From assembly GCA_003142815.1 (NCBI GenBank), contig PLNP01000006.1, positions 81,840-145,839 on the forward strand: 64,000 nucleotides of DNA, written 5' to 3'. The notes under the pieces are model-generated. The model was not told the DNA's origin, made no database searches, and saw only the letters and a program-made list of their open reading frames with translations. Shown piece by piece: positions 1 to 64,000 of this stretch; the first letter of the stretch is position 1; each line of letters begins with the position of its first letter. A program made the translations under genes and the position numbers. The stretch comes from Rhodanobacteraceae bacterium. Lineage in GTDB: Bacteria; Pseudomonadota; Gammaproteobacteria; Xanthomonadales; Rhodanobacteraceae.

Positions 1-261
1 CGCTGGGCTGGCCAGGAAATCCAGTGTCAGCGCTTGGCCGAGCACGCGCACGGCATAGATATCCTGCGGTGTGTGCATGCGACGCACCACGCGGCACCAA
101 CCGATGTCGCGGCCGTAGCGGTCCGGTGTGTCGTCGCGCTGCGGGAGCAGCTTGCCGAGCAGGATCGCGAACACCGTGGAGCGGTGGCGTGGCTTCAAGC
201 GAAGTCGATCAAACGCCAAACGCCAGCGCGTCGCGGAATAACAAGAATGGCGCCTCGCCAT
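1..261 (-). pseudogene. PAP2-superfamily phosphatase fragment, continues past left edge
   Basis: An 87-codon reading frame with no stop runs off the left edge. Residues 27-60 read like the C-terminal half of class A bacterial acid phosphatases: 'HRSTVFAILLGKLLPQ', then an R-x5-H-x3-D block in 'WCRVVRRMHTPQD', which fits PAP2 motif 3. The region that should carry a signal peptide and motif 1 (K-x6-RP) is absent: the frame meets a stop about 33 bases upstream of the ATG, and residues 1-25 look like noise. It is therefore probably a 5'-truncated or frameshifted gene. The family assignment rests on one motif and the surrounding pattern. Confidence 0.45.
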
Positions 262-279
262 GGCGGGGCAGGCCAATCA

Positions 280-663
280 TCATGAACTAGCGTGTCTCGT
301 TTGCCGCGCTCTCGCCTCGTACTCGGCGAGCTTGCTGTGCAGGAACGTCGCCGAATCGACCGCCCGACCGTCGTGGAACCTGATCTCGTATTTGGTGCCG
401 GACATTGACGAGCCGGTTCCGCAATAGGCGATGAAGTCTTCCGCGGTCTTGGCGCGTTCGCCGGCATAGCGGAGCTTCAGACGCAGGTGCTCGGCGGCGC
501 GTTCGGCGTCGTATTCCTTGCCGTTGCGAATGAAGGTCGCATCTTGCAGGGCGGCAATCGACGCAATGAGGTAGGCGATCTTCTGCTGTTCAACGTCCTG
601 CTGGCCAAACGCAGGCGTTGCGAAGAAGACGGAGAAAATCAATGCCGCAACAATCTTGTTCAA
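280..663 (-). CDS. DUF5329 family secreted protein
   Basis: A 127-residue protein with a clear N-terminal signal peptide (hydrophobic core IVAALIFSVFF, cleavage likely after AFG), then a small domain with F-x-RNG-x-x-Y, AA-x-HL-x-x-K and TA-x-DFI. These match the DUF5329 family, which has no known function. A longer in-frame ATG at 741 would put 26 charged residues before the signal peptide. The TTG at 663 is preferred because GAGGAG lies 7 bases upstream and the signal peptide then begins at once. It is likely periplasmic. The product upstream on the same strand is a ClsC-like lipoprotein 105 bases away. Confidence 0.75.
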   Translation of the reverse strand: MNKIVAALIFSVFFATPAFGQQDVEQQKIAYLIASIAALQDATFIRNGKEYDAERAAEHLRLKLRYAGERAKTAEDFIAYCGTGSSMSGTKYEIRFHDGRAVDSATFLHSKLAEYEARARQTRHASS

Positions 664-768
664 GAATCTGCTCCTCTGTCGGCAGTCGTATTCCGCGCCG
701 CTACGCGTTTCGTTTGTTCGGTGCCCGAAGGATTCGTGCACGCATTCCTGTCAGGTGGCTGATCCAAC

Positions 769-2346
769 CTAGAGCATCCCCTCGATCGGCAGAAGCTTGA
801 GAATCTTCACTTCCAGCCCGCGTTTCATGGTGGCGTCGGGATCGCGGTCATAGGTCACCGGCTTGCCGCCATCGCTCGCCTGCCATTGCATCTTTCCGGC
901 ATGGGACGAACCCCCCGACGCGGTCAGCGCCACGTGGTAGGCATTCGCGGGCAAGGTGGCCGTATCGAAGAACTGCTTCACCGCGTCTGCCAGCTGCGGG
1001 CAATCGACGATGACTCCCATCTCGGTGTTCAGGAGTTTCGAGCGCTGGTCCATGTTCATCGAGCCGATGAACACCAGCTGCTGGTCCACCACAATCGCCT
1101 TGGCATGCAGGCTGACGCCGGACGATGTTCCCCCTGCGGTCGCCGGCTGTCTTGTGCCGGCGGCGGGCCGCAGTTCGTAGAGCTGCACACCACCTTCGAG
1201 CAGCGCACGCCGATAGCGCGAGTATCCCGCATGCACGGCCGGTTCATCCGTGGAGGCGAGTGAATTCGTGAGCACCTTCACGGCCACGCCGTGCTTGGCG
1301 AGGCCGGTGAGATAGCGTGTATCGTTTTCGCCGGGGACGAAGTACGGAGATATCAGCAGCACGTCCTGCTGAGCCTGGTCGGTCATCGTCTTGATTTGCG
1401 GGCCGATGCGAAGTGCAGGTTCGTCCTTGGTGGTCTCGATTTTTTCCGGCTGGTCGGCCACCAGCATCGCGGATCCCCAGAACCACGCACCGGGGCGATC
1501 CGCGGAGGGGCCGTCGGGAAGCTCATCCAGCGTCGCCTGCGCATAATCGGATTGCGCGAATGCGCGCGCGTCGCGGCCGAGATCCGCGCGCAGCTGTGCG
1601 AGATCGTAGTGACTGGCGTGCTTGCCGCGAAAGGCCGTGACCGGATAAGCAGCGTCGCAATTCCAGTATTCGTCGAACGCGTGCGAAGCCTCCTGCACGA
1701 CCGGCCCGATTGCGATCAGGTCGAGGTCGCGGAAATTGGTGTCGTTGCCGGCGTCGAAATAACCGTCGCCGATGTTGCGGCCGCCGACGATCGCCACGGA
1801 GTTGTCCACGATGAACGATTTGTTGTGCATGCGGCGGTTGAGCCGATGCGCGTCGAACAGGAATTGGGTGGCCTTGGACAGCAAGGACGGATCACGCGTA
1901 TGGAACGGATTGAACAATCGGACTTCGATATTCGGGTGTGCATCGAGCGCATCCAGCATGTCGATTGCGTCGCTCAAGTTGATGTCATCGAGCAGGATGC
2001 GCACGCGCACGCCCCGGTCCGCAGCCGTCAACAGGCGCTGCGCCACCAGCCGCCCGGTCGCGTCGTTGTTGAAGATGTAGTACTGCAGATCGATGGAGTG
2101 TTTCGCATGGTCGGCGAGCGTGATGCGGCTCATCAGTGCATTGGTGCTGCGGGTCAGCAGGCGGAAGCCGGACTTGTCGAGATGCTGGTCGACTTGGGAC
2201 CGGATATAGCGCGCGCTCGGCGTGCTCGTTGTCGGCGGCAATGCCTTTGACGGCCGCTTGACGAAGTCGGTGCGCAGCGACGAGCACGCGCCGAGCGCAA
2301 GACCGAGGGCCGCTACCGCAATGACACTGCCGACACGTCGGAGCAT
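769..2346 (-). CDS. clsC: phospholipase D family protein, ClsC-type cardiolipin synthase
   Basis: A 525-residue PLD-superfamily enzyme. Two HKD motifs are visible: HNKSFIVD near residue 172, followed by GGRNIGDGYF, and HAKAIVVD near residue 413, followed by GSMNMDQRS. This layout matches the ClsC (YmdC) group, which in E. coli makes cardiolipin from phosphatidylglycerol and phosphatidylethanolamine with a partner protein. Unlike typical ClsC it begins with a lipoprotein signal ending in the lipobox LGAC, so it is probably a membrane-anchored periplasmic lipoprotein. The ATG at 2346 is chosen over one 27 codons upstream because the lipoprotein signal starts there with GAGGA 4 bases upstream. 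A periplasmic PLD with another lipid substrate is possible. Confidence 0.82.
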   Translation of the reverse strand: MLRRVGSVIAVAALGLALGACSSLRTDFVKRPSKALPPTTSTPSARYIRSQVDQHLDKSGFRLLTRSTNALMSRITLADHAKHSIDLQYYIFNNDATGRLVAQRLLTAADRGVRVRILLDDINLSDAIDMLDALDAHPNIEVRLFNPFHTRDPSLLSKATQFLFDAHRLNRRMHNKSFIVDNSVAIVGGRNIGDGYFDAGNDTNFRDLDLIAIGPVVQEASHAFDEYWNCDAAYPVTAFRGKHASHYDLAQLRADLGRDARAFAQSDYAQATLDELPDGPSADRPGAWFWGSAMLVADQPEKIETTKDEPALRIGPQIKTMTDQAQQDVLLISPYFVPGENDTRYLTGLAKHGVAVKVLTNSLASTDEPAVHAGYSRYRRALLEGGVQLYELRPAAGTRQPATAGGTSSGVSLHAKAIVVDQQLVFIGSMNMDQRSKLLNTEMGVIVDCPQLADAVKQFFDTATLPANAYHVALTASGGSSHAGKMQWQASDGGKPVTYDRDPDATMKRGLEVKILKLLPIEGML

Positions 2347-2754
2347 GGTTTCCTCTATCCACCGATGGCGAGTGCACGAATCTCCACGAGCCCGATCCGG
2401 AATCCGAACTGCGCGGCGCATCCGCACGTACCCATGTCATCACCCATCGAAGGCGCCCGGGCCACGCGCCGGCGCCGCACATGGATACGGGTGGACGGTG
2501 GACTTCACGCCCTGAACGTAACGCGACCGATGCGACGGTAGCCATACTTGGTCTCGTGAAACTGCACCAGTACTTGCCCACCCACGGATCGGCCTGCTTG
2601 CATCAGGAATCCGGAGCGCGGATAGCCTATGGGCCGTCGAAGCCGCTCCGGAAGATATCGTCAACTACAATAAAATTACCCGAGGATGCGGGTCGGTCTC
2701 GACGGCAATCGGTTACTCACTACGGTGCTGGTGGCGCAAGCCGCGGAGCGATGC
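2347..2754. other. intergenic region, no gene seen
   Basis: About 400 bases between the ClsC-like gene, whose promoter should lie at its right end near 2350-2450, and the end of the GT9 gene. Reading frames here are short and arginine-rich in all six frames. An AT-richer patch at 2655-2685 is the only notable change. I see no strong hairpin with a T-run and no RNA family. Confidence 0.5.
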
Positions 2755-3945
2755 TCAGGCAGGAATTCGATCGACTTTGAGCGGCGCGCGCCGAGGTGAT
2801 TGCAGCGCAATCGGGGTCTTCAGCACATCCAGAATCTGAACGGCCACCTGCTCGGGCGTCAGATCGCGGGCATCAATCGCGTGATTCGAATCGCCGTACG
2901 GGCCCCATTCGGACGTGTCGGTAACGGCGAAAATGCCGACGGTCGGCGCGCCCGAAGCGCAGGCGAGATGCATCACGCCGCAGTCGGCACTGACATACAG
3001 CGACAGGTTCGTGATCACCGACGCCATCTTGCGCACGTTGCTCGAGTAATAGCCCGGATAGCGCGAGCCGAGCAGCGACTGGCCGAAAGCCGGAAGGATC
3101 TCGACCAGGTCGTAATCGGCGACAGCGGGCTCGAAGGCCTCGATAAATCGGGTCCACCAGTCGCTGCCGAGACGCTTGCTGCCGGTCCCGTTGGCGAAAA
3201 TGCCGATGCTGCCTTTCTTACGCGCGGATACGGAGTGCGTGCTGGTCAAGCGTGCGAGCTTGTCCTGCCCCTGCCGGCGTTCGAACGCGCTCAGCTGGAT
3301 GTCCAGCCGCGGATACTTGCGTTTTGACGCTTCCTCGCCGATCGCGCTGCGCAGCAGGAATACCGGTATTGTTCCTTTGTGCCGAGGCTCGTCGGGGACC
3401 GCAACGCCATGCGTCATCTTGCCGCTCTTCTTCGGTCCGACAAAACCAAGCGAGTAAGTCGCATCGGCCAGCAGCGTCAGCAAACGCCCGCTCTGCGATT
3501 GCGGATCAGGGTCGATAACCAGATCGTAATGGGTGCGCTTCATCTGCTGCAGCGCGCCCAAAGTGCGCAGCGGATAGCGCAATGCATGCGCGGGCAGCTG
3601 AATGATCTTGCCTACACAGAAGAATGCGCCATAGATCTCGCGCGCGGCGGGACAGCTGCCGACGATATCGATTTCGGCGCCCGGATAGATCGCGCTCAAC
3701 TCCTGTAGCAGGGGTGTCAGTGTCAGCGAATCGCCGAGCGTATGCACGGTGCGGCAAACCAGAATCCTGTGGATTCCCGTGCGCGGTAGACGCGCGGCGA
3801 TGCACGCGAGATCTTCTCTCTTGCGGAAGACCATGCGCATCGCGTGCTGCGTGATCCGCCGGCGAGCAGCTTCGATTTTGCGGGAGTAGTCCAAGACACG
3901 CTCTGCGCGATTGCCGGTGCGTCCCTTCGCAGCCGGAGAACTCAA
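2755..3945 (-). CDS. glycosyltransferase family 9 (heptosyltransferase-like)
   Basis: Resembles GT9 transferases, which add heptose or related sugars to lipopolysaccharide at the cytoplasmic face. The N-terminal fold begins at 'HRILVCRTVHTLGDSLTLTP', with the glycine-aspartate turn seen in heptosyltransferases. The C-terminal half has 'FANGTGSKRLGSDWW' and 'YVSADCGVMHLACASGAPTVG', which match the nucleotide-sugar half and the conserved D-x-G-x-x-H-x-A region. About 30 basic helical residues precede the first Rossmann strand. The TTG at 3945 overlaps the stop of the upstream PAP2 gene (TTGA), suggesting translational coupling. An ATG at 3840 is the alternative start. The acceptor sugar cannot be read from the sequence. 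Confidence 0.78.
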   Translation of the reverse strand: MSSPAAKGRTGNRAERVLDYSRKIEAARRRITQHAMRMVFRKREDLACIAARLPRTGIHRILVCRTVHTLGDSLTLTPLLQELSAIYPGAEIDIVGSCPAAREIYGAFFCVGKIIQLPAHALRYPLRTLGALQQMKRTHYDLVIDPDPQSQSGRLLTLLADATYSLGFVGPKKSGKMTHGVAVPDEPRHKGTIPVFLLRSAIGEEASKRKYPRLDIQLSAFERRQGQDKLARLTSTHSVSARKKGSIGIFANGTGSKRLGSDWWTRFIEAFEPAVADYDLVEILPAFGQSLLGSRYPGYYSSNVRKMASVITNLSLYVSADCGVMHLACASGAPTVGIFAVTDTSEWGPYGDSNHAIDARDLTPEQVAVQILDVLKTPIALQSPRRAPLKVDRIPA

Positions 3946-4577
3946 GGCGAAAAATGGTGCACGTAGCCGACCTCGAAGCCGCCCGGCAGCCAGTGGAGGA
4001 CCAGCGGATGTTCGCGCCGCGCGGCCCAGATGCCAGCGGCGGTGCCGATGCCCCATCCGACCAGTACATCACTCTGCCAGTGCGCGTGCACTTTCACGCG
4101 GGCGACCGCGTCATACAGCGGCAGTGCTTCCAATGCGTACACTGCCGGGTGATCGCGGCCGTACTCGACCACGAACGGCGTCACCGCGCCGGCGATCGCG
4201 GCGACCTCGCCGCTGGGGAAACTCTGGTAACGAGTGCCCTTGAAGAACTGGTTCGGATCGTCTGTTTGCGACGGACGTTGGCGCTGGAAAATCCATTTGC
4301 CGCCTTGCGCGACGGCGGCGGATAGTGCCATCGAATCCAGCGATCGCCAGAAGGTGTCGCCGAGCTTGTCCTGATCACCGAGGATGATCGAGCCGCCGAT
4401 CACGGTCAGGATGGTGCCACCGATCAGCAGTGTTTGATTGTTGCGAGCCCAGATGCCGCTGTTGTCGTAAGCGATGCGGTGATCGATGCCGAAGGGTCCG
4501 TCGCCGGCCTGTGCCGCCCGGGGAGGGACACCAGCGCATGCGAGGGCGAGGGCGAGAAGACAAAACAGGCGGCGCAC
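3942..4577 (-). CDS. PAP2 family phosphatase, PSGE variant
   Basis: A 211-residue protein with a signal peptide (RLFCLLALALACAGVPPRAAQA) and one likely membrane helix around residues 52-68. PAP2 motif 1 is K-x6-RP in 'KWIFQRQRP'. Motif 2 reads FPSGE where the family consensus is PSGH, so the usual second histidine is replaced by glutamate. Motif 3 is 'ARVKVHAHWQSD', with the catalytic histidine and aspartate kept. It probably dephosphorylates a lipid or isoprenoid phosphate in the periplasm. Its stop overlaps the TTG start of the GT9 gene, so the two are likely one envelope operon. Activity with the altered motif is uncertain. Confidence 0.8.
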   Translation of the reverse strand: MRRLFCLLALALACAGVPPRAAQAGDGPFGIDHRIAYDNSGIWARNNQTLLIGGTILTVIGGSIILGDQDKLGDTFWRSLDSMALSAAVAQGGKWIFQRQRPSQTDDPNQFFKGTRYQSFPSGEVAAIAGAVTPFVVEYGRDHPAVYALEALPLYDAVARVKVHAHWQSDVLVGWGIGTAAGIWAARREHPLVLHWLPGGFEVGYVHHFSP

Positions 4578-4841
4578 GAGGATTGCTCCCGAAACTGCTT
4601 GCGGCGACTCTTGGGTGTCGCCGCCTCATCGCGATCGAGCTTCTGCCTGAGACCTTTCGTGCACCTTTCGCCGCACGCACGCTGGGTTCAATGCCGCTGC
4701 GTGCGTGCCCATGCGACAGGCAGCGCCTGCGTCGCGTCGATCGGCGGAATCTGCACCGCCCCCTGGCATAGGTAGCCGCGGGTTCGTTCCCGTGTTCGCT
4801 TGCAAAGAGCAGCAACAGGCCGCTGCCGAAGAAATCGTCGA

Positions 4842-5237
4842 CTAACTAGCGGGCCACGCCTTCTTCGAGCGCGCGATCTCCGTGATGCGACATTCCATAC
4901 CATCCAGGAGAACCTTGAGGCCGATCCGAAAAAGCTCCTCGGGCTCGATGTTCGCGAACAGTTCGGCGGCTCCACGCAGATTCGGATAGTGGCGTGACTC
5001 GTCGCCGAGATGAGACAACTCCACGCCCACGGCAAGGGTAGGACGCAGCGCTCCCGGACGAGCCAGCCACAACTGGCGTGCTTCCTCGGCGATCATGCCG
5101 AGCAGGTAATTGCGGTAGAACGTCGCCATCGCGACGGCTTCCGGCGGCGCTAAGCCGGTGTCTAGAAATGCGCCGACCGCAGCGTCGTACAGCCTCATGC
5201 GGTGCGGCCCGGTCGGCGCCTGCTCCGCAAAGAGGCG
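4842..5237 (-). pseudogene. TetR-family regulator, C-terminal ligand domain only
   Basis: Residues from 'MRLYDAAVGAFLDTGL' through 'GLKVLLDGMECRI' match the C-terminal ligand-binding and dimerisation domain of TetR-type repressors (TetR_C), including the helix with R-N-Y-L-L-G-M-I-x-EE. The N-terminal helix-turn-helix DNA-binding domain is missing. Recognisable homology stops near 5237. Beyond that, on the opposite strand, an ankyrin fragment begins at about 5245, so the gene was cut by a rearrangement. An ATG at 5324 keeps a frame open, but its first 29 codons are antisense to the ankyrin sequence. It is probably non-functional as a repressor. Confidence 0.68.
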
Positions 5238-5244
5238 AGGCGCG

Positions 5245-5823
5245 TCGCTGTTTTTCGCCGTCGCGGACGGCGACATCGACACCGTGCATGGGTTGCTGGC
5301 CGAGCGCGCCGACCCGAACGCCACCTCATTTTTCGGACTGACGCTCCTTCACATCGCCGTGCGTGTCTACGGCCGACAACGCGCCAGTTACCGTTGTTCT
5401 GAACGCTGGTCCTCCATCACCAAGTTGCTACTCGAAGCCGGCGCGGATCCCATGGCTTTGGACTTCCGCGACACGACCGCTGCCGCATGGGGAGACGGGT
5501 TCACGCCCCCGCGGTTGCGCGACGCGTTGATGGCCTTGGCCGAGCGCGGCGTGTGGCTCGATGATGACCGCGATGAGAAGCGTGATTGGCTCGGGTTGGG
5601 CGGACCGGCTGCGCGCCTCGCGGCGGCCCACGAACGGCTGGCCCCGGACACACTGGAAGCGCTGATCGCCCGCGCGACAGTCGCCGAGAAGAAAGCGAAG
5701 AAAGCGGAAACATCAAGACGGCCGGAACACACTCGAGTCTGGGCAAATCAAACCCGCCATAAGAACATGGCAACCCAACCGAAGAGGAGTTCGCATGCCA
5801 CCCTCAAGAAAGCCGTCGGCTAA
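5245..5823 (+). pseudogene. ankyrin-repeat protein fragment, 5' end lost
   Basis: From about 5245 the frame reads 'FFAVADGDIDTVHGLLAERA' then DPN...LTLLHIAV, and later ITKLLLEAGADPMALD. These are two or three ankyrin repeats, followed by a charged alpha-helical tail ending in a lysine/alanine-rich stretch. The sequence before 5245 in the same frame is antisense of the TetR fragment, so the native start is gone. An ATG at 5158 could start a chimeric 221-residue product but lacks a convincing ribosome site. The last 29 bases overlap the next gene in another frame. Confidence 0.6.
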
Positions 5824-6109
5824 GAAAAAGATCTCGGCCTCGCACAATCCGCACGGACGCGGATTCGGCGCGACGCGGCTCGCGTTCGAAATGCTGCCCA
5901 GCAACGGTGAGGTCGAGATGGCGACGTGGCTTCACCGTGAAAATCAGGTGCGGGGGAGCCTGCCATCGCGAACGAAAAAGCTATTGAAGCACGCCACTGG
6001 CGACCACTTCTGGTCGCCGGCGATGGTCGCGCTCGCGGAATGGGCGCTCCTCGAATTGAAACGGCAAAAACGCCGCCTCATCATCACCGACGCGGACAAA
6101 GAAACCTGA
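5795..6109 (+). CDS. small basic hypothetical protein
   Basis: A 104-residue protein, rich in lysine and arginine at both ends, with a central GRGFGATRLAFEML segment and 'FWSPAMVALAEWALLELKRQ'. I do not recognise the family. GAGGAG lies 6 bases before the ATG, and a strong Rho-independent terminator follows 7 bases after the stop, so it looks like a real expressed unit. It sits in a block of broken genes next to a recombinase fragment and tRNA-Phe, which suggests cargo of a decayed integrated element. Confidence 0.55.
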   Translation: MPPSRKPSAKKKISASHNPHGRGFGATRLAFEMLPSNGEVEMATWLHRENQVRGSLPSRTKKLLKHATGDHFWSPAMVALAEWALLELKRQKRRLIITDADKET

Positions 6110-6115
6110 CCGACA

Positions 6116-6139
6116 CGGGAGCGCAACGCTCCCGTTTTT
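6116..6139 (+). terminator. Rho-independent terminator after the small basic ORF
   Basis: A perfect 8-bp stem, CGGGAGCG/CGCTCCCG, with a 3-base loop and five T residues directly after. It begins 7 bases after the stop codon of the 104-residue ORF. Confidence 0.85.
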
Positions 6140-6164
6140 ATGTTCGCTTCCCCTGACCTGCTAT

Positions 6165-6512
6165 CTACGCTTTCTCTTTTCCCGACATCGTGAACCCCTG
6201 ATGCGCTTTGCGTGGGGCGCACCGGCGCGTGTCCGCGAGATCGTCGAAGAGTAGGCCCCATTGGGCGCGCCAGGGGACGTTGCCCGTTCGCGCGAACGGC
6301 GCCGCCGCGACCTCCACGTCGAACCCGAGATCCACGCGATATAGGATCGCGTGCCGCTCGATGAGTTGCCACGCGAGCGCTTCCCAATCGGCGCGGCCGA
6401 GGCTCCAGATTCCATCGGTTTCCAAACGGCCCCCGGCTTCCCAATCATGTCGATCAACTTCGCGCCCGCTTCGCCAGCGGGGATCTGAAGGGGTGAAATC
6501 AGAACACGGTCC
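6165..6512 (-). pseudogene. frameshifted hypothetical gene remnant
   Basis: Two minus-strand frames each contain protein-like stretches that would join through a frameshift near 6420-6440. The upstream part reads 'LTLDRVLISPLQIPAGEAG' and on through IDMIGKPG. The downstream part reads 'WSLGRADWEALAWQLIERHA' and ends in TMSGKEKA. Residue composition in these parts is less arginine-rich than in the other frames. No family is recognised. The 5' end is antisense to the recombinase fragment, so it may also be truncated there. Confidence 0.3.
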
Positions 6513-6977
6513 AGCGTCAACGTGTCGTTCCTGCGATGGAACCAGATCGACATGAGCCGTCGCGTAGCGTGGATCCATCCGGACGAGGCCAAGGCTGGAC
6601 GAGCCATTGGCGTTCCATTGAACGAGGACGCGCTCGACGTGTTACGTCGGCGCTGGAGTCGACACGGGGACTACGTGTTTACGTACAAGGACAAACCCGT
6701 CAACCAGTGTTCGACCGCGGCATGGAAGCGTGCGTTAGAACGGGCCGGTATCGAGAAGACGTTTCGCTGGCACGACCTCCGGCATATGTGGGCGTCGTGG
6801 TATGTACAGAGCGGGACACCGTTGCAGGAACTGATGGAGCTGGGCAGTTGGGCCAGCTACGACATGGTCCTGCGCTATGCGCACCTCGCGGCGGATCATC
6901 TGCACGGGGCGGCGAGTCGACTCGACGACATGTTTTTGACACACAAGCCAAAATTGCAACTCGTGAAATTGACGTAA
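6513..6977 (+). pseudogene. tyrosine recombinase (phage integrase), C-terminal fragment
   Basis: The frame carries the C-terminal catalytic half of a phage-type integrase. 'FRWHDLRHMWASW' gives the H-x-x-R box, and 'LGSWASYDMVLRYAHL' contains the W and the catalytic tyrosine followed by H. The N-terminal arm and core DNA-binding domains and the first catalytic arginine region are missing: an in-frame TGA lies at 6486-6488 and homology begins near 'VNVSFLRWNQID'. A GTG at 6522 could start a 151-residue product. It ends 14 bases from the 3' end of tRNA-Phe, the usual place for an island integrase, and marks a decayed element. Confidence 0.8.
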
Positions 6978-6991
6978 GTCGCTGAAAATAA

Positions 6992-7067
6992 TGGTGGCCG
7001 GGGACGGAATCGAACCGCCGACACGGGGATTTTCAATCCCCTGCTCTACCAACTGAGCTACCCGGCC
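6992..7067 (-). tRNA. tRNA-Phe (GAA)
   Basis: A 76-base cloverleaf on the minus strand. The acceptor stem GGCCGGG pairs with CCCGGCC, the D-arm is TAGCTCAGTTGGTA, the anticodon stem-loop is GGGGATTGAAAATCCCC with anticodon GAA, the T-arm contains GGTTCGATTCC, and CCA is encoded. Its 3' end faces the integrase fragment. Confidence 0.97.
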
Positions 7068-7369
7068 AAGCGTGCTGCGTAACGTGCGGTCGGTGGCTGA
7101 CCGCAGCGGGGCCGCGTATTAGAGCCGCGGCGTGCGGTTACGTCAAGCTGGGTCGCTGGCGCTCTGGACCGCGCACGACAAACCCTGACTCGTCCGCATC
7201 GGTCCACCGTGCGACGGCCTGATGAATACCAATAGCGTCGCGTTCACGTCGCGCAACGGTCATCTCGCTGTCGGCATCGACTACGTCGAATTTGGCAGCC
7301 GCATTGCAAGAGCGCGTCGATCCGGGCCTGCGCGCCGTCCTTCATACAACAGCCGATAGAGGACAGCCC
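7068..7369. other. intergenic region upstream of tRNA-Phe and the DUF6491 gene
   Basis: About 300 bases between two divergently oriented units. It should hold the tRNA-Phe promoter (minus) and the promoter for the DUF6491 gene (plus). I cannot point to convincing -35/-10 pairs. A GC-rich imperfect palindrome (GTGCGGTCGGTGGCTGACCGC) lies near 7084-7104. No gene-like frame is visible. Confidence 0.4.
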
Positions 7370-7774
7370 ATGAAATTTCGGATGGCGGCAACGCTTGTGC
7401 TCGGCGTGCTCGTCGCGGGCCTCGCCCACGCAGACACGCGCGCGACGCAGCAAAAGAATCTAGAAAAATACACGCCTTATCTGGAAGCGCCGGTGGATGG
7501 CTTCACGTTCTGGTCGCTGTACAAATGGCAGCTGGTCGGACCGCAGAAGGTCGTCGTCTGGTCGACGATCAAGGATGCCTATCTGCTCACGGTCGAAACG
7601 CCGTGCCCGAGGCTCGAATGGGCGCACGGCATCGGCCTTACCTCGGCGCAATCGCACCAGATCAGCAAGCGCCTCGACTTTGTGACGCTCGCACGCGAGC
7701 GTTGTCGCATCGAGGAAATCCAGCCGATTGATACCGCGCAGATGGCGAAGGATCGCCGCGCGGCGGACCAGTGA
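7370..7774 (+). CDS. DUF6491 family secreted protein
   Basis: A 134-residue protein with a signal peptide (MKFRMAATLVLGVLVAGLAHA) and a compact domain matching DUF6491: 'YTPYLEAPVDGFTFW', VVVWSTIKDAYLLTVETPC, and near the C-terminus ERCRIEEIQPID. The two cysteines are well placed for a disulfide. Function is unknown. The ATG at 7370 has GAGGA 6 bases upstream and starts the signal peptide; an in-frame start 26 codons earlier has neither feature. It converges on yggX with only 9 bases between the stops. Confidence 0.75.
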   Translation: MKFRMAATLVLGVLVAGLAHADTRATQQKNLEKYTPYLEAPVDGFTFWSLYKWQLVGPQKVVVWSTIKDAYLLTVETPCPRLEWAHGIGLTSAQSHQISKRLDFVTLARERCRIEEIQPIDTAQMAKDRRAADQ

Positions 7775-7783
7775 GCGCCGCGC

Positions 7784-8059
7784 TCAGCCTTGCTCGGGCG
7801 CGACGTAGCCGGCCGGTGTTTCCGAGCCTTCGCCGAAGAAATACTTTTCCATTTCCGCGGCGATGAATGCGCGCGTTTTCGCATCGAGCGGATTGAGGCG
7901 GTTCTCGTTGATCAGCATGGTCTGATGCACGAGCCATGCTTGCCAGGCTTCCTTCGAGACATGCTCGTAGATGCGCTTGCCGAGCTCGCCGGGCCATGGA
8001 GCGAACGCGAGGCCCTCGGCTTCGCGATGGAGTTTTACGCAGTGGACGTTGCGGGCCAT
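7784..8059 (-). CDS. yggX: Fe(2+)-trafficking / oxidative damage protection protein YggX
   Basis: A 91-residue protein matching YggX across its whole length: VHCVKL near the N-terminus with the conserved cysteine, '[19 protein letters not shown]', '[16 protein letters not shown]' and a C-terminal MEKYFFGEG. YggX is a small cytosolic protein that protects Fe-S clusters and affects iron availability during oxidative stress. Its start overlaps the end of mutY by 25 bases, so it is translated from the mutY transcript. The mutY-yggX pair is conserved in gammaproteobacteria, and MutY is itself an Fe-S enzyme. Confidence 0.95.
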
Positions 8060-9135
8060 GGGCTTTCCTCGAGTGTCTCAAGCAGTTTGCGCACCGGCGC
8101 GGGCAGGCCGAGCACGCTGAATTGTCCGTGCGAATACCAGTCGCGATCGGGATCGTCGGCGACGCGGTTTGCGATCGGCGTGCCGGTGAACAAGAGCGGC
8201 GTCACCTGCAGATGATAGTGGCTGAACGTGTGCACGAAGCGATCGAGCGCGATCGTCGTATCGACGCGGACGGCGTAACGCTCGTGCAGGTGATCTGGTG
8301 CCGATGCGCCATTGTCCATTTCAGGAAGGCTCCACAAACGCGCCCATACGCCGGTCGGTGGCCGGCGTTCGAGCAGCACGCGGCCTTGCGCGTCGCGCAC
8401 GATCAGCATCGTCGTCGCACGTGTCGGCAGTGCACGCTTGGGCTTCGCTTCGGGCAGTGCGGCGGTCAGCCCTTCGCTCAGCGCAACGCAAGCGGACGAC
8501 ACCGGGCACCGCGCGCACTGCGGGCGCGAGCGTGTGCATAGCGTCGCCCCGAGATCCATGATCGCTTGCGTGTAGTCGGCGACTCGCTCGTGAGGCGTGT
8601 GCTGTTCGGCGTGTTGCCAGAGCGTTTTCTGTGTCGCCGAAGCGCCGGGCCAGCTGCGCACGCCATGCCAGCGCGCGAGGACGCGGCGCACGTTGCCATC
8701 GAGAATCGCGTGGGGCTCGCCGGCCGTCTGGGCGAGGATCGCCGCCGCGGTCGAGCGGCCGATGCCGGGCAGGGCGGACAGCTCATCGATGTTGCGCGGC
8801 AGAGCGCCATCGTGCTGATCGACGCAGATCTGCGCGGCGCGTTGCAAATTGCGCGCGCGGCTGTAGTAGCCAAGTCCGGACCACAACGCGAGCACGCGAT
8901 CCTCGGGCGCGGCGGCGACGCTGGCCAGCGTCGGCAGCGCGCCGACGAAGCGCTCGAAGTACGGGATCACCGTGCGCACCTGGGTCTGCTGCAGCATGAC
9001 TTCGCTCAGCCAGACGCGGTAAGGCGTGCGTTCGCGCTGCCAGGGCAGATCCTTGCGACCGTGTTGGTCGAACCATGCGAGCAGCGCCTCTGCGAAGCGG
9101 TCCGGTGCGGTTGGAGCGGGGGCGCGCGCGGTCAT
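8035..9135 (-). CDS. mutY: A/G-specific adenine glycosylase MutY
   Basis: A 366-residue base-excision repair enzyme that removes adenine mispaired with 8-oxoguanine. Visible features are the catalytic-glutamate helix in '[19 protein letters not shown]', the helix-hairpin-helix [12 protein letters not shown], and the 4Fe-4S loop C-x6-C-x2-C-x5-C in '[17 protein letters not shown]'. A C-terminal NUDIX-like domain follows, beginning at [18 protein letters not shown], which recognises 8-oxoG. The start ATG overlaps the stop of the AsmA-like gene by 4 bases, placing it in the operon ftsY, asmA-like, mutY, yggX. Confidence 0.97.
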
Positions 9136-9836
9136 TGCTGCGCGGATGCCGACGGTTTGGCTGGCGCGCCGTCATCGCGTATGTCGACACGCACGTCGTC
9201 CAGATGCGTCGCGCCGAATTGAATCGAGGATGCTGCCGCAGTGCCGTTGAGCGGCGGGATCAGCAGTGTCGAGCCGGATTTCGTGTCGATCTTCGCCAGC
9301 CATGCAGCGAGATCGCCGGCGCTGGCGAAGGTCATGTTGACGCCTTGTGCGATCGGCTTGCCGTCTGATGCGATCGTGGCGTCAGTCACGCGCAGCGAAA
9401 AGCGTACATCGGGAGGGGCGCCAGTCGAGGGCGGGCGCGCTGCGAACCATGCGGAGAATGCATCGAGATCAAGCATTGGCTTGACCAGATCGATGCGTTC
9501 GATGTCGTAGCGATCCGCCCACAAAGTGCGCCACGGCGCGACGACATCGAGCGACTCGGCATCGAGAAATGCCGCACTCGCGCCATGCGCGCGGAGCGCC
9601 GGGTGCGGCAGCACGAGATGCAGGTTCGGTGTGAAGGAGAAGCTCGCGACGCCGCGGATCGCCAAGTCGGCGCCGAGCACGTCGCGAGTCTTGTCGATGA
9701 GCAGCGCGGTCAGTTTTTCCGGCTGCATGAAATGGCGCAGCACGATCGCACCGCAGCCAACTATCAATAGCAGCGAGAGCATCGCGATCAGCCAGCGTCG
9801 GCTGCGAAGCGCACGCTTCACTTCCGGCTCAACCAT
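9132..9836 (-). CDS. AsmA-like membrane protein
   Basis: A 234-residue protein with a basic N-terminus, one membrane anchor at residues 15-35 (LIAMLSLLLIVGCGAIVL) and a periplasmic domain. It begins with 'LLIDKTRDVLGADLAIRGV' and SFTPNLHLVLPHPAL, typical of the AsmA N-terminal region. Full AsmA proteins are 600 residues or more and belong to the bridge-like lipid-transport group. This one is short, so it may be a stand-alone AsmA-N module. The ATG at 9836 overlaps the end of ftsY by 8 bases, and its stop overlaps mutY by 4 bases. A longer start at 9917 would be antisense-like noise inside ftsY. Confidence 0.75.
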   Translation of the reverse strand: MVEPEVKRALRSRRWLIAMLSLLLIVGCGAIVLRHFMQPEKLTALLIDKTRDVLGADLAIRGVASFSFTPNLHLVLPHPALRAHGASAAFLDAESLDVVAPWRTLWADRYDIERIDLVKPMLDLDAFSAWFAARPPSTGAPPDVRFSLRVTDATIASDGKPIAQGVNMTFASAGDLAAWLAKIDTKSGSTLLIPPLNGTAAASSIQFGATHLDDVRVDIRDDGAPAKPSASAQQ

Positions 9837-10938
9837 TGCCCGCAAGAGTCGCCGGCAACAGGCCGTCAACAAAAGCCGCGGCATCGAACACACGCAGATC
9901 CTCCGCGCTTTCGCCAAGTCCGACGTAGCGGATCGGCAAGCCGAATTCGCGCGCGAGTGCGAACACGATGCCGCCTTTCGCGGTACCGTCGAGCTTGGTC
10001 ACGACGAGGCCACTGACGCCGATTGATTGCTGGAACTGACGCACCTGGCTGATCGCGTTCTGGCCGGTGGTGCCATCGATGACGAGTAGTGCTTCGTGCG
10101 GCGCGTCGGCATCGAGCTTGCCGAGCACGCGGCGGATCTTCGCGAGTTCATCCATCAGGCCGGACTGCGTGTGCAGGCGGCCGGCGGTGTCGGCGATCAG
10201 CACATCGGTGCCGCGCGAGCGCGCAGTCTGCAGCGCGTCGAAGATCACGCTGGCCGAGTCCGAACCGGAACTTTGCGCGATCACCGGCACGTTGTTGCGC
10301 ACGCCCCATGTCTGCAACTGCTCGACCGCTGCGGCGCGGAACGTGTCGCCGGCCGCGAGGAGCACGCTGCGGCCTTCGCTGCGGAAGCGCCAGGCGAGCT
10401 TGCCGATCGTGGTGGTTTTGCCCACACCGTTGACGCCGACCATCAACAACACGAACGGTTTGCGGCCGCCGACATCGAGCGGGCGCTCGACCGGTTGCAG
10501 CCGCGCGATCAGTTCGCTGCGTAGCGCGCCGAGCAATGCGTTGACGTCGGTGAACTCGCGCTTGTTGATGCGCGCGCGCAGTCGCTCGATGAGTTCATTC
10601 GCGGTCGCGATGCCGACATCGGCGGTGATCAAGCACGTTTCGAGCTCATCGAGGAACGCATCGTCGAGCACCGGGTTGCGCGTGAACAGTGACGACAGGC
10701 CGCGCGCGAAACCGCTGCCGGAGAGGCGCTCGCGCCATGATCGTTTCGCGAGCGGCACGGCGGTTTCGACTGCTGCTTGGGTGGTCGATGGCGCGTCGGC
10801 GATCGTTTCGGGGGGCAGCTCAACCGCGATTTCGGCGCTCGGCGATGCGACCTCCGGTGGGAGAATCTCGATCTCCATGGGCGCACTTTCCATGGCCTCT
10901 TCCCTGGCCGGCGCTTTTTTCTTCCAGAACTTCAGCAT
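9829..10938 (-). CDS. ftsY: signal recognition particle receptor FtsY
   Basis: A 369-residue SRP GTPase that docks ribosome-SRP complexes at the membrane. A ~70-residue acidic/alanine-rich A domain is followed by the N domain and the G domain. G1 is GVNGVGKTTTIGKLA, the DTFRAAAVEQL insertion-box motif follows, G3 is DTAGRL, and G4 is TKLDGTAKGG. Length is normal for a proteobacterial FtsY with a short A domain. It is divergent from rsmD, an arrangement common in this order, and leads the minus-strand mutY operon. Confidence 0.97.
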   Translation of the reverse strand: MLKFWKKKAPAREEAMESAPMEIEILPPEVASPSAEIAVELPPETIADAPSTTQAAVETAVPLAKRSWRERLSGSGFARGLSSLFTRNPVLDDAFLDELETCLITADVGIATANELIERLRARINKREFTDVNALLGALRSELIARLQPVERPLDVGGRKPFVLLMVGVNGVGKTTTIGKLAWRFRSEGRSVLLAAGDTFRAAAVEQLQTWGVRNNVPVIAQSSGSDSASVIFDALQTARSRGTDVLIADTAGRLHTQSGLMDELAKIRRVLGKLDADAPHEALLVIDGTTGQNAISQVRQFQQSIGVSGLVVTKLDGTAKGGIVFALAREFGLPIRYVGLGESAEDLRVFDAAAFVDGLLPATLAGNG

Positions 10939-11006
10939 CGCAAACGAATTCGGAGAGAATGCAGGCCTTCATGCTAACACCCGGGTCGGAGCGGCAACGC
11001 GCACAG
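10939..11006. promoter_or_regulatory. divergent ftsY / rsmD intergenic region
   Basis: Sixty-eight bases separate the ftsY start (minus) from the rsmD start (plus) and must carry both promoters. A relatively A-rich patch (GCAAACGAATTCGGAGAGAA) sits near the ftsY start. No clear sigma-70 pair can be claimed by eye. Confidence 0.4.
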
Positions 11007-11603
11007 ATGGCGAAAACACATCCAAAATCCGCCGCAGGAAGTCTGCGCATCGTCGCTGGCAACCTGCGTGGCTCGCGGCTCGGCGTGCCGGACGTCAAAG
11101 ACTTGCGGCCGACTTCAGATCGCGTGCGTGAGACGGTGTTCAATTGGCTCGCGCCGGTCATAGTCGGTGCGCGTTGTCTGGATCTTTACGCTGGCACCGG
11201 CGCGCTCGGGATCGAAGCGCTGTCGCGCGGCGCCGCACACTGTGTCTTCGTCGAACGCGAGCGGGGCTTGTGCGAGCTGCTGCGGAAGAACCTGGCCCGC
11301 CTGCGCGTTACGGATGCGCGCGTGGTCAACGACGATGCGCAAGGGTTCCTGGCTGCGCCCGTTCCGGCAGAGGCGTTCGATCTGGTCTTCCTCGATCCGC
11401 CATTCTCGGCGAACCTTTGGACAGCCACGGCGTTGCGGCTGGAGCAGGCCGGCTGGCTGTGCGCCGGCGCGTATGTTTACGTCGAGACGCCGGCGGACGC
11501 GGTTTTCGAGCCGCCAGCCGGCTGGAGTCCGTATCGCGAGGGGCACGCGGGCGCGGTGCGCTTCGCGCTGTATCGTCGCCTCGCGCCCGATCCGCTAAGC
11601 TAG
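11007..11603 (+). CDS. rsmD: 16S rRNA (guanine966-N2)-methyltransferase RsmD
   Basis: A 198-residue SAM-dependent methyltransferase for G966 of 16S rRNA. It has 'RIVAGNLRGSRL', the SAM loop LDLYAGTGALGIEALSRGA, and the catalytic LDPPF motif (residues about 129-133), which fits the D/N-PP-F/Y rule for amino-group methylation. The ATG at 11007 begins the conserved N-terminus; a further in-frame ATG at 10971 is possible. coaD follows after 30 bases in the common rsmD-coaD arrangement. Confidence 0.95.
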   Translation: MAKTHPKSAAGSLRIVAGNLRGSRLGVPDVKDLRPTSDRVRETVFNWLAPVIVGARCLDLYAGTGALGIEALSRGAAHCVFVERERGLCELLRKNLARLRVTDARVVNDDAQGFLAAPVPAEAFDLVFLDPPFSANLWTATALRLEQAGWLCAGAYVYVETPADAVFEPPAGWSPYREGHAGAVRFALYRRLAPDPLS

Positions 11604-12406
<803 letters not shown>

Positions 12407-12424
12407 AAGCAGAGGTAAAACATC

Positions 12425-12937
12425 ATGCGCAACATTTTTTCGATCATTGCCCTCGTGTGTATCGCGACTCTCGGATTGAGCGCGTGCGACCAAGGTGAAA
12501 AAGCCCAGACGGAAGCGGCCGCTGAGCAAAAGCCGGCGGTCGTTCCGATGCCGACCAGTGCGACCGACAAGAACGCGTGGAAGCAGTATCTGGTCCAGGT
12601 GGTCACCGCGAACATGCAGGGCGTCAAGAGCAATCATCCGTATATGTATTTCGTACCCGGCGGCGATGACGATGCCGCGCAGGGCGAGCGCAGCAACCAG
12701 CTCGACAACGTCAAGAACGTCGTGGCGCGCGGCGTGCTGCCGGGCAACATGATGGCGTTCGGCGGCCCGGACTCGAAGATCACCGCGCAGTTGGTCACCG
12801 ACGCGTTCAAAAATGCGCAGGCGGGCTCCTTCAAGGATGTCGTGATCCTGTTCATCGGCGTGCCCGCCGAGGCCGATGGTGTCAAGCAGGCACTGGCGAG
12901 TTCCGGTGCGGATGTGCGTTTCTTCGAGGCGAAGTAG
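12425..12937 (+). CDS. hypothetical lipoprotein
   Basis: A 170-residue protein with a lipoprotein signal (MRNIFSIIALVCIATLGLSAC, lipobox LSAC, cysteine 21), an alanine/glutamate linker, and a folded domain with 'YMYFVPGGDDDAAQGERSNQ', GNMMAFGGPDSK and FKDVVILFIGVPAEADGVKQAL. The aspartate at +2 after the cysteine (C-D-Q) would, by the E. coli Lol rule, favour inner-membrane retention. I do not recognise the family. The ATG has AGAGG 8 bases upstream. Confidence 0.7.
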   Translation: MRNIFSIIALVCIATLGLSACDQGEKAQTEAAAEQKPAVVPMPTSATDKNAWKQYLVQVVTANMQGVKSNHPYMYFVPGGDDDAAQGERSNQLDNVKNVVARGVLPGNMMAFGGPDSKITAQLVTDAFKNAQAGSFKDVVILFIGVPAEADGVKQALASSGADVRFFEAK

Positions 12938-12945
12938 GGGTAGAG

Positions 12946-15141
<2,196 letters not shown>

Positions 15142-15189
15142 GGCTGCCTCGGATCGTGCATCGACAATCTTCCATTCCGTTCGTGCTGA

Positions 15190-15285
15190 TCCTTCGACAG
15201 GCTCAGGACAGGGTACGCTTCGCGTATCGAAGCACGGACGGCACGATGTCCGTTCACTCTTCGATACCTCAGGGCGAACGGAAGG
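15190..15285. repeat. palindromic 'CTTCGACAGGCTCAGGACAGG' intergenic repeat
   Basis: This lies in the 172-base gap between ggt and the MBL gene. It contains CCTTCGACAGGCTCAGGACA, an inner palindrome GGTACGCTTCGCGTATCGAAG, and the partner words TTCGATACCTCAGGGCGAAC. It is the same word family as the inverted repeat at 38.1 kb. Confidence 0.6.
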
Positions 15286-15313
15286 GAAATTCACTACAAC
15301 TCACAGCACTCAA

Positions 15314-16180
15314 ATGAAACTCTGGTCCATCCTCGGCAACTCCCAGAAACTCGATGGCGGCGCGATGTTTGGCAACGTGCCGCGCGAGATGTGGGAAAAG
15401 TGGATCACGCCGGATGCACAGAATCGCATCCCGCTCGCGTGCCGTTGCCTGCTCGTCGAGGGGCTCAACGGCAAGACCGTGCTGTTCGAGACGGGTATCG
15501 GCGCGTTCTTTGAACCCAAGCTGCGCGAGCGTTATGGCGTCGTCGAGGATCGTCATGTGCTGCTGGAGTCGCTGCAGGCGGCGGGCTTCGCGCACGAACA
15601 CATCGATGCGGTGGTGCTTTCGCATCTGCATTTCGACCATGCCGGCGGTTTGCTCGCCGCATGGCAGGAAAGCGAGCCGCCGCGCCTGCTGTTCCCGAAC
15701 GCGAACTACATCGTCGGCGAGGAATGCTGGCAGCGCGCATTGAATCCGCATCCGCGCGATCGCGCCTCGTTCATCGCGCCGTTGCAACCGCTGCTTGAAG
15801 CGTCCGGCCGGCTCGAACGCGTGCAGGGCGTGCACTCGCTGACGCTCGGCATGCAGGTTCGTTTCAGTTATTCGAACGGGCATACGCCGGGTTTGATGCT
15901 CGCCGAGATCGCGTCTGGCGAAGGCGGCGGCATCGTGTTCTGCGCGGATCTGATTCCGGGCCGAGCGTGGCTGCACCTACCGGTCACGATGGGCTATGAC
16001 CGCTATCCGGAACTCCTGATCGACGAGAAGCGCGCTTTTCTCGAGGACAAGCTCGCGCGCAACGTACGTCTGTTTTTTACCCATGACGCCGAGTGCGCGA
16101 GCGCACGCGTGACGCGCGACGCAAAAGGCCGCTTCGAGGCGATCGACGAACGCGCCGAACTCGTCGGCGAGGTGGCTTGA
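15314..16180 (+). CDS. MBL-fold metallohydrolase
   Basis: A 288-residue metallo-beta-lactamase-fold hydrolase. The zinc site motif H-x-H-x-D-H is seen in '[11 protein letters not shown]', with further ligands expected from '[11 protein letters not shown]', the FCADLIPG aspartate, and FFTHD near the C-terminus. This arrangement resembles the lactonase/arylesterase-like MBL group. The substrate cannot be told from sequence. No signal peptide is seen, so it is cytoplasmic. Its TGA shares a base with the ATG of the TMEM43-like gene, indicating co-translation. Confidence 0.85.
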
Positions 16181-16902
16181 TGAAACGCAAACGCGGCAGT
16201 CGCACGCCGGTACTGCTGGTCACGTTGCTGGTGGTCGCCGTGCTCGCGGGCGCCGGCTGGTTCTTGCTGCATCGGTGGCCGCATTCGGCACCGCTGTGGC
16301 CGGTCGCGACAGCAACGAAACCGGCGCCGACCACGCCGGTCGAGGTGGCGGGCGATCACGTCGATCCCGGCAACGAAGGCCGCAGCGTAGTCGTCAGTGG
16401 TGCATTGCATGTGACCGGGCAGGCGCGCGACAGCGAGCTCGGCATCAGCGCGGATGCAGTCGCCTTGCTGCGTCAGGTCGAAATGCGCCAATGGAGCGAG
16501 AAGTGCGCCGCAGCCGCGTGCGACTATGCGTTGATCTGGTCGGCCACGCCGATCGACTGGCACGCGTTCCGCGATCGCAACGGCCATGAAAACTCGATGC
16601 CGTTTCCGCTTTCGAGCCAGCGCTTTCTCGCTACCGACGTGCGTCTGGGCGCGTTCCATGTGGATGCGGCACTGGCTGCCGCCGCCGCCGAGCCGGTCGC
16701 GTATCCGGTTCATGTCGCACAACTGCCGCCGAATCTTGCAGCGACATTCCGAGAGCAGGACGGCGTTCTCTACACCGGTGCATCGGGCAGCCATCCCGTT
16801 GCCGGCGACCTTCGCATCAGCTATCGGATCGTGCCCGCGGGCGAGCAGCGCCTGAGCGGCTTGCAGAGTGGCGATCGCCTGAACGCGCAGGCGTCACACT
16901 GA
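16180..16902 (+). CDS. TMEM43-like membrane-anchored protein
   Basis: A 240-residue protein with a basic N-terminus, one membrane helix (residues about 10-29, LLVTLLVVAVLAGAGWFLL) and a periplasmic domain. 'NEGRSVVVSGALHV' and VALLRQVEMRQWSE match the conserved core of the TMEM43/LUMA family. Family members usually have several C-terminal membrane helices. Here the protein ends after the soluble domain, which makes it a short form. It is coupled to the MBL hydrolase by a TGATG overlap. Function in bacteria is unknown. Confidence 0.7.
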   Translation: MKRKRGSRTPVLLVTLLVVAVLAGAGWFLLHRWPHSAPLWPVATATKPAPTTPVEVAGDHVDPGNEGRSVVVSGALHVTGQARDSELGISADAVALLRQVEMRQWSEKCAAAACDYALIWSATPIDWHAFRDRNGHENSMPFPLSSQRFLATDVRLGAFHVDAALAAAAAEPVAYPVHVAQLPPNLAATFREQDGVLYTGASGSHPVAGDLRISYRIVPAGEQRLSGLQSGDRLNAQASH

Positions 16903-16930
16903 ATCGCGTTATTCAAACCTGGGGAAAGTC

Positions 16931-17332
16931 ATGCACATCACTGGAATCTACGTCGCTCTCGCAACCTTGCTGGTGCTGATCCTCGCCGGGCGTGTCTCGA
17001 CCGGTCGGGGCACCACGAAGGTAGGTATCGGCGACGGCGGCGATCATGAGCTCCTGAAACGCATCCGCGCGCATGCGAATGCAGTCGAGAACCTGCCGTT
17101 GGCGCTGCTGCTGTTGCTGATGCTGGAACTCAACCAGACCCAGCCGCTGTGGCTGCATGTGTTCGGCTGCGTGCTGATCGTCGGCCGCATCCTGCATGCG
17201 ATTGGACTATCGCGCTCGTCGAAGGAAAGCATCGGCCGTTTTCTCGGCACGCTGCTGACCTGGGGCGTGATGCTGGTGATGGCGCTGCTGTTGCTCTGGC
17301 AGTGGTTCGCGTGGACCGCGACCGCGCATTGA
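16931..17332 (+). CDS. MAPEG family membrane protein
   Basis: A 133-residue protein with four predicted membrane helices and the MAPEG signature R-x-H-x-N-x-x-EN in 'RIRAHANAVENLPLAL'. Bacterial MAPEG members (YecN-like) are integral membrane proteins related to microsomal glutathione transferases. Glutathione-dependent activity is inferred from the family only. The ATG has a GGGGAAAG stretch upstream. Confidence 0.88.
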   Translation: MHITGIYVALATLLVLILAGRVSTGRGTTKVGIGDGGDHELLKRIRAHANAVENLPLALLLLLMLELNQTQPLWLHVFGCVLIVGRILHAIGLSRSSKESIGRFLGTLLTWGVMLVMALLLLWQWFAWTATAH

Positions 17333-17334
17333 TG

Positions 17335-17428
17335 TCGCGGCTGCGCCTACAGACAGCGCAGAAACGATACCGTGCGACCGCGCGTTTGTAGGAGCGGCGC
17401 AGCCGCGACCGGAACGTCCCCCGGTCGC
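17335..17428. repeat. REP-type inverted pair between convergent genes
   Basis: 17387-17408 (TGTAGGAGCGGCGCAGCCGCGA) and the inverted relative at 17335-17351 (TCGCGGCTGCGCCTACA) form a REP pair of the GTAGGAGCGGC type. A further 8-bp stem, GCGACCGG...CCGGTCGC (17405-17412 with 17421-17428), follows. It lies between the ends of the MAPEG and NUDIX genes and could act as a bidirectional transcript end. Confidence 0.75.
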
Positions 17429-17435
17429 GAAACGC

Positions 17436-17981
17436 TCAGGCTTTGCCGCCGAATAGCGCCTCGCCGTTTTCGAGCAGGTACAGGCCCGCGAACATCTTCG
17501 GATCGACCGAGTAGCCGGCACGGATCTTCTCGACCAACCATGCGGCGGCTTCGCGACGCGGAACTTCGTGGACGAGGATATCCTCGGTTTTATCGCCGCC
17601 GCCCGCGTGGATACGGCTGAGATCCCAGGCGCGCACGAACGCGAGGATTTCATTGCTCATACCGGCCGAAGTCGGGCCGGCCATCAGGAATTCGATGCGG
17701 CCAGCGCGATAGCCGGTTTCCTCGATAAGTTCGCGATGCGCGGCGTCGACCGCGCTTTCGGCGGAACTTGTCGCGACGTCGCCGACCAGGCCGGCCGGCA
17801 TCTCGATCGTCATGCATTCGATCGCCGGGCGCTCCTGCTCGACGAAAAGGATGCGGTCCTCGGGCGTTACCGCGATGATCATGACGCCGCCGCCGGGGTT
17901 CGTGCGCTCGGCGTATTCCCAGCGGCCGCGGCGCTTCAGGCGCAGCCACTTTCCGTTGCAAAGCGTTTCCGTTTCGGTCAT
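17436..17981 (-). CDS. NUDIX hydrolase, ADP-ribose pyrophosphatase-like
   Basis: A 181-residue NUDIX enzyme. The Nudix box G-x5-E-x7-R-E-U-x-E-E-x-G-U is present as GLVGDV...ESAVDAAHRELIEETGY. Features before it, 'RILFVEQERPAIECMTIEMP', resemble the ADP-ribose pyrophosphatase group (NudF-like), which hydrolyses ADP-ribose to AMP and ribose-5-phosphate. The ATG at 17981 is preferred over an in-frame start 30 codons upstream, which would add basic residues unlike the family. It is divergent from the TPR/propeller gene. Confidence 0.82.
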   Translation of the reverse strand: MTETETLCNGKWLRLKRRGRWEYAERTNPGGGVMIIAVTPEDRILFVEQERPAIECMTIEMPAGLVGDVATSSAESAVDAAHRELIEETGYRAGRIEFLMAGPTSAGMSNEILAFVRAWDLSRIHAGGGDKTEDILVHEVPRREAAAWLVEKIRAGYSVDPKMFAGLYLLENGEALFGGKA

Positions 17982-18056
17982 GGTAGGGGGATTTCCCTGA
18001 ATTTTTTTGCGCACGGCCGGTCTGCGAATGTCCGCCAAGCTTGCGAGGTATCGACG

Positions 18057-19541
18057 ATGAAGATCAAGCAAATTCTATGCATATTCGCTTGCAGCGCGAT
18101 TGCATCCGTGGCGATCGCGCAGCAGGCGCCTGGTGCTGGCGGGGCGGAGCTCGACCCGGCCACGCTTACCGAGGCGCAAATCGCCCATACGCAGGTTCCG
18201 CAGGCGCTGTATCGGCTCGCCGCCCTCTACAAGAAGGGCGGCGACTATGAACGTCTGGCCTGGACGTTGCAGCGCTTGACCGCGCTGCAGCCCAATGTCG
18301 GCGACCTCAAACTCGCGCTGGCGACGACCTATGCGCTGCAGGGCGAGAAGACCAAGACCTACGACCTGCTGCTCGCGATGCAGAAGGAAGGCTACGCCTA
18401 CGATCTGGCGAACAATCCGAATTTTGCCAAGGTCGCCGACACCAAAGTCTGGACGTACATCACCGACAACCTCAGCGCGAGCCTGAAACCGTTCGGCGAA
18501 GGCAAGGTCGCGTTCACGCTGCCCAAGGGCGACACCCTGTTCGAGTCGCTGGTTTTCGATCCGAAGCGCCAGCAATTCCTGGTCGGCAGCGTGCGCGAGG
18601 GCAAGATCCATCTCGTCGACAAGAACGGCAAGCTCGCGGAGTTCATCGCGCCGAATGCGGAAAACGGCCTTTGGAGCGTTTACGCGATGGCCGCCGATCC
18701 GGCCGATGATGCGCTCTACGTCGCCAGCACGGCATCGGTTTATTTCAAGGGCTTCACCCAGGCCGACTACGGCAACGCCGGCGTGTTCAAGTTCAAGTTG
18801 TCGACCGGCAAGCTCGAAGCCAAGTATCTGCTGACGCCGGACGCGCGCGTGACCGCGCAAACGTTGTCGAGCATTGCGGTCGGCAAGAACGGCCTGGTGT
18901 TCGCGGCCGATGGTCTGCGCAACATCATTTATCGCCTCGATGGCGGCGCGCTGAAACCGATGGTCGAAAATCCGCGGCTGACCAGCCTGCGTGGCATGGC
19001 GGTCAGCGATGACGGCAAGACCCTCTATTTCGCCGACTACGCACTCGGCCTCTTTGGTGTGGATCTCGCGGCCGGCAAGGGTTTCGATCTTCAATACGAC
19101 CCGGCCAAGCTCGCGCTCGGTGGCATCGATGGCGTGTACTGGTACGACGGCACGCTGACCCTGATCCAGAACGGCATGTCGCCGCATCGCGTGATCCGCC
19201 TGACCCTGAGCGCGGACGGACAGAGGGTGACCCGCGCGATGCCGCTGGATGCGGCCAATCCCGCGTTCGGCCTGCCGACCTATGGCGCGATCGATGGCGA
19301 TGGACTGTACTTCGTCGCGAACAGCCAGAAGAACCAATACGATTCCTACGGAAGCCCGAAGGAAAGCGCAAAACTCGAGCCGGTGCGCGTGTTTCGCAGC
19401 AACCTGCGCTTCGCGTGGGACAAGGGCGGCATCGAGATGCCGGCGGCTCTCGCGAAGCCGGCGCCGTTGAATACGTTCAAGCCGGGCACAGGCGTGTTCA
19501 AGAGCGTCGAAGGCGGTTCGGAGTCGGTGACCGGCAACTGA
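18057..19541 (+). CDS. secreted TPR / SMP-30-like beta-propeller protein
   Basis: A 494-residue protein with a signal peptide (MKIKQILCIFACSAIASVAIA), then a TPR region at about residues 45-120 ('ALYRLAALYKKGGDYERLAW', 'LKLALATTYALQGEKTKTYD'). A long C-terminal part has repeated strand patterns typical of a six-bladed propeller: 'LVFDPKRQQFLVGSVREGKI', 'LSSIAVGKNGLVFAADGLRN' and 'GMAVSDDGKTLYFADYALGL'. This resembles SMP-30/gluconolactonase or NHL folds. A periplasmic location is likely. The ATG at 18057 has GAGG upstream and starts the signal peptide. Catalytic activity is not established. A repeat end (GGTTGCAGTACTA) follows the stop. Confidence 0.72.
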   Translation: MKIKQILCIFACSAIASVAIAQQAPGAGGAELDPATLTEAQIAHTQVPQALYRLAALYKKGGDYERLAWTLQRLTALQPNVGDLKLALATTYALQGEKTKTYDLLLAMQKEGYAYDLANNPNFAKVADTKVWTYITDNLSASLKPFGEGKVAFTLPKGDTLFESLVFDPKRQQFLVGSVREGKIHLVDKNGKLAEFIAPNAENGLWSVYAMAADPADDALYVASTASVYFKGFTQADYGNAGVFKFKLSTGKLEAKYLLTPDARVTAQTLSSIAVGKNGLVFAADGLRNIIYRLDGGALKPMVENPRLTSLRGMAVSDDGKTLYFADYALGLFGVDLAAGKGFDLQYDPAKLALGGIDGVYWYDGTLTLIQNGMSPHRVIRLTLSADGQRVTRAMPLDAANPAFGLPTYGAIDGDGLYFVANSQKNQYDSYGSPKESAKLEPVRVFRSNLRFAWDKGGIEMPAALAKPAPLNTFKPGTGVFKSVEGGSESVTGN

Positions 19542-19546
19542 GTCGC

Positions 19547-19561
19547 CGGTTGCAGTACTAG
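19547..19561. repeat. isolated terminal repeat of the GGTTGCAGTACTAG element
   Basis: Fourteen bases, GGTTGCAGTACTAG, just after the propeller gene stop match the right terminal inverted repeat of the element at 41735-41897. No partner arm is seen here, so it is probably a solo remnant. Confidence 0.45.
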
Positions 19562-19564
19562 GCC

Positions 19565-20464
19565 TCACACGGGGCTCGCGAGTGCACGCACGCGAGCGCG
19601 CGTGAGCGGACCGAGGCGCAGGCGGTCGAACAGCGCCTCGATGCTGGTCGCGTCGCACTCGCGACGCCGGTAATCGTCCGCGTGCGCCGGCACTGGCGCA
19701 TCTAGCGCGATGCCGGTCAGGGCGCGTGACAGGCGCGCGAGCGCCGCGTGTTCGCGCAGACGCAATGCAGCCGCGGTGGCGCCGCGCGCGCGCAGGAACG
19801 CGACTTCGTCGGCGCGTTCGAGCAGCGCGTCGAGCGTGCCGAAGTGGTGCAGCAGGATCGCCGCGGTCTTCGCGCCGATGCCGGGCACGCCGGGAATGTT
19901 GTCGGTCGCGTCCCCGGTCAGGGCGAGATAGTCCGCGACCTGGGCCGGCGTCACCCCGAGCCGCGCCTTGACGCCGGCGCAGTCCCAGCGCAGGTTGCGC
20001 GGTGGGTCCCACTGTTCGTCGCCGTCGCCGATCAGTTGCCCGAAATCCTTGTCGGCCGAGACGATCACGCCGCAGAAACCGGCGCGTCGAAGCAGCGCGT
20101 GTGCGCTGCCGATCAGATCGTCGGCTTCGTAGCGCGCGTCGACTAGGACAGTCGCGCCGAGCGCGCGTGCGATGTCCTTGCAACCCTGAAACTGGCGCAC
20201 GAGATCCGCTGGCGCAGGCGGCCGATGGGCCTTGTAGTCGGGATAGATCGCGTGGCGGAACGAAGTCGTCAGCGGCTCGTCGAACGCGACCGCGACGTGG
20301 GTCGGCCGCGCGCGCTCGAACAGGTCGAGCAGGAAGCGCGTGAAGCCGTGCACGGCATGCACGGGTGCGCCGTCCGCGTCGGTGATGTCAGGCACCTGCG
20401 CGAACCAGGCGCGACAGACGTAGAGGCTGCCGTCGACGAGGTGCGCGATCGGCTTCAATGCCAT
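19565..20464 (-). CDS. 5'-3' exonuclease (Pol I N-domain/ExoIX-like)
   Basis: A 299-residue FEN-family nuclease equivalent to the N-terminal domain of DNA polymerase I but free-standing. It carries the metal-binding acidic sets: LVDGS near the start, 'AVAFDEP', 'ARYEADDLIGS', 'IVSADKDFGQLI', 'DYLALTGDATDNIPG', and the helix-hairpin-helix GVPGIGAKTAA. It likely acts on 5' flaps or RNA primers. Its start overlaps the end of the nitroreductase gene by 10 bases, so they are co-transcribed. Confidence 0.9.
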   Translation of the reverse strand: MALKPIAHLVDGSLYVCRAWFAQVPDITDADGAPVHAVHGFTRFLLDLFERARPTHVAVAFDEPLTTSFRHAIYPDYKAHRPPAPADLVRQFQGCKDIARALGATVLVDARYEADDLIGSAHALLRRAGFCGVIVSADKDFGQLIGDGDEQWDPPRNLRWDCAGVKARLGVTPAQVADYLALTGDATDNIPGVPGIGAKTAAILLHHFGTLDALLERADEVAFLRARGATAAALRLREHAALARLSRALTGIALDAPVPAHADDYRRRECDATSIEALFDRLRLGPLTRARVRALASPV

Positions 20465-21021
20465 TCCGAAAAAACATCTGCCAGCGCCGGGCGATGGCGC
20501 TCCGGCGCAGCTTCCGTCGTGTGGCCGATGTGCACGAAGCCGATGCTGCGCTCGTTCTGGCTAAGGCCGAGCAGGTTCGCCGCGTCGCGATCGTAGGCGG
20601 CCCAGCCGGTCAGCCACTGCGCGCCGAAACCGAGCGCCTGTGCGCCGAGCAGCAGGTTGTAGGCGACGCAACCCGCTGACAGCAGCTGCTCCTGTTCCGG
20701 GATCGTCGGATGATTCGCTTCGATGCGCGCGATCACCGCGACGATCAGCGGTGCGACGTTGAAGCGATCGCGATCCTTGTCGAGCACGGCCGGCGCACTA
20801 TCGGGTTCCTTGCGCAGATGCAGCTCGGCAAGCTGCTTGCCGAGCCGTGCGCGCGCATCGCCGCGGATCGCGAGCAGGCGCCAGGGCACCAGCTTGCCGT
20901 GATCGGGCACGCGGATCGCGGCGTGCAGCAGCTGATTGAGTTGAGTGGCGTTCGGGCCGGGTTCGCCGAGTTGGCGCGAGGGCACCGAGCGGCGCTGGTT
21001 GAGCGAATCGAAGGATGTCAC
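20455..21021 (-). CDS. nitroreductase family protein, YdjA-like
   Basis: A 188-residue FMN-dependent nitroreductase-fold protein. It begins 'SFDSLNQRRSVPSRQL', has 'AIRVPDHGKLVPWRLLAIRG', and 'GAQALGFGAQWLTGW' near the C-terminus. Length and motifs fit the short YdjA group. The GTG at 21021 has GGAA about 9 bases upstream. Possible longer in-frame starts (21180, 21273) would add residues not typical for the family. The natural substrate is unknown. Confidence 0.85.
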   Translation of the reverse strand: MTSFDSLNQRRSVPSRQLGEPGPNATQLNQLLHAAIRVPDHGKLVPWRLLAIRGDARARLGKQLAELHLRKEPDSAPAVLDKDRDRFNVAPLIVAVIARIEANHPTIPEQEQLLSAGCVAYNLLLGAQALGFGAQWLTGWAAYDRDAANLLGLSQNERSIGFVHIGHTTEAAPERHRPALADVFSEWH

Positions 21022-21209
21022 AAGTCGTTCCGTTGCGTAGGTCGAGTTGAGCGGGAAAGTGGCAATGCACGAACCCGCGCGTGCCGCGAAGTGCGGATCG
21101 TTGGAATCGAATCCAATCGGTCGCGCGTTCCAGGTGTCGCGCGCGAAGGCTCGCCAGTATCGTACCAACTGAGCTAACATTGCGGCTTCGATCGGGTGAG
21201 AGGGCTGGC

Positions 21210-22340
21210 ATGGCAACGACCGTGGCCGTGGTGCGCGAGACCGTTGCTGGCGAACGTCGTGTCGCACTGACACCTGAAGTGGCGAAGAAGCTGAAGGCGC
21301 GCGGTGCGCACATCGTGCTGCAGGACGGCGCCGGTGCGTCGGCGTATTTCGTGGACGCGGCGTATGTGGACTGCGAAGTCGTCGACGTTCACGCAGCGTT
21401 GGCGCAAGCCGATGTGCTGCTCAAGGTGCAGCCGCCATCGCTCGACGAGATTGCGGCTCTGAAGGAAGGCGCGGTCGTCATCGGCCATCTGCAGCCGCAT
21501 CTCTCGCCGGAGCGTACCAAGGCGCTGCGCGACCGCAAGATCACCGCGTTCGCAATGGAACTCTTGCCGCGCACATCGCGCGCGCAGGCGATGGACGTGC
21601 TGTCGTCGCAGGCTGCGGTCGCCGGTTACAAGGCGGTGTTGGTCGCCGCGGAAGCCGCGCCGAAATTCTTCCCGATGCTGACTACTGCGGCCGGCACGAT
21701 TCGCCCCTGCAAGGTACTGATCGTTGGCGCGGGCGTGGCCGGGCTGCAGGCGATCGCGACCGCGCGCCGGCTCGGTGCGCAGGTCGAAGGTTTCGATGTG
21801 CGTCCGGAAACGAAAGAGCAGATCGAGTCGCTCGGCGCGAAATTCCTCGACCTTGGCGTCAGTGCGGCCGGCAGTGGCGGCTATGCGCGTGAGCTGACCG
21901 CGGAGGAGCGCGAGAAGCAGCAGCAGGCGCTGGCCGATCATCTGAAGGGCATTGATGTGGTCGTGACCACGGCTGCGGTCCCCGGGCGCAAGGCGCCGCG
22001 GATCATCAGCGCAGCGATGGTGGCCGGCATGAAGCCGGGCGCGGTGATCGTCGACATCGCCGCTGAAACCGGCGGCAACTGCGAATTGAGCGAAGCGGGC
22101 AAGACGGTCGTCTCCGCGAACGGCGTCAGCGTGATCGGCACAACGAACCTGCCGGCCAGCGCGCCGGTGCACGCGAGCGAGATGTACGCGCGCAACCTGT
22201 ACAACTTTCTCGAATTGAGTCTGAAGGACGGCGCGCTGACGCTCGACTGGGACGACGAGCTGATCGCGAAGACCTGCGTTACGCATGCGGGCGAAATCAA
22301 GCACGAGCCGACCCGGCAGCTGGTCGAGGCTGCAGGATGA
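21210..22340 (+). CDS. pntAA: NAD(P) transhydrogenase subunit alpha, soluble part
   Basis: A 376-residue NAD(H)-binding domain I of the proton-translocating transhydrogenase. It has the alanine dehydrogenase-like N-terminus 'VRETVAGERRVALTPEVAKK', 'MLTTAAGTIRPCKVLIVGAG', the Rossmann loop GAGVAGLQAIATARRLGA and the RPETKEQIESLGA region. The start at 21210 follows AGAGGGCTGGC. With pntAB and pntB it transfers hydride from NADH to NADP+ using the proton gradient. Alpha is split into two genes, as in many alphaproteobacteria and Xanthomonadales. Confidence 0.96.
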   Translation: MATTVAVVRETVAGERRVALTPEVAKKLKARGAHIVLQDGAGASAYFVDAAYVDCEVVDVHAALAQADVLLKVQPPSLDEIAALKEGAVVIGHLQPHLSPERTKALRDRKITAFAMELLPRTSRAQAMDVLSSQAAVAGYKAVLVAAEAAPKFFPMLTTAAGTIRPCKVLIVGAGVAGLQAIATARRLGAQVEGFDVRPETKEQIESLGAKFLDLGVSAAGSGGYARELTAEEREKQQQALADHLKGIDVVVTTAAVPGRKAPRIISAAMVAGMKPGAVIVDIAAETGGNCELSEAGKTVVSANGVSVIGTTNLPASAPVHASEMYARNLYNFLELSLKDGALTLDWDDELIAKTCVTHAGEIKHEPTRQLVEAAG

Positions 22341-22345
22341 TTACC

Positions 22346-22421
22346 TGTAGGAGCGGCGATAGCCGCGATGCTTTTGTTTCATACGTTGCAATAGAGCGTC
22401 GCGGCTGCCGTCGCTCCTACA
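22346..22421. repeat. REP inverted pair between pntAA and pntAB
   Basis: 22346-22371 (TGTAGGAGCGGCGATAGCCG...) and 22396-22421 (...GGCTGCCGTCGCTCCTACA) are near-perfect inverted REP units with a 24-base spacer. They fill the gap between two cistrons of one complex and may stabilise or attenuate the upstream message. Confidence 0.85.
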
Positions 22422-22442
22422 ACGACATCGGAGCTTGACGAA

Positions 22443-22724
22443 ATGATCGACGGATTCCTCGCGCTGTACATCTTCATGCTCGCCGCATTCACCGGCAAGG
22501 AAATCATCGCGCGTGTACCGGTGATCCTGCATACGCCGCTGATGTCGGGCTCGAACTTCGTGCACGGCATCGTGCTGGTCGGCGCGATGGTCGCGCTGGC
22601 CGAGGCGGATTCGCCGCTGGCGAAGATGATCGGTTTCATCGGTGTCGTGCTCGGCGCCGGTAATGCGGCAGGCGGCTATGTCGTGACCGAGCGCATGCTG
22701 GAGATGTTCAAGTCGAGCAAGTGA
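22443..22724 (+). CDS. pntAB: NAD(P) transhydrogenase subunit alpha, membrane part
   Basis: A 93-residue membrane protein with three predicted helices matching the C-terminal membrane part of PntA: 'ALYIFMLAAFTGKEIIARVP', 'HTPLMSGSNFVHGIVLVGAM', then 'IGVVLGAGNAAGGYVVTERM'. It forms part of the proton channel with PntB. The ATG follows a GACGAA stretch. It lies between two palindromic repeats. Confidence 0.95.
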   Translation: MIDGFLALYIFMLAAFTGKEIIARVPVILHTPLMSGSNFVHGIVLVGAMVALAEADSPLAKMIGFIGVVLGAGNAAGGYVVTERMLEMFKSSK

Positions 22725-22735
22725 CGGCAGGAGGC

Positions 22736-22822
22736 CGTCATCCCGGACCGCACATGGATGTGCGCTGATCCGGGAGCCAGCGTCTAAAGGCACTGGGTTC
22801 CGGCTTTCGCCGGAACGACGAG
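22736..22822. repeat. palindromic repeat between pntAB and pntB
   Basis: Two hairpins are visible: TCCCGGA... with ...TCCGGGA, and GTTCCGGC-TTTC-GCCGGAAC at about 22797-22816 (perfect 8-bp stem). The wording CGTCATCCCGG...CCGGCTTTCGCCGGAACGAC is a common proteobacterial intergenic repeat. It fills most of the 153-base gap between two subunit genes. Confidence 0.8.
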
Positions 22823-22877
22823 ATCGAGACGGGAGCCGTCACGTTGACGGTCGAGAAGTCGGTGCTGCGGAGCCAAG

Positions 22878-24284
<1,407 letters not shown>

Positions 24285-24595
24285 AAGCTCTGAGCGTTCG
24301 CGTATTCGACGCTGCTGCAGCGTGTGTTTCTTGCCGGATCGATTTTTTTGATTCAGAACGAATTCAGATTCAGCGACCGAATCAATCCACCACTTCGTTC
24401 CCTCCCCCGCTGGCACAGCGGAGGGAAAGTGGAGCGTGTTCAAATCATTTGAGTGCGGATCAATAATGGCGACCGATGCCGCGTCCAACCCAGCGTTAAG
24501 CAACGGTGCCGCATCATGTTCGAGTTGAGGTGCCGCATCATGCGGATCCCCGAACGCGAGATGTGGCCGCCGACAACTCATAGAAGGCGCACTTC
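24285..24595. promoter_or_regulatory. zwf upstream region with repeat and 14-bp direct repeats
   Basis: This 311-base gap holds repeat copy 2 (24348-24467), then a 14-bp perfect direct repeat GGTGCCGCATCATG at 24505-24518 and 24529-24542, which places the copies 24 bases apart. The direct repeats end about 50 bases before the zwf ATG and could be a regulator site for the pentose-phosphate operon. No known HexR-like palindrome is visible. Promoter elements are not obvious. Confidence 0.45.
24348..24467. repeat. repeat element, copy 2 (partner of the ggt insert)
   Basis: Aligns with 13360-13480 over its full length with scattered differences and small indels. It shares TTGATTC-GAACG-ATTCAGATTC, CCGAATCAATCC, the CCCTCCCCCGCTGGC/GGAGGGAA hairpin and CAAATCATTTGAGTGC. 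This copy is intergenic, which shows that the ggt copy is an insertion rather than native coding sequence. Confidence 0.8.
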
Positions 24596-26011
24596 ATGAC
24601 GACAGCCCGTTCCGATGCGTTTGTCTTCTTCGGTGCGACCGGTGACTTGGCCTACAAGAAGATTTTTCCCGCGTTGCAGGCGATGACCCGCGGTGGCGAT
24701 CTCGACATGCCAGTCATCGGTATCAGCCGTGGCGGTTGGACCCTCGACAAATTCCGCGAGCGTGCGCGCGACAGCCTGCAACACAATGGCGGTGTCGACG
24801 AGAAAGACTTCGCCGAACTCTCCGCGCGGATGCAGCACATCGATGGCGACTACGCCGACCCGGCGACGTTCCAGCATCTGAAGCAGGTATTGAACGGCGC
24901 GGCCAGCCCGCTGCATTACCTTGCGATTCCGCCGAGCATGTTCGCGACCGTGGCGCAGGGCCTGGCAAAGTCGGGTTGCGCGAAGGATGCGCGGATCATC
25001 GTCGAGAAACCGTTTGGGCGCGATCTCGCGTCCGCGCAGGCACTGAACCGGATCCTGCATGAGGTCTTCGGCGAATCGGCGATCTTCCGGATCGACCATT
25101 ACCTCGCCAAGGAGGTCGTGCAGAATCTGCTCTACTTCCGCTTCGCCAACACGTTTCTCGAACCGATCTGGAATCGCGATTACGTCGACAGCGTGCAGAT
25201 CACGATGGCGGAAGATTTCGGAGTCGAGGGACGCGGCGCGTTCTACGACGAGGCCGGCGCGATCCGCGATGTGGTCCAGAATCACTTGCTCCAGGTCACT
25301 TCGCTGCTGGCAATGGATGCGCCGGTCGGGCGCGACACCGAATCGATGCGCGCGGAGAAGCTGCGCCTGTTCCGCGCGATGCGGCCGCTGGATCCGAAAG
25401 AGGTCGTGCGCGGTCAGTTCCGCGGTTATCGGGAGGTCGCGGGCGTGGCGCCGGATTCCGACATCGAAACCTTCGCCGCGCTGCGTCTGCATATCGACAC
25501 TTGGCGTTGGGCCGGCGTCCCGTTCTATATCCGCGCCGGCAAGTGCCTGCCGATCACCACCACCGAGGTCATCGTTGACTTGAAGGGGCCGCCGCTGGCG
25601 ATCTTCGACAAGGTCAAGTCGACGCAGTCGAACTATTTCCGTTTCCGTCTGAGTCCCGAGGAAGTCATCGCGGCCGGTGCGCGGGTCAAGGTGCCGGGCG
25701 AGGAGATGCGTGGCTCGAATGTCGAGCTGGTCGCGCACCATGCGCCGTTGCGCGAGAAATCCCCCTACCAGCGCCTGCTTGGCGATGCGATTCGCGGCGA
25801 CGCGACGCTGTTCACGCGCGACGACTGTGTCGAGGCGGCGTGGCGCGTCGTCGATCCGGTTCTTGGCGGTCACCCCACCGATGGCAGCGCGCGCGTCGAT
25901 CCGGTGTCGATCTACGAGCCGGGAACCTGGGGGCCGGCCGCGGCATCGCGCGTCGTCGCGGGCAGCGAAGACTGGCACGATCCGAAGGCGGAGACATCGG
26001 CGCCATGTTGA
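24596..26011 (+). CDS. zwf: glucose-6-phosphate 1-dehydrogenase
   Basis: A 471-residue first enzyme of the oxidative pentose phosphate pathway. The NADP-binding loop is [12 protein letters not shown], the substrate/catalytic motif is RIDHYLAKE, and '[17 protein letters not shown]' and '[14 protein letters not shown]' are also typical. Length is normal. It heads the operon zwf-HAD-tal-pgi-pgm-tkt and ends overlapping the HAD gene by 7 bases. Confidence 0.97.
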
Positions 26012-26718
26012 CCGCGGATGGCACGGTTTTCCTGCTCGATGTCGACAACACGCTGCTCGACAACGACCGCTTCGGCGCCGATCTCGGCGCGCGCCTCGAG
26101 CAAGCCTTCGGTGCCGGCGAGCGCGATCGCTACTGGTCGATCTACGCCGGGTTGCGCGACACACTGGGCTATGCTGACTATCTGGGCTCACTACAAAAGT
26201 TTCGAGACGGTGTGGAGGACCGTCCAGCGTTGTTGCAGATGTCCGCGTTCCTGCTCGAATACCCGTTCGCCGATCGGCTCTACGCGCATGCGCTTGACGC
26301 GGTCGGGCATCTGCGCACGCTTGGCCGCACCGCCGTATTTTCCGACGGCGACATCGTGTTCCAGCCGCGCAAGATCCAGCGTTCCGGGATCTGGGGCGCG
26401 GTCGCCGGCGAGGTGCTGATCAGCGTGCACAAGGAACGTTCGCTGGCCGCGATGCAAGAGCGTTTTCCAGCGCGCCACTACGTGATGGTCGATGACAAAC
26501 CAAGTGTGTTGGCCGCGATGAAGCACCTGTTTGGCGAACGCCTCAGCACGGTTTTCGTACGCCAGGGGCACTACGCGCAGGCCATGAGCAACGCCGCGAT
26601 CGTTCCGCAACCGGATTTCACCATTGAGGCAATCGGAGATCTTCTCCAACCCCGCTTCACCGATTTTCTTGCAGCCGTGCGGAGCTCGGCCGCAGCCGAG
26701 CCAAAGGAGTCCGCATGA
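26005..26718 (+). CDS. HAD-superfamily hydrolase in pentose-phosphate operon
   Basis: A 237-residue HAD protein. Motif I is [13 protein letters not shown] (nucleophile aspartate). A helical cap follows, then FSDGDIVFQ at about 112, and motif III/IV lies in '[15 protein letters not shown]'. The motifs look complete for a phosphatase. It overlaps zwf by 7 bases and its stop overlaps the tal start (ATGA), so it is made together with sugar-phosphate enzymes. That suggests a sugar-phosphate or metabolite-repair phosphatase, but the substrate is inference. Confidence 0.8.
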
Positions 26719-27820
26719 AACCGACCCGACAACTCCACGACCTTGGCCAGAGCCTGTGGCTCGACAACATCACGCGCGAGATTCTCGACAATGGGACCCT
26801 CGGCCATTTCATCGACGATTTCTCGGTCACCGGCCTGACCTCGAACCCGACCATCTTCGACGAGGCGATCGGCAACAGCAGCGCCTATGACGCCGGCATC
26901 CTCGAAAAGGCGCGCGCGGGGAAATCCGGTCAAGCGTTGTTCATCGAACTCGCGTTGGAAGATCTGCGCCGTGCCGCCGATCTGTTCGCCCCGATCTTCA
27001 GGAAGACAGCGGGTGTCGACGGCTGGGTGTCGATGGAAGTCTCGCCGCTGCTGGCGAGCGATACCAAAGGCAGTATCGCGGCGGCAGCGCAGATCCACGC
27101 CCAGGCCAATCGGCCGAATTTGTTCGTCAAGATTCCGGGCACGCCGGAAGGCGTCCCGGCGATCGAGGAATCGATCTTCGCCGGCGTTCCGATCAACGTG
27201 ACCCTGTTGTTCTCGCGCGAACAGTATCTCGCCGCGGCCGAGGCGTATCTGCGCGGCATCGAGCGCCGCATCGCGAAAGGGCTCGATCCGAAGGTCGTCT
27301 CGGTCGCGTCGCTGTTCGTCAGTCGCTGGGACGTCGCGGTCAAAGACAAGGTGCCGGCCGACCTGCGCAACAAACTCGGCATTGCGATCGGTGGGCGGAC
27401 TTATCGTGCCTATCGCGACCTGCTCGCCTCAAGCCGCTGGCAGAAGCTGGCTGCGGCTGGCGCGTTGCCGCAGCGTCTGCTGTGGGCGAGTACTGGAACC
27501 AAGGATCCGAACGCATCCGACACGCTCTACATCGAAGCGCTCGCCGCGTCGGACACGATCGACACGATACCCGATAATACGTTGCGCGCGTTGGCCGATC
27601 ACGGTCGTATCGAGTCCGTGATGAAGGTCGACGGCGGCGATGCGGAGGCGATGCTGGCGCAATTCTCCAAGGCCGGCATCGATCTCGATGCGCTCGCCGC
27701 GAAGCTGCAGACCGATGGCGCCGCCTCGTTCGTGAAGTCCTGGGCTGAGCTCCTGCAGCGCATCGCGGACAAGGCGGCCGCACTCGGTGTCGCGGCACCG
27801 GGCAAGGCGGTAGCATCGTC

Positions 27821-27824
<4 letters not shown>
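26715..27824 (+). CDS. tal: transaldolase
   Basis: A 369-residue transaldolase of the longer type often found next to pgi. It has '[19 protein letters not shown]', '[13 protein letters not shown]', the Schiff-base lysine region '[18 protein letters not shown]', '[18 protein letters not shown]', and WASTGTKDP near residue 255. It exchanges a dihydroxyacetone unit between sedoheptulose-7-phosphate and glyceraldehyde-3-phosphate. It overlaps both neighbours by ATGA junctions. Confidence 0.95.
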
Positions 27825-29490
<1,666 letters not shown>

Positions 29491-29494
<4 letters not shown>

Positions 29495-31143
29495 GCACCA
29501 CGATCAGCCCGCTCGCCGGCAAGCCGGCGCCCGCATCGATCCTCGTCGATGTGCCAAAGCTGCTCGCCGCCTATGTCGATCTGCGGCCCGATCCGGCGGT
29601 CGCCGCGCAACGCGTCGCGTTCGGCACTTCCGGCCATCGCGGCATCGCGTTCGAGCGCAGCTTCAACGAATGGCACGTGCTCGCGATCAGCCAGGCGATC
29701 TGCGAATACCGCAAGAGCAAGGGCATTGACGGTCCGCTGTACATCGGCATTGACACGCACGCGCTGTCAAAGCCAGCGTTCGAGAGCGCGCTCGAGGTGC
29801 TCGCTGCCAACGGCGTGGAGTCGATGATCGCCAGCGGCGGTGAATTCACGCCGACACCGGCGGTGTCGCACGCGATCCTGGTCCACAACGTGGGCAGGAA
29901 AACCGGCTTGGCCGATGGCATCGTGATCACGCCTTCGCACAACCCGCCCGACAATGGCGGCTTCAAGTACAACCCGCCCAACGGCGGTCCCGCCGATACC
30001 GGTATCACCGGCTGGATCCAGAACCGCGCCAACGCGCTGCTCGAAGGCGGCCTGAAAGAAGTGCGGCGCATGCCATTTGCGCAGGCGCGTCGCGCCGCAA
30101 CCACGCACGAACACGATTTCCTCAACGCCTACGTCGCCGATCTGGCCAACATGATCGACTTCGACGCGATCCGCAGCGCCGGCGTGCACATGGGTGTCGA
30201 TCCGCTCGGCGGGGCGGGCGTGCATTACTGGGCACCGATCGCCGAGCACTACAAGCTCGATCTCACCGTGGTCAGCGAGGAAGTCGATCCCACATTTCGT
30301 TTCATGAGCGTGGACTGGGACGGCAAGATCCGCATGGACCCGTCGTCGGCGTATGCGATGCAGCGTTTGATCGGCCTGAAGGATCGCTACGACGTCGCGT
30401 TCGCCTGCGATACCGACCACGATCGCCACGGTATCGTGACCCGCAGCAGCGGCTTGATGCCGCCGAACAATTATCTGTCGGTGCTGATCGATTATCTGTT
30501 CCAGAACCGTCCGCAGTGGAACAAGCATGCGGCGGTCGGCAAGACCGTCGTCAGCACCTCGATGATCGACCGCGTGACGAAACGGCTGGGTCGCAGGCTC
30601 TACGAAGTGCCCGTCGGATTCAAATGGTTCGTCGATGGTCTGTTCGATGGCTCGCTCGGTTTCGGCGGCGAGGAAAGCGCAGGGGCGTCATTCCTGCGTC
30701 GCGACGGTTCGGTATGGACCACGGACAAGGATGGTCTCGTGCCGGCGTTGTTGGCGGCGGAAATCACCGCGCGTCGCGGACGCGACCCGGGTGACCTGTA
30801 TCGCGATCTCGTCCGCGAGTTAGGTGAACCGTTCGCCGATCGCGTCGAGGCACCGGCGAATGCGGCGCAGCGCGCGAAGCTGGGGAAGCTTTCCGCGAGG
30901 GATCTCAAGATCAGCGACCTTGCCGGCGAAAGAATCGACCAGACACTTGACCACGCGCCCGGCAACAACGCGCCGATCGGCGGCGTCAAGGTAACCGCCG
31001 CCAGCGGCTGGTTCGCCGCACGCCCCTCGGGCACCGAGGACATCTACAAGATCTACGCGGAAAGCTTCAGGGACAAGCAACATCTCGGCGCGATCCTGCA
31101 GCAGGCGCAGAAGATCGTCGATACCGCACTCGCGGGAAATTGA
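29491..31143 (+). CDS. pgm: alpha-D-glucose phosphate-specific phosphoglucomutase
   Basis: A 550-residue mutase that interconverts glucose-1-phosphate and glucose-6-phosphate. The phosphoserine loop is '[20 protein letters not shown]', the metal loop is [10 protein letters not shown] (residues about 305-314), the sugar-binding loop contains GGEESAGAS, and the C-terminal phosphate site is '[16 protein letters not shown]'. The ATG overlaps the pgi stop. It links the pathway to glycogen, nucleotide sugars and envelope polysaccharides. Confidence 0.97.
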
Positions 31144-31196
31144 CGCCAACGCATTCACGGCGGTCAGCGACAAGCCGCACCCACCAGGAAACGACC

Positions 31197-33242
31197 ATGT
31201 CAGAACAGCTCGATCAGCAATGCGTCAACACGCTCCGTTTCCTTTCGGTGGACATGGTGCAGAAAGCCGACAGCGGCCATCCAGGGCTGCCGCTCGGCGC
31301 CGCACCGATGGCGTACGTGTTGTGGACGCGGTTCCTGAAGTTCAATCCGAAGAATCCCGTTTGGGCCGATCGCGACCGCTTCGTGCTATCGGCGGGGCAC
31401 GGCTCGGCGCTGCTCTACAGCCTGCTGTACGCTACCGGCTACGACGTTTCGCTGGACGATATCAAGCAGTTCCGTCAGTGGGGCAGCAAGACGCCAGGGC
31501 ATCCGGAGCGCGCGGATACGCCGGGTGTCGAGGTCACCACCGGGCCGCTGGGACAGGGCATGGCCAATGCGGTCGGCATGGCGATCGCCGAGGCGCAGCT
31601 CGCCGCGCGTTACAACCGCCCCGGCCATGCGCCGATCGATCACCGTACATATGCGCTGGTGAGCGATGGCGACTTGATGGAGGGCGTCGCTGCCGAAGCG
31701 GCGTCGCTCGCCGGCCATTTGCAGCTCGGCAAACTGATCTGCCTGTACGACGACAATTACGTGACGCTGTCTGCCGGTACCGATATCACGTTCTCGGAAG
31801 ATCGTGCTGCGCGTTTTCGCGCCTACGGCTGGCAGACCATCGCGGTGCCCGACGGCAATGACCTTGCCGCGATCGAAACCGCACTGACTCAGGCGCAGGC
31901 CGAAATGCGGCGCCCGACCTTGATCCTCGTGCGCACGCATCTCGGCTATGGCTCGCCCGAGCAGGACAGTTACAAGGCGCACGGCTCGCCACTCGGTGTC
32001 GAAGACGTGCGCAAGACCAAGCAGAACCTCGGCTGGCCAACCGAACCGGCATTCCTGGTTCCGGACGAGGCGCTCGCGCATTTTCGCAAGGCGGTCGAAC
32101 GCGGCGCGCACAGCGAGGCCGCTTGGAACGGGCGCTTAGATGCCTATACGAAAGCGTTTCCGGAACTCGCCGCGACCTTGCGGGGCAGCCTGCACGGCGA
32201 ATTGCCCTCTGGGTGGGATGCCGATATTCCGGTGTTTCCGGCCGAACCGAAGGGTCTCGCCACGCGCGAGGCATCCGGCAAGATCATGAACGCGATCGCG
32301 CCGAAATTGCCGGCGCTGACCGGCGGCTCGGCTGATCTCGATCCGTCGACGAAGACCGCGCTGAAAGGCTGCGGCGATTTCAGTCCACCCGTGAAGACCG
32401 GTGAGGACACGCAGGGCTCCGAGGGCGGCGGTTGGAGCTACGCCGGACGCAACCTGCATTTCGGCGTGCGCGAACATGCGATGGGCGCGATCGTGAACGG
32501 TCTCGCCGCGCATGGCGGCATGATTCCGTACGGCGCGACGTTCCTGATCTTTTCCGACTACATGCGCCCGCCGATCCGGCTTGCCGCGTTGTCACGCCTG
32601 CATGTAATCCATGTGTTCACCCACGACAGCATCGCGCTCGGTGAGGACGGCCCGACCCATCAACCCGTCGAGCAACTGGCGAACCTGCGCGCGATCCCGA
32701 ACCTGACCCTGATCCGCCCCTGCGACGCCAACGAAACCGCAGTCGCGTGGCAGGTCGCGCTGGAAACGAAGGGCCGCCCGGTGCTGCTGGCGTTGACGCG
32801 TCAGGCGGTTCCGACGTTGGATCGCAACCGCTATGCGTCGGCGCAGGGTCTGCGTCGCGGTGCGTACGTGCTCAGTGAGCCAGCATACGGCCCGGCGCAA
32901 CTGATCCTTATCGCGAGCGGCTCCGAGGTCGGACTGATTGTCGCGGCCGCGGAGCGCCTGCAAACAGAAGGGATTGCGGTGCGCTGCGTCTCGATGCCGA
33001 GCTGGGACTTGTTCGATGCGATGCCGCAGGCCGACCGCGACGCGGTGCTGCCGCCGTCGGTGCGCGCGCGGCTCGCGGTCGAGGCGGGCTCAACGCAAGG
33101 CTGGCACCGCTATGTCGGCGATGCGGGCGACGTGATCGGCGTCGATCGTTTCGGCGCATCGGCGCCGGGCGATACCGTGTTGCGCGAATACGGGTTCAGC
33201 GTCGACAACGTCTATGCGCGCGCGAAGGCGCTGCTGGCATAG
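31197..33242 (+). CDS. tkt: transketolase
   Basis: A 681-residue thiamine-diphosphate enzyme. It has '[20 protein letters not shown]', the ThDP/Mg motif beginning [14 protein letters not shown], '[20 protein letters not shown]', and '[13 protein letters not shown]' in the C-terminal domain. It transfers two-carbon units among pentose phosphates. The ATG at 31197 has AGGA upstream and a 53-base gap from pgm. It is the last large gene of the zwf operon. Confidence 0.97.
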
Positions 33243-33282
33243 AGGTTTTATCCGTCACGGACATCCAGAAGGAGCCATGCAC

Positions 33283-33495
33283 ATGGCCACAAAATTCAAA
33301 GTCGGCGATCACGTGCGCTGGAATTCGGAAGCGGGCCACGTGAGTGGCAAGATCATCAAGGTGCACAAGAAAGACACCGACTACAAGGGTTACACGCATC
33401 ACGCCAGCGCGGACGATCCGCAGTACGAGATCAAGAGCGACAAGACCGATCACGTCGCGATGCACAAGGGCACGGCGCTGCACAAGATCGATTGA
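33283..33495 (+). CDS. HVA1/DUF2945 family small protein
   Basis: A 70-residue Tudor-like protein: 'KFKVGDHVRWNSEAGHVSGK' followed by HKKDTDYKGYTHHAS, 'PQYEIKSDKTDHVAMHKG' and LHKI. This matches DUF2945, also called the hypervirulence-associated TUDOR domain, of unknown role. The ATG at 33283 is 8 bases after AAGGAG; the ATG two codons upstream is too close to it. Three bases separate it from the DUF488 gene, so they are co-transcribed. Confidence 0.88.
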   Translation: MATKFKVGDHVRWNSEAGHVSGKIIKVHKKDTDYKGYTHHASADDPQYEIKSDKTDHVAMHKGTALHKID

Positions 33496-33498
33496 GCG

Positions 33499-34074
33499 AT
33501 GTCGACGCCGACGCATCCAGCAGTCCCCGCGACGATCTGGACGATCGGCCATTCGACGCGTCCGATCGATCAATTCCTCGGCCTGCTCGCTGAATACCGC
33601 ATCGAGGCGATCGCCGACGTGCGCAGCTTTCCCGGCTCGCGTAAATATCCGCAGTACGGCAAGGAAATGCTCGCGGTGACGCTCGCCGAACACGCGATCG
33701 GCTATCACTGGTTGGCCACGCTCGGCGGTCGTCGGCGTGTCTTGCCCGATTCGCCGAACACAGCCTGGCGCAACGCATCGTTTCGCGGCTACGCCGACTA
33801 CATGGCCAGCGCCGAATTCGCACAGGGTCTGGTCCAGCTGCTGGAGCTGGCGAGCAAAGCGCGCACCGCGCTGATGTGCGCAGAAGCGGTCTGGTGGCGC
33901 TGCCATCGCTCGATGATTGCCGACGCGCTGTGCGTGCGCGGCATCGAGGTCATGCATATCCTCGATGCCAAACACAGCGTCGTGCATCCGATGACATCGC
34001 CAGCGCGCATCGTGCGCGGACGGCTGACGTATGCGGCCGACGGGGAGCCGGCGGAATCCGCCAAACGGCCTTGA
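33499..34074 (+). CDS. DUF488 domain protein
   Basis: A 191-residue protein. It has WTIGHSTRPIDQFLGLL near the start, 'IADVRSFPGSRKYPQYGKEM', and the C-terminal C-A-E-x4-W-R-C-H-R motif ('CAEAVWWRCHRSMIAD'), all diagnostic for DUF488. Conserved cysteines suggest a metal- or redox-linked role but no activity is established. It follows the DUF2945 gene by 3 bases. Confidence 0.88.
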   Translation: MSTPTHPAVPATIWTIGHSTRPIDQFLGLLAEYRIEAIADVRSFPGSRKYPQYGKEMLAVTLAEHAIGYHWLATLGGRRRVLPDSPNTAWRNASFRGYADYMASAEFAQGLVQLLELASKARTALMCAEAVWWRCHRSMIADALCVRGIEVMHILDAKHSVVHPMTSPARIVRGRLTYAADGEPAESAKRP

Positions 34075-34152
34075 TCGCATCGTTCGCGACTCCATGTCGC
34101 GAAGGACGAGGCGATCGCATCGCGCGAGCGCATGCAAGTACGAGGTGTTCCG

Positions 34153-34821
34153 ATGTCCGCCGTGAAACAACCCGTTCCGGTCCGCATCGATTTCGTTTCC
34201 GATGTGTCCTGCCCGTGGTGCGCAGTCGGCCTGAAGTCACTGGAGCAAGCCATCGAAAGAGTCGGCGAGCGCGTCGCGGTCGACCTCCATTTCCAGCCGT
34301 TCGAGCTGAATCCGCAGATGCCGCCGGAGGGACAGGACGCGACCGAGCATCTGGTGCAGAAATACGGCTCGACGCCGGAACAGTTCGCGCGCAACCGCGA
34401 GACGATCCGCGCTCGCGGCGCGGAACTCGGCTTCGTGTTCAACCGGCGCGACCGTGTCTACAACACCTTCGACGCACACCGCCTGCTGCATTGGGCCGCG
34501 CTCGAAGGCGCGGACAAGGAGCGCGCACTCAAGCATGCATTGCTGCGCGCGTATTTCACCGACGGCGAAGACGTCTCCGCACACGATGTCCTCGCGCGCC
34601 TCGCCGGGGAAGCCGGCCTGGCCGCAGCCCGCGCACGGCAGATCCTGCCATCGGGCGAGTACGCCGACGAGGTCCGGGCGCAGGAACGCTTCTACACCGA
34701 GCGCGGCATCCATTCCGTGCCGGCAGTGATCGTCAACGAGCGCCACCTGATCTCGGGCGGACAGCCGGTCGAGGTATTCGAGAGCGCGTTGCGGCGGATC
34801 GCGGAGGAGGGCGCAGCGTAG
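34153..34821 (+). CDS. DsbA-family oxidoreductase, FrnE-like
   Basis: A 222-residue thioredoxin-fold protein of the FrnE/2-hydroxychromene-2-carboxylate isomerase group. The CPWC active site lies near residue 19 ('DFVSDVSCPWCAVGL'), 'FQPFELNPQMPPEGQD' follows, and the cis-proline region is GIHSVPAVIVNER. No signal peptide is visible, so it is cytoplasmic, unlike DsbA itself. The ATG at 34153 has GAGG 8 bases upstream; an in-frame ATG 7 codons earlier lacks a site. Confidence 0.88.
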   Translation: MSAVKQPVPVRIDFVSDVSCPWCAVGLKSLEQAIERVGERVAVDLHFQPFELNPQMPPEGQDATEHLVQKYGSTPEQFARNRETIRARGAELGFVFNRRDRVYNTFDAHRLLHWAALEGADKERALKHALLRAYFTDGEDVSAHDVLARLAGEAGLAAARARQILPSGEYADEVRAQERFYTERGIHSVPAVIVNERHLISGGQPVEVFESALRRIAEEGAA

Positions 34822-34879
34822 GAGTATTGCCGGCGCACATGACACGTCGGAGACGGGAAATCACGGGCGACCGGCCTCC

Positions 34880-35785
34880 TCACTCCTTCTTGATCGCATG
34901 CCCACCGAACTCGTTGCGCATCGCCGCGAGCAGTTTGTCGGAGAACGATTCCGCTTCGCGCGAACGCAGGCGTTCGAGCAGCGACAGCGTGATCACCGGC
35001 GCCGGCACATCGAGGTCGATCGCTTCGGCGACGGTCCAGCGGCCTTCGCCGGAATCGTCGACGTACGGCGCAATGCCCTGCATGGTTGGGTTCTTGGCGA
35101 GCGCGTCGCTTGTGAGATCGAGCAGCCACGAGCGCACCACACTTCCGTAGCGCCAGATCTCGGCGACCTGGTGCAGGTCGACTGCGAAATCCTTCTTGTG
35201 CTCGATGATCGAGAATCCCTCGGCATAGGCCTGCATCATTCCGTATTCGATGCCGTTGTGGACCATCTTCGTGAAATGCCCCGAGCCGACCGGGCCGACC
35301 CGACCCCAACCGGTGTCCTTGGTCGGTGCGAGCGTCTGGAAGATGGGGCCGAGGCGCGTGACGGTCGCTTCGTCGCCGCCGACCATCATGCTGTAGCCCT
35401 CGTCGAGGCCCCAGACGCCGCCGCTGGTGCCGCAATCGACGTACTGGATGGTCTTGTCCGTGCACGCCTTGGCGCGACGCAGGGTGTCCTTGTAATTGGA
35501 GTTGCCGCCGTCGATCAGGGTATCGCCGGACTCGAGCAAGCCAAGCAGCGCGGTGACCGTGCTGTCGGTGATCGCGCCGGCCGGCACCATCATCCAGACC
35601 GTGCGCGGGGCCTTGAGCTTGGCGACCAGTGCATCCAGTGTGGGCACCGATTCGCAACCCTTGGTTTCGATCGCCGCGCGCGCCTCGGGCTTCGGGTCGA
35701 AGCCGACGATGCGGTGGCCGCCGCGTACCAGACGCTGCGCCATATTGGCGCCCATGCGCCCGAGACCGATCATGCCCATGTCCAT
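34880..35785 (-). CDS. gnd: 6-phosphogluconate dehydrogenase, decarboxylating (short form)
   Basis: A 301-residue enzyme of the short GndA/YqeC-type class, compared with about 470 residues for E. coli Gnd. The dinucleotide fold is 'MGMIGLGRMGANMAQRLVRG'. 'YVDCGTSGGVWGLDEGYSMM' gives the family GTSGG signature, and 'HFTKMVHNGIEYGMMQAYAE' carries the catalytic lysine-asparagine site. Short forms often prefer NAD+. It makes ribulose-5-phosphate from 6-phosphogluconate, connecting zwf and the tal/tkt branch, although it lies on the opposite strand about 1.6 kb beyond tkt. Confidence 0.94.
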   Translation of the reverse strand: MDMGMIGLGRMGANMAQRLVRGGHRIVGFDPKPEARAAIETKGCESVPTLDALVAKLKAPRTVWMMVPAGAITDSTVTALLGLLESGDTLIDGGNSNYKDTLRRAKACTDKTIQYVDCGTSGGVWGLDEGYSMMVGGDEATVTRLGPIFQTLAPTKDTGWGRVGPVGSGHFTKMVHNGIEYGMMQAYAEGFSIIEHKKDFAVDLHQVAEIWRYGSVVRSWLLDLTSDALAKNPTMQGIAPYVDDSGEGRWTVAEAIDLDVPAPVITLSLLERLRSREAESFSDKLLAAMRNEFGGHAIKKE

Positions 35786-35878
35786 TGTGTTTGCTCCGGT
35801 TGGATGAATCGACTGCGACGGATTTTTCCCGCAAGCGGACTGCGACCAAAGACTACGACCGCCGCGCGCAGCCCGGGC

Positions 35879-37152
35879 TCAAAGCCAGCCGCCCGCGAAA
35901 CCCGCGCGGCGCAAGCCATCGACGACGTATGGGCTGCCGCGCATCAGATTCCAGATCATGCCGCCGAGATGGTTCTCGATCATCAGCACGATCGGGCCAA
36001 GATTCAGCCCGTAATGCCAGGGAGATACCCAGCCGGCTGGCGACTGTGGATTACCGTCGAAGGTTTGATTGAACGTCGCCTTGAAGCCGTAGCGATGCTG
36101 GTCATGAAGCTGCAGGGTAAGCACGAAATGATGAATCGTCGGCAACACGATGTCCGGCGCGAACGGCAACGAGGCGACAACCGCCCACGGTGCGAGCGTG
36201 CCGTCGTCGATACCGAACGGGGCGCCGCAGCCCTCGTAGTCGAAGAAATGGCGCTCGATGCCGTCGATGCAACGCACATCGGGACCGAGGCCGTCGCTCG
36301 CGGTGATGCCCCACGAGTGCTGGCCATAGCCGTTGAAACCGAGCGGATTGTGGATCGCATAGCGTTGCTGGTGTTCTCAAAATAATCGATGCCCTTGCGG
36401 CGCACGAATTCATCCTGGATGCCACGAAAATCGATCCAGGCATGCGAGAGTTGGTGGGTGGACAGCGGCCCACAATAAAGTCGACGCCATAGCAGTGCTT
36501 CCATTCGTATGTGGATACCCAAGCTGTGTAGCTGTCTGGCGGCAATGGATGGGTCGGCGATCCGAGCGCGAGCATGTAAAGCAGCAGCGCTTCGTCGAAT
36601 CCTTCCCAGCGATAGTGAATGAAGCCGCTTTCCGGCTTCCAGCCGTGGCCAATCGTTCCGGTATCGGTTTGCAGCCACGGCCAGTCCGCGCGCCGATACA
36701 ATGCATCGGCGAGCTCGCGGATTTCGCGTTGATCGGGCGTGTCTGCACTGAAATACGCGGCGGCCGCCAGCATGCCGGCGAACAGGAACCCGCTGTCGAC
36801 GGTGGACTTCGCACTGCCACGCACGACGGCCTGTCTGCATGTCGAGGAAGGGGTAGTAGAAGCCGTGATAGTCGATCGCGTCGGGCGCGGCGCTTTGTTC
36901 GCTGTTCCAGAAGAAACGCAGCGTGGCCAGGGTCCGTTCGATCGCTTCGGGCGCGGTCATCCAGCCGTTTTGGACCGCGACCGGATACGAGGTCAGCGCA
37001 AAACCCGTCGCCGCAATGCTCGCCGGCCAGTCGGGCGCGGTCTTGTCGATCACCAGGCCGTTCGCGGGATTGGTTTCGTGCTTGAAATAAGCGAATGCGC
37101 GCTCCTGCAGATGCCGGAGCTGGTGAATCTCATCGGAAGAATGTGAGCGCAT
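35879..37152 (-). pseudogene. glucoamylase-family gene broken by frameshifts
   Basis: Segments of one protein of about 420 residues are spread over three frames. 37152 to about 36820 reads 'ERAFAYFKHETNPANGLVID' and ends at FLDMQTGRRAWQCEV. 36820 to about 36480 continues 'TVDSGFLFAGMLAAAAYFSA'. 36480 to about 36370 reads 'LSHAWIDFRGIQDEFVRRKG' and YFENTS. The rest, to 35879, reads 'YAIHNPLGFNGYGQHSWGIT' and ends FAGGWL. This order matches the bacterial glucoamylase family (PF10091-type). At least three single-base indels are required. The first loses one base in the GAAGTCCACC stretch near 36818. It is decayed unless these are sequencing errors. Confidence 0.8.
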
Positions 37153-37491
37153 GGCGGCCGTTGCGACGTGGAAGGATCTGCAACTTCCGCGCGCGGCTCA
37201 TTGTGCAAGCCGCGTTGTCGGTTTTCGCGGACGCAAAGGGAAAGGCTAGCGCATTCCAGCGCACTTCGCGCTCGTCGCCGCCTGGGCATCGGTCGCGCGA
37301 CCGCAACGCTGTCGCGCAGGGGGCCATGTTCAGCGCGGCATGAGCAAGCGGCTGACAGATCGTTGTCCGATCGACTTTGCGGGCTTCCCCAGCGCGAGGC
37401 CTCTATATTAATGTGGAGTATTGGCCCCGAAGCGATGAGGTTGGCGCTGCGGTTCGCATCGTCCGCGCGCGATTGGTGATCGATCAAGGGT
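37153..37491. other. intergenic region, no gene seen
   Basis: About 340 bases upstream of the broken glucoamylase gene. All six frames are short or arginine-rich. The stretch TATATTAATGTGGAGTATTG near 37405-37425 is AT-rich against the background and could be promoter-like, but no pair of boxes stands out. Confidence 0.4.
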
Positions 37492-37938
37492 TCAATTCGG
37501 TTTCGCGGGACCGCCGCGCAACATCAGCACGATCGACAGTGCGACCGCGCACGCGACGATGAGCGCGTTCGATCCGCTGAGATTGGCGCGTGCGATGTCG
37601 AACGCCATCGCCGGTTCCATTTGCTGCAGCGTCGCGCGCATCGACAAGCCAAGCAATGAGGCGACCTGCGCGACTGCCTGCAGGCAGAACGCATACATGG
37701 ACCCAAGCACGACGCAGCCGGCCGCCAGCAGCGCGCCGAACCAGCGTCCGCCGAAACCGTGTGCGCGCAGCGCCCACGCGATCAGCAACGCGACCACGAA
37801 CGCAAACGCGGCAAGATCGCTGCGGCTGTAGAGCGAGAGCAGGCACCACACCGCGCCGCCGGCGAGCGCGCACATCAGCGCGGTCGCAATGCCGAGCGCG
37901 TGCGCGCGCTTGTTGTTGGAGGATGTCTCGCGCTGCAT
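37492..37938 (-). CDS. hypothetical four-helix membrane protein
   Basis: A 148-residue protein with four predicted membrane helices, at about residues 16-37, 41-58, 63-90 and 125-141. It starts MQRETSSNNKRAHALG and ends RGGPAKPN. I do not recognise the family. The helices resemble those of Yip1-like or DUF small membrane proteins, but there is no signature. The ATG at 37938 is preferred to an earlier in-frame start because upstream residues are arginine-rich noise. Codon pattern and long hydrophobic segments support a real gene. Confidence 0.6.
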   Translation of the reverse strand: MQRETSSNNKRAHALGIATALMCALAGGAVWCLLSLYSRSDLAAFAFVVALLIAWALRAHGFGGRWFGALLAAGCVVLGSMYAFCLQAVAQVASLLGLSMRATLQQMEPAMAFDIARANLSGSNALIVACAVALSIVLMLRGGPAKPN

Positions 37939-38351
37939 CGTGCGGCCGCTATCGTCGCGCCAGGGCGACCAATCGACGGCGCGAGAAAACCAATCATAGC
38001 GGCGAACGCCACGCTGTGGAATCGATCGCCTGAAGCAAGGAGAACCGCGAAGACGTCTGCCCGGATGTCCCACAATGGATGCGGCACGAGTATGTCTTGA
38101 TTCCGTTCCGGCTGAGCCCTTCGACTGTGCTCAGGGCAGGCTGCGCGCCGAAGGTGCGAAGTCGCAGCCTCACACCATGCCCTTCGACTTCGCCGCTGCG
38201 CGGCGCAGCCTGTCCTGAGTGCAGTCGAAGGGCTCAGGGTGAACGGTAAAAACGGCATCGTTTCGAATCAATAGTGGTGCTCGGAAAAAGCGCAATGCGT
38301 TCAAGCGATCGCGCGGGAAAGCACGACAGTCAGGTGTCGCGCAGCATCGCT
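37939..38351. other. intergenic region dominated by palindromic repeats
   Basis: About 410 bases between two minus-strand genes. Most of it is the inverted repeat pair listed separately (38114-38237). The remainder shows no convincing reading frame. The promoter of the membrane protein gene should lie at its left end, near 37945-38000. Confidence 0.45.
38114..38237. repeat. long near-perfect inverted repeat ('CCCTTCGACTG' type)
   Basis: 38114-38146 and 38202-38237 are near-perfect inverted arms of about 33 bases that begin GAGCCCTTCGACTG and end in GCAGGCTGCGC, with a few mismatches. The loop itself carries a further CCCTTCGACTTCGCC word and the palindrome GCCGCTGCGCGGC. This is a typical bacterial interspersed mosaic element. 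Related words occur at 15190-15285. Confidence 0.8.
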
Positions 38352-38762
38352 TCAACGAACGATCTCGTCACCCGCACGCAGCATCCATGCTTGCGGGAAA
38401 TGCGCAAAACCGATGTGCGGGTAGTAGTTTTCCGCAGCGGGCGCGGCCAGCAGCAGCAGTTTTGCTTGCGGCGCGGCGGCCTGTGTGCGGCGGATCAATT
38501 CCTTGCCGATTCCCTGGCATTGATGTGAAAGGCGCACGGCGAGATCGGCGAGGTAGGTGGTCCAGACGAAGTCGGTGACACAACGCGAGATGCCAACCAG
38601 CAAGCCACCATCCCAGGCCGTGACTGTCAGGTTTGCATGCGCGAGCATCTGCTTGAATCGCGCCTCGTCATCGATCGGCCGGCGTTCGCCGAGTGTCGAA
38701 GTTCGATACAGATCGATCGCTTCGTCGACAGCGGGTCGGTAGTCGTCGCGGTAGAGGATCAT
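38352..38762 (-). CDS. GNAT family N-acetyltransferase
   Basis: A 136-residue GNAT enzyme. The acetyl-CoA binding loop Q/R-x-x-G-x-G/A is 'LSHQCQGIGKELIRRTQ'. The preceding strand is YLADLAVRL, and the C-terminal 'NYYPHIGFAHFPQAWML' is typical. The acceptor is unknown. Its start overlaps the end of the PNPOx-like gene by 4 bases (ATGA), so the two share a transcript. Confidence 0.88.
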   Translation of the reverse strand: MILYRDDYRPAVDEAIDLYRTSTLGERRPIDDEARFKQMLAHANLTVTAWDGGLLVGISRCVTDFVWTTYLADLAVRLSHQCQGIGKELIRRTQAAAPQAKLLLLAAPAAENYYPHIGFAHFPQAWMLRAGDEIVR

Positions 38763-39478
38763 GGCGAAATCCCGTTCGTTTCGAGCAGCGCGCGTACCGA
38801 CGCGGGCAACGCCATCTCCGTGTCGAGATCGCCGGCGGGTTCAGGCACGCCATAGGTCGATCGCTGCGGCACGACGCCGGCCCAGTGCGGCAGCGCGAGA
38901 TCGGCTGCATCATCCTTGACGCCGCCGTTGCGGATCTTCGCGCTCGCGTCCTCGATCGCGAAACGCAGCACGTGCGTCGCCGCGAGCTCGTTGCGGTCGG
39001 CCGGGCGCGATTCGGCGGCGCGGCCGGGAATCAGCGCGTCGACGAACCGCGCGAGCGCGTCGGCTTTCGCGGCGGGATCGGTCACCAGCGTGGCGCGGCC
39101 GAACGCGACGACCGAGCGGTAATTCGCCGAATGATTGAAATGCGAACGCGCGAGCACCAGCCCGTCGACATGGGTGACGCTGATGCAGGCGGCAATCCCA
39201 GCGCCGAGCTGGTTGACCAGCCGGCTCGCGATGGAGCCGTGCAGAATGAGCGCATCGCCGTCGCGCGCATACAACATCGGGATCACGAATGGCTGGCCGT
39301 CCACGCAGAAGCCGACATGCGCGATCATGCCGGCGTCCAGAATCGCGTGGACGGTTGCATGGTCGTAGTGCGCACGCGCCTTCGTGCGCTGCACGCGATG
39401 GCGCGCCTGCGGGTTTGCCGCGGTCGTTCCCGCAGTCGATCCGGATGTCACGGCGTAGCTGCCAGGTAGGTCGGTCAT
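38759..39478 (-). CDS. pyridoxamine 5'-phosphate oxidase-related flavoprotein
   Basis: A 239-residue split-barrel flavin protein. 'VGFCVDGQPFVIPMLYARDG', 'LILHGSIASRLVNQLGAG', and 'HSANYRSVVAFGRATLV' match the PNPOx-like/flavin-nucleotide-binding group (NimA-related). Catalysis is not assured. It is transcribed divergently from a MocR-type regulator with 78 bases between them, a common pairing in which the regulator controls its neighbour. The ATG at 39478 follows a short GC-rich leader; a start 18 codons earlier is possible. Confidence 0.85.
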   Translation of the reverse strand: MTDLPGSYAVTSGSTAGTTAANPQARHRVQRTKARAHYDHATVHAILDAGMIAHVGFCVDGQPFVIPMLYARDGDALILHGSIASRLVNQLGAGIAACISVTHVDGLVLARSHFNHSANYRSVVAFGRATLVTDPAAKADALARFVDALIPGRAAESRPADRNELAATHVLRFAIEDASAKIRNGGVKDDAADLALPHWAGVVPQRSTYGVPEPAGDLDTEMALPASVRALLETNGISP

Positions 39479-39556
39479 GGAGGCTGCAGTCAAGGTCGGA
39501 AGACGCAATTTGCGCGCGATCATTGGTACCATCCAGTTCCATGTTCATGGGCACTG
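39479..39556. promoter_or_regulatory. divergent promoter region with TGGTACCA palindrome
   Basis: 78 bases between the PNPOx-like gene and the MocR regulator. TGGTACCA (39524-39531) is a perfect palindrome in the context ATTGGTACCATCCAGT, about 25 bases before the regulator start. MocR-family operators often contain ATTGG/TACCA-like halves, so it is a candidate autoregulatory site. Confidence 0.4.
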
Positions 39557-41011
39557 ATGGAGCCAATCGTGTATCTCGACCTTGATGGGCAGGGCGCGCG
39601 CTACGCGCAATTGATCCGCGCGTTGAAGGGCGCGATCTTCGATGGCCGCGTCGCCGCTGGTGCGCGCTTGCCGGCGAGTCGCTCGCTCGCGCGCGAACTC
39701 GACCTATCGCGCAACACCGTACTCGCCGCCTACGAACAGTTGCAGGCCGAAGGTTTCCTGCTGGGGCGGGTCGGCTCCGGCAGTTTCGTCGCCAATGTCG
39801 GCAACGCGGCGCCGTTGCGGCGCACTTCGAGCGCGCTGATCGCGCCGCTTTCAGCCTTCGCGCGACGCGCGCTTGCCAACACCGACGGACGTGGCATTCC
39901 CGGCCATCAACACGCCGATCTGCGCTACAACCTGCAATACGGCCTGCCGCTGGCCAATCCGCTGCTGGCGAGCAGGTGGCGGCGCGAGGTGAGCAGCGCA
40001 GCCGAGCATGTCCAATTCGATTATCCGGACGCGCAGGGCTTGCTCGCATTGCGCGAGCAGGTCTGCGACTACCTTGGGCGGCGCCGCGGCGTGCCGGCTG
40101 CGCCTGAAGATGTATTGATCGTCTCCGGCACGCAGCAGGCATTTGCGCTGGCCGCGCGCGTACTGCTCGCGCCAGGTGACACCGTGGTGCTGGAAGATCC
40201 GCACTATCGCGGTGCGCGCCAGGCGTTCGCCGCACACGGCGCGCGCGCGCGCGGTTGTCGTGTCGATGGCGATGGCCTGGTGCCGGCTGCATTGCCGACG
40301 AGCGCACGACTCGCCGTGGTCACGCCGTCGCATCAGTTCCCGACCGGCGCGCTGCTGCCGTTGGCGCGCCGCGTGGAGTTGCTCGACTGGGCCGCGCAGC
40401 ATCGCGCGTGGCTCATCGAGGACGACTACGATGGTGAGTTCCGTTACGGAGGTCGCCCGCTGGCGGCGTTGAAATCGCTCGATCGCGATGGTCGCGTGAT
40501 TTATATCGGAAGTTTCTCGAAAGCGCTGTTTCCCGCGTTGCGGCTCGGTTACATGGTGTTGCCGGCTGCGTTACGCGATGTGTTCGTGGCCGCGAAGTGG
40601 CTGGAGGATCGCGGTTGCAACACGCTCGTTCAAGCGGCGCTCGCGCATTTCATGGCCGATGGTGGGTTCGAGCGCCACCTGCGTCGTGCCGCGGTCGCGT
40701 TGCGTGCGCGCCGTGCCGCGATGCTGAACGGTCTCACCAAACATGCCGCCGGCATTGTCGAGGTTGTCGATTCGAATGCCGGCATGCATCTGACCGCGTG
40801 GCTGACCTGCGCAAACCACGGTGATTGCGAGCGCCTCGTCGCCTGCGCGCGTGGGCGCGGACTCGGCCTGTACACGGTCGCGCCGTATTGCCTGAAACCG
40901 CCGCCGCGTCCCGGCCTCGTACTCGGCTACGCGGGCCTGCCGCCGGCCGACATCGAGGCGGCGATGCGGCTGTTCGGGAAATGTCTGCGCGAGGTGGGGC
41001 TCGTCGCCTGA
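39557..41011 (+). CDS. MocR/PdxR-type transcriptional regulator
   Basis: A 484-residue GntR-aminotransferase fusion. The N-terminal winged helix is 'GARLPASRSLARELDLSRNT', followed by VLAAYEQLQAEGFL. The C-terminal fold-type I aminotransferase domain has EDDYDGEFRY and the PLP-lysine motif 'YIGSFSKALFPALRLGYMV'. MocR proteins sense PLP or amino compounds and control vitamin B6 or amine genes. The divergent PNPOx-like gene is the likely target. It is not an aminotransferase in metabolism. Confidence 0.92.
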   Translation: MEPIVYLDLDGQGARYAQLIRALKGAIFDGRVAAGARLPASRSLARELDLSRNTVLAAYEQLQAEGFLLGRVGSGSFVANVGNAAPLRRTSSALIAPLSAFARRALANTDGRGIPGHQHADLRYNLQYGLPLANPLLASRWRREVSSAAEHVQFDYPDAQGLLALREQVCDYLGRRRGVPAAPEDVLIVSGTQQAFALAARVLLAPGDTVVLEDPHYRGARQAFAAHGARARGCRVDGDGLVPAALPTSARLAVVTPSHQFPTGALLPLARRVELLDWAAQHRAWLIEDDYDGEFRYGGRPLAALKSLDRDGRVIYIGSFSKALFPALRLGYMVLPAALRDVFVAAKWLEDRGCNTLVQAALAHFMADGGFERHLRRAAVALRARRAAMLNGLTKHAAGIVEVVDSNAGMHLTAWLTCANHGDCERLVACARGRGLGLYTVAPYCLKPPPRPGLVLGYAGLPPADIEAAMRLFGKCLREVGLVA

Positions 41012-41136
41012 CAGAGGTGTTGAATAGCATGGGTTTGTCCCGATATGACGTGGATCAGACCGGTGCATTGCCACAGACGGCATAATGGATGCTCGGGATA
41101 CCGCTACCGCACAGCCAACACCTATGCAGAAACGTA

Positions 41137-41694
41137 ATGGGCGCCTACAGCCAAACCTCTGAACCGATCTGTTTCGAGCGCGACTGCGCCGCCGTGATGG
41201 TGCCGCAGGGCGACAACGTGACCCTGCCGGCAGGCCAGGTCGGCTATATCACGCAGGCGCTCGGCGGCAGCTTCACGGTCTATGTCGACGGCAACCTGTT
41301 CCGCATCGCCGGCGGCGACGCCGACGCGCTCGGCAAGGACGCGCCGATTGCGCTGACACTTGCCGATAACGCTGGCGACGAGGATGTCGAGAAGCTGGTC
41401 TGGGCCCAGCTGCGCACGTGTTTCGATCCGGAGATTCCGATCAACATCGTCGAACTCGGCCTGGTCTACGACTGCGACCTCGAACACCTCGATGGCGGCC
41501 GCCGCAGGGTCAATGTGCGCATGACCCTGACCGCGCCCGGTTGCGGCATGGGCGAGATCCTCGTCGACGATGTGCGTACCAAGCTCGAGATGATCCCGAC
41601 CGTCGCCGAGGCCGACGTCAACCTGGTCTTCGATCCGCCGTGGAACCAGACGATGATGTCCGACGCGGCGCGGCTTGAAACCGGCATGTTGTAA
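41137..41694 (+). CDS. sufT: Fe-S cluster assembly protein SufT (DUF59)
   Basis: A 185-residue protein. The N-terminal part has 'MVPQGDNVTLPAGQVGYITQ', typical of SufT, and the C-terminal MIP18/DUF59 domain has 'CFDPEIPINIVELGLVYDC', 'TLTAPGCGMGEILVDDVRTK' and FDPPWNQTMMS. SufT helps mature Fe-S proteins. It is alone here rather than in a suf operon. The ATG at 41137 begins the conserved N-terminus; an in-frame ATG at 41089 adds 16 atypical residues. Confidence 0.92.
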   Translation: MGAYSQTSEPICFERDCAAVMVPQGDNVTLPAGQVGYITQALGGSFTVYVDGNLFRIAGGDADALGKDAPIALTLADNAGDEDVEKLVWAQLRTCFDPEIPINIVELGLVYDCDLEHLDGGRRRVNVRMTLTAPGCGMGEILVDDVRTKLEMIPTVAEADVNLVFDPPWNQTMMSDAARLETGML

Positions 41695-42002
41695 TTGAGG
41701 GACGAGGGTTTAGGGACGAGGGGCGAACGGTAGTTAGTACTGCAACCCGGAAGTACCGAAACATGAAAGCGCGTCTTCGCCCTCATGGCGTCGTTGCAAA
41801 CCTTGCCAAGGGCCAGTCTTGGCGGCGGTTCGCGCCTCGCCCAGAGGGCGAATCCATCGCTTTCATCGTGTTCCGCCATTTCCGGGTTGCAGTACTAGAT
41901 TCAAACTGGCGCACTACTCGATGTAGGCGAGGCGTCCGCTGATCCGCGTTCACAACAACGCCGTCGTTTCGTTTTAGGATGCGCGCTTCCGGGGCAGCAG
42001 CC
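41695..42002. other. intergenic region occupied by a MITE-like element
   Basis: 308 bases between sufT and a small membrane protein gene. More than half is the inverted-repeat element at 41735-41897. The rest includes GAGGGACGAGGG and TAGGGACGAGGG direct words just after sufT. No gene-like frame is present. Confidence 0.5.
41735..41897. repeat. 163-bp MITE-like palindromic element with 18-bp terminal inverted repeats
   Basis: The ends TAGTACTGCAACCCGGAA (41735-41752) and TTCCGGGTTGCAGTACTA (41880-41897) are perfect 18-bp inverted repeats. Imperfect inner pairs continue inward: ATGAAAGCG with CGCTTTCAT, and TTCGCCCTC with GAGGGCGAA. The whole unit is one long imperfect hairpin. It encodes no protein. 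A solo copy of one end is at 19547-19561. Confidence 0.8.
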
Positions 42003-42422
42003 ATGAAATATCGTCTGTATCTGATCGCGTTGGCCCTGTTCCTCGTCAGCCTGCTGTACAACCTTGTGGTCTGGGGCGCGATGCCGCGCTTGCCCGAGGT
42101 CGGTGCTTCGATCGTCGATTCCGCGCGTCGCGAAGCGCCGCTCGCAACGACCTATATCGCCATTGGCGGTCCGCTCGACAGCGCGCTTTCCTCGGCGCAG
42201 TCGTTCGGAGCGCAGCGCCTGACCGACGCGCTCGGTGAAGGGTTCGCGCGGATTCACGAGGATCCCAGCGTTGCGATGGACCTGATCTTCAACACGACGT
42301 GGAACAGCGCGCATCGTTGGCTCAAGACCACGTATTGGGCCGCGCCTTTCTTCCTGCTGCTGACGATTGTTCTGTGGGTGCTGCGCCCACGCCAGGTGCG
42401 CACGCTCGGGCCCAGGCGCTGA
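42003..42422 (+). CDS. hypothetical two-helix membrane protein
   Basis: A 139-residue protein with one N-terminal and one C-terminal membrane helix ('LYLIALALFLVSLLYNLVVW' and 'APFFLLLTIVLWVLRP') and a ~85-residue periplasmic loop rich in alanine and serine. I do not recognise the family. The ATG at 42003 starts the first helix after KYR; the start 8 codons upstream is less likely. It is followed by an unusually structured 440-base leader or sRNA region ending in a terminator. Confidence 0.62.
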   Translation: MKYRLYLIALALFLVSLLYNLVVWGAMPRLPEVGASIVDSARREAPLATTYIAIGGPLDSALSSAQSFGAQRLTDALGEGFARIHEDPSVAMDLIFNTTWNSAHRWLKTTYWAAPFFLLLTIVLWVLRPRQVRTLGPRR

Positions 42423-42782
42423 CGGCGCGGCATGCCAAAAGTTCCCGCAGCGCCGCAAGAATCCGTTGCCGTAATCCGTCAGTGTGGGAGCGTCGTTCCG
42501 CAGCATGATCGGCTATGCGGCATCGCGGCATTGCTGCTCAAGAAAACGGCCAGCGTATCAAATATTTGTGAGATGTTGGTGGCCCAAATTGCTGCTAGCG
42601 TCGCCAGGTTCCTCGGGGGCGAACCTTGAGGAAACGGTACCCGCTGTTTCCGGTGCATGAGAAGGCCCGGAAATCTTTCGCAACAAAATTCACACGTTGG
42701 GGCCATGACAGGGAACCCTGACCGGCAGCTACACGCCGTAACCGTAAAACGCAATCGGGACGAACTGCGCCATGGATGGCGC

Positions 42783-42816
42783 GGAGTGCGGCGAACGGAC
42801 TCGTTCGCCGCACTCC
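42783..42816 (+). repeat. perfect 15-bp hairpin before a terminator
   Basis: GGAGTGCGGCGAACG and CGTTCGCCGCACTCC flank the tetraloop GACT. It lacks a T-run, so it is not itself a classical terminator. It may be a structural stem of a small RNA that ends at 42862. Confidence 0.8.
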
Positions 42817-42827
42817 CAGAAATATCC

Positions 42828-42862
42828 CCGGACGGCGGCGAATGCCCCGTCCGGTTTTTTTT
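42828..42862 (+). terminator. Rho-independent terminator
   Basis: The stem CCGGACGG/CCGTCCGG (8 bp), with an inner GGC-GAAT-GCC extension, is followed by eight T residues. It reads on plus. The nearest upstream plus-strand gene ends 405 bases before it. Confidence 0.88.
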
Positions 42863-42957
42863 GGGCAACGATTGGCCGCGTGTGCAGTGTCGGCTCGTTG
42901 CTTCTGTTGGATCGATGCGGCCGAGATGACGGCGTCGCAAGCCACCTTGTGGCCGGA

Positions 42958-43449
42958 TCAGCCGGCGGCCTGCTCGAAGCGATTGGCGTCGCGATTCTTG
43001 CGCACGCGCGCCGGATCCCAGATGCGCCCGTTCATCGCGATGTAGATGCCGTCGGGCAGGGTCTGCACTGCGCCGACCGCGCAGCCGATGTTGAACACCG
43101 CGTCGGAACCCTGGAACAGCGCCGGATTCAGCGCACCGGTCAACACGATGACCTTGCCGGTGAGGTCGACCAACGCCTGTGCGGTCTCGACCATCGTATC
43201 GGTGCCGTGCGTGACCAGCACGTGGCGGTGCGATTGCTGCTCGATCGCGGTCCGGATCGCCGCGCGATCGTGTTCGTCCATGTGCAGGCTGTCCTTGCGC
43301 AGCACGGGCAGCACATCGAACGTGAACGCGACACCGAGCGCTTGCAGAATGTCGCCGATCTGCGGAGCGCCGATCTGGAATGTGGACTTGTCGTCGAAGT
43401 AGATCTTGTCGATCGTGCCGCCGGTGGTGACGATGGTCAGGTGCTGCAT
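42958..43449 (-). CDS. single-domain asparaginase-like protein
   Basis: A 163-residue protein covering only the N-terminal domain of L-asparaginases: 'MQHLTIVTTGGTIDKIYFDD' with the nucleophile-threonine TGGTI motif, and 'LVTHGTDTMVETAQALVD' with the second catalytic TD pair, then LTGALNPALF. Normal asparaginases have about 330 residues and need a C-terminal domain for the dimeric active site. The frame ends cleanly here and the length suggests a distinct short family, not recent decay. Enzymatic activity is uncertain. Confidence 0.78.
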   Translation of the reverse strand: MQHLTIVTTGGTIDKIYFDDKSTFQIGAPQIGDILQALGVAFTFDVLPVLRKDSLHMDEHDRAAIRTAIEQQSHRHVLVTHGTDTMVETAQALVDLTGKVIVLTGALNPALFQGSDAVFNIGCAVGAVQTLPDGIYIAMNGRIWDPARVRKNRDANRFEQAAG

Positions 43450-43487
43450 GGGTCGGTATTCCGAAGTGACTGCGACGCGCGACTGCG

Positions 43488-45131
43488 TCAGGGATCGTCA
43501 TTGTCGGCGAGCGTCGCCACAGCGTCCATTGCGGACGAGCTCAGCCGCGTCAGGCCATGGCCTGCAAAGATCGCGAGTGCGGCGCGCGCACGCGCGTCGC
43601 CGCGTTCGCGTTCTGCCCAAGCCGCGTGGCGCGCAAGCAGCGCGGCGGCGAAACAGCGCGCAAGCGTCAGCGCAAGCCCGCGCGCGCCGGCCTCGAGTGC
43701 GTCGCGATGCGCCGAATGCGTAGCGAGCCAGTCGCACGCCGCGCTCAGCGAAGCGCGCACTCCGTGGCGGTCGTTGCCCGCTTCGCCGAGAAGCGCGTCG
43801 GCCGCGGTGATTACGCTGTCGACTCCGTTCGCGCCGAGCGCGCGCAGCACGTCGAGCGCCAGTACGTTGGTGGTGCCTTCCCAGATCGGATAGACCTGCG
43901 CATCGCGCAGCAATTGTGGAATGCCGGTGTTCTCGATGTAGCCGGCGCCGCCGAACGCCTCGCAAGCTTCCGAGGCGATGCGCACCGCGAGCTTGCCGGT
44001 CCAGAGTTTCGCGAGCGGCGTCAGCACGCGCAGCAGCGCCCTTTCCTCAGGCGAGGCCGTGCCGGTTTCGACACGGCCGAGCAGTTCCGTCACGAAGAAC
44101 ACCAGCTGGAACGCGGCCTCGAACTCGGCCTGCAGCGAGGCCAAGGTCGCGCGATGCAGCGGCTGCTCGATCAGCGCGCGGCCGAATGCGTGGCGGCGTC
44201 GCGCATACTCGAACGCGAGCGCCAGACAGCGCCGCATCGTTGCCAGCGCGCAGACCGCATTCCAGGTGCGCGTCATATTCAGCATCGGTGCGATCAGGCG
44301 CACGCCGTGCGCGAGTTCGCCGACCGGTTCGGCAAGCGCGCCGTCAAGGCGGATCTCCGCGCTCGGCAGTTCGCGCGTACCGAGCTTGTCCTTGAGCCGA
44401 TCGACGCAAATGCCGTTCCAGCGTCCGCCACTGTCGCGAGTTTCCAGGTAGAACAGCGCGAGTGCGTCGGTGCCCTCGGGGCGCGCCAGGGTTAGCGCCA
44501 TCTCGCCGGTCACCGCCGAGGTGAACCATTTGCGGCCATGCAGGCACCAGCGTCCATCCGCGTCGCGGCACGCAGTCGTCTCGGTGTTGCCGACATCGGA
44601 ACCGCCGATGGTCTCGGTCATCCATTGGCCGGACAGCCACAGCGTCGCCGAATCGCGCGACAGCAGGTGCGGCAGTGCGCGCTCGATCAGTGTGCGATTC
44701 CCCGACGCCTTCAATGCGGTCGCCGCACCATCGCTCATCGCGAGCGGGCAGGTGTAAAACTCGCTCGCGATGTGGTGCAGATAGACGCGTGCGAACTGGT
44801 CGGTGCGCGCATGCGCACCGTGCGTGGTTTCGTGTCCGGCCGCGACGAGGCCGTAGCGCGTGGCCAGCTCCGCGCCGTGCCGCCAGACCGGTGTCGTTTC
44901 AATCTGGTCGACGCGGTTGCCCCATGCATCCCATTGCGTCAGTACGGGTTCGCTCGGTGTTCGCGCGCGGGCCGCGGCCCACGCGGTCGCCGCATGCGCG
45001 CCGAGTTCGTCGAGATCTTTTGCGATCGCCGCATGCACCTCGCGCGGCAGCGCGCGTTCGAGGTATGCGTGCAGCACGCGATCGTCGCGATATTGATTGC
45101 CGAGAACCGGCGCGGTCTGGACGAAATCCAT
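43488..45131 (-). CDS. aidB: AidB-like acyl-CoA dehydrogenase
   Basis: A 547-residue flavoprotein close in length to E. coli AidB (541). It has 'RVYLHHIASEFYTCPLAMSD', WLSGQWMTETIGGSDV (FAD contact T-E-x2-GGSD), 'WCLHGRKWFTSAVTGEMALT' and 'ACEAFGGAGYIENTGIPQLL'. AidB is part of the adaptive response to alkylation in E. coli and binds DNA; isovaleryl-CoA dehydrogenase activity has been reported there. No ada gene is in the window. The ATG at 45131 is preferred to one 20 codons upstream. Confidence 0.9.
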   Translation of the reverse strand: MDFVQTAPVLGNQYRDDRVLHAYLERALPREVHAAIAKDLDELGAHAATAWAAARARTPSEPVLTQWDAWGNRVDQIETTPVWRHGAELATRYGLVAAGHETTHGAHARTDQFARVYLHHIASEFYTCPLAMSDGAATALKASGNRTLIERALPHLLSRDSATLWLSGQWMTETIGGSDVGNTETTACRDADGRWCLHGRKWFTSAVTGEMALTLARPEGTDALALFYLETRDSGGRWNGICVDRLKDKLGTRELPSAEIRLDGALAEPVGELAHGVRLIAPMLNMTRTWNAVCALATMRRCLALAFEYARRRHAFGRALIEQPLHRATLASLQAEFEAAFQLVFFVTELLGRVETGTASPEERALLRVLTPLAKLWTGKLAVRIASEACEAFGGAGYIENTGIPQLLRDAQVYPIWEGTTNVLALDVLRALGANGVDSVITAADALLGEAGNDRHGVRASLSAACDWLATHSAHRDALEAGARGLALTLARCFAAALLARHAAWAERERGDARARAALAIFAGHGLTRLSSSAMDAVATLADNDDP

Positions 45132-45268
45132 GACAATGCGGAATGTGTGGGATGTCTCGTCACGATACGCGTGGCGTCGATAGCGCCGCAAGTCGCCAAG
45201 CGCACCGACGGCGCACGGGTCTTTCTATCGGGCGCTCGCAACCCACGCGATCAGGACAACGGTCACAC

Positions 45269-45853
45269 CTACGCCGCAATCCGTTCGTTCGTGCCGATCG
45301 CCGCCTGCGCGGCCGCGATCGCTTGCGCCTTCTGCTCCGCGTTGATGTTCACGCCCTCGGCGCGGATGATCTCGATATCGGTCACGCCGAGAAAGCCGAA
45401 CAACTGGCGCAGATACGTTTCCTGGAAATCGGCGGCCGCGCCCGGCGTGCCGACGCCATAGAAACCGCCGCGCGAGGACGCGATGATCACGCGCTTGCCG
45501 CTGGCCAGTCCTTCGGGTCCATTCGTGCCGTAGCGGAACGTCTTGCCGGCGACCGCGATGCGGTCGATCCACGCCTTCAGCGCGCTCGGGACCCCGAAGT
45601 TGTACATCGGTGCGCCGATCACCACGACATCCGCGGCGAGGAATTCGTCGAGCACGTCGCCGCCGAGGCGCGCCGCCGGATCGTCGGCGTCCGCGACCGG
45701 CGTCCAGTGCGGCAGCGGCTGCGCAGCGACATCGCGATAAGTCACCTTGGCGCCCGGATGCGCGCGCTTCCACGCTTTGACGATCGCCCCACTCAGTTCG
45801 CGCGAGACGGAATGTGCGCCGAGCGCGCTGGAATCGATATGCAGCAGGTTCAT
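45269..45853 (-). CDS. azoR: FMN-dependent NADH-azoreductase
   Basis: A 194-residue flavodoxin-fold quinone/azo reductase. It has 'LLHIDSSALGAHSVSRELSG', 'VVVIGAPMYNFGVPSALKAW', 'GTNGPEGLASGKRVIIASSR' and 'FLGVTDIEIIRAEGVNI', all standard for AzoR. It reduces quinones and azo compounds with NADH. The ATG at 45853 has GGAGA upstream. It is divergent from a LysR regulator 115 bases away, the usual inducible arrangement. Confidence 0.93.
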   Translation of the reverse strand: MNLLHIDSSALGAHSVSRELSGAIVKAWKRAHPGAKVTYRDVAAQPLPHWTPVADADDPAARLGGDVLDEFLAADVVVIGAPMYNFGVPSALKAWIDRIAVAGKTFRYGTNGPEGLASGKRVIIASSRGGFYGVGTPGAAADFQETYLRQLFGFLGVTDIEIIRAEGVNINAEQKAQAIAAAQAAIGTNERIAA

Positions 45854-45968
45854 GGTGGATCTCCCTCGGCATATACCGATATTCGTTTTGACCGAGGGAG
45901 ACAATAGATCGTGGACAATGAGTCGATAAGTCCGCAAGAATGCGATAGTTCGTTCACCAGGGAGAACG
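45854..45968. promoter_or_regulatory. divergent azoR / LysR promoter region
   Basis: 115 bases separate the two starts. The AT-rich ATATACCGATATTCG near 45871-45885 is the most operator-like patch, with the T-n-A spacing favoured by LysR proteins. A second AT-rich word, AATGCGATAGTTCG, lies near 45939. Confidence 0.45.
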
Positions 45969-46943
45969 ATGATGACGGCGATCAAGGGAGCATTGCACGA
46001 CCTGAACGACCTGCGCTTCTTCGCGGCCGTGGTCGAACATCGCGGTTTCTCGGCAGCTGGGCGCGCGCTCGGCACGCCGAAATCGCGGCTCAGCAAGCGC
46101 GTCGCGCAGCTCGAGGAACGACTCGGCGTGCGCCTGCTGCAGCGGACTACGCGGCGCTTCGCGGTCACCGACATCGGCGAGCGTTTCTACGCGCATTGCC
46201 GCGCCGCGCTGGAAGAGGCGCAGGCCGCGCAGGACGTCGTCGACGAGCTACGTGCCGAACCGCGCGGCATCGTGCGCGTCAGTTGCCCGGTGTCGCTCGC
46301 GCAGACGATCGTCGCGCACGTGCTGCCGGATTTCCTGATCCAGTACCCCAAGGTGCAGGTGCGCTTGCTCGCGACCAACCGACGCGTCGATGTGATCGGC
46401 GAGGGCTTCGACCTCGCGATCCGCGTGCGTGACAAGCTCGATACCGATGCGACGATGGTATTGCGCAGCTTCGGCCAATCGCGCGTTTTGCTGGTCGGGA
46501 GCCCCGCGTTTCTCGACGCGCACGGCAGACCGCAACAACCCGTCGATCTGGAGCGCCTGCCGTTGTTGTCGATGCTCGAACATGACGGCGCGCAGATCGT
46601 CGAACTGTCCGACGCGGACGGCAACAAGGCGAACATCGAGATGCAGGCGCGTGTGGCTTGCGGCGAATTCGCGGTGCTGCATGAGGCGGCCAAACGTGGT
46701 TTGGGCATCGCGATGCTGCCAGAGTTCGTCTGCGCGCCGGCGATCACGCGCGGCGAGCTCGAGGTCGTCCTGCCGGCATGGAGCATGCCGCAGGGCACGA
46801 TGCACTTCGTCTACCCGAGCCGGCGCGGGCAGCTGCCGGGCGTACGCGCATTCGTGGAATTCCTTGCCGAGCGCCTGCCCGGCGCGGTACAGCTGAAGCA
46901 CGAGCAATGCATGCAGCGCAAGCCGGATGAGCGTCCGGCTTGA
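45969..46943 (+). CDS. LysR-type transcriptional regulator
   Basis: A 324-residue LysR protein. The N-terminal winged helix is 'DLRFFAAVVEHRGFSAAGRA' followed by SRLSKRVAQLEERLGVRLLQR and FAVTDIGERF. The C-terminal substrate-binding domain contains SQVDV-like 'VQVRLLATNRRVDVIGEGFD' and LAIRV. Two adjacent ATGs (45969, 45972) follow GGGAGAACG. The likely target is the divergent azoR, as quinone-responsive LysR/azoR pairs are common. Confidence 0.92.
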   Translation: MMTAIKGALHDLNDLRFFAAVVEHRGFSAAGRALGTPKSRLSKRVAQLEERLGVRLLQRTTRRFAVTDIGERFYAHCRAALEEAQAAQDVVDELRAEPRGIVRVSCPVSLAQTIVAHVLPDFLIQYPKVQVRLLATNRRVDVIGEGFDLAIRVRDKLDTDATMVLRSFGQSRVLLVGSPAFLDAHGRPQQPVDLERLPLLSMLEHDGAQIVELSDADGNKANIEMQARVACGEFAVLHEAAKRGLGIAMLPEFVCAPAITRGELEVVLPAWSMPQGTMHFVYPSRRGQLPGVRAFVEFLAERLPGAVQLKHEQCMQRKPDERPA

Positions 46944-46960
46944 TGGAAGGAGTCCCTGCC

Positions 46961-47311
46961 TCAGGAACCAGCGGCTCGCCTGCGTTTGTAGCCGCGCGCG
47001 TCCCAGCCGAGCGCGCCGATCAACACGACGCACAGCAACACTTCCAGCAGCGCCGGCACTCGCGCTGCGGGGATCACCCAGGCCGCGACGATGCCGTGGC
47101 AGAAATAGAACAGCGCGACGATGCCGACCCAGAGCAATGCGCGCCGCGTGCCGGTGCGCAGCGCGAGCAGCGGCAGCAGCAGCGGCGGCAAGGTCAGCAG
47201 CAGCGCAAACGCCGGGCTGCCGCCCGCCGGCGGTGCGAGCCAGAGATACCACGCCAATTGCAGCAAGACGAGCGCCGCCCACGCGATACAACCGATGCGC
47301 AGCGGTTTCAT
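46961..47311 (-). CDS. DUF2069 family membrane protein
   Basis: A 116-residue inner-membrane protein with four helices. 'AWYLWLAPPAGGSPAFALLL', 'LLWVGIVALFYFCHGIVAAW' and a C-terminal basic tail match DUF2069, found beside wrbA in many gammaproteobacteria. Function is unknown. The start overlaps the wrbA stop by 4 bases (ATGA). Confidence 0.88.
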   Translation of the reverse strand: MKPLRIGCIAWAALVLLQLAWYLWLAPPAGGSPAFALLLTLPPLLLPLLALRTGTRRALLWVGIVALFYFCHGIVAAWVIPAARVPALLEVLLCVVLIGALGWDARGYKRRRAAGS

Positions 47312-47907
47312 GGGTGGAACTCCAGTCGCACGGCGATTTCGGCGACGCGTCGCCCGAGCGCGCGCGCGATGATGCGTTCATCGTCGCTGATTTGGTTTTC
47401 CCCGGACACACTGCCGACGTGACTCGCACCATACGGTGAGCCACCGCCGAGTGTGCGGTTCAGCGCAACTTCGGTGTAGGGAACACCGACGATCAGCATG
47501 CCGTGATGAAGCAGCGGCAACATCATCGAGGTGAGCGTGGTTTCCTGACCGCCGTGCATCGTGCTGGTCGAAGTGAACACGCCGGCAGGCTTGCCGACCA
47601 GGCTGCCGGACGCCCACTCCGCCGCGGTCGAGTCGATGAAGTATTTCAGCGGCGCGGCCATGTTGCCGAAACGGGTCGGGCTGCCAAGTACGAGTCCCGC
47701 GCACTCGCGCAGGTCCTCGCGGGTCGCGTACGGCGCGCCTTGATCGGGCTCCGGCGGCTGCGCGATAGCGGTGACGGGCGCAACCGGCGGCACGCTGCGC
47801 AGGCGCGCGCGTGCGCCAGCCACTTCGCCGATGCCGCGCGCGACCAATCGCGCGAGCTGTGCGACCTTGCCCGTGCGGCTGTAGTACAGGACCAGGATTT
47901 CGTTCAT
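47308..47907 (-). CDS. wrbA: NAD(P)H:quinone oxidoreductase WrbA
   Basis: A 199-residue flavodoxin-like quinone reductase. The FMN phosphate loop is 'ILVLYYSRTGKVAQLARLVA'. 'GLVLGSPTRFGNMAAPLKYF' and the FTSTSTMHGGQETT signature are diagnostic of WrbA. It forms an operon with DUF2069 and is divergent from yihY. With azoR it gives two quinone reductases within 2 kb. Confidence 0.94.
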   Translation of the reverse strand: MNEILVLYYSRTGKVAQLARLVARGIGEVAGARARLRSVPPVAPVTAIAQPPEPDQGAPYATREDLRECAGLVLGSPTRFGNMAAPLKYFIDSTAAEWASGSLVGKPAGVFTSTSTMHGGQETTLTSMMLPLLHHGMLIVGVPYTEVALNRTLGGGSPYGASHVGSVSGENQISDDERIIARALGRRVAEIAVRLEFHP

Positions 47908-48002
47908 TCGCGATATGTGCCGAGGTTTGCCTTGAAGCCCTCCCCTTGAACGGGAGGGCTAAATGGTTTGGCGGCGTGCACGCTCTGGGTTAGGCTCGCG
48001 TC
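47908..48002. promoter_or_regulatory. wrbA / yihY divergent region with hairpin
   Basis: 95 bases between divergent genes. GCCCTCCCC-TTGAAC-GGGAGGGC (around 47937-47959) is a strong stem-loop without a T-run. It may be a short intergenic repeat located in the wrbA leader. Confidence 0.45.
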
Positions 48003-49319
48003 ATGTTCTCGCATATCGCGAAGTTTGCCAGAACTCGCTTCGATCGCGAGCGCATCGGTGCGTTTCTGCACTTCACCTGGACGCGCTTCCTCGAAGATCG
48101 CTGTTTCCAGACCGCGGGCGCGCTCGCGTTCACCTCGGTGTTCGCGCTGGTGCCGCTGACCGCTGCCGTGCTCGGCATCCTCGCCGCGTTTCCGGGCTTC
48201 GCCGATTGGCGCGAACAGCTCACCCAGTGGGTGTTCGACAACTTCGTGCCGACCGCCGGCAGCGCGGTGCAGGGCTATGTTACGCAGTTCGCGGACAACG
48301 CGAGCAAGGCGACCGCGGTGGGCGTGCTGGTGCTGCTGTTCAGTGCGGTTTCGCTGATGATGAGCATCGAGGATGTGTTCAACCGCATCTGGCGGGTGCA
48401 GGTTGCGCGCAGTGCCGGCGCACGTTTTTTGATCTACTGGACCGCGTTGACGCTGGGTCCGCTGCTGCTGGTCGCTGCGCTCGTGATCAGCTCGTATGCG
48501 TTTGCGTTGCCGTTCATCGATGCCGCCGATACGCAGTTCTCCCTCAAGGCGCGCGTGCTCTCGGTGTTGCCGTTCGTGATCGTCCTGATCGCTCTGAACG
48601 CGGCGTTCGTGGCCATTCCCAACCGCAATGTGCGGGTTCGCCATGCGTGCATCGGCGCGTCGATCGCGGCCGTGCTGTTCGAGGCCGCCAAGCGTGGCTT
48701 CGCGCTATACGCGACGCAATATGCGAGCTACCAGCAGGTCTATGGCGCGCTCGCGATGGTGCCGATTTTCATCCTGTGGATTTATCTTTCCTGGGCGATC
48801 GTGCTGCTCGGTGCATCGATCACCGCATCGCTGAGCGCGTTCGACTATCGTCCTGCGGCGCTGCGCCTGGCGCGCGGGAATGAGTTTTCCGGCCTGCTCC
48901 GCGTTCTGGCGAGTTTTGCTGCCGCACAACGCGCCGGTGGGGGATTGCGCAGCGCGGACCTGCTCGCCGCCGAACCGTTCCTCACTGACGATCTGCTGCA
49001 ACGCTATCTCGGCGACCTGCACCGCGTCGGCCTGATCCAGCGCGGCGAGCACGGCGAATGGATGGTCGTGCGCGATCTGGCCAGCATCGATCTGCTCGAA
49101 ATCTATCGTGTGGGCGGCTATCGGCTGGCGATCGATGCCAACGTCCCGGGCGGCCATGTGAGCGAAACGGCCGCGACCTTGCTCGGCCATCTCGGCGAAC
49201 AGGTGCGTATCGCGCTCGCCGTGCCGTTGGCAGAGCTGTTTCCGCCCGATGTACCATCGACGCCCACGCACGCGTCGTCGACACCTGCGCCGCAGATACC
49301 TCCGACGGAGCGCAGATGA
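48003..49319 (+). CDS. yihY: YihY/virulence factor BrkB family inner-membrane protein
   Basis: A 438-residue protein. The N-terminal six-helix domain has 'AGALAFTSVFALVPLTAAVL', 'LMMSIEDVFNRIWRVQVARS' and 'YGALAMVPIFILWIYLSWAI', the YihY/BrkB signature. A C-terminal soluble region of ~140 residues looks winged-helix-like. It is often mislabelled RNase BN. Its role may be lipid transport or envelope integrity. The stop overlaps the TlpA-like gene start (ATGA). Confidence 0.92.
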   Translation: MFSHIAKFARTRFDRERIGAFLHFTWTRFLEDRCFQTAGALAFTSVFALVPLTAAVLGILAAFPGFADWREQLTQWVFDNFVPTAGSAVQGYVTQFADNASKATAVGVLVLLFSAVSLMMSIEDVFNRIWRVQVARSAGARFLIYWTALTLGPLLLVAALVISSYAFALPFIDAADTQFSLKARVLSVLPFVIVLIALNAAFVAIPNRNVRVRHACIGASIAAVLFEAAKRGFALYATQYASYQQVYGALAMVPIFILWIYLSWAIVLLGASITASLSAFDYRPAALRLARGNEFSGLLRVLASFAAAQRAGGGLRSADLLAAEPFLTDDLLQRYLGDLHRVGLIQRGEHGEWMVVRDLASIDLLEIYRVGGYRLAIDANVPGGHVSETAATLLGHLGEQVRIALAVPLAELFPPDVPSTPTHASSTPAPQIPPTERR

Positions 49320-49804
49320 AACCGATCCGATTCCTCGTCCTCACGGTGCTCACTGTTTGCGCCAGTGCCGGATACGCGCTGGCGAAAACCGCCGCGCACC
49401 CGACCCTCTCGGTCACGACACTCGATGGCAAGACCTTCGATCTCGCCGCAGAGCACGGCAAGTGGGTGGTGGTGAATTTCTGGGCGACGTGGTGTTCTCC
49501 ATGCATCAAGGAAATGCCGGACATTGCCGCGTTCGTCGCCAGCCACAAGGATATCGCCGCAATTGGGCTCGCCTACGAGGACACCGACAAGGCCGAGGTC
49601 GAGGCGTTCGTGAAGGCACACCCGGTCGCGTATCCATTGGCGCAATTGGATGTATACAAACCACCGGCTGATTTCGATACGCCGCGCGGTCTTCCGACGA
49701 CCTATCTGATCGCTCCCGATGGCAGCGTCGCGAAGAAATTCACCGGGCCGATCATCGCAGCCGATCTCGAAAAAGTGATCGCCGCCGGGCTGCCGAATAA
49801 GTAG
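49316..49804 (+). CDS. TlpA-like periplasmic thioredoxin
   Basis: A 162-residue thioredoxin-fold protein with a signal peptide (MKPIRFLVLTVLTVCASAGYALA) and the redox motif WCSPC at residues about 61-65 in 'VVVNFWATWCSPCIKEMPDI'. The cis-proline is in RGLPTTYLI. It resembles TlpA/ResA reductases that keep periplasmic cysteines reduced. It is translationally coupled to yihY and followed by acylphosphatase. Confidence 0.9.
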   Translation: MKPIRFLVLTVLTVCASAGYALAKTAAHPTLSVTTLDGKTFDLAAEHGKWVVVNFWATWCSPCIKEMPDIAAFVASHKDIAAIGLAYEDTDKAEVEAFVKAHPVAYPLAQLDVYKPPADFDTPRGLPTTYLIAPDGSVAKKFTGPIIAADLEKVIAAGLPNK

Positions 49805-49815
49805 CGAAGCGCCGC

Positions 49816-50082
49816 ATGGCCAGCGTGAGATTCATCGTTTCCGGCATCGTCCAGGGGGTGTTCTTCCGCGCCTCGGCGCAAGCGCGTGCGCGCGAACTCG
49901 GGCTGACCGGGTTCGCGAAGAATCGCGCGGATGGTGGTGTCGAAGTCGTCGCCAGCGGGACGTCTGAAGCGCTGTCCGAACTCGAAACCTGGCTGCACGC
50001 CGGGCCGCCGGCCGCGCACGTCGATGCGGTCGAGCGCGAGGATCTGGCGCCGCAGGAGCACACCGATTTCGCGCGACGCTGA
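49816..50082 (+). CDS. acyP: acylphosphatase
   Basis: An 88-residue enzyme with the phosphate loop V-x-G-x-V-Q-G-V-x-F-R in 'IVSGIVQGVFFRASAQARAR', 'LTGFAKNRADGGVEVVASG' (catalytic asparagine), and a terminal strand with VEREDL. It hydrolyses acyl phosphates. There is an 11-base gap from the thioredoxin gene and a 7-base gap to the pseudouridine synthase. Confidence 0.93.
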   Translation: MASVRFIVSGIVQGVFFRASAQARARELGLTGFAKNRADGGVEVVASGTSEALSELETWLHAGPPAAHVDAVEREDLAPQEHTDFARR

Positions 50083-50089
50083 AAAGCGC

Positions 50090-50875
50090 ATGGCGCGCCA
50101 GCGGCGACCGTCACTATCGCCTGGCAATTACCCGCCCCATACGGTGCCCCAGCCAACACGCGCGCCGCGGCACGGTCTCGCGCGTGCGATCTCCAAGCTC
50201 GGCATCTGTTCGCGCTCGCAGGCGGCAAAGTCGATTGGCGAAGGGCGCGTCGCGGTCAACGGTGCGATCGCACGCGACCCGGAAATGCCGATCGACGCCT
50301 CGCGTGATCGCATCGCGATCGATGGCGCCGACATCGGCGCGCGCGAACGCCTCTACCTCATGCTCAACAAGCCGCGCGGTTATATCACCAGCGCAGCCGA
50401 CGAGCGTGGCCGCGATACCGTGTATGCGTTGCTGGCCGGCGCGGCGTTGCCTTGGCTGGCGCCGGTCGGCCGCCTCGACAAGGCCAGCGAAGGCCTGCTG
50501 CTTCTTACCAATGACAGTGTCTGGGCCGCGCGCATCACCGCGCCGGAATCGCACCTCGACAAGACGTATCACGTGCAGATCGACCGCCCGCCGGATGCTG
50601 CGCTGCTCGCCGCACTGCACGACGGCATTGATGATAAGGGCGAGCGGCTCGCGGTGAAGTCGGCCCGCGAACTGCGCCGCGGCGACAAGAATGCGTGGCT
50701 CGAAATCGTGCTCGACGAAGGCCGCAACCGCCAGATTCGTCGACTTCTCGCCGCGCTCGATGTCGGTGTGCTCCGGCTCGTGCGGGTCGCGCTCGGCGAG
50801 TTGACGCTCGGCACGCTTGCGAAGGGCGAATGGCGCAAGCTCGACGACGACGAGGTCGCGCGCCTGGTCCGGTGA
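50090..50875 (+). CDS. RsuA/RluB-family pseudouridine synthase
   Basis: A 261-residue enzyme. The S4 RNA-binding domain is 'LARAISKLGICSRSQAAKSI' followed by GRVAVNG. The catalytic motif 'VGRLDKASEGLLLLTND' contains the essential aspartate, and RNRQIRRLLAALDV is the family C-motif. It modifies rRNA uridines, and the exact site (RsuA, RluB or RluE/F) is not decided by sequence alone. The ATG at 50090 lies 7 bases after acyP. Confidence 0.9.
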   Translation: MARQRRPSLSPGNYPPHTVPQPTRAPRHGLARAISKLGICSRSQAAKSIGEGRVAVNGAIARDPEMPIDASRDRIAIDGADIGARERLYLMLNKPRGYITSAADERGRDTVYALLAGAALPWLAPVGRLDKASEGLLLLTNDSVWAARITAPESHLDKTYHVQIDRPPDAALLAALHDGIDDKGERLAVKSARELRRGDKNAWLEIVLDEGRNRQIRRLLAALDVGVLRLVRVALGELTLGTLAKGEWRKLDDDEVARLVR

Positions 50876-51091
50876 TGGTGGAGGGCGGCTCTCTCGCCAG
50901 AGGGTAGGGCGAAGCCTGAGGTTTCCCATGTTTGGCGAAGTCGCCGGAGCCTTGAAAGTTCTCCCCCGACGGTGAAACTGTTGGGGGAGAGGGAGCACAA
51001 GACAGCCTCTGCTTCCAACGTGTTGTTCGAGCAGGACTCATGGAGCAAGAACGTGGGGAAGCCTCAGGAGCGAAGCGGAAAGTCCGCCCGC

Positions 51092-52282
51092 TCAGCCGAC
51101 CACGCCGAGTTTCCTGCCCACCTTCACGAACGCCGCGACCGCGCGATCGATCTGCTCGTGGCTATGCGCAGCGCTCATTTGCGTGCGGATGCGCGCCTGG
51201 CCCTGGGCCACGACCGGGTAGAAGAACCCGATCACGTAGATGCCTTCGGCCAGGAGATCCTGCGCGAATGCCTGGGCGAGCTTGGCGTCGTAGAGCATGA
51301 CCGGCGCGATCGGATGCGTGCCGGGTTTGATGTCGAAACCCGCTTCGCCCATGCGCTTGCGAAAATACAGCGCGTTGTCGTTGACGCGGTTGCGCAGCTC
51401 GCTGCTCGACGACAATATCTCGAACACCTTGATCGACGCCGCAACCAGCGGCGGCGGCAGCGTGTTCGAGAACAGGTACGGACGCGAGCGTTGGCGCAGC
51501 AGGTCAATGATCGCCTGGCGACCGGTCGTGAAGCCGCCGGAGCCGCCGCCGAGCGCCTTGCCGAGCGTGGACGTGAAGATGTCCACGTCGCCCATCACGC
51601 CATGTAGTTCCGCCGCGCCGCGCCCGGTCGGGCCGACGAAGCCGGTCGCGTGCGAGTCGTCGACCATCAGCAGCGCGTTGTATTTCTTCTTCAGCGCGAC
51701 GATTTCGTCGAGCTTGGCGATGAAGCCGTCCATTGAGAACACGCCGTCGGTCGCGATCAGGCGCGTGCGTTTGCCTTGCGTTTCGGCCAGATGTTTTTCG
51801 AGTTCGGCCATGTCGCCGTTCGCGTAGCGGCGGCGCTCGGCCTTGCATAGGCGGATGCCGTCGATGATCGACGCGTGGTTGAGCGCATCGGAGATCACCA
51901 CGTCCTCGTCGCCGAGGATCGTCTCGAACAAGCCGCCGTTCGCGTCGAAGCAGCTCGTGTAGAGGATTGCGTCGTCCGTACCGAAGAATTTCGCGATCGC
52001 GCGTTCGAGTTCCTTGTGCAGGTCCTGGGTGCCGCAGATGAAGCGCACCGAGGCGAGCCCGAAACCGCGCGTGTCGAGCGCCTGTTTCGCGGCGGCGATG
52101 ATGTCGGGATGATCGGCGAGGCCGAGATAATTGTTCGCGCAGAAGTTCAGCACCTCGCCGCTGCCCTCGGTGCGGATCGTTGCCGATTGCGGCGAGGTGA
52201 TCACGCGCTCGGTCTTGTACAGACCCTGGTCGCGGATCGATTCGAGTTCGGCTTCGATGCGGGGGCGGGCGCTGTAGTCCAT
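51092..52282 (-). CDS. kbl: 2-amino-3-ketobutyrate CoA ligase (glycine C-acetyltransferase)
   Basis: A 396-residue PLP enzyme of threonine breakdown. The N-terminus 'LESIRDQGLYKTERVITSPQ' is Kbl-specific. 'NFCANNYLGLADHPDIIAAA', 'VDDSHATGFVGPTGRGAAEL' and the PLP-lysine motif 'TSTLGKALGGGSGGFT' follow. Length matches E. coli Kbl (398). tdh, its usual partner, is not adjacent. The ATG at 52282 is the family start; longer in-frame options are arginine-rich. Confidence 0.95.
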   Translation of the reverse strand: MDYSARPRIEAELESIRDQGLYKTERVITSPQSATIRTEGSGEVLNFCANNYLGLADHPDIIAAAKQALDTRGFGLASVRFICGTQDLHKELERAIAKFFGTDDAILYTSCFDANGGLFETILGDEDVVISDALNHASIIDGIRLCKAERRRYANGDMAELEKHLAETQGKRTRLIATDGVFSMDGFIAKLDEIVALKKKYNALLMVDDSHATGFVGPTGRGAAELHGVMGDVDIFTSTLGKALGGGSGGFTTGRQAIIDLLRQRSRPYLFSNTLPPPLVAASIKVFEILSSSSELRNRVNDNALYFRKRMGEAGFDIKPGTHPIAPVMLYDAKLAQAFAQDLLAEGIYVIGFFYPVVAQGQARIRTQMSAAHSHEQIDRAVAAFVKVGRKLGVVG

Positions 52283-52337
52283 GGCGAATGATCCGGGTGG
52301 GCGAAGTGCATATTGTCTCGCGATCTTCGCGCGCGCG

Positions 52338-53780
52338 TCAGCCGCCCAGATCGATCGCCGCCGGTTCGCCGCTTTTCGCATAAGGCGGTGCGCCGGGCCA
52401 TGGCGCGCGCACAATGATGTTCCAGCCGCGGAAGGTGAGGGCGCGGCGCGCGCCGAAGCTTGCATTGCCGCCGATCAACACGGTTTTTTTTGCGCGGCGG
52501 AATTCGGGGCGATCGAGGAAATCACGCACCTCATGGGTCCAGCTGAGCCGGTCGACGGGCAGCGGCAGGAGCAGTTCGCCATCCGTCGTCACATAGGCCA
52601 GGCCCGCGCCGATCGGTTGCAAGGTTCCGTCTTTCGCGCGCGCGCCGAGGTGCGCGCCGATCAGGTGCAACGCGTTGACGAGGAAGCGCGCTTCGAGTTC
52701 CGAATTCGCGGTCATGCCCAGCGCGAGCAGCGCGTCGCCGCCGTCTGCGGGTCGCAACTGGTCCAGTACATCGATGAGGCTGGTCTGCAAGGTCGGCGAG
52801 AACGCGCCGCGACGCAGGAACTGGCGGATCAGCAAATGATTGCGGCAGTAGGCGAGCAGGCGCTTGTCATTGCGCGCACGCAGGTCCTCGGTCGAAAGCT
52901 TCCAGACAACGTCGTTGATGAGCGTGCCATTGGCGAGGGCTGTCGCGCCGACGCCGCCGATCGTGCCGAGCGCCGCACCAGCGCTGAAATTGCCGCCGCT
53001 GCCGACCCAGGCGAGGCTCGAAAGCCGCTCCTGCACGTACGGGTTTGTGGTGTAGGGATCGATGCCCAAGCGGTGCGCCAGTTCGCGTTTTACCGTGTTG
53101 TACGCGAGTTGGCGTTTGATCTCGCGCTCCGCTTCGCTGCCGATCCGCGTGTACCAGTGTTTCTTCGGCTTCGCGTCGTGGCCTGGGTCATCGTCGCGTG
53201 CATCCGTCATCGGACCCTTGTCGGCCGGATACGGATTGCCACGGTTGCCGAGCGTGCGGGCTGTTCGATCAGACAGCGCCTGCGCCTGCGTGCCGTACTT
53301 GTGCAGGTACGCGCCGAAATAGCGCGCGACGCCGGTCGGAATACCGAGGACGGTATCCACCGGATGCATGACGATCTGGCCGAGCGCCTTGCCGGTCGCG
53401 GCGAGCTTGTTGCCGGCGGCACGCAGAAACACCTCGGAACGCGTGACCTTGTCCAGCGCCTCGAGCGCTGGCAGTTCCGCTTCACGTTCGGCAAGGATTT
53501 CGACGCTGTCCGCCGTGACTGGCCCGAATGGCGTGTCGAGCGTGAAATGCGCCATGTAACCGCGCAATTCGACATGTGGATCGACGCTGAAGCCAGGACC
53601 GGACAGGAGTGCCGGTTGCACCAGCGTCGCCGCATCGACGACCGGTTCGTCTTCGGGTTCGACGCGAGTATCAGCCACCGGTGCAAGCGCGCGCGCCGCG
53701 CTGACCGACGCGACGGCCGGCACCAGCAGAAGCGTCGCGGCGAGGGTCAGTCGGAGAAAGCGGAGTGGCCAGCCGTCCAT
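52338..53780 (-). CDS. large secreted hypothetical protein
   Basis: A 480-residue protein with a signal peptide (LRFLRLTLAATLLLVPAVASVSA), a segment predicted to be mainly beta near residues 60-90 ('HVELRGYMAHFTLDTPFGPV') and a helical middle with 'MHPVDTVLGIPTGVARYFGA', 'HWYTRIGSEAEREIKRQLAY', and 'NFSAGAALGTIGGVGATALA'. The C-terminal part resembles a small alpha/beta domain. I do not recognise the family. It sits between accA and kbl on the same strand, with a 55-base gap each side. The ATG at 53780 starts the signal peptide. Likely periplasmic. Confidence 0.72.
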   Translation of the reverse strand: MDGWPLRFLRLTLAATLLLVPAVASVSAARALAPVADTRVEPEDEPVVDAATLVQPALLSGPGFSVDPHVELRGYMAHFTLDTPFGPVTADSVEILAEREAELPALEALDKVTRSEVFLRAAGNKLAATGKALGQIVMHPVDTVLGIPTGVARYFGAYLHKYGTQAQALSDRTARTLGNRGNPYPADKGPMTDARDDDPGHDAKPKKHWYTRIGSEAEREIKRQLAYNTVKRELAHRLGIDPYTTNPYVQERLSSLAWVGSGGNFSAGAALGTIGGVGATALANGTLINDVVWKLSTEDLRARNDKRLLAYCRNHLLIRQFLRRGAFSPTLQTSLIDVLDQLRPADGGDALLALGMTANSELEARFLVNALHLIGAHLGARAKDGTLQPIGAGLAYVTTDGELLLPLPVDRLSWTHEVRDFLDRPEFRRAKKTVLIGGNASFGARRALTFRGWNIIVRAPWPGAPPYAKSGEPAAIDLGG

Positions 53781-53835
53781 CGAAGATCGCGAAGGGTCGC
53801 CGCGGTCGCGGCGGGCAACAGTGGAGTGGCGACGC

Positions 53836-54795
53836 TCAACCGCCGGTGAACGCGCCGTAATGACGATAGCGCTGATAGCGCTGATCGAGCAGTGTCGGCA
53901 CATCGAGCGTTTCGAGTTCGTCGAGCTGGTTCAGGAGGACTGCCTTGAGACGCACCGCCATCGAACGCGGGTTGCGATGCGCGCCGCCCAGCGGCTCGCG
54001 GACCACCTTGTCGACGAGTCCCTGTTCAAGCAGGCGTGGCGCGGTGAGGCCGAGCGCGTCGGCCGCGTCGCGGGCCTTGTCGGCGGTTTTCCAGAGAATC
54101 GATGCGCAGCCTTCGGGCGTGATCACCGAATACGTGCTGTATTCGAGCATGTTGGTGCGGTCGCCGACGCCGATTGCGAGCGCGCCGCCGGAGCCGCCTT
54201 CGCCGATCACGGTGCAGATGATCGGTACGCGCAGGCGCGTCATTTCGAGCAGGTTGCGCGCGATCGCCTCGCTCTGGCCGCGCTCCTCGGCGTTGACGCC
54301 GGGATACGCGCCGGGCGTATCGATGAAGGTCAGAATCGGCAGTTTGAAGCGTTCGGCGAGTTGCATCAGGCGCAGTGCCTTGCGGTAGCCTTCCGGGCGC
54401 GGCATGCCGAAATTGCGGCGGACTTTCGACTTCGTGTCGCGGCCTTTCTGATGACCGATCAGCATGAGACTGCGGCCGTTGACGCGGGCAAGACCGCCAA
54501 CGATCGCCGGGTCGTCCGCGAACGCGCGGTCGCCGGCCAGCTCGTGGAATTCCTCGCAGATCACGCCGACGTAATCGAGCGTATACGGGCGTGCCGGATG
54601 CCGCGCGACCTGCGCGACTTGCCACGGGGTCAGATTGCGGAAGATTTCCGCGGTCTTGGTCCTCAGCTTGCCATGTAGCGTGCCGACCTCGTCCTCGATA
54701 TTGAACGACTGGCCGTGGCTGGCATGGCGCAGCTCCTGGATCTTCGCATCCAGTTCGGCAATCGGTTGTTCGAAATCGAGGAAGTTCGGGTTCAT
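53836..54795 (-). CDS. accA: acetyl-CoA carboxylase carboxyltransferase subunit alpha
   Basis: A 319-residue subunit of the first committed step of fatty-acid synthesis. It has '[20 protein letters not shown]', '[20 protein letters not shown]', '[20 protein letters not shown]', '[18 protein letters not shown]' and '[19 protein letters not shown]'. It lies downstream of dnaE on the same strand, the standard dnaE-accA order. The ATG at 54795 is the family start. Confidence 0.97.
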
Positions 54796-54860
54796 TCGCG
54801 GAAGTTCGCGCCGGTGCGCTAGCGCAAAGACGCGAAGTATAGCGGCTCGCGGGTATCCGG

Positions 54861-57800
54861 TCAGGCAGGGCCGGTGCCGGCGCCGAACACCAGCTCGGCC
54901 GCGAGCACGCCATCGAGTTCCTGCAGCGTCTGTTGCAACGCTGCGCTGGCGCGCACGCGCCACTGCGCACCGAGTTCGATTTCGGCGTGACCGGTCGCGT
55001 TGCGGAACGCAAGGCGCACCGGCGTGTTGCCGCCGCGGTGGGCGGCGAGCGCGTGTTCGAGGCGCGCGACGAAATCCGCTTGCACGCCATTCAGGCGCAG
55101 GCGCAACACTCGCGCGCGGCACTCGCAGGCCGCTTCGATCGTCGAAACCGCTTGTACACGCAGTTGATACCCGCCGGAAAAATCGTCGATGCTGACTCCG
55201 CCCTCGAAGACCAGGATCGCGTCGCGCGTCAGCAGTGGCCCGTATTCCACCCAGCTTTCGCGATAGAGCACGGCCTCGAATTTGCCAGAGAAATCCTCCA
55301 AGGTCACGAACGCGCGCGAGTCGCCCTGCTTGCGGATGGCGCTCACGGAGCCTGCCAGCGTCATTGGCTGCAGGTCGGCGAAGCGACTGCGCCGCTCGCT
55401 TTGGCGGGGTCGGTAGTGCTTTTCGATCTCGCCGATCGGGCAGGTCGTGACCTCGGCGATCAGCTCGCGCCAGGCGTCGGTCGGATGGCCGGAAAGATAG
55501 TAGCCGAGCGTTTCGCGCTCCCCGGCGAGGCGCTGCGCGATCGGCCAGTCCTCGACGTCGGGAAGGCTCTGTTTCGGCGCCGCCGGACTCGCCGCGCCGA
55601 ACATGTCGTTCTGCCCGGCCAGTGCGTCGCGTGCCTGTTGTTCCGCCGCGCGCATCGCTTCGGGCAATTGCGTCATCAGGCTGGCGCGGTTCTTCGCGAG
55701 CGCGTCCATCGAGCCACTCAAGATTAGCGCCTCGAACACGCGCTTGTTGAGTTTTTGCGAATCGATGCGTTGGCAGAAATCGGTCAGATCGGTGAACGGC
55801 CCCCGCTGGCGTGCCTCCACGATGCTCTCTACCGCACCGCGGCCGACGCCCTTGACCGCGCCGAGGCCGTAGCAGATCGTCTTCTCGTCGGTCGCCTCGA
55901 ACAGGTAGCCCGACACCGTGATATCCGGCGGCAGCACCTTCAGGCCGAGCGCGCGCGCTTCGCCGAGGAAGTTCACGATCTTGTCGGTGTTGTCCATGTC
56001 CGCGGACAGCACCGCGGCCATGAACTCGGCCGGGTAGTGCGTTTTCAGCCAGGCCGTCTGGTACGAGACCAGCGCGTACGCGGCCGCATGTGACTTGTTG
56101 AAGCCGTAGCCGGCGAACTTCTCCATCAGGTCGAAGATCGCGTCGGCCTTGCGTTCGTCGGCACCATTTTTTGCGGCGCCGTCGCGGAAGATCGCGCGGT
56201 GCTTGGCCATCTCGGCGTGGACCTTCTTGCCCATCGCGCGGCGCAGCAGGTCGGCGCCGCCGAGCGAGTAGCCGCCGACGATCTGCGCCATCTGCATGAC
56301 CTGTTCCTGGTAGACCATGATCCCGTACGTCTCGCGCAGCACGGGCTCGACGCGCTGATCGGGATACTCGATCGGCTCGCGGCCCTGCTTGCGTGCGCAG
56401 AAACTCGGGATCAGGTCCATCGGACCCGGGCGATACAGCGAAACCAGCGCGATGATGTCCTCGAAACAGTCGGGCTTGGCATCCTTGAGCATGCCCTGCA
56501 TGCCACGCGATTCGAGCTGGAACACCGCAACCGTGCGCGCCTTCTTGAGCAGGTCGAACACGGCTGGATCGTCGAGCGGCAGCTGGGCGAGATCGAGCGC
56601 GGTTTCATTTTTCCGCGAGCGGCGCGCGTTGATCGCCTTGACCGCCCAGTCGATGATCGTCAGCGTGCGCAGCCCGAGGAAGTCGAACTTGACCAGGCCC
56701 ACTTTTTCGACGTCGTCCTTGTCGAACTGGGTGACCATGCCCTCGGCGCCGTTTTCCGAGAATAGCGGTGCGTAGTCGCTGAGTGGCCCCGGTGCGATGA
56801 CGACGCCGCCGGCATGCTTGCCCGCGTTGCGCGTGAGGTCTTCGAGCTTCAACGCAAGATCGACCAGCTCTCTGACCTCGTCATCCGATTCGTAGAGCGC
56901 CTTGAATTCGGCAACGACCCGTTCGGGTTCCTTGCGCGATTTTTCCGAGCGGCCGAGCGCGTCTTCCAGTCCGAGATCGAGCGGCACTTTCGGAATCAGT
57001 TTCGCGATGCGGTCGACCTGGCCGTAGGGCATGCCGAGTACGCGACCGGTGTCGCGTAGCACCGCCTTCGCGGCCATCGTGCCGTAGGTGATAATCTGGC
57101 TGACGCGGTCGCGACCGTATTTGCGCGAGACGTAATCGATTACCTCGTCGCGGCGGTCCATGCAGAAGTCGACGTCGAAGTCGGGCATCGACACGCGTTC
57201 GGGATTGAGGAATCGCTCGAACAGCAGACCATAACGCAGCGGATCGAGGTCGGTGATGCCGAGGGCATACGCGACCAGCGAGCCCGCGCCAGAACCGCGG
57301 CCCGGCCCGACCGGGATGCCGTTCTTCTTCGCCCAGTTGATGAAGTCGGCGACGATCAGGAAGTAGCCCTCGAACCCCATCTGCACGATGACGCCGAGTT
57401 CGGTATCGAGACGATGCGCGTAGTCGTCGCGGTTGAACCCCGCTGCGGGACCGTGCGCGGCGAGACGCTTGGCGAGTCCTTCGCGCGACTGCGCGCGGAT
57501 GAAACTGTCCAGCGTGTGTTCGTCCGGTACCGGGAATGCGGGCAGGAAATACGTACCGAAGCTGAGCTCGAGGTTGCAGCGTTTGGCCAGCTCGACCGTG
57601 TTCTCGACGAGTTCCGGCAGGTCGGCGAACAGCGCCGCCATCTCCTGCGGCGATTTGAGGTATTGCTCGGGCGAGTAGTCGCGCGGGCGTTTCGGGTCGG
57701 CGAGGACGCGGCCGGCATGGATGCACACGCGCGCCTCGTGCGCCTCGAAATCCTCGCGCGCGAGGAAGCGCACGTCGTTGCTGGCGACGATCGGAAGATC

Positions 57801-58370
57801 CAGTTTTGAGGCCAGATCGAGCGCACCGGCGAGAAACACTTCCTCGTTCGTACGCTTGATGCGTGCGACTTCCAGATACAGGCGGTCGGGAAAACGCGTA
57901 TGCCACCAATCCGCGCGCGTGCGCGCGGCGTCGTCGCGTCCGGCCAGCAGCAGCCGACCGACATCGCTGTCGTGGCCGGCGAGTGCGATCAATCCGGTAT
58001 TCGCCGTATCCAGCCAGCCTGCGTCGATCAAGACGCGGTCGCCATGCCGGTTTTCGGCGTACGCACGCGAGAGCAGCCGCGAAAGGTTGAGATAGCCTTC
58101 GCGGTTCTGGCAAAGCACCGTCAATCGCTGCGGTTGGCCGCGATCCTCGGGGTCGGCGAGCCACAGATCGCTGCCGGCGATCGGTTTGACGCCGGCCGCT
58201 TCCGCAGCCTTGTAGAACTTGACCAGCGCGAACAGGTTGCTCTGGTCGGTCAACGCGACCGCCGGCATGTCTGCGCGCGCGCACCCGGCGACGAGACCGG
58301 CGATGCGGATCGTCGAGTCGGTCAGCGAATATTCGCTGTGCACGTGGAGGTGGACGAAACCGGAAGGCAT
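54861..58370 (-). CDS. dnaE: DNA polymerase III subunit alpha
   Basis: A 1169-residue replicative polymerase. It contains an N-terminal PHP domain ('[17 protein letters not shown]'), the polymerase core with the catalytic aspartates in '[19 protein letters not shown]', the thumb/fingers '[20 protein letters not shown]', a helix-hairpin-helix region with '[20 protein letters not shown]', and an OB-fold near '[20 protein letters not shown]'. Length is normal. The ATG at 58370 begins the PHP domain; the frame stays open further upstream but with arginine-rich sequence. Confidence 0.97.
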
Positions 58371-58492
58371 GGCGGCAACAGACGCTTGGGTGTTCAGCGT
58401 AGTCGCTGCTCCCGGTGTCGGCAAGATTGACAAGCGCGCGTTCTGCACCACGCGAAGACAGGCGTGCCTGCGCGGGCGCGATCGGGCTTCGC

Positions 58493-60196
58493 CTATTCGG
58501 CGAACGCGTGCAGCTGGCCGAACACGTGGGCGAGGTAGGAATCCATCACGGCCGGACTCGGGCAATCGACGAAGCGCCCCTCGCAGCGCTCGCGCAGTCG
58601 CGTATTCGCCTCGAAATAGGCGTCCTTCGGGAGTTCGGCGACATCGAGCAGCAGGCCGGCGAGATACGCAAGGTCGAGCACGGCGTAGTGCGGGAACGGC
58701 GCACGATCGAAGTTGCTGTCGATCCGGTAGTAGGTGACTTCCCACGCCTCGCTGTGCAATTCCTGCGGCAGGCCGCTCGGCAGCTTCATTTCCAGTCCGT
58801 CGAACGACGGATGGTGGTCGCCGAAATGCACGAGCACGGTCGGCTTGCCGTCGGCGAACAGGAAGCGCCGCAGCTCGGCGATCGCGCCGTCCGATTCATG
58901 CAGGCGAAAAAGATAGGTGCCGAGATTGCGGTTGATGCGTGCATCGAGCGCTGGCAGTGGCGACTGGTTCCACGGGGGTGGCAGCGCGTCGAGCGGATGA
59001 TCGTGCGGGCCGTGCTGGTGCATGGTGAGGATCATGAAGAAAAGCGGGCGATCATCCTTGGCACGCTCGCGGCGCTGGACCTCCTCGAAGCTGTGCACGA
59101 CATCGGCGTCGGTGCTTTCCCAGGCGAGGTGAAGATCGGTCGCATCGTAGAATTCGTCGAAACCGTAGTCGGCATACGCGTTACCGGCACGCACGAAATC
59201 GCGCGGCATCGGATAGATCGCGATGGTCCGGTAGCCGAGCGCCTTGAGCTGGCGCGGCAAGCTTTCGCGCATGCGCGGCACGAGGTTGTATGGCGCATAG
59301 ACACCGGCCGGACCGAACAGCGTGTGCGGCATTCCAGCGAAGAACGCAAATTCGCTGGTCCAGGTGGCGCCGCCATAGGTATGCACCCGGAGCGGCCCGG
59401 TCGCGTTGGTATCCGGGTCGGGTTGGAACATCGGGAACGTGCAGCGCGGCACATTGCAGATGGCCCATTGGTGCGGATTGAGCGTGCTCTCCTCGATCAC
59501 CGTGACGAGATTCGGATAACGCGTCGGCGCTGTCGGCGCAGCAATGGTCGCCGAACCCCAGTCGTAGTGCGCAGCCGCCGCCAACGTGTAGGCAGGGATC
59601 GTCACATGCATGCGTGAGAGTGAACTCAGGAACGCGGTGGTCGGATTGAGCTTCGCGTGGTCGATGAAATCCCAGGTACGGACGTCATACACGCCGCGAA
59701 ACGGCCCCTGCGGCCACGCGGTGAATGCGAGTGGCAGCAGTGCGAGCAATGAGAAAGCGCCGCGCCGCCACAGCGCGCGCCCGCGCCACCAGCCGGGCGA
59801 TTCGAGACGCCAGACGAGGACCGCCAGCGCCAGCGCGCCAGCCAACGCCGCTGCGCATTTGTGCCACATGGCCGGATAATGCGCGATGACATCGAGCGTC
59901 GTTGCATCGAGAAAATAGCGCAGGTCCGGGCCCATCAAGGGTTCGTGCAGATAGGCGAGCTTGAGCGATCCGGCGAGCCAGACGCAGCCGGCGAGCGCGC
60001 CGGCGACCAGAAAGCCCAAACCGACGCGTCCCCACAGGGTCACGAGAAAAATCGCGAGCGCGAGCGCGAACGAGGCGCAGAACACGCGATCGAGATCGTC
60101 GGTTTCCGCCGGCAGCAGACCCCACAGGACGATGGTGAACGTGGCCAGGCCGAGTGCGGCGGCGACCACGCGCAGGGGCTTGCGTTTTCCGTCCAT
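58493..60196 (-). CDS. LtaS-like membrane sulfatase/phosphoglycerol transferase, copy 1
   Basis: A 567-residue protein with about five membrane helices in the first 160 residues and a periplasmic alkaline phosphatase-superfamily domain. Motifs in order: VIEESTLNPHQW (~235), 'GGATWTSEFAFFAG' with the expected nucleophile threonine (~275), '[17 protein letters not shown]', and 'VHFGDHHPSFDG' metal ligands (~456). It ends with a cysteine pair in RCEGRFVDC. LtaS-type enzymes move phosphoglycerol from lipids; in Gram-negatives, relatives modify periplasmic glucans or LPS. It is co-directional with dnaE and is a paralogue of the gene at 60945-62675. Confidence 0.83.
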   Translation of the reverse strand: MDGKRKPLRVVAAALGLATFTIVLWGLLPAETDDLDRVFCASFALALAIFLVTLWGRVGLGFLVAGALAGCVWLAGSLKLAYLHEPLMGPDLRYFLDATTLDVIAHYPAMWHKCAAALAGALALAVLVWRLESPGWWRGRALWRRGAFSLLALLPLAFTAWPQGPFRGVYDVRTWDFIDHAKLNPTTAFLSSLSRMHVTIPAYTLAAAAHYDWGSATIAAPTAPTRYPNLVTVIEESTLNPHQWAICNVPRCTFPMFQPDPDTNATGPLRVHTYGGATWTSEFAFFAGMPHTLFGPAGVYAPYNLVPRMRESLPRQLKALGYRTIAIYPMPRDFVRAGNAYADYGFDEFYDATDLHLAWESTDADVVHSFEEVQRRERAKDDRPLFFMILTMHQHGPHDHPLDALPPPWNQSPLPALDARINRNLGTYLFRLHESDGAIAELRRFLFADGKPTVLVHFGDHHPSFDGLEMKLPSGLPQELHSEAWEVTYYRIDSNFDRAPFPHYAVLDLAYLAGLLLDVAELPKDAYFEANTRLRERCEGRFVDCPSPAVMDSYLAHVFGQLHAFAE

Positions 60197-60342
60197 GGTG
60201 TCCTGACCCAAGGCGTTCATTACGACAGACGTGTCACACGGCCGTAACGTCGCCGCGCATGGTGCATCGGGTCGACGCAGCGCGCCAGCTCGCAACCGCG
60301 CCGCGGGGAGTTCCGCCGTGACAGCCTATTGGATTGCGGGCG

Positions 60343-60948
60343 TCAGAACAATTCTGGCAGGAGCAACCGCTGCACGGGCGCGAAGCAGCGCCGGTGAAGG
60401 GCGCACGGCCCAAGCGTGACGAGCGCTTGCAGGTGTTCGGGCGTTGCATAGCCCTTGTGGCGCGCGAACCCGTAACCCGGGTGGAGCGCGTCGCATTCGC
60501 GCATGATCGCATCGCGCGTGGTCTTGGCGAGGATCGAGGCCGCGCTGATCGCCGCCTCGCTGGCATCGCCGCCGACGATCGCACGTGCCCGACAGGGCAG
60601 CGCCTTCGGCAGCCGGTTGCCATCGATCAGCGCCAGCGTCGGCAGGATCGATAGCGCGAGCAATGCGCGCTTCATGCCGATCAGGGTCGCGCCGAGGATG
60701 TTCAGCTCTTCGATCTCGTCCACATCGACGCTGACGATCGAGAATGCCAGCGCTGCGGCGCGAATCCGCGGCGCCAGGACATCGCGCTGCGCCTCGCTCA
60801 GTACCTTGGAGTCGGCAAGCCCGGTCAGCAGTCGGCGCGGATCGAGAATGACCGCGGCGACAACGACCGGACCCGCCAGTGGGCCGCGTCCTGCTTCGTC
60901 GACACCGGCGATGAGTTCGTTCACGCGCGTGGCATCGGTTGTCCTCAT
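60343..60948 (-). CDS. rnhB: ribonuclease HII
   Basis: A 201-residue enzyme that removes RNA from RNA-DNA hybrids. It has '[20 protein letters not shown]' (catalytic DE pair), '[18 protein letters not shown]', '[20 protein letters not shown]' and '[20 protein letters not shown]'. Its start overlaps the stop of LtaS-like copy 2 by 4 bases. In other proteobacteria it usually follows lpxB directly; here a transferase gene lies on each side of it. Confidence 0.96.
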
Positions 60949-62675
60949 TCGTGCAGGTCGCGCAGTTTCGTGAATATGTAGTCGTGATACGAAGCCAGCA
61001 TCTTGAGATCCTTGCAGTCCAGATAGCGACCCTTGCAGCGCTCGCGCAGCAGCGTGTTGGCCTGGTAGAAACCGTCCTTCGGAATGCCGGCGACATCAAG
61101 CACGAGCGAACCAAGGAACGCGATGTCGAGGACCGCATAATCGAAGCGCTGGCGCACCGGGAAGTTCGACTTCAGCATGTAGTAGGTGACCCAAAGGGAG
61201 GTGTGCGCGGCTACCTTCGGCACGACCTTCGGAATCACGTTGATCGCGCCGTCGAACGAGGGCTGGTGGTCGCCGAAATGCATCAGCACGGCGGGATGCT
61301 CGCCGCCGAGCAGGAATTTTTCGAGATCCGCGAGCATCGCGTCCGACTGCTGCAGGCGCTCAAGGTAGTTGCCGAGATTGAGGTTCAGCCAGTCGTCAAG
61401 CGCCTGCGGCTTGAACGTGCCCGGAAATAGAGGCTGGTTGTAAGGCGCTGGCAACTGCGCGAGCGGAACCATGTGCGGACCATGCTGATGCATGGTCAGC
61501 ATGAACACGAACAGCGGCTGGTCCGGGCGCACGCGTTTTTCGTCGGCGTAGACGCGCTCGAAGACCTTGAGCAGAGCGGCGTCAGGGCTCTCCCAACCGA
61601 GCCCGTATTCGGTGCCATCGTAGAACGCGTCGAATCCGTAATAGTCGTAGGCGTTGCGTGCGTTGAGGAAATCGCCGCTCATCGGATACACCGCGATCGC
61701 GCGGTAGCCGGCTTTCTTGAATGTCTTGGGCAGCGTAAACGCGACGCGTGGCGCCAGATTGTAGGGAGCGTACAGCCCGGCATTGCCGAACAGTGTATGC
61801 GAGAGGCCGGTCAACAGCGAAAATTCGCTGGTCCAGGTGCCGCCGCCGAAGGTGTGCACGCTCAGGGGCCCATGCGCGCGCGTGTTCCTGTCCGCTTCGA
61901 ACATGTGTCGCGTGCAGACCGGCACCGTGCAGAGCTTGAGGATGTGCGGATCGAACGTGCTTTCCTCGAGGACCGCGACGACGTCCGGCCGCGTGGGTGG
62001 CGCGAGCAGCGGCCGGTCGAGTTTCCACGGGATGCTGCGATCGACATCGGGCGGAATCGTCGGCTCGTCGATCACGGTGTCGTTGAACGAGGTGAAGAAG
62101 TCGGTGATGAAGCTCTTGTCGTTGACGGTGATCCACATCGGCTTGTTGAACACCGCGCTGAACGGCCCCTTGGGCGCAAGGCAGGTCATCAACAGGCAGG
62201 CTGCGGCGACCGTGCCGAGCAGCCGCGCGCCGATGTGCAACGCGCGCGGCCGCGTCACCAACAGCGCAGCGCGTTCGCCGAAAAACGACAGCAGCAACAG
62301 GAGCGGAATCAGGATCAGCGCGGCGACGCTGACGCCGAGCAGCAGCGGGTAGTGGGTGATGACCTCGATGGTGCCGAAGTTGAAGTATTCGAGATCCGGC
62401 GCCAGCAGCGGCGTCGTCAGATACATGAACTTGAGTGTGCCGGCGATCTCGATCGCGCCGAAGAACAAGGCGACGACCAGCAGCGAGAATGCGGCGCGGG
62501 CGCTCGCGAACAGCACCAGCAAGAGCGATACCAGGACCAGCATCGCCGCAAAGACCTTTTCGATCGCGGTGTGCTCGCCGAGCGGGCCGAACGCGAACAG
62601 CGCAACGAATGCGAGCAACGCGATCATGAGCAGCAGCGCGGTTCGGTAGTGATGGAAAGGCGCTGGGATATTCAT
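60945..62675 (-). CDS. LtaS-like membrane sulfatase/phosphoglycerol transferase, copy 2
   Basis: A 576-residue paralogue of the gene at 58493-60196 with the same plan: five N-terminal helices, [12 protein letters not shown] (~235), '[20 protein letters not shown]' (~274), '[15 protein letters not shown]', '[15 protein letters not shown]' (~465) and a terminal RCKGRYLDC cysteine pair. A second cysteine pair (C-x4-C, KLCTVPVC) follows EEST in both copies. The ATG at 62675 begins '[20 protein letters not shown]'. It lies downstream of lpxB on the same strand and is coupled to rnhB, so a role in lipid A or envelope modification is plausible but inferred. Confidence 0.85.
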
Positions 62676-62742
62676 ACGTGGATCGTCACCCGCGGCATCC
62701 TGCGGATGTGCGCGAATGGCGTCAATGCGCAGTGCAGCGCGT

Positions 62743-64000
62743 TCAAGCGCGCGTCGCGGTATCGCGTGCTGCCGGCTCGACCGATGCCGTACAGATTGTC
62801 GGGTCACCGATCAGTTCGGCGATCGCCGTCGCGGCGCTTCGGCTCGCATCGTGGCGAAGTTCGAGATGCAGACGGCGGTATTCGGAGAGCAGGCCGGGAT
62901 CGATTTCGCGGCTGCGCAACGCAGGCAGCAGAGCATGTGCGAGCGCTTCGGGCGTGCATGCGTCCTGCATCAGCTCGGGGACGAGATCGCGGCCAGCAAG
63001 AACATTCGGCAACGCATAGCGTTCGACCTTGAGCAGGCCGAGGCCTTTGACGATGCGGTAGGTCAATGGCGCGACGCGATAGCCGACCGCCATCGGCCGC
63101 TTCGCGAGCATCGCTTCGAGCGCGGCGGTGCCAGAGGCGAGCAGGACCGCGTCGGCGGCGATCATTGCTGCATGCGCACGGCCGTCGATGACGGTCACGG
63201 AAAACGGGAGAGGAGAATCGGGAGTCGTCGACGCAATGGGCGTTTCCGATTCCCGATTCCCGATTCCCGCCTCGCGCAGCAGGGTCTCGAACGCGGCACG
63301 GCATGAGCGATTCGCCATCGGGGCGATCACGCGCAGGTTCGGGATTTGTTGCGCGAGCAAACGTGCGGCGCCAAGGAAATCCGCGCCGAGTCGCGCGATC
63401 TCGCCGAGCCGGCTGCCTGGCAGGATGGCGAGCACCGGGCCAGCCGGCGGCAATCCCAGCGCAGTGCGTGCGGCCTGCCGATCCGGATCGAGCGCAAACG
63501 TATCGGCGAGCGGGTGTCCGACAAAACGCGCGTCGACGCCGTGACGCGCGTAGATCGGTGGCTCCATCGGAAACAGGCAAAGCACGCGATCGGCGCTGCG
63601 GCCGATCTTCGCGGCGCGCTTTTCGCGCCACGCCCAGACCGAGGGGCTGACGTAGTGCACGGTCGCGATGCCGGCGTGTTTCAGCTGGCGTTCGAGGCCG
63701 AGATTGAAATCCGGTGCATCGATGCCGATGAATGCGTCTGGCTGGAAGTCGACTGCACGGCGGGCGACGTCGCGGCGTATGGCGAGCAGGCTCGGCAGAT
63801 GGAGCAGTACTTCGACCAGCCCCATTACCGCGAGCTTCTCGGCCGGATACCATGCGTCCAAACCCGCCGCGATCATGCGCGGGCCGCCGACGCCGGCGAA
63901 CTGCGCGGCGGGAAAACGTTCGCGTATCGATTCGATCAGGTCCGCGCCGAGCAGATCGCCGGAGGCCTCACCGGCGACGAGAACAAAACGCCGGGAGACG
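62743..64000 (-). CDS. lpxB: lipid-A-disaccharide synthase, 5' end beyond window
   Basis: The frame runs to the right edge, where it still reads 'RFVLVAGEASGDLLGADLI', the LpxB N-terminus, so only a few codons are missing. It also has 'FIGIDAPDFNLGLERQLKHA', 'HYVSPSVWAWREKRAAKIGR', 'LPGSRLGEIARLG' and 'AVLLASGTAALEAMLAKRPM'. It joins UDP-diacylglucosamine and lipid X in lipid A synthesis. About 22 extra residues rich in S, P and T lie just before 'VTVIDGRAH'. They are encoded by GATTCCCGATTCCC-type intergenic repeat sequence (about 63198-63270) and look like an in-frame insertion in a surface loop. Confidence 0.95.
   Translation of the reverse strand, partial: VSRRFVLVAGEASGDLLGADLIESIRERFPAAQFAGVGGPRMIAAGLDAWYPAEKLAVMGLVEVLLHLPSLLAIRRDVARRAVDFQPDAFIGIDAPDFNLGLERQLKHAGIATVHYVSPSVWAWREKRAAKIGRSADRVLCLFPMEPPIYARHGVDARFVGHPLADTFALDPDRQAARTALGLPPAGPVLAILPGSRLGEIARLGADFLGAARLLAQQIPNLRVIAPMANRSCRAAFETLLREAGIGNRESETPIASTTPDSPLPFSVTVIDGRAHAAMIAADAVLLASGTAALEAMLAKRPMAVGYRVAPLTYRIVKGLGLLKVERYALPNVLAGRDLVPELMQDACTPEALAHALLPALRSREIDPGLLSEYRRLHLELRHDASRSAATAIAELIGDPTICTASVEPAARDTATRA
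63198..63270. repeat. 'GATTCCCGATTCCCG' repeat inside lpxB
   Basis: GGGAGAGGAGAATCGGGAG at the left and TTTCCGATTCCCGATTCCCG at the right are inverted relatives with a ~30-base middle. This is the same word family as the intergenic repeat at 12946-13067. It stays in frame through lpxB. Confidence 0.75.

Follow-up and report, generated by a model that had tools for sequence, protein, structure and literature searches.

Two putative LtaS/GacH-like membrane transferases flanking rnhB in a Rhodanobacteraceae genome: an old duplication with altered pocket residues

Two similar membrane enzymes encoded on either side of rnhB, close to what is presumably lpxB, raise the question of how such a pair arose and what each copy does in the cell envelope. 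The window analysed here, a stretch of 64,000 nucleotides from a Rhodanobacteraceae bacterium, has the gene order lpxB-C2-rnhB-C1-dnaE with all five genes on its (-) strand. The gene that we take from its sequence to be lpxB (lipid A disaccharide synthase, 62743..63999) runs off the window, and its stop lies 67 bases before C2 (60945..62675; ATG start, 576 aa), whose 3' end overlaps rnhB (ribonuclease HII, 60343..60948) by 4 bases. After rnhB, C1 (58493..60220; ATG start, 575 aa) follows at a distance of 122 bases, and another 122 bases separate C1 from the ATG at 58370 of a gene that, likewise from its sequence, we take to be dnaE (54861..58370). In one locus (L129), genes that we take to be lpxA-, fabZ- and lpxD-like lie upstream of lpxB. 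Start and stop codons were checked, and coordinates and codons agree with the C2-rnhB overlap and the position of C1 just before dnaE described in the first-pass annotation. Patterns resembling promoters or terminators did not exceed their frequency in shuffled sequence, and an Rfam search gave no match at or above a gathering score.

The two proteins each match Pfam PF00884 (E 4.2e-21 and 1.1e-19; 76 and 71.3 bits, with a curated cut-off of 25 bits) and share 43% identity over 551 residues (E 1e-134), far above chance. The motifs EEST, GG[GA]TWTSEF, HQHGPH and GDH[HQ]PSFDG lie at equivalent positions in C1 and C2, two cysteine pairs are positionally matched, and the four cysteines together with the catalytic residues are retained in all 41 sequences compared (11 C1, 19 C2 and 11 sequences labelled D, the window copies included). 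LtaS-type transferases carry membrane helices N-terminal to the catalytic domain, and four hydrophobic segments precede residue 170 in each of the two proteins; low-confidence structure models, built from three-row alignments (mean pLDDT 44.9 and 37.8), also place helices in the N-terminal region. The earlier description of two related LtaS-superfamily membrane enzymes flanking rnhB, with a shared motif series and matched cysteines, is thus borne out, and comparison with GacH, LtaP and LtaS agrees with LtaS-type membership. On these grounds C1 and C2 appear to belong to the LtaS-GacH branch of PF00884.

A PDB search with a 30-member profile matched eight distinct sequences, namely GacH (8.5e-21), LtaP (3e-11), VP1736 (1.2e-9) and LtaS (from 1.4e-8), with nothing else up to E 10. 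The best match, the phosphoglycerol transferase GacH (PDB 5u9z, 5wcx, 6dgm), covers profile positions 219-499 and aligns in its ES, GGGT, H.P and GDH motifs, but it has HP......NR where C2 has YP......NAR and lacks cysteines at the first pair position in the alignment. GacH adds to a cell-wall polysaccharide, and its organism and acceptor differ from those of C1 and C2. E. coli OpgB, phosphoglycerol transferase I, appears to be a remote relative only, since its profile match is weak (139 columns, E 4.4e-5, probability 69%) and BLASTP of C2 yields no meaningful alignment. The Pfam matches of C1 and C2 include no phosphoethanolamine-transferase domain (EptA_B_N), and EptA or MCR chains were absent from the PDB matches to E 10; identity with EptA is not supported, on the latter ground and because EptA_B_N (PF08019) was not found in the genome.

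The predicted catalytic threonine of C2 (T280 in GGGTWTSEF, 61836..61838) aligns with that of the GacH GGGT motif, and that of C1 (T286 in GGATWTSEF, 59363..59365) aligns with T280; both (-) strand codons were checked. Glu and Thr were mapped through the GacH alignment, for which the residue roles are established, and Asp, His and the His416 place through the LtaS alignment, with roles taken from PMC9131456 and PMC4192460. The threonine nucleophile and the Glu, Asp and His metal ligands are each kept in 56 of 56 aligned sequences, as the first-pass annotation had proposed, and the loss it had named as counter-evidence is not seen at sequence level. LtaS and LtaP are in one superfamily with C1 and C2, and the family keeps both the Asp and His metal ligands and the residue at the His416 place (56/56), but the places of LtaS His347, Trp354 and Arg356 hold different residues in every one of the 56 members, so that two of the three LtaS glycerol-phosphate contacts (His347, Arg356, His416) are replaced throughout. 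This replacement of the His347 and Arg356 places, as read from the alignment, appears to be a new observation, and because the three places are changed, a group other than phosphoglycerol may be donated. In Listeria, Ser486, Asn488 and His489 form a second glycerol-phosphate site; its places, located by counting from GDH, are mostly not conserved (Ser 0/56, Asn 6/56, His 1/56; none of the three in any of the 41 C1, C2 and D rows), and hence there is no sign of chain building as in LTA polymerisation.

Within the family, the surroundings of the Arg356 place separate C1 from the rest. A basic residue at +1 is found in all 19 C2 and all 11 D sequences and in 12 of the 15 outgroup members, but in only one of 11 C1. 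Six of the 11 C1, the window copy among them, have an Arg at -1, and some C1 have an Arg or Lys four places before, so the change in the C1 pocket looks less clean than an outright loss. At a separate site, Asp occupies the position in 11/11 C1 versus Lys or Arg in the other 45 of 45 sequences.

The phylogeny of these 56 rows (11 C1, 19 C2, 11 D and 15 outgroup; the outgroup being Neisseria-like, Proteus and Salmonella-plasmid relatives) includes the C1 of genome G031 and leaves out the partial C1 of G014. C1 and C2 each form a single clade (support 96/89 and 98/99), and the two are sisters with moderate support (92/85); an earlier tree with another outgroup of three rows, one of them an antisense frame, gave weaker values (C1 59/85, C2 63/86). 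Each clade holds its own copy from another genus, which argues for one old duplication, and separate duplications in two genera were rejected, as a topology uniting both g17 copies had a p-AU of 1.25e-6. The tree thus places the duplication before the genus. The first-pass annotation had suggested duplication around rnhB followed by divergence and had asked for a tree; the copies fall into sister clades and not into unrelated families, and their common origin is older than the genus and not local.

We consider it reasonably probable that C1 and C2 are a pair of LtaS/GacH-type head-group transferases that arose by this one duplication, with the ancestral pocket kept in C2 and diverged in C1. 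Both would be metal-dependent enzymes of the inner membrane. By analogy with characterised relatives, the threonine would attack a membrane phospholipid, most likely phosphatidylglycerol, a covalent phospho-head-group intermediate would form on it, and an acceptor would then receive the head group on the periplasmic side. C2, with its putatively ancestral pocket residues, would be part of a tight and possibly co-transcribed lpxB-C2-rnhB run. Sequence change in C1 runs at about twice the rate of C2 (identity lower in 36 of 36 pairs from nine genomes; distance ratio 2.1), and together with its changed pocket residues this suggests that C1 may work with another acceptor or donor.

As to the acceptor, lipid A or LPS core on one hand and a surface glycan or protein on the other seem about equally possible, position alone being weak evidence. 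That C2, and perhaps C1, add a phospho-head-group to lipid A or LPS core, with co-expression with lpxB serving this, is a rather doubtful reading if taken by itself. It draws on six genera of the bacterial family that have C2 between lpxB and rnhB, on the rnhB overlap in 15 of the 19 loci (the window and 14 of 18 fetched ones), and on EptA_B_N not being found in this genome, which implies that no standard EptA is available for head-group addition. However, the lpxB association is limited to this lineage: in ten related genera the related enzymes are located away from lpxB, mostly beside genes presumed to be cpdB-like (10/11 loci) and nagA-like (8/11), in family f180 (12 genomes) and N. gonorrhoeae each neighbour is common to two loci at most, and the genes that come after lpxB itself, rnhB, dnaE and accA, have no part in LPS synthesis. 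These shifts of location, with constant catalytic residues, speak for an acceptor at the surface (polysaccharide or glycolipid) or a secreted protein, as for GacH, the best solved relative by sequence, and with a chance landing beside lpxB in an active gene run, a reading that we hold tentatively as a fair possibility short of an even chance. Outgroup neighbourhoods contain what are presumably glycosyltransferase-like genes (L072) and, at L073, genes resembling cellulase and galU. Among neighbours annotated unsystematically, however, none related to glycans or pilin recurred constantly, and neighbours of family members differ between lineages. Neisseria pilin phosphotransferase B (PptB) transfers phosphoglycerol onto a pilin serine (PMC8445170), but the Neisseria family member is probably not PptB, as the published pptB forward primer fits another PF00884 locus of the Neisseria record better (18/20 versus 15/20 at the family member); the reverse primer is best at a third locus (18/24) and does not discriminate, and neither primer has an exact match.

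It is improbable that C1 and C2 are phospholipid hydrolases or envelope sensors like LapC/YejM instead of transferases. YejM is LtaS-related and tied to LPS, and EptA/MCR-1 and LapC/YejM have a fold class in common with LtaS-type enzymes (PMC7576196; lapC annotation), but hhalign of the family profile against E. coli LapC gave a probability of 0.3% and no LapC-named chain appeared in the PDB search to E 10; identity with LapC is not supported. Equally improbable is that C1 is a decaying copy heading for loss, as its faster evolution and its apparent absence from 5 of the 16 genomes in the genus (two of the five only 77-80% complete) might suggest. Both copies are under purifying selection, with dN/dS in two species pairs of 0.20 and 0.35 for C1 and 0.17 and 0.25 for C2; moreover, C1 keeps the catalytic residues and shows the Lys/Arg-to-Asp change in all 11 sequences, and two species have C1 without C2. 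Returning to the transferase pair, C2 might carry out the ancestral transfer alongside lipid A synthesis and C1, with its basic pocket residue shifted or gone and a fixed acidic residue acquired, a new one, with two phospholipid-derived groups or two acceptors, which we regard as unlikely; this reading is weakened by the Arg near the Arg356 place in over half of the C1 sequences.

The modification of a periplasmic glycan that had also been proposed found no backing, given the remoteness of OpgB and a search for OpgG (PF04349) that gave no match in this 99.99% complete genome, with a positive E. coli control. An OpgG-dependent periplasmic glucan is therefore an unlikely acceptor here; OpgG is present in G003 and G009, two genomes of the genus that carry C2, and its absence is not a simple family-wide rule.

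Beyond the genus, a class-wide search scoring at most three candidates per genome gave at least 15 of 369, and a scan of named genomes one locus. In 16 of 16 genomes without C1 and C2, fewer than 400 bases separate the lpxB and rnhB matches, and no gene of this kind intervenes. A scan of viral contigs yielded no relative and a phage search two short matches only, and among the literature titles listed none dealt with the pair.

Gram-positive bacteria are where LtaS-type enzymes have been studied well, and many Gram-negative members are named by similarity alone. C1 and C2 offer a natural experiment in which a single gene was duplicated around rnhB, both copies appear catalytically intact by alignment, and the pocket was altered in only one. 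If the pair did transfer two groups or serve two acceptors, this would be a Gram-negative envelope decorated by two LtaS-like duplicates whose donor pocket has been rewritten.

The first-pass annotation had proposed an LtaS-like pair around rnhB, and this is a true and well-described feature. The two predicted membrane transferases C1 (58493-60220, minus strand) and C2 (60945-62675, minus strand) are 43% identical, keep their catalytic positions and lie in the minus-strand order lpxB-C2-rnhB-C1-dnaE-accA. The names lpxB, dnaE and accA, rnhB excepted, are presumed from sequence, as are those of the lpxA-, fabZ-, lpxD-, skp-, bamA- and rseP-like genes further upstream of the block. In the window C2 has a 4-base overlap with rnhB, and the gaps in the rest of the block are 67, 122 and 122 bases. 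The overlap is found in 14 of 18 fetched C2 loci (15 of 19 with the window counted), the genes lying 16-74 bases apart in the other four, with start codons taken as the script's pick nearest the expected place. In 17 of the 18 loci, lpxB and C2 are spaced by -4 to 397 bases. In G007 (locus L045) the lpxB frame could not be closed: as read by the script it continues beyond the expected stop, which may reflect a frameshift, a misassembly or an artefact of the script. Gaps at C1 are longer than at C2, and no excess of promoter-like or terminator-like patterns was seen. We infer co-transcription.

Both proteins match only PF00884 in Pfam (E up to 0.1), no NCBIfam model scored above its cut-off for either, and a PDB search with a 30-member profile returned GacH, LtaP, VP1736 and LtaS chains and no others up to E 10. 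The genome holds five PF00884 matches (C1, C2, one on contig C50, one on C19 and a weak one on C10), four of them above cut-off. The C50 match (78441-79955; about 6442-7956 of locus L130) is a third LtaS/GacH-like paralogue. It is 30% identical to C2, carries the LtaS-like pocket form HPHSRSFWNR and lacks the C-terminal cysteine pair; of the 37 host-family genomes, 26 have matches of similarly weak identity (28-36%).

The proposed duplication followed by divergence was borne out. In a tree of 56 proteins, C1 (support 96/89, 11 rows), C2 (98/99, 19 rows), a third type found in other genera of the host family, D (100/100, 11 rows), and the outgroup (100/100, 15 rows) form separate clades, with C1 and C2 as moderately supported sisters (92/85). 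The two copies of G031, from another genus (g17), each group with their own type, and forcing them together was rejected (p-AU 1.25e-6), so a single duplication around rnhB predates the split of these genera. The evolutionary rate of C1 is about 2.1 times that of C2 (36/36 pairs), and C1 is under purifying selection (dN/dS 0.20 and 0.35 in two species pairs).

The neighbourhood search covered 61 genomes, 16 of them from the window's genus, where C2 occurs in 14, C1 in 11 (one of them incomplete at a contig end) and both in nine. No C1 was found in five members of the genus and no C2 in two of its species, whose lpxB and rnhB share a 4-base overlap; subsequent loss is the most economical explanation for such gaps. 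In two species C1 lies 5-7 kb from rnhB (L042 6442-13569 in G004; L050 7042-12065 in G012), separated by what we take to be gltB/gltD-like genes and a TIR-like protein, respectively, and neither fetched stretch contains a dnaE match. Among 21 other genera of the family, sampled by one genome each, C2 was found in five (C1 too in one), D elsewhere in ten and neither in six; C and D types never co-occurred. Wherever D or none of these genes was found (16 genomes), lpxB adjoins rnhB (matches <400 bases apart), with no C1 or C2 match between them or within 1.5 kb flanks; the fetched stretch covers the dnaE start in eight. Four loci lacking both copies (L136, L138, L141 and L144) carry about 1-1.3 kb of other sequence between rnhB and dnaE, at C1's place, with no C1 or C2 match. 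Besides its full rnhB match, G035 has a partial one about 1 kb away that is interrupted by a stop codon (contig C18, 554528-554743).

Further afield, 24 genomes from other families of the order gave only partial matches (29-36% identical), in three. A class-wide draw, with up to three candidates scored per genome, yielded matches in at least 15 of 369 genomes; among those scored, the match extends to the profile end only in G029, G310 and the window genome. For f180, the family to which G310 belongs, 12 of 61 drawn genomes have a match reaching the profile end; this family is probably Neisseriaceae, since N. gonorrhoeae nests inside it in the tree. N. gonorrhoeae, Proteus mirabilis and a Salmonella plasmid also carry relatives, whose identity across the catalytic domain and C-terminus is 30-33%. 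Four plasmid-collection records (NZ_CP119142.1, NZ_OL790811.1, NZ_CP064203.1 and NZ_CP069303.1; 2.2-4.6 Mb) are of chromosome-like size.

The nucleophile and Glu were located through the GacH alignment and other positions through that of LtaS, whose residue roles follow PMC9131456 and PMC4192460. In the alignment, 56/56 members conserve the His416 place as well as the four catalytic positions. Unlike LtaS, all 56 have Tyr, Phe, Ser or Thr at the His347 place, Leu, Ile, Val or Tyr at that of Trp354 and Ala or Gly at that of Arg356. Directly after the Arg356 place, every C2 (19/19) and D (11/11) protein has Arg and 12/15 outgroup members have Lys, and this basic residue may substitute for Arg356, shifted by one. 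Only 1/11 C1 proteins have a basic residue there, and likewise 1/11 retain the Asn found two places earlier. Because that Asn place holds Arg in 6/11, including the window's C1, the pocket may still receive a basic residue from its opposite side. At the position of C2 K502, C1 proteins carry Asp (11/11) and the others Lys or Arg (45/45).

A periplasmic glycan had been suggested as one acceptor. A search of 61 genomes found the glucan protein OpgG in eight, including C2-bearing G003 and G009, but not in the window genome or the other 52, and E. coli OpgB is only a remote relative; an OpgG-dependent glucan is therefore unlikely here. LPS is a possible acceptor through the lpxB link, which is restricted to one lineage. 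The 11 D loci (including L056 6268-7944) have what we presume to be cpdB-like (10/11) and nagA-like (8/11) neighbours, with a presumed SIS-domain gene (6/11) and second alkaline-phosphatase-superfamily gene (5/11) nearby. Any neighbour of the f180 and N. gonorrhoeae members is common to at most two loci. The N. gonorrhoeae member (L072 3401-5053) is probably not PptB, and is divergent from genes we take to be gmhB-like and 1-acylglycerol-phosphate acyltransferase-like.

C1 and C2 represent an uncharacterised branch of a known kind of enzyme with an altered pocket. We read C2 as the conserved enzyme and C1 as the copy whose substrate pocket has changed.
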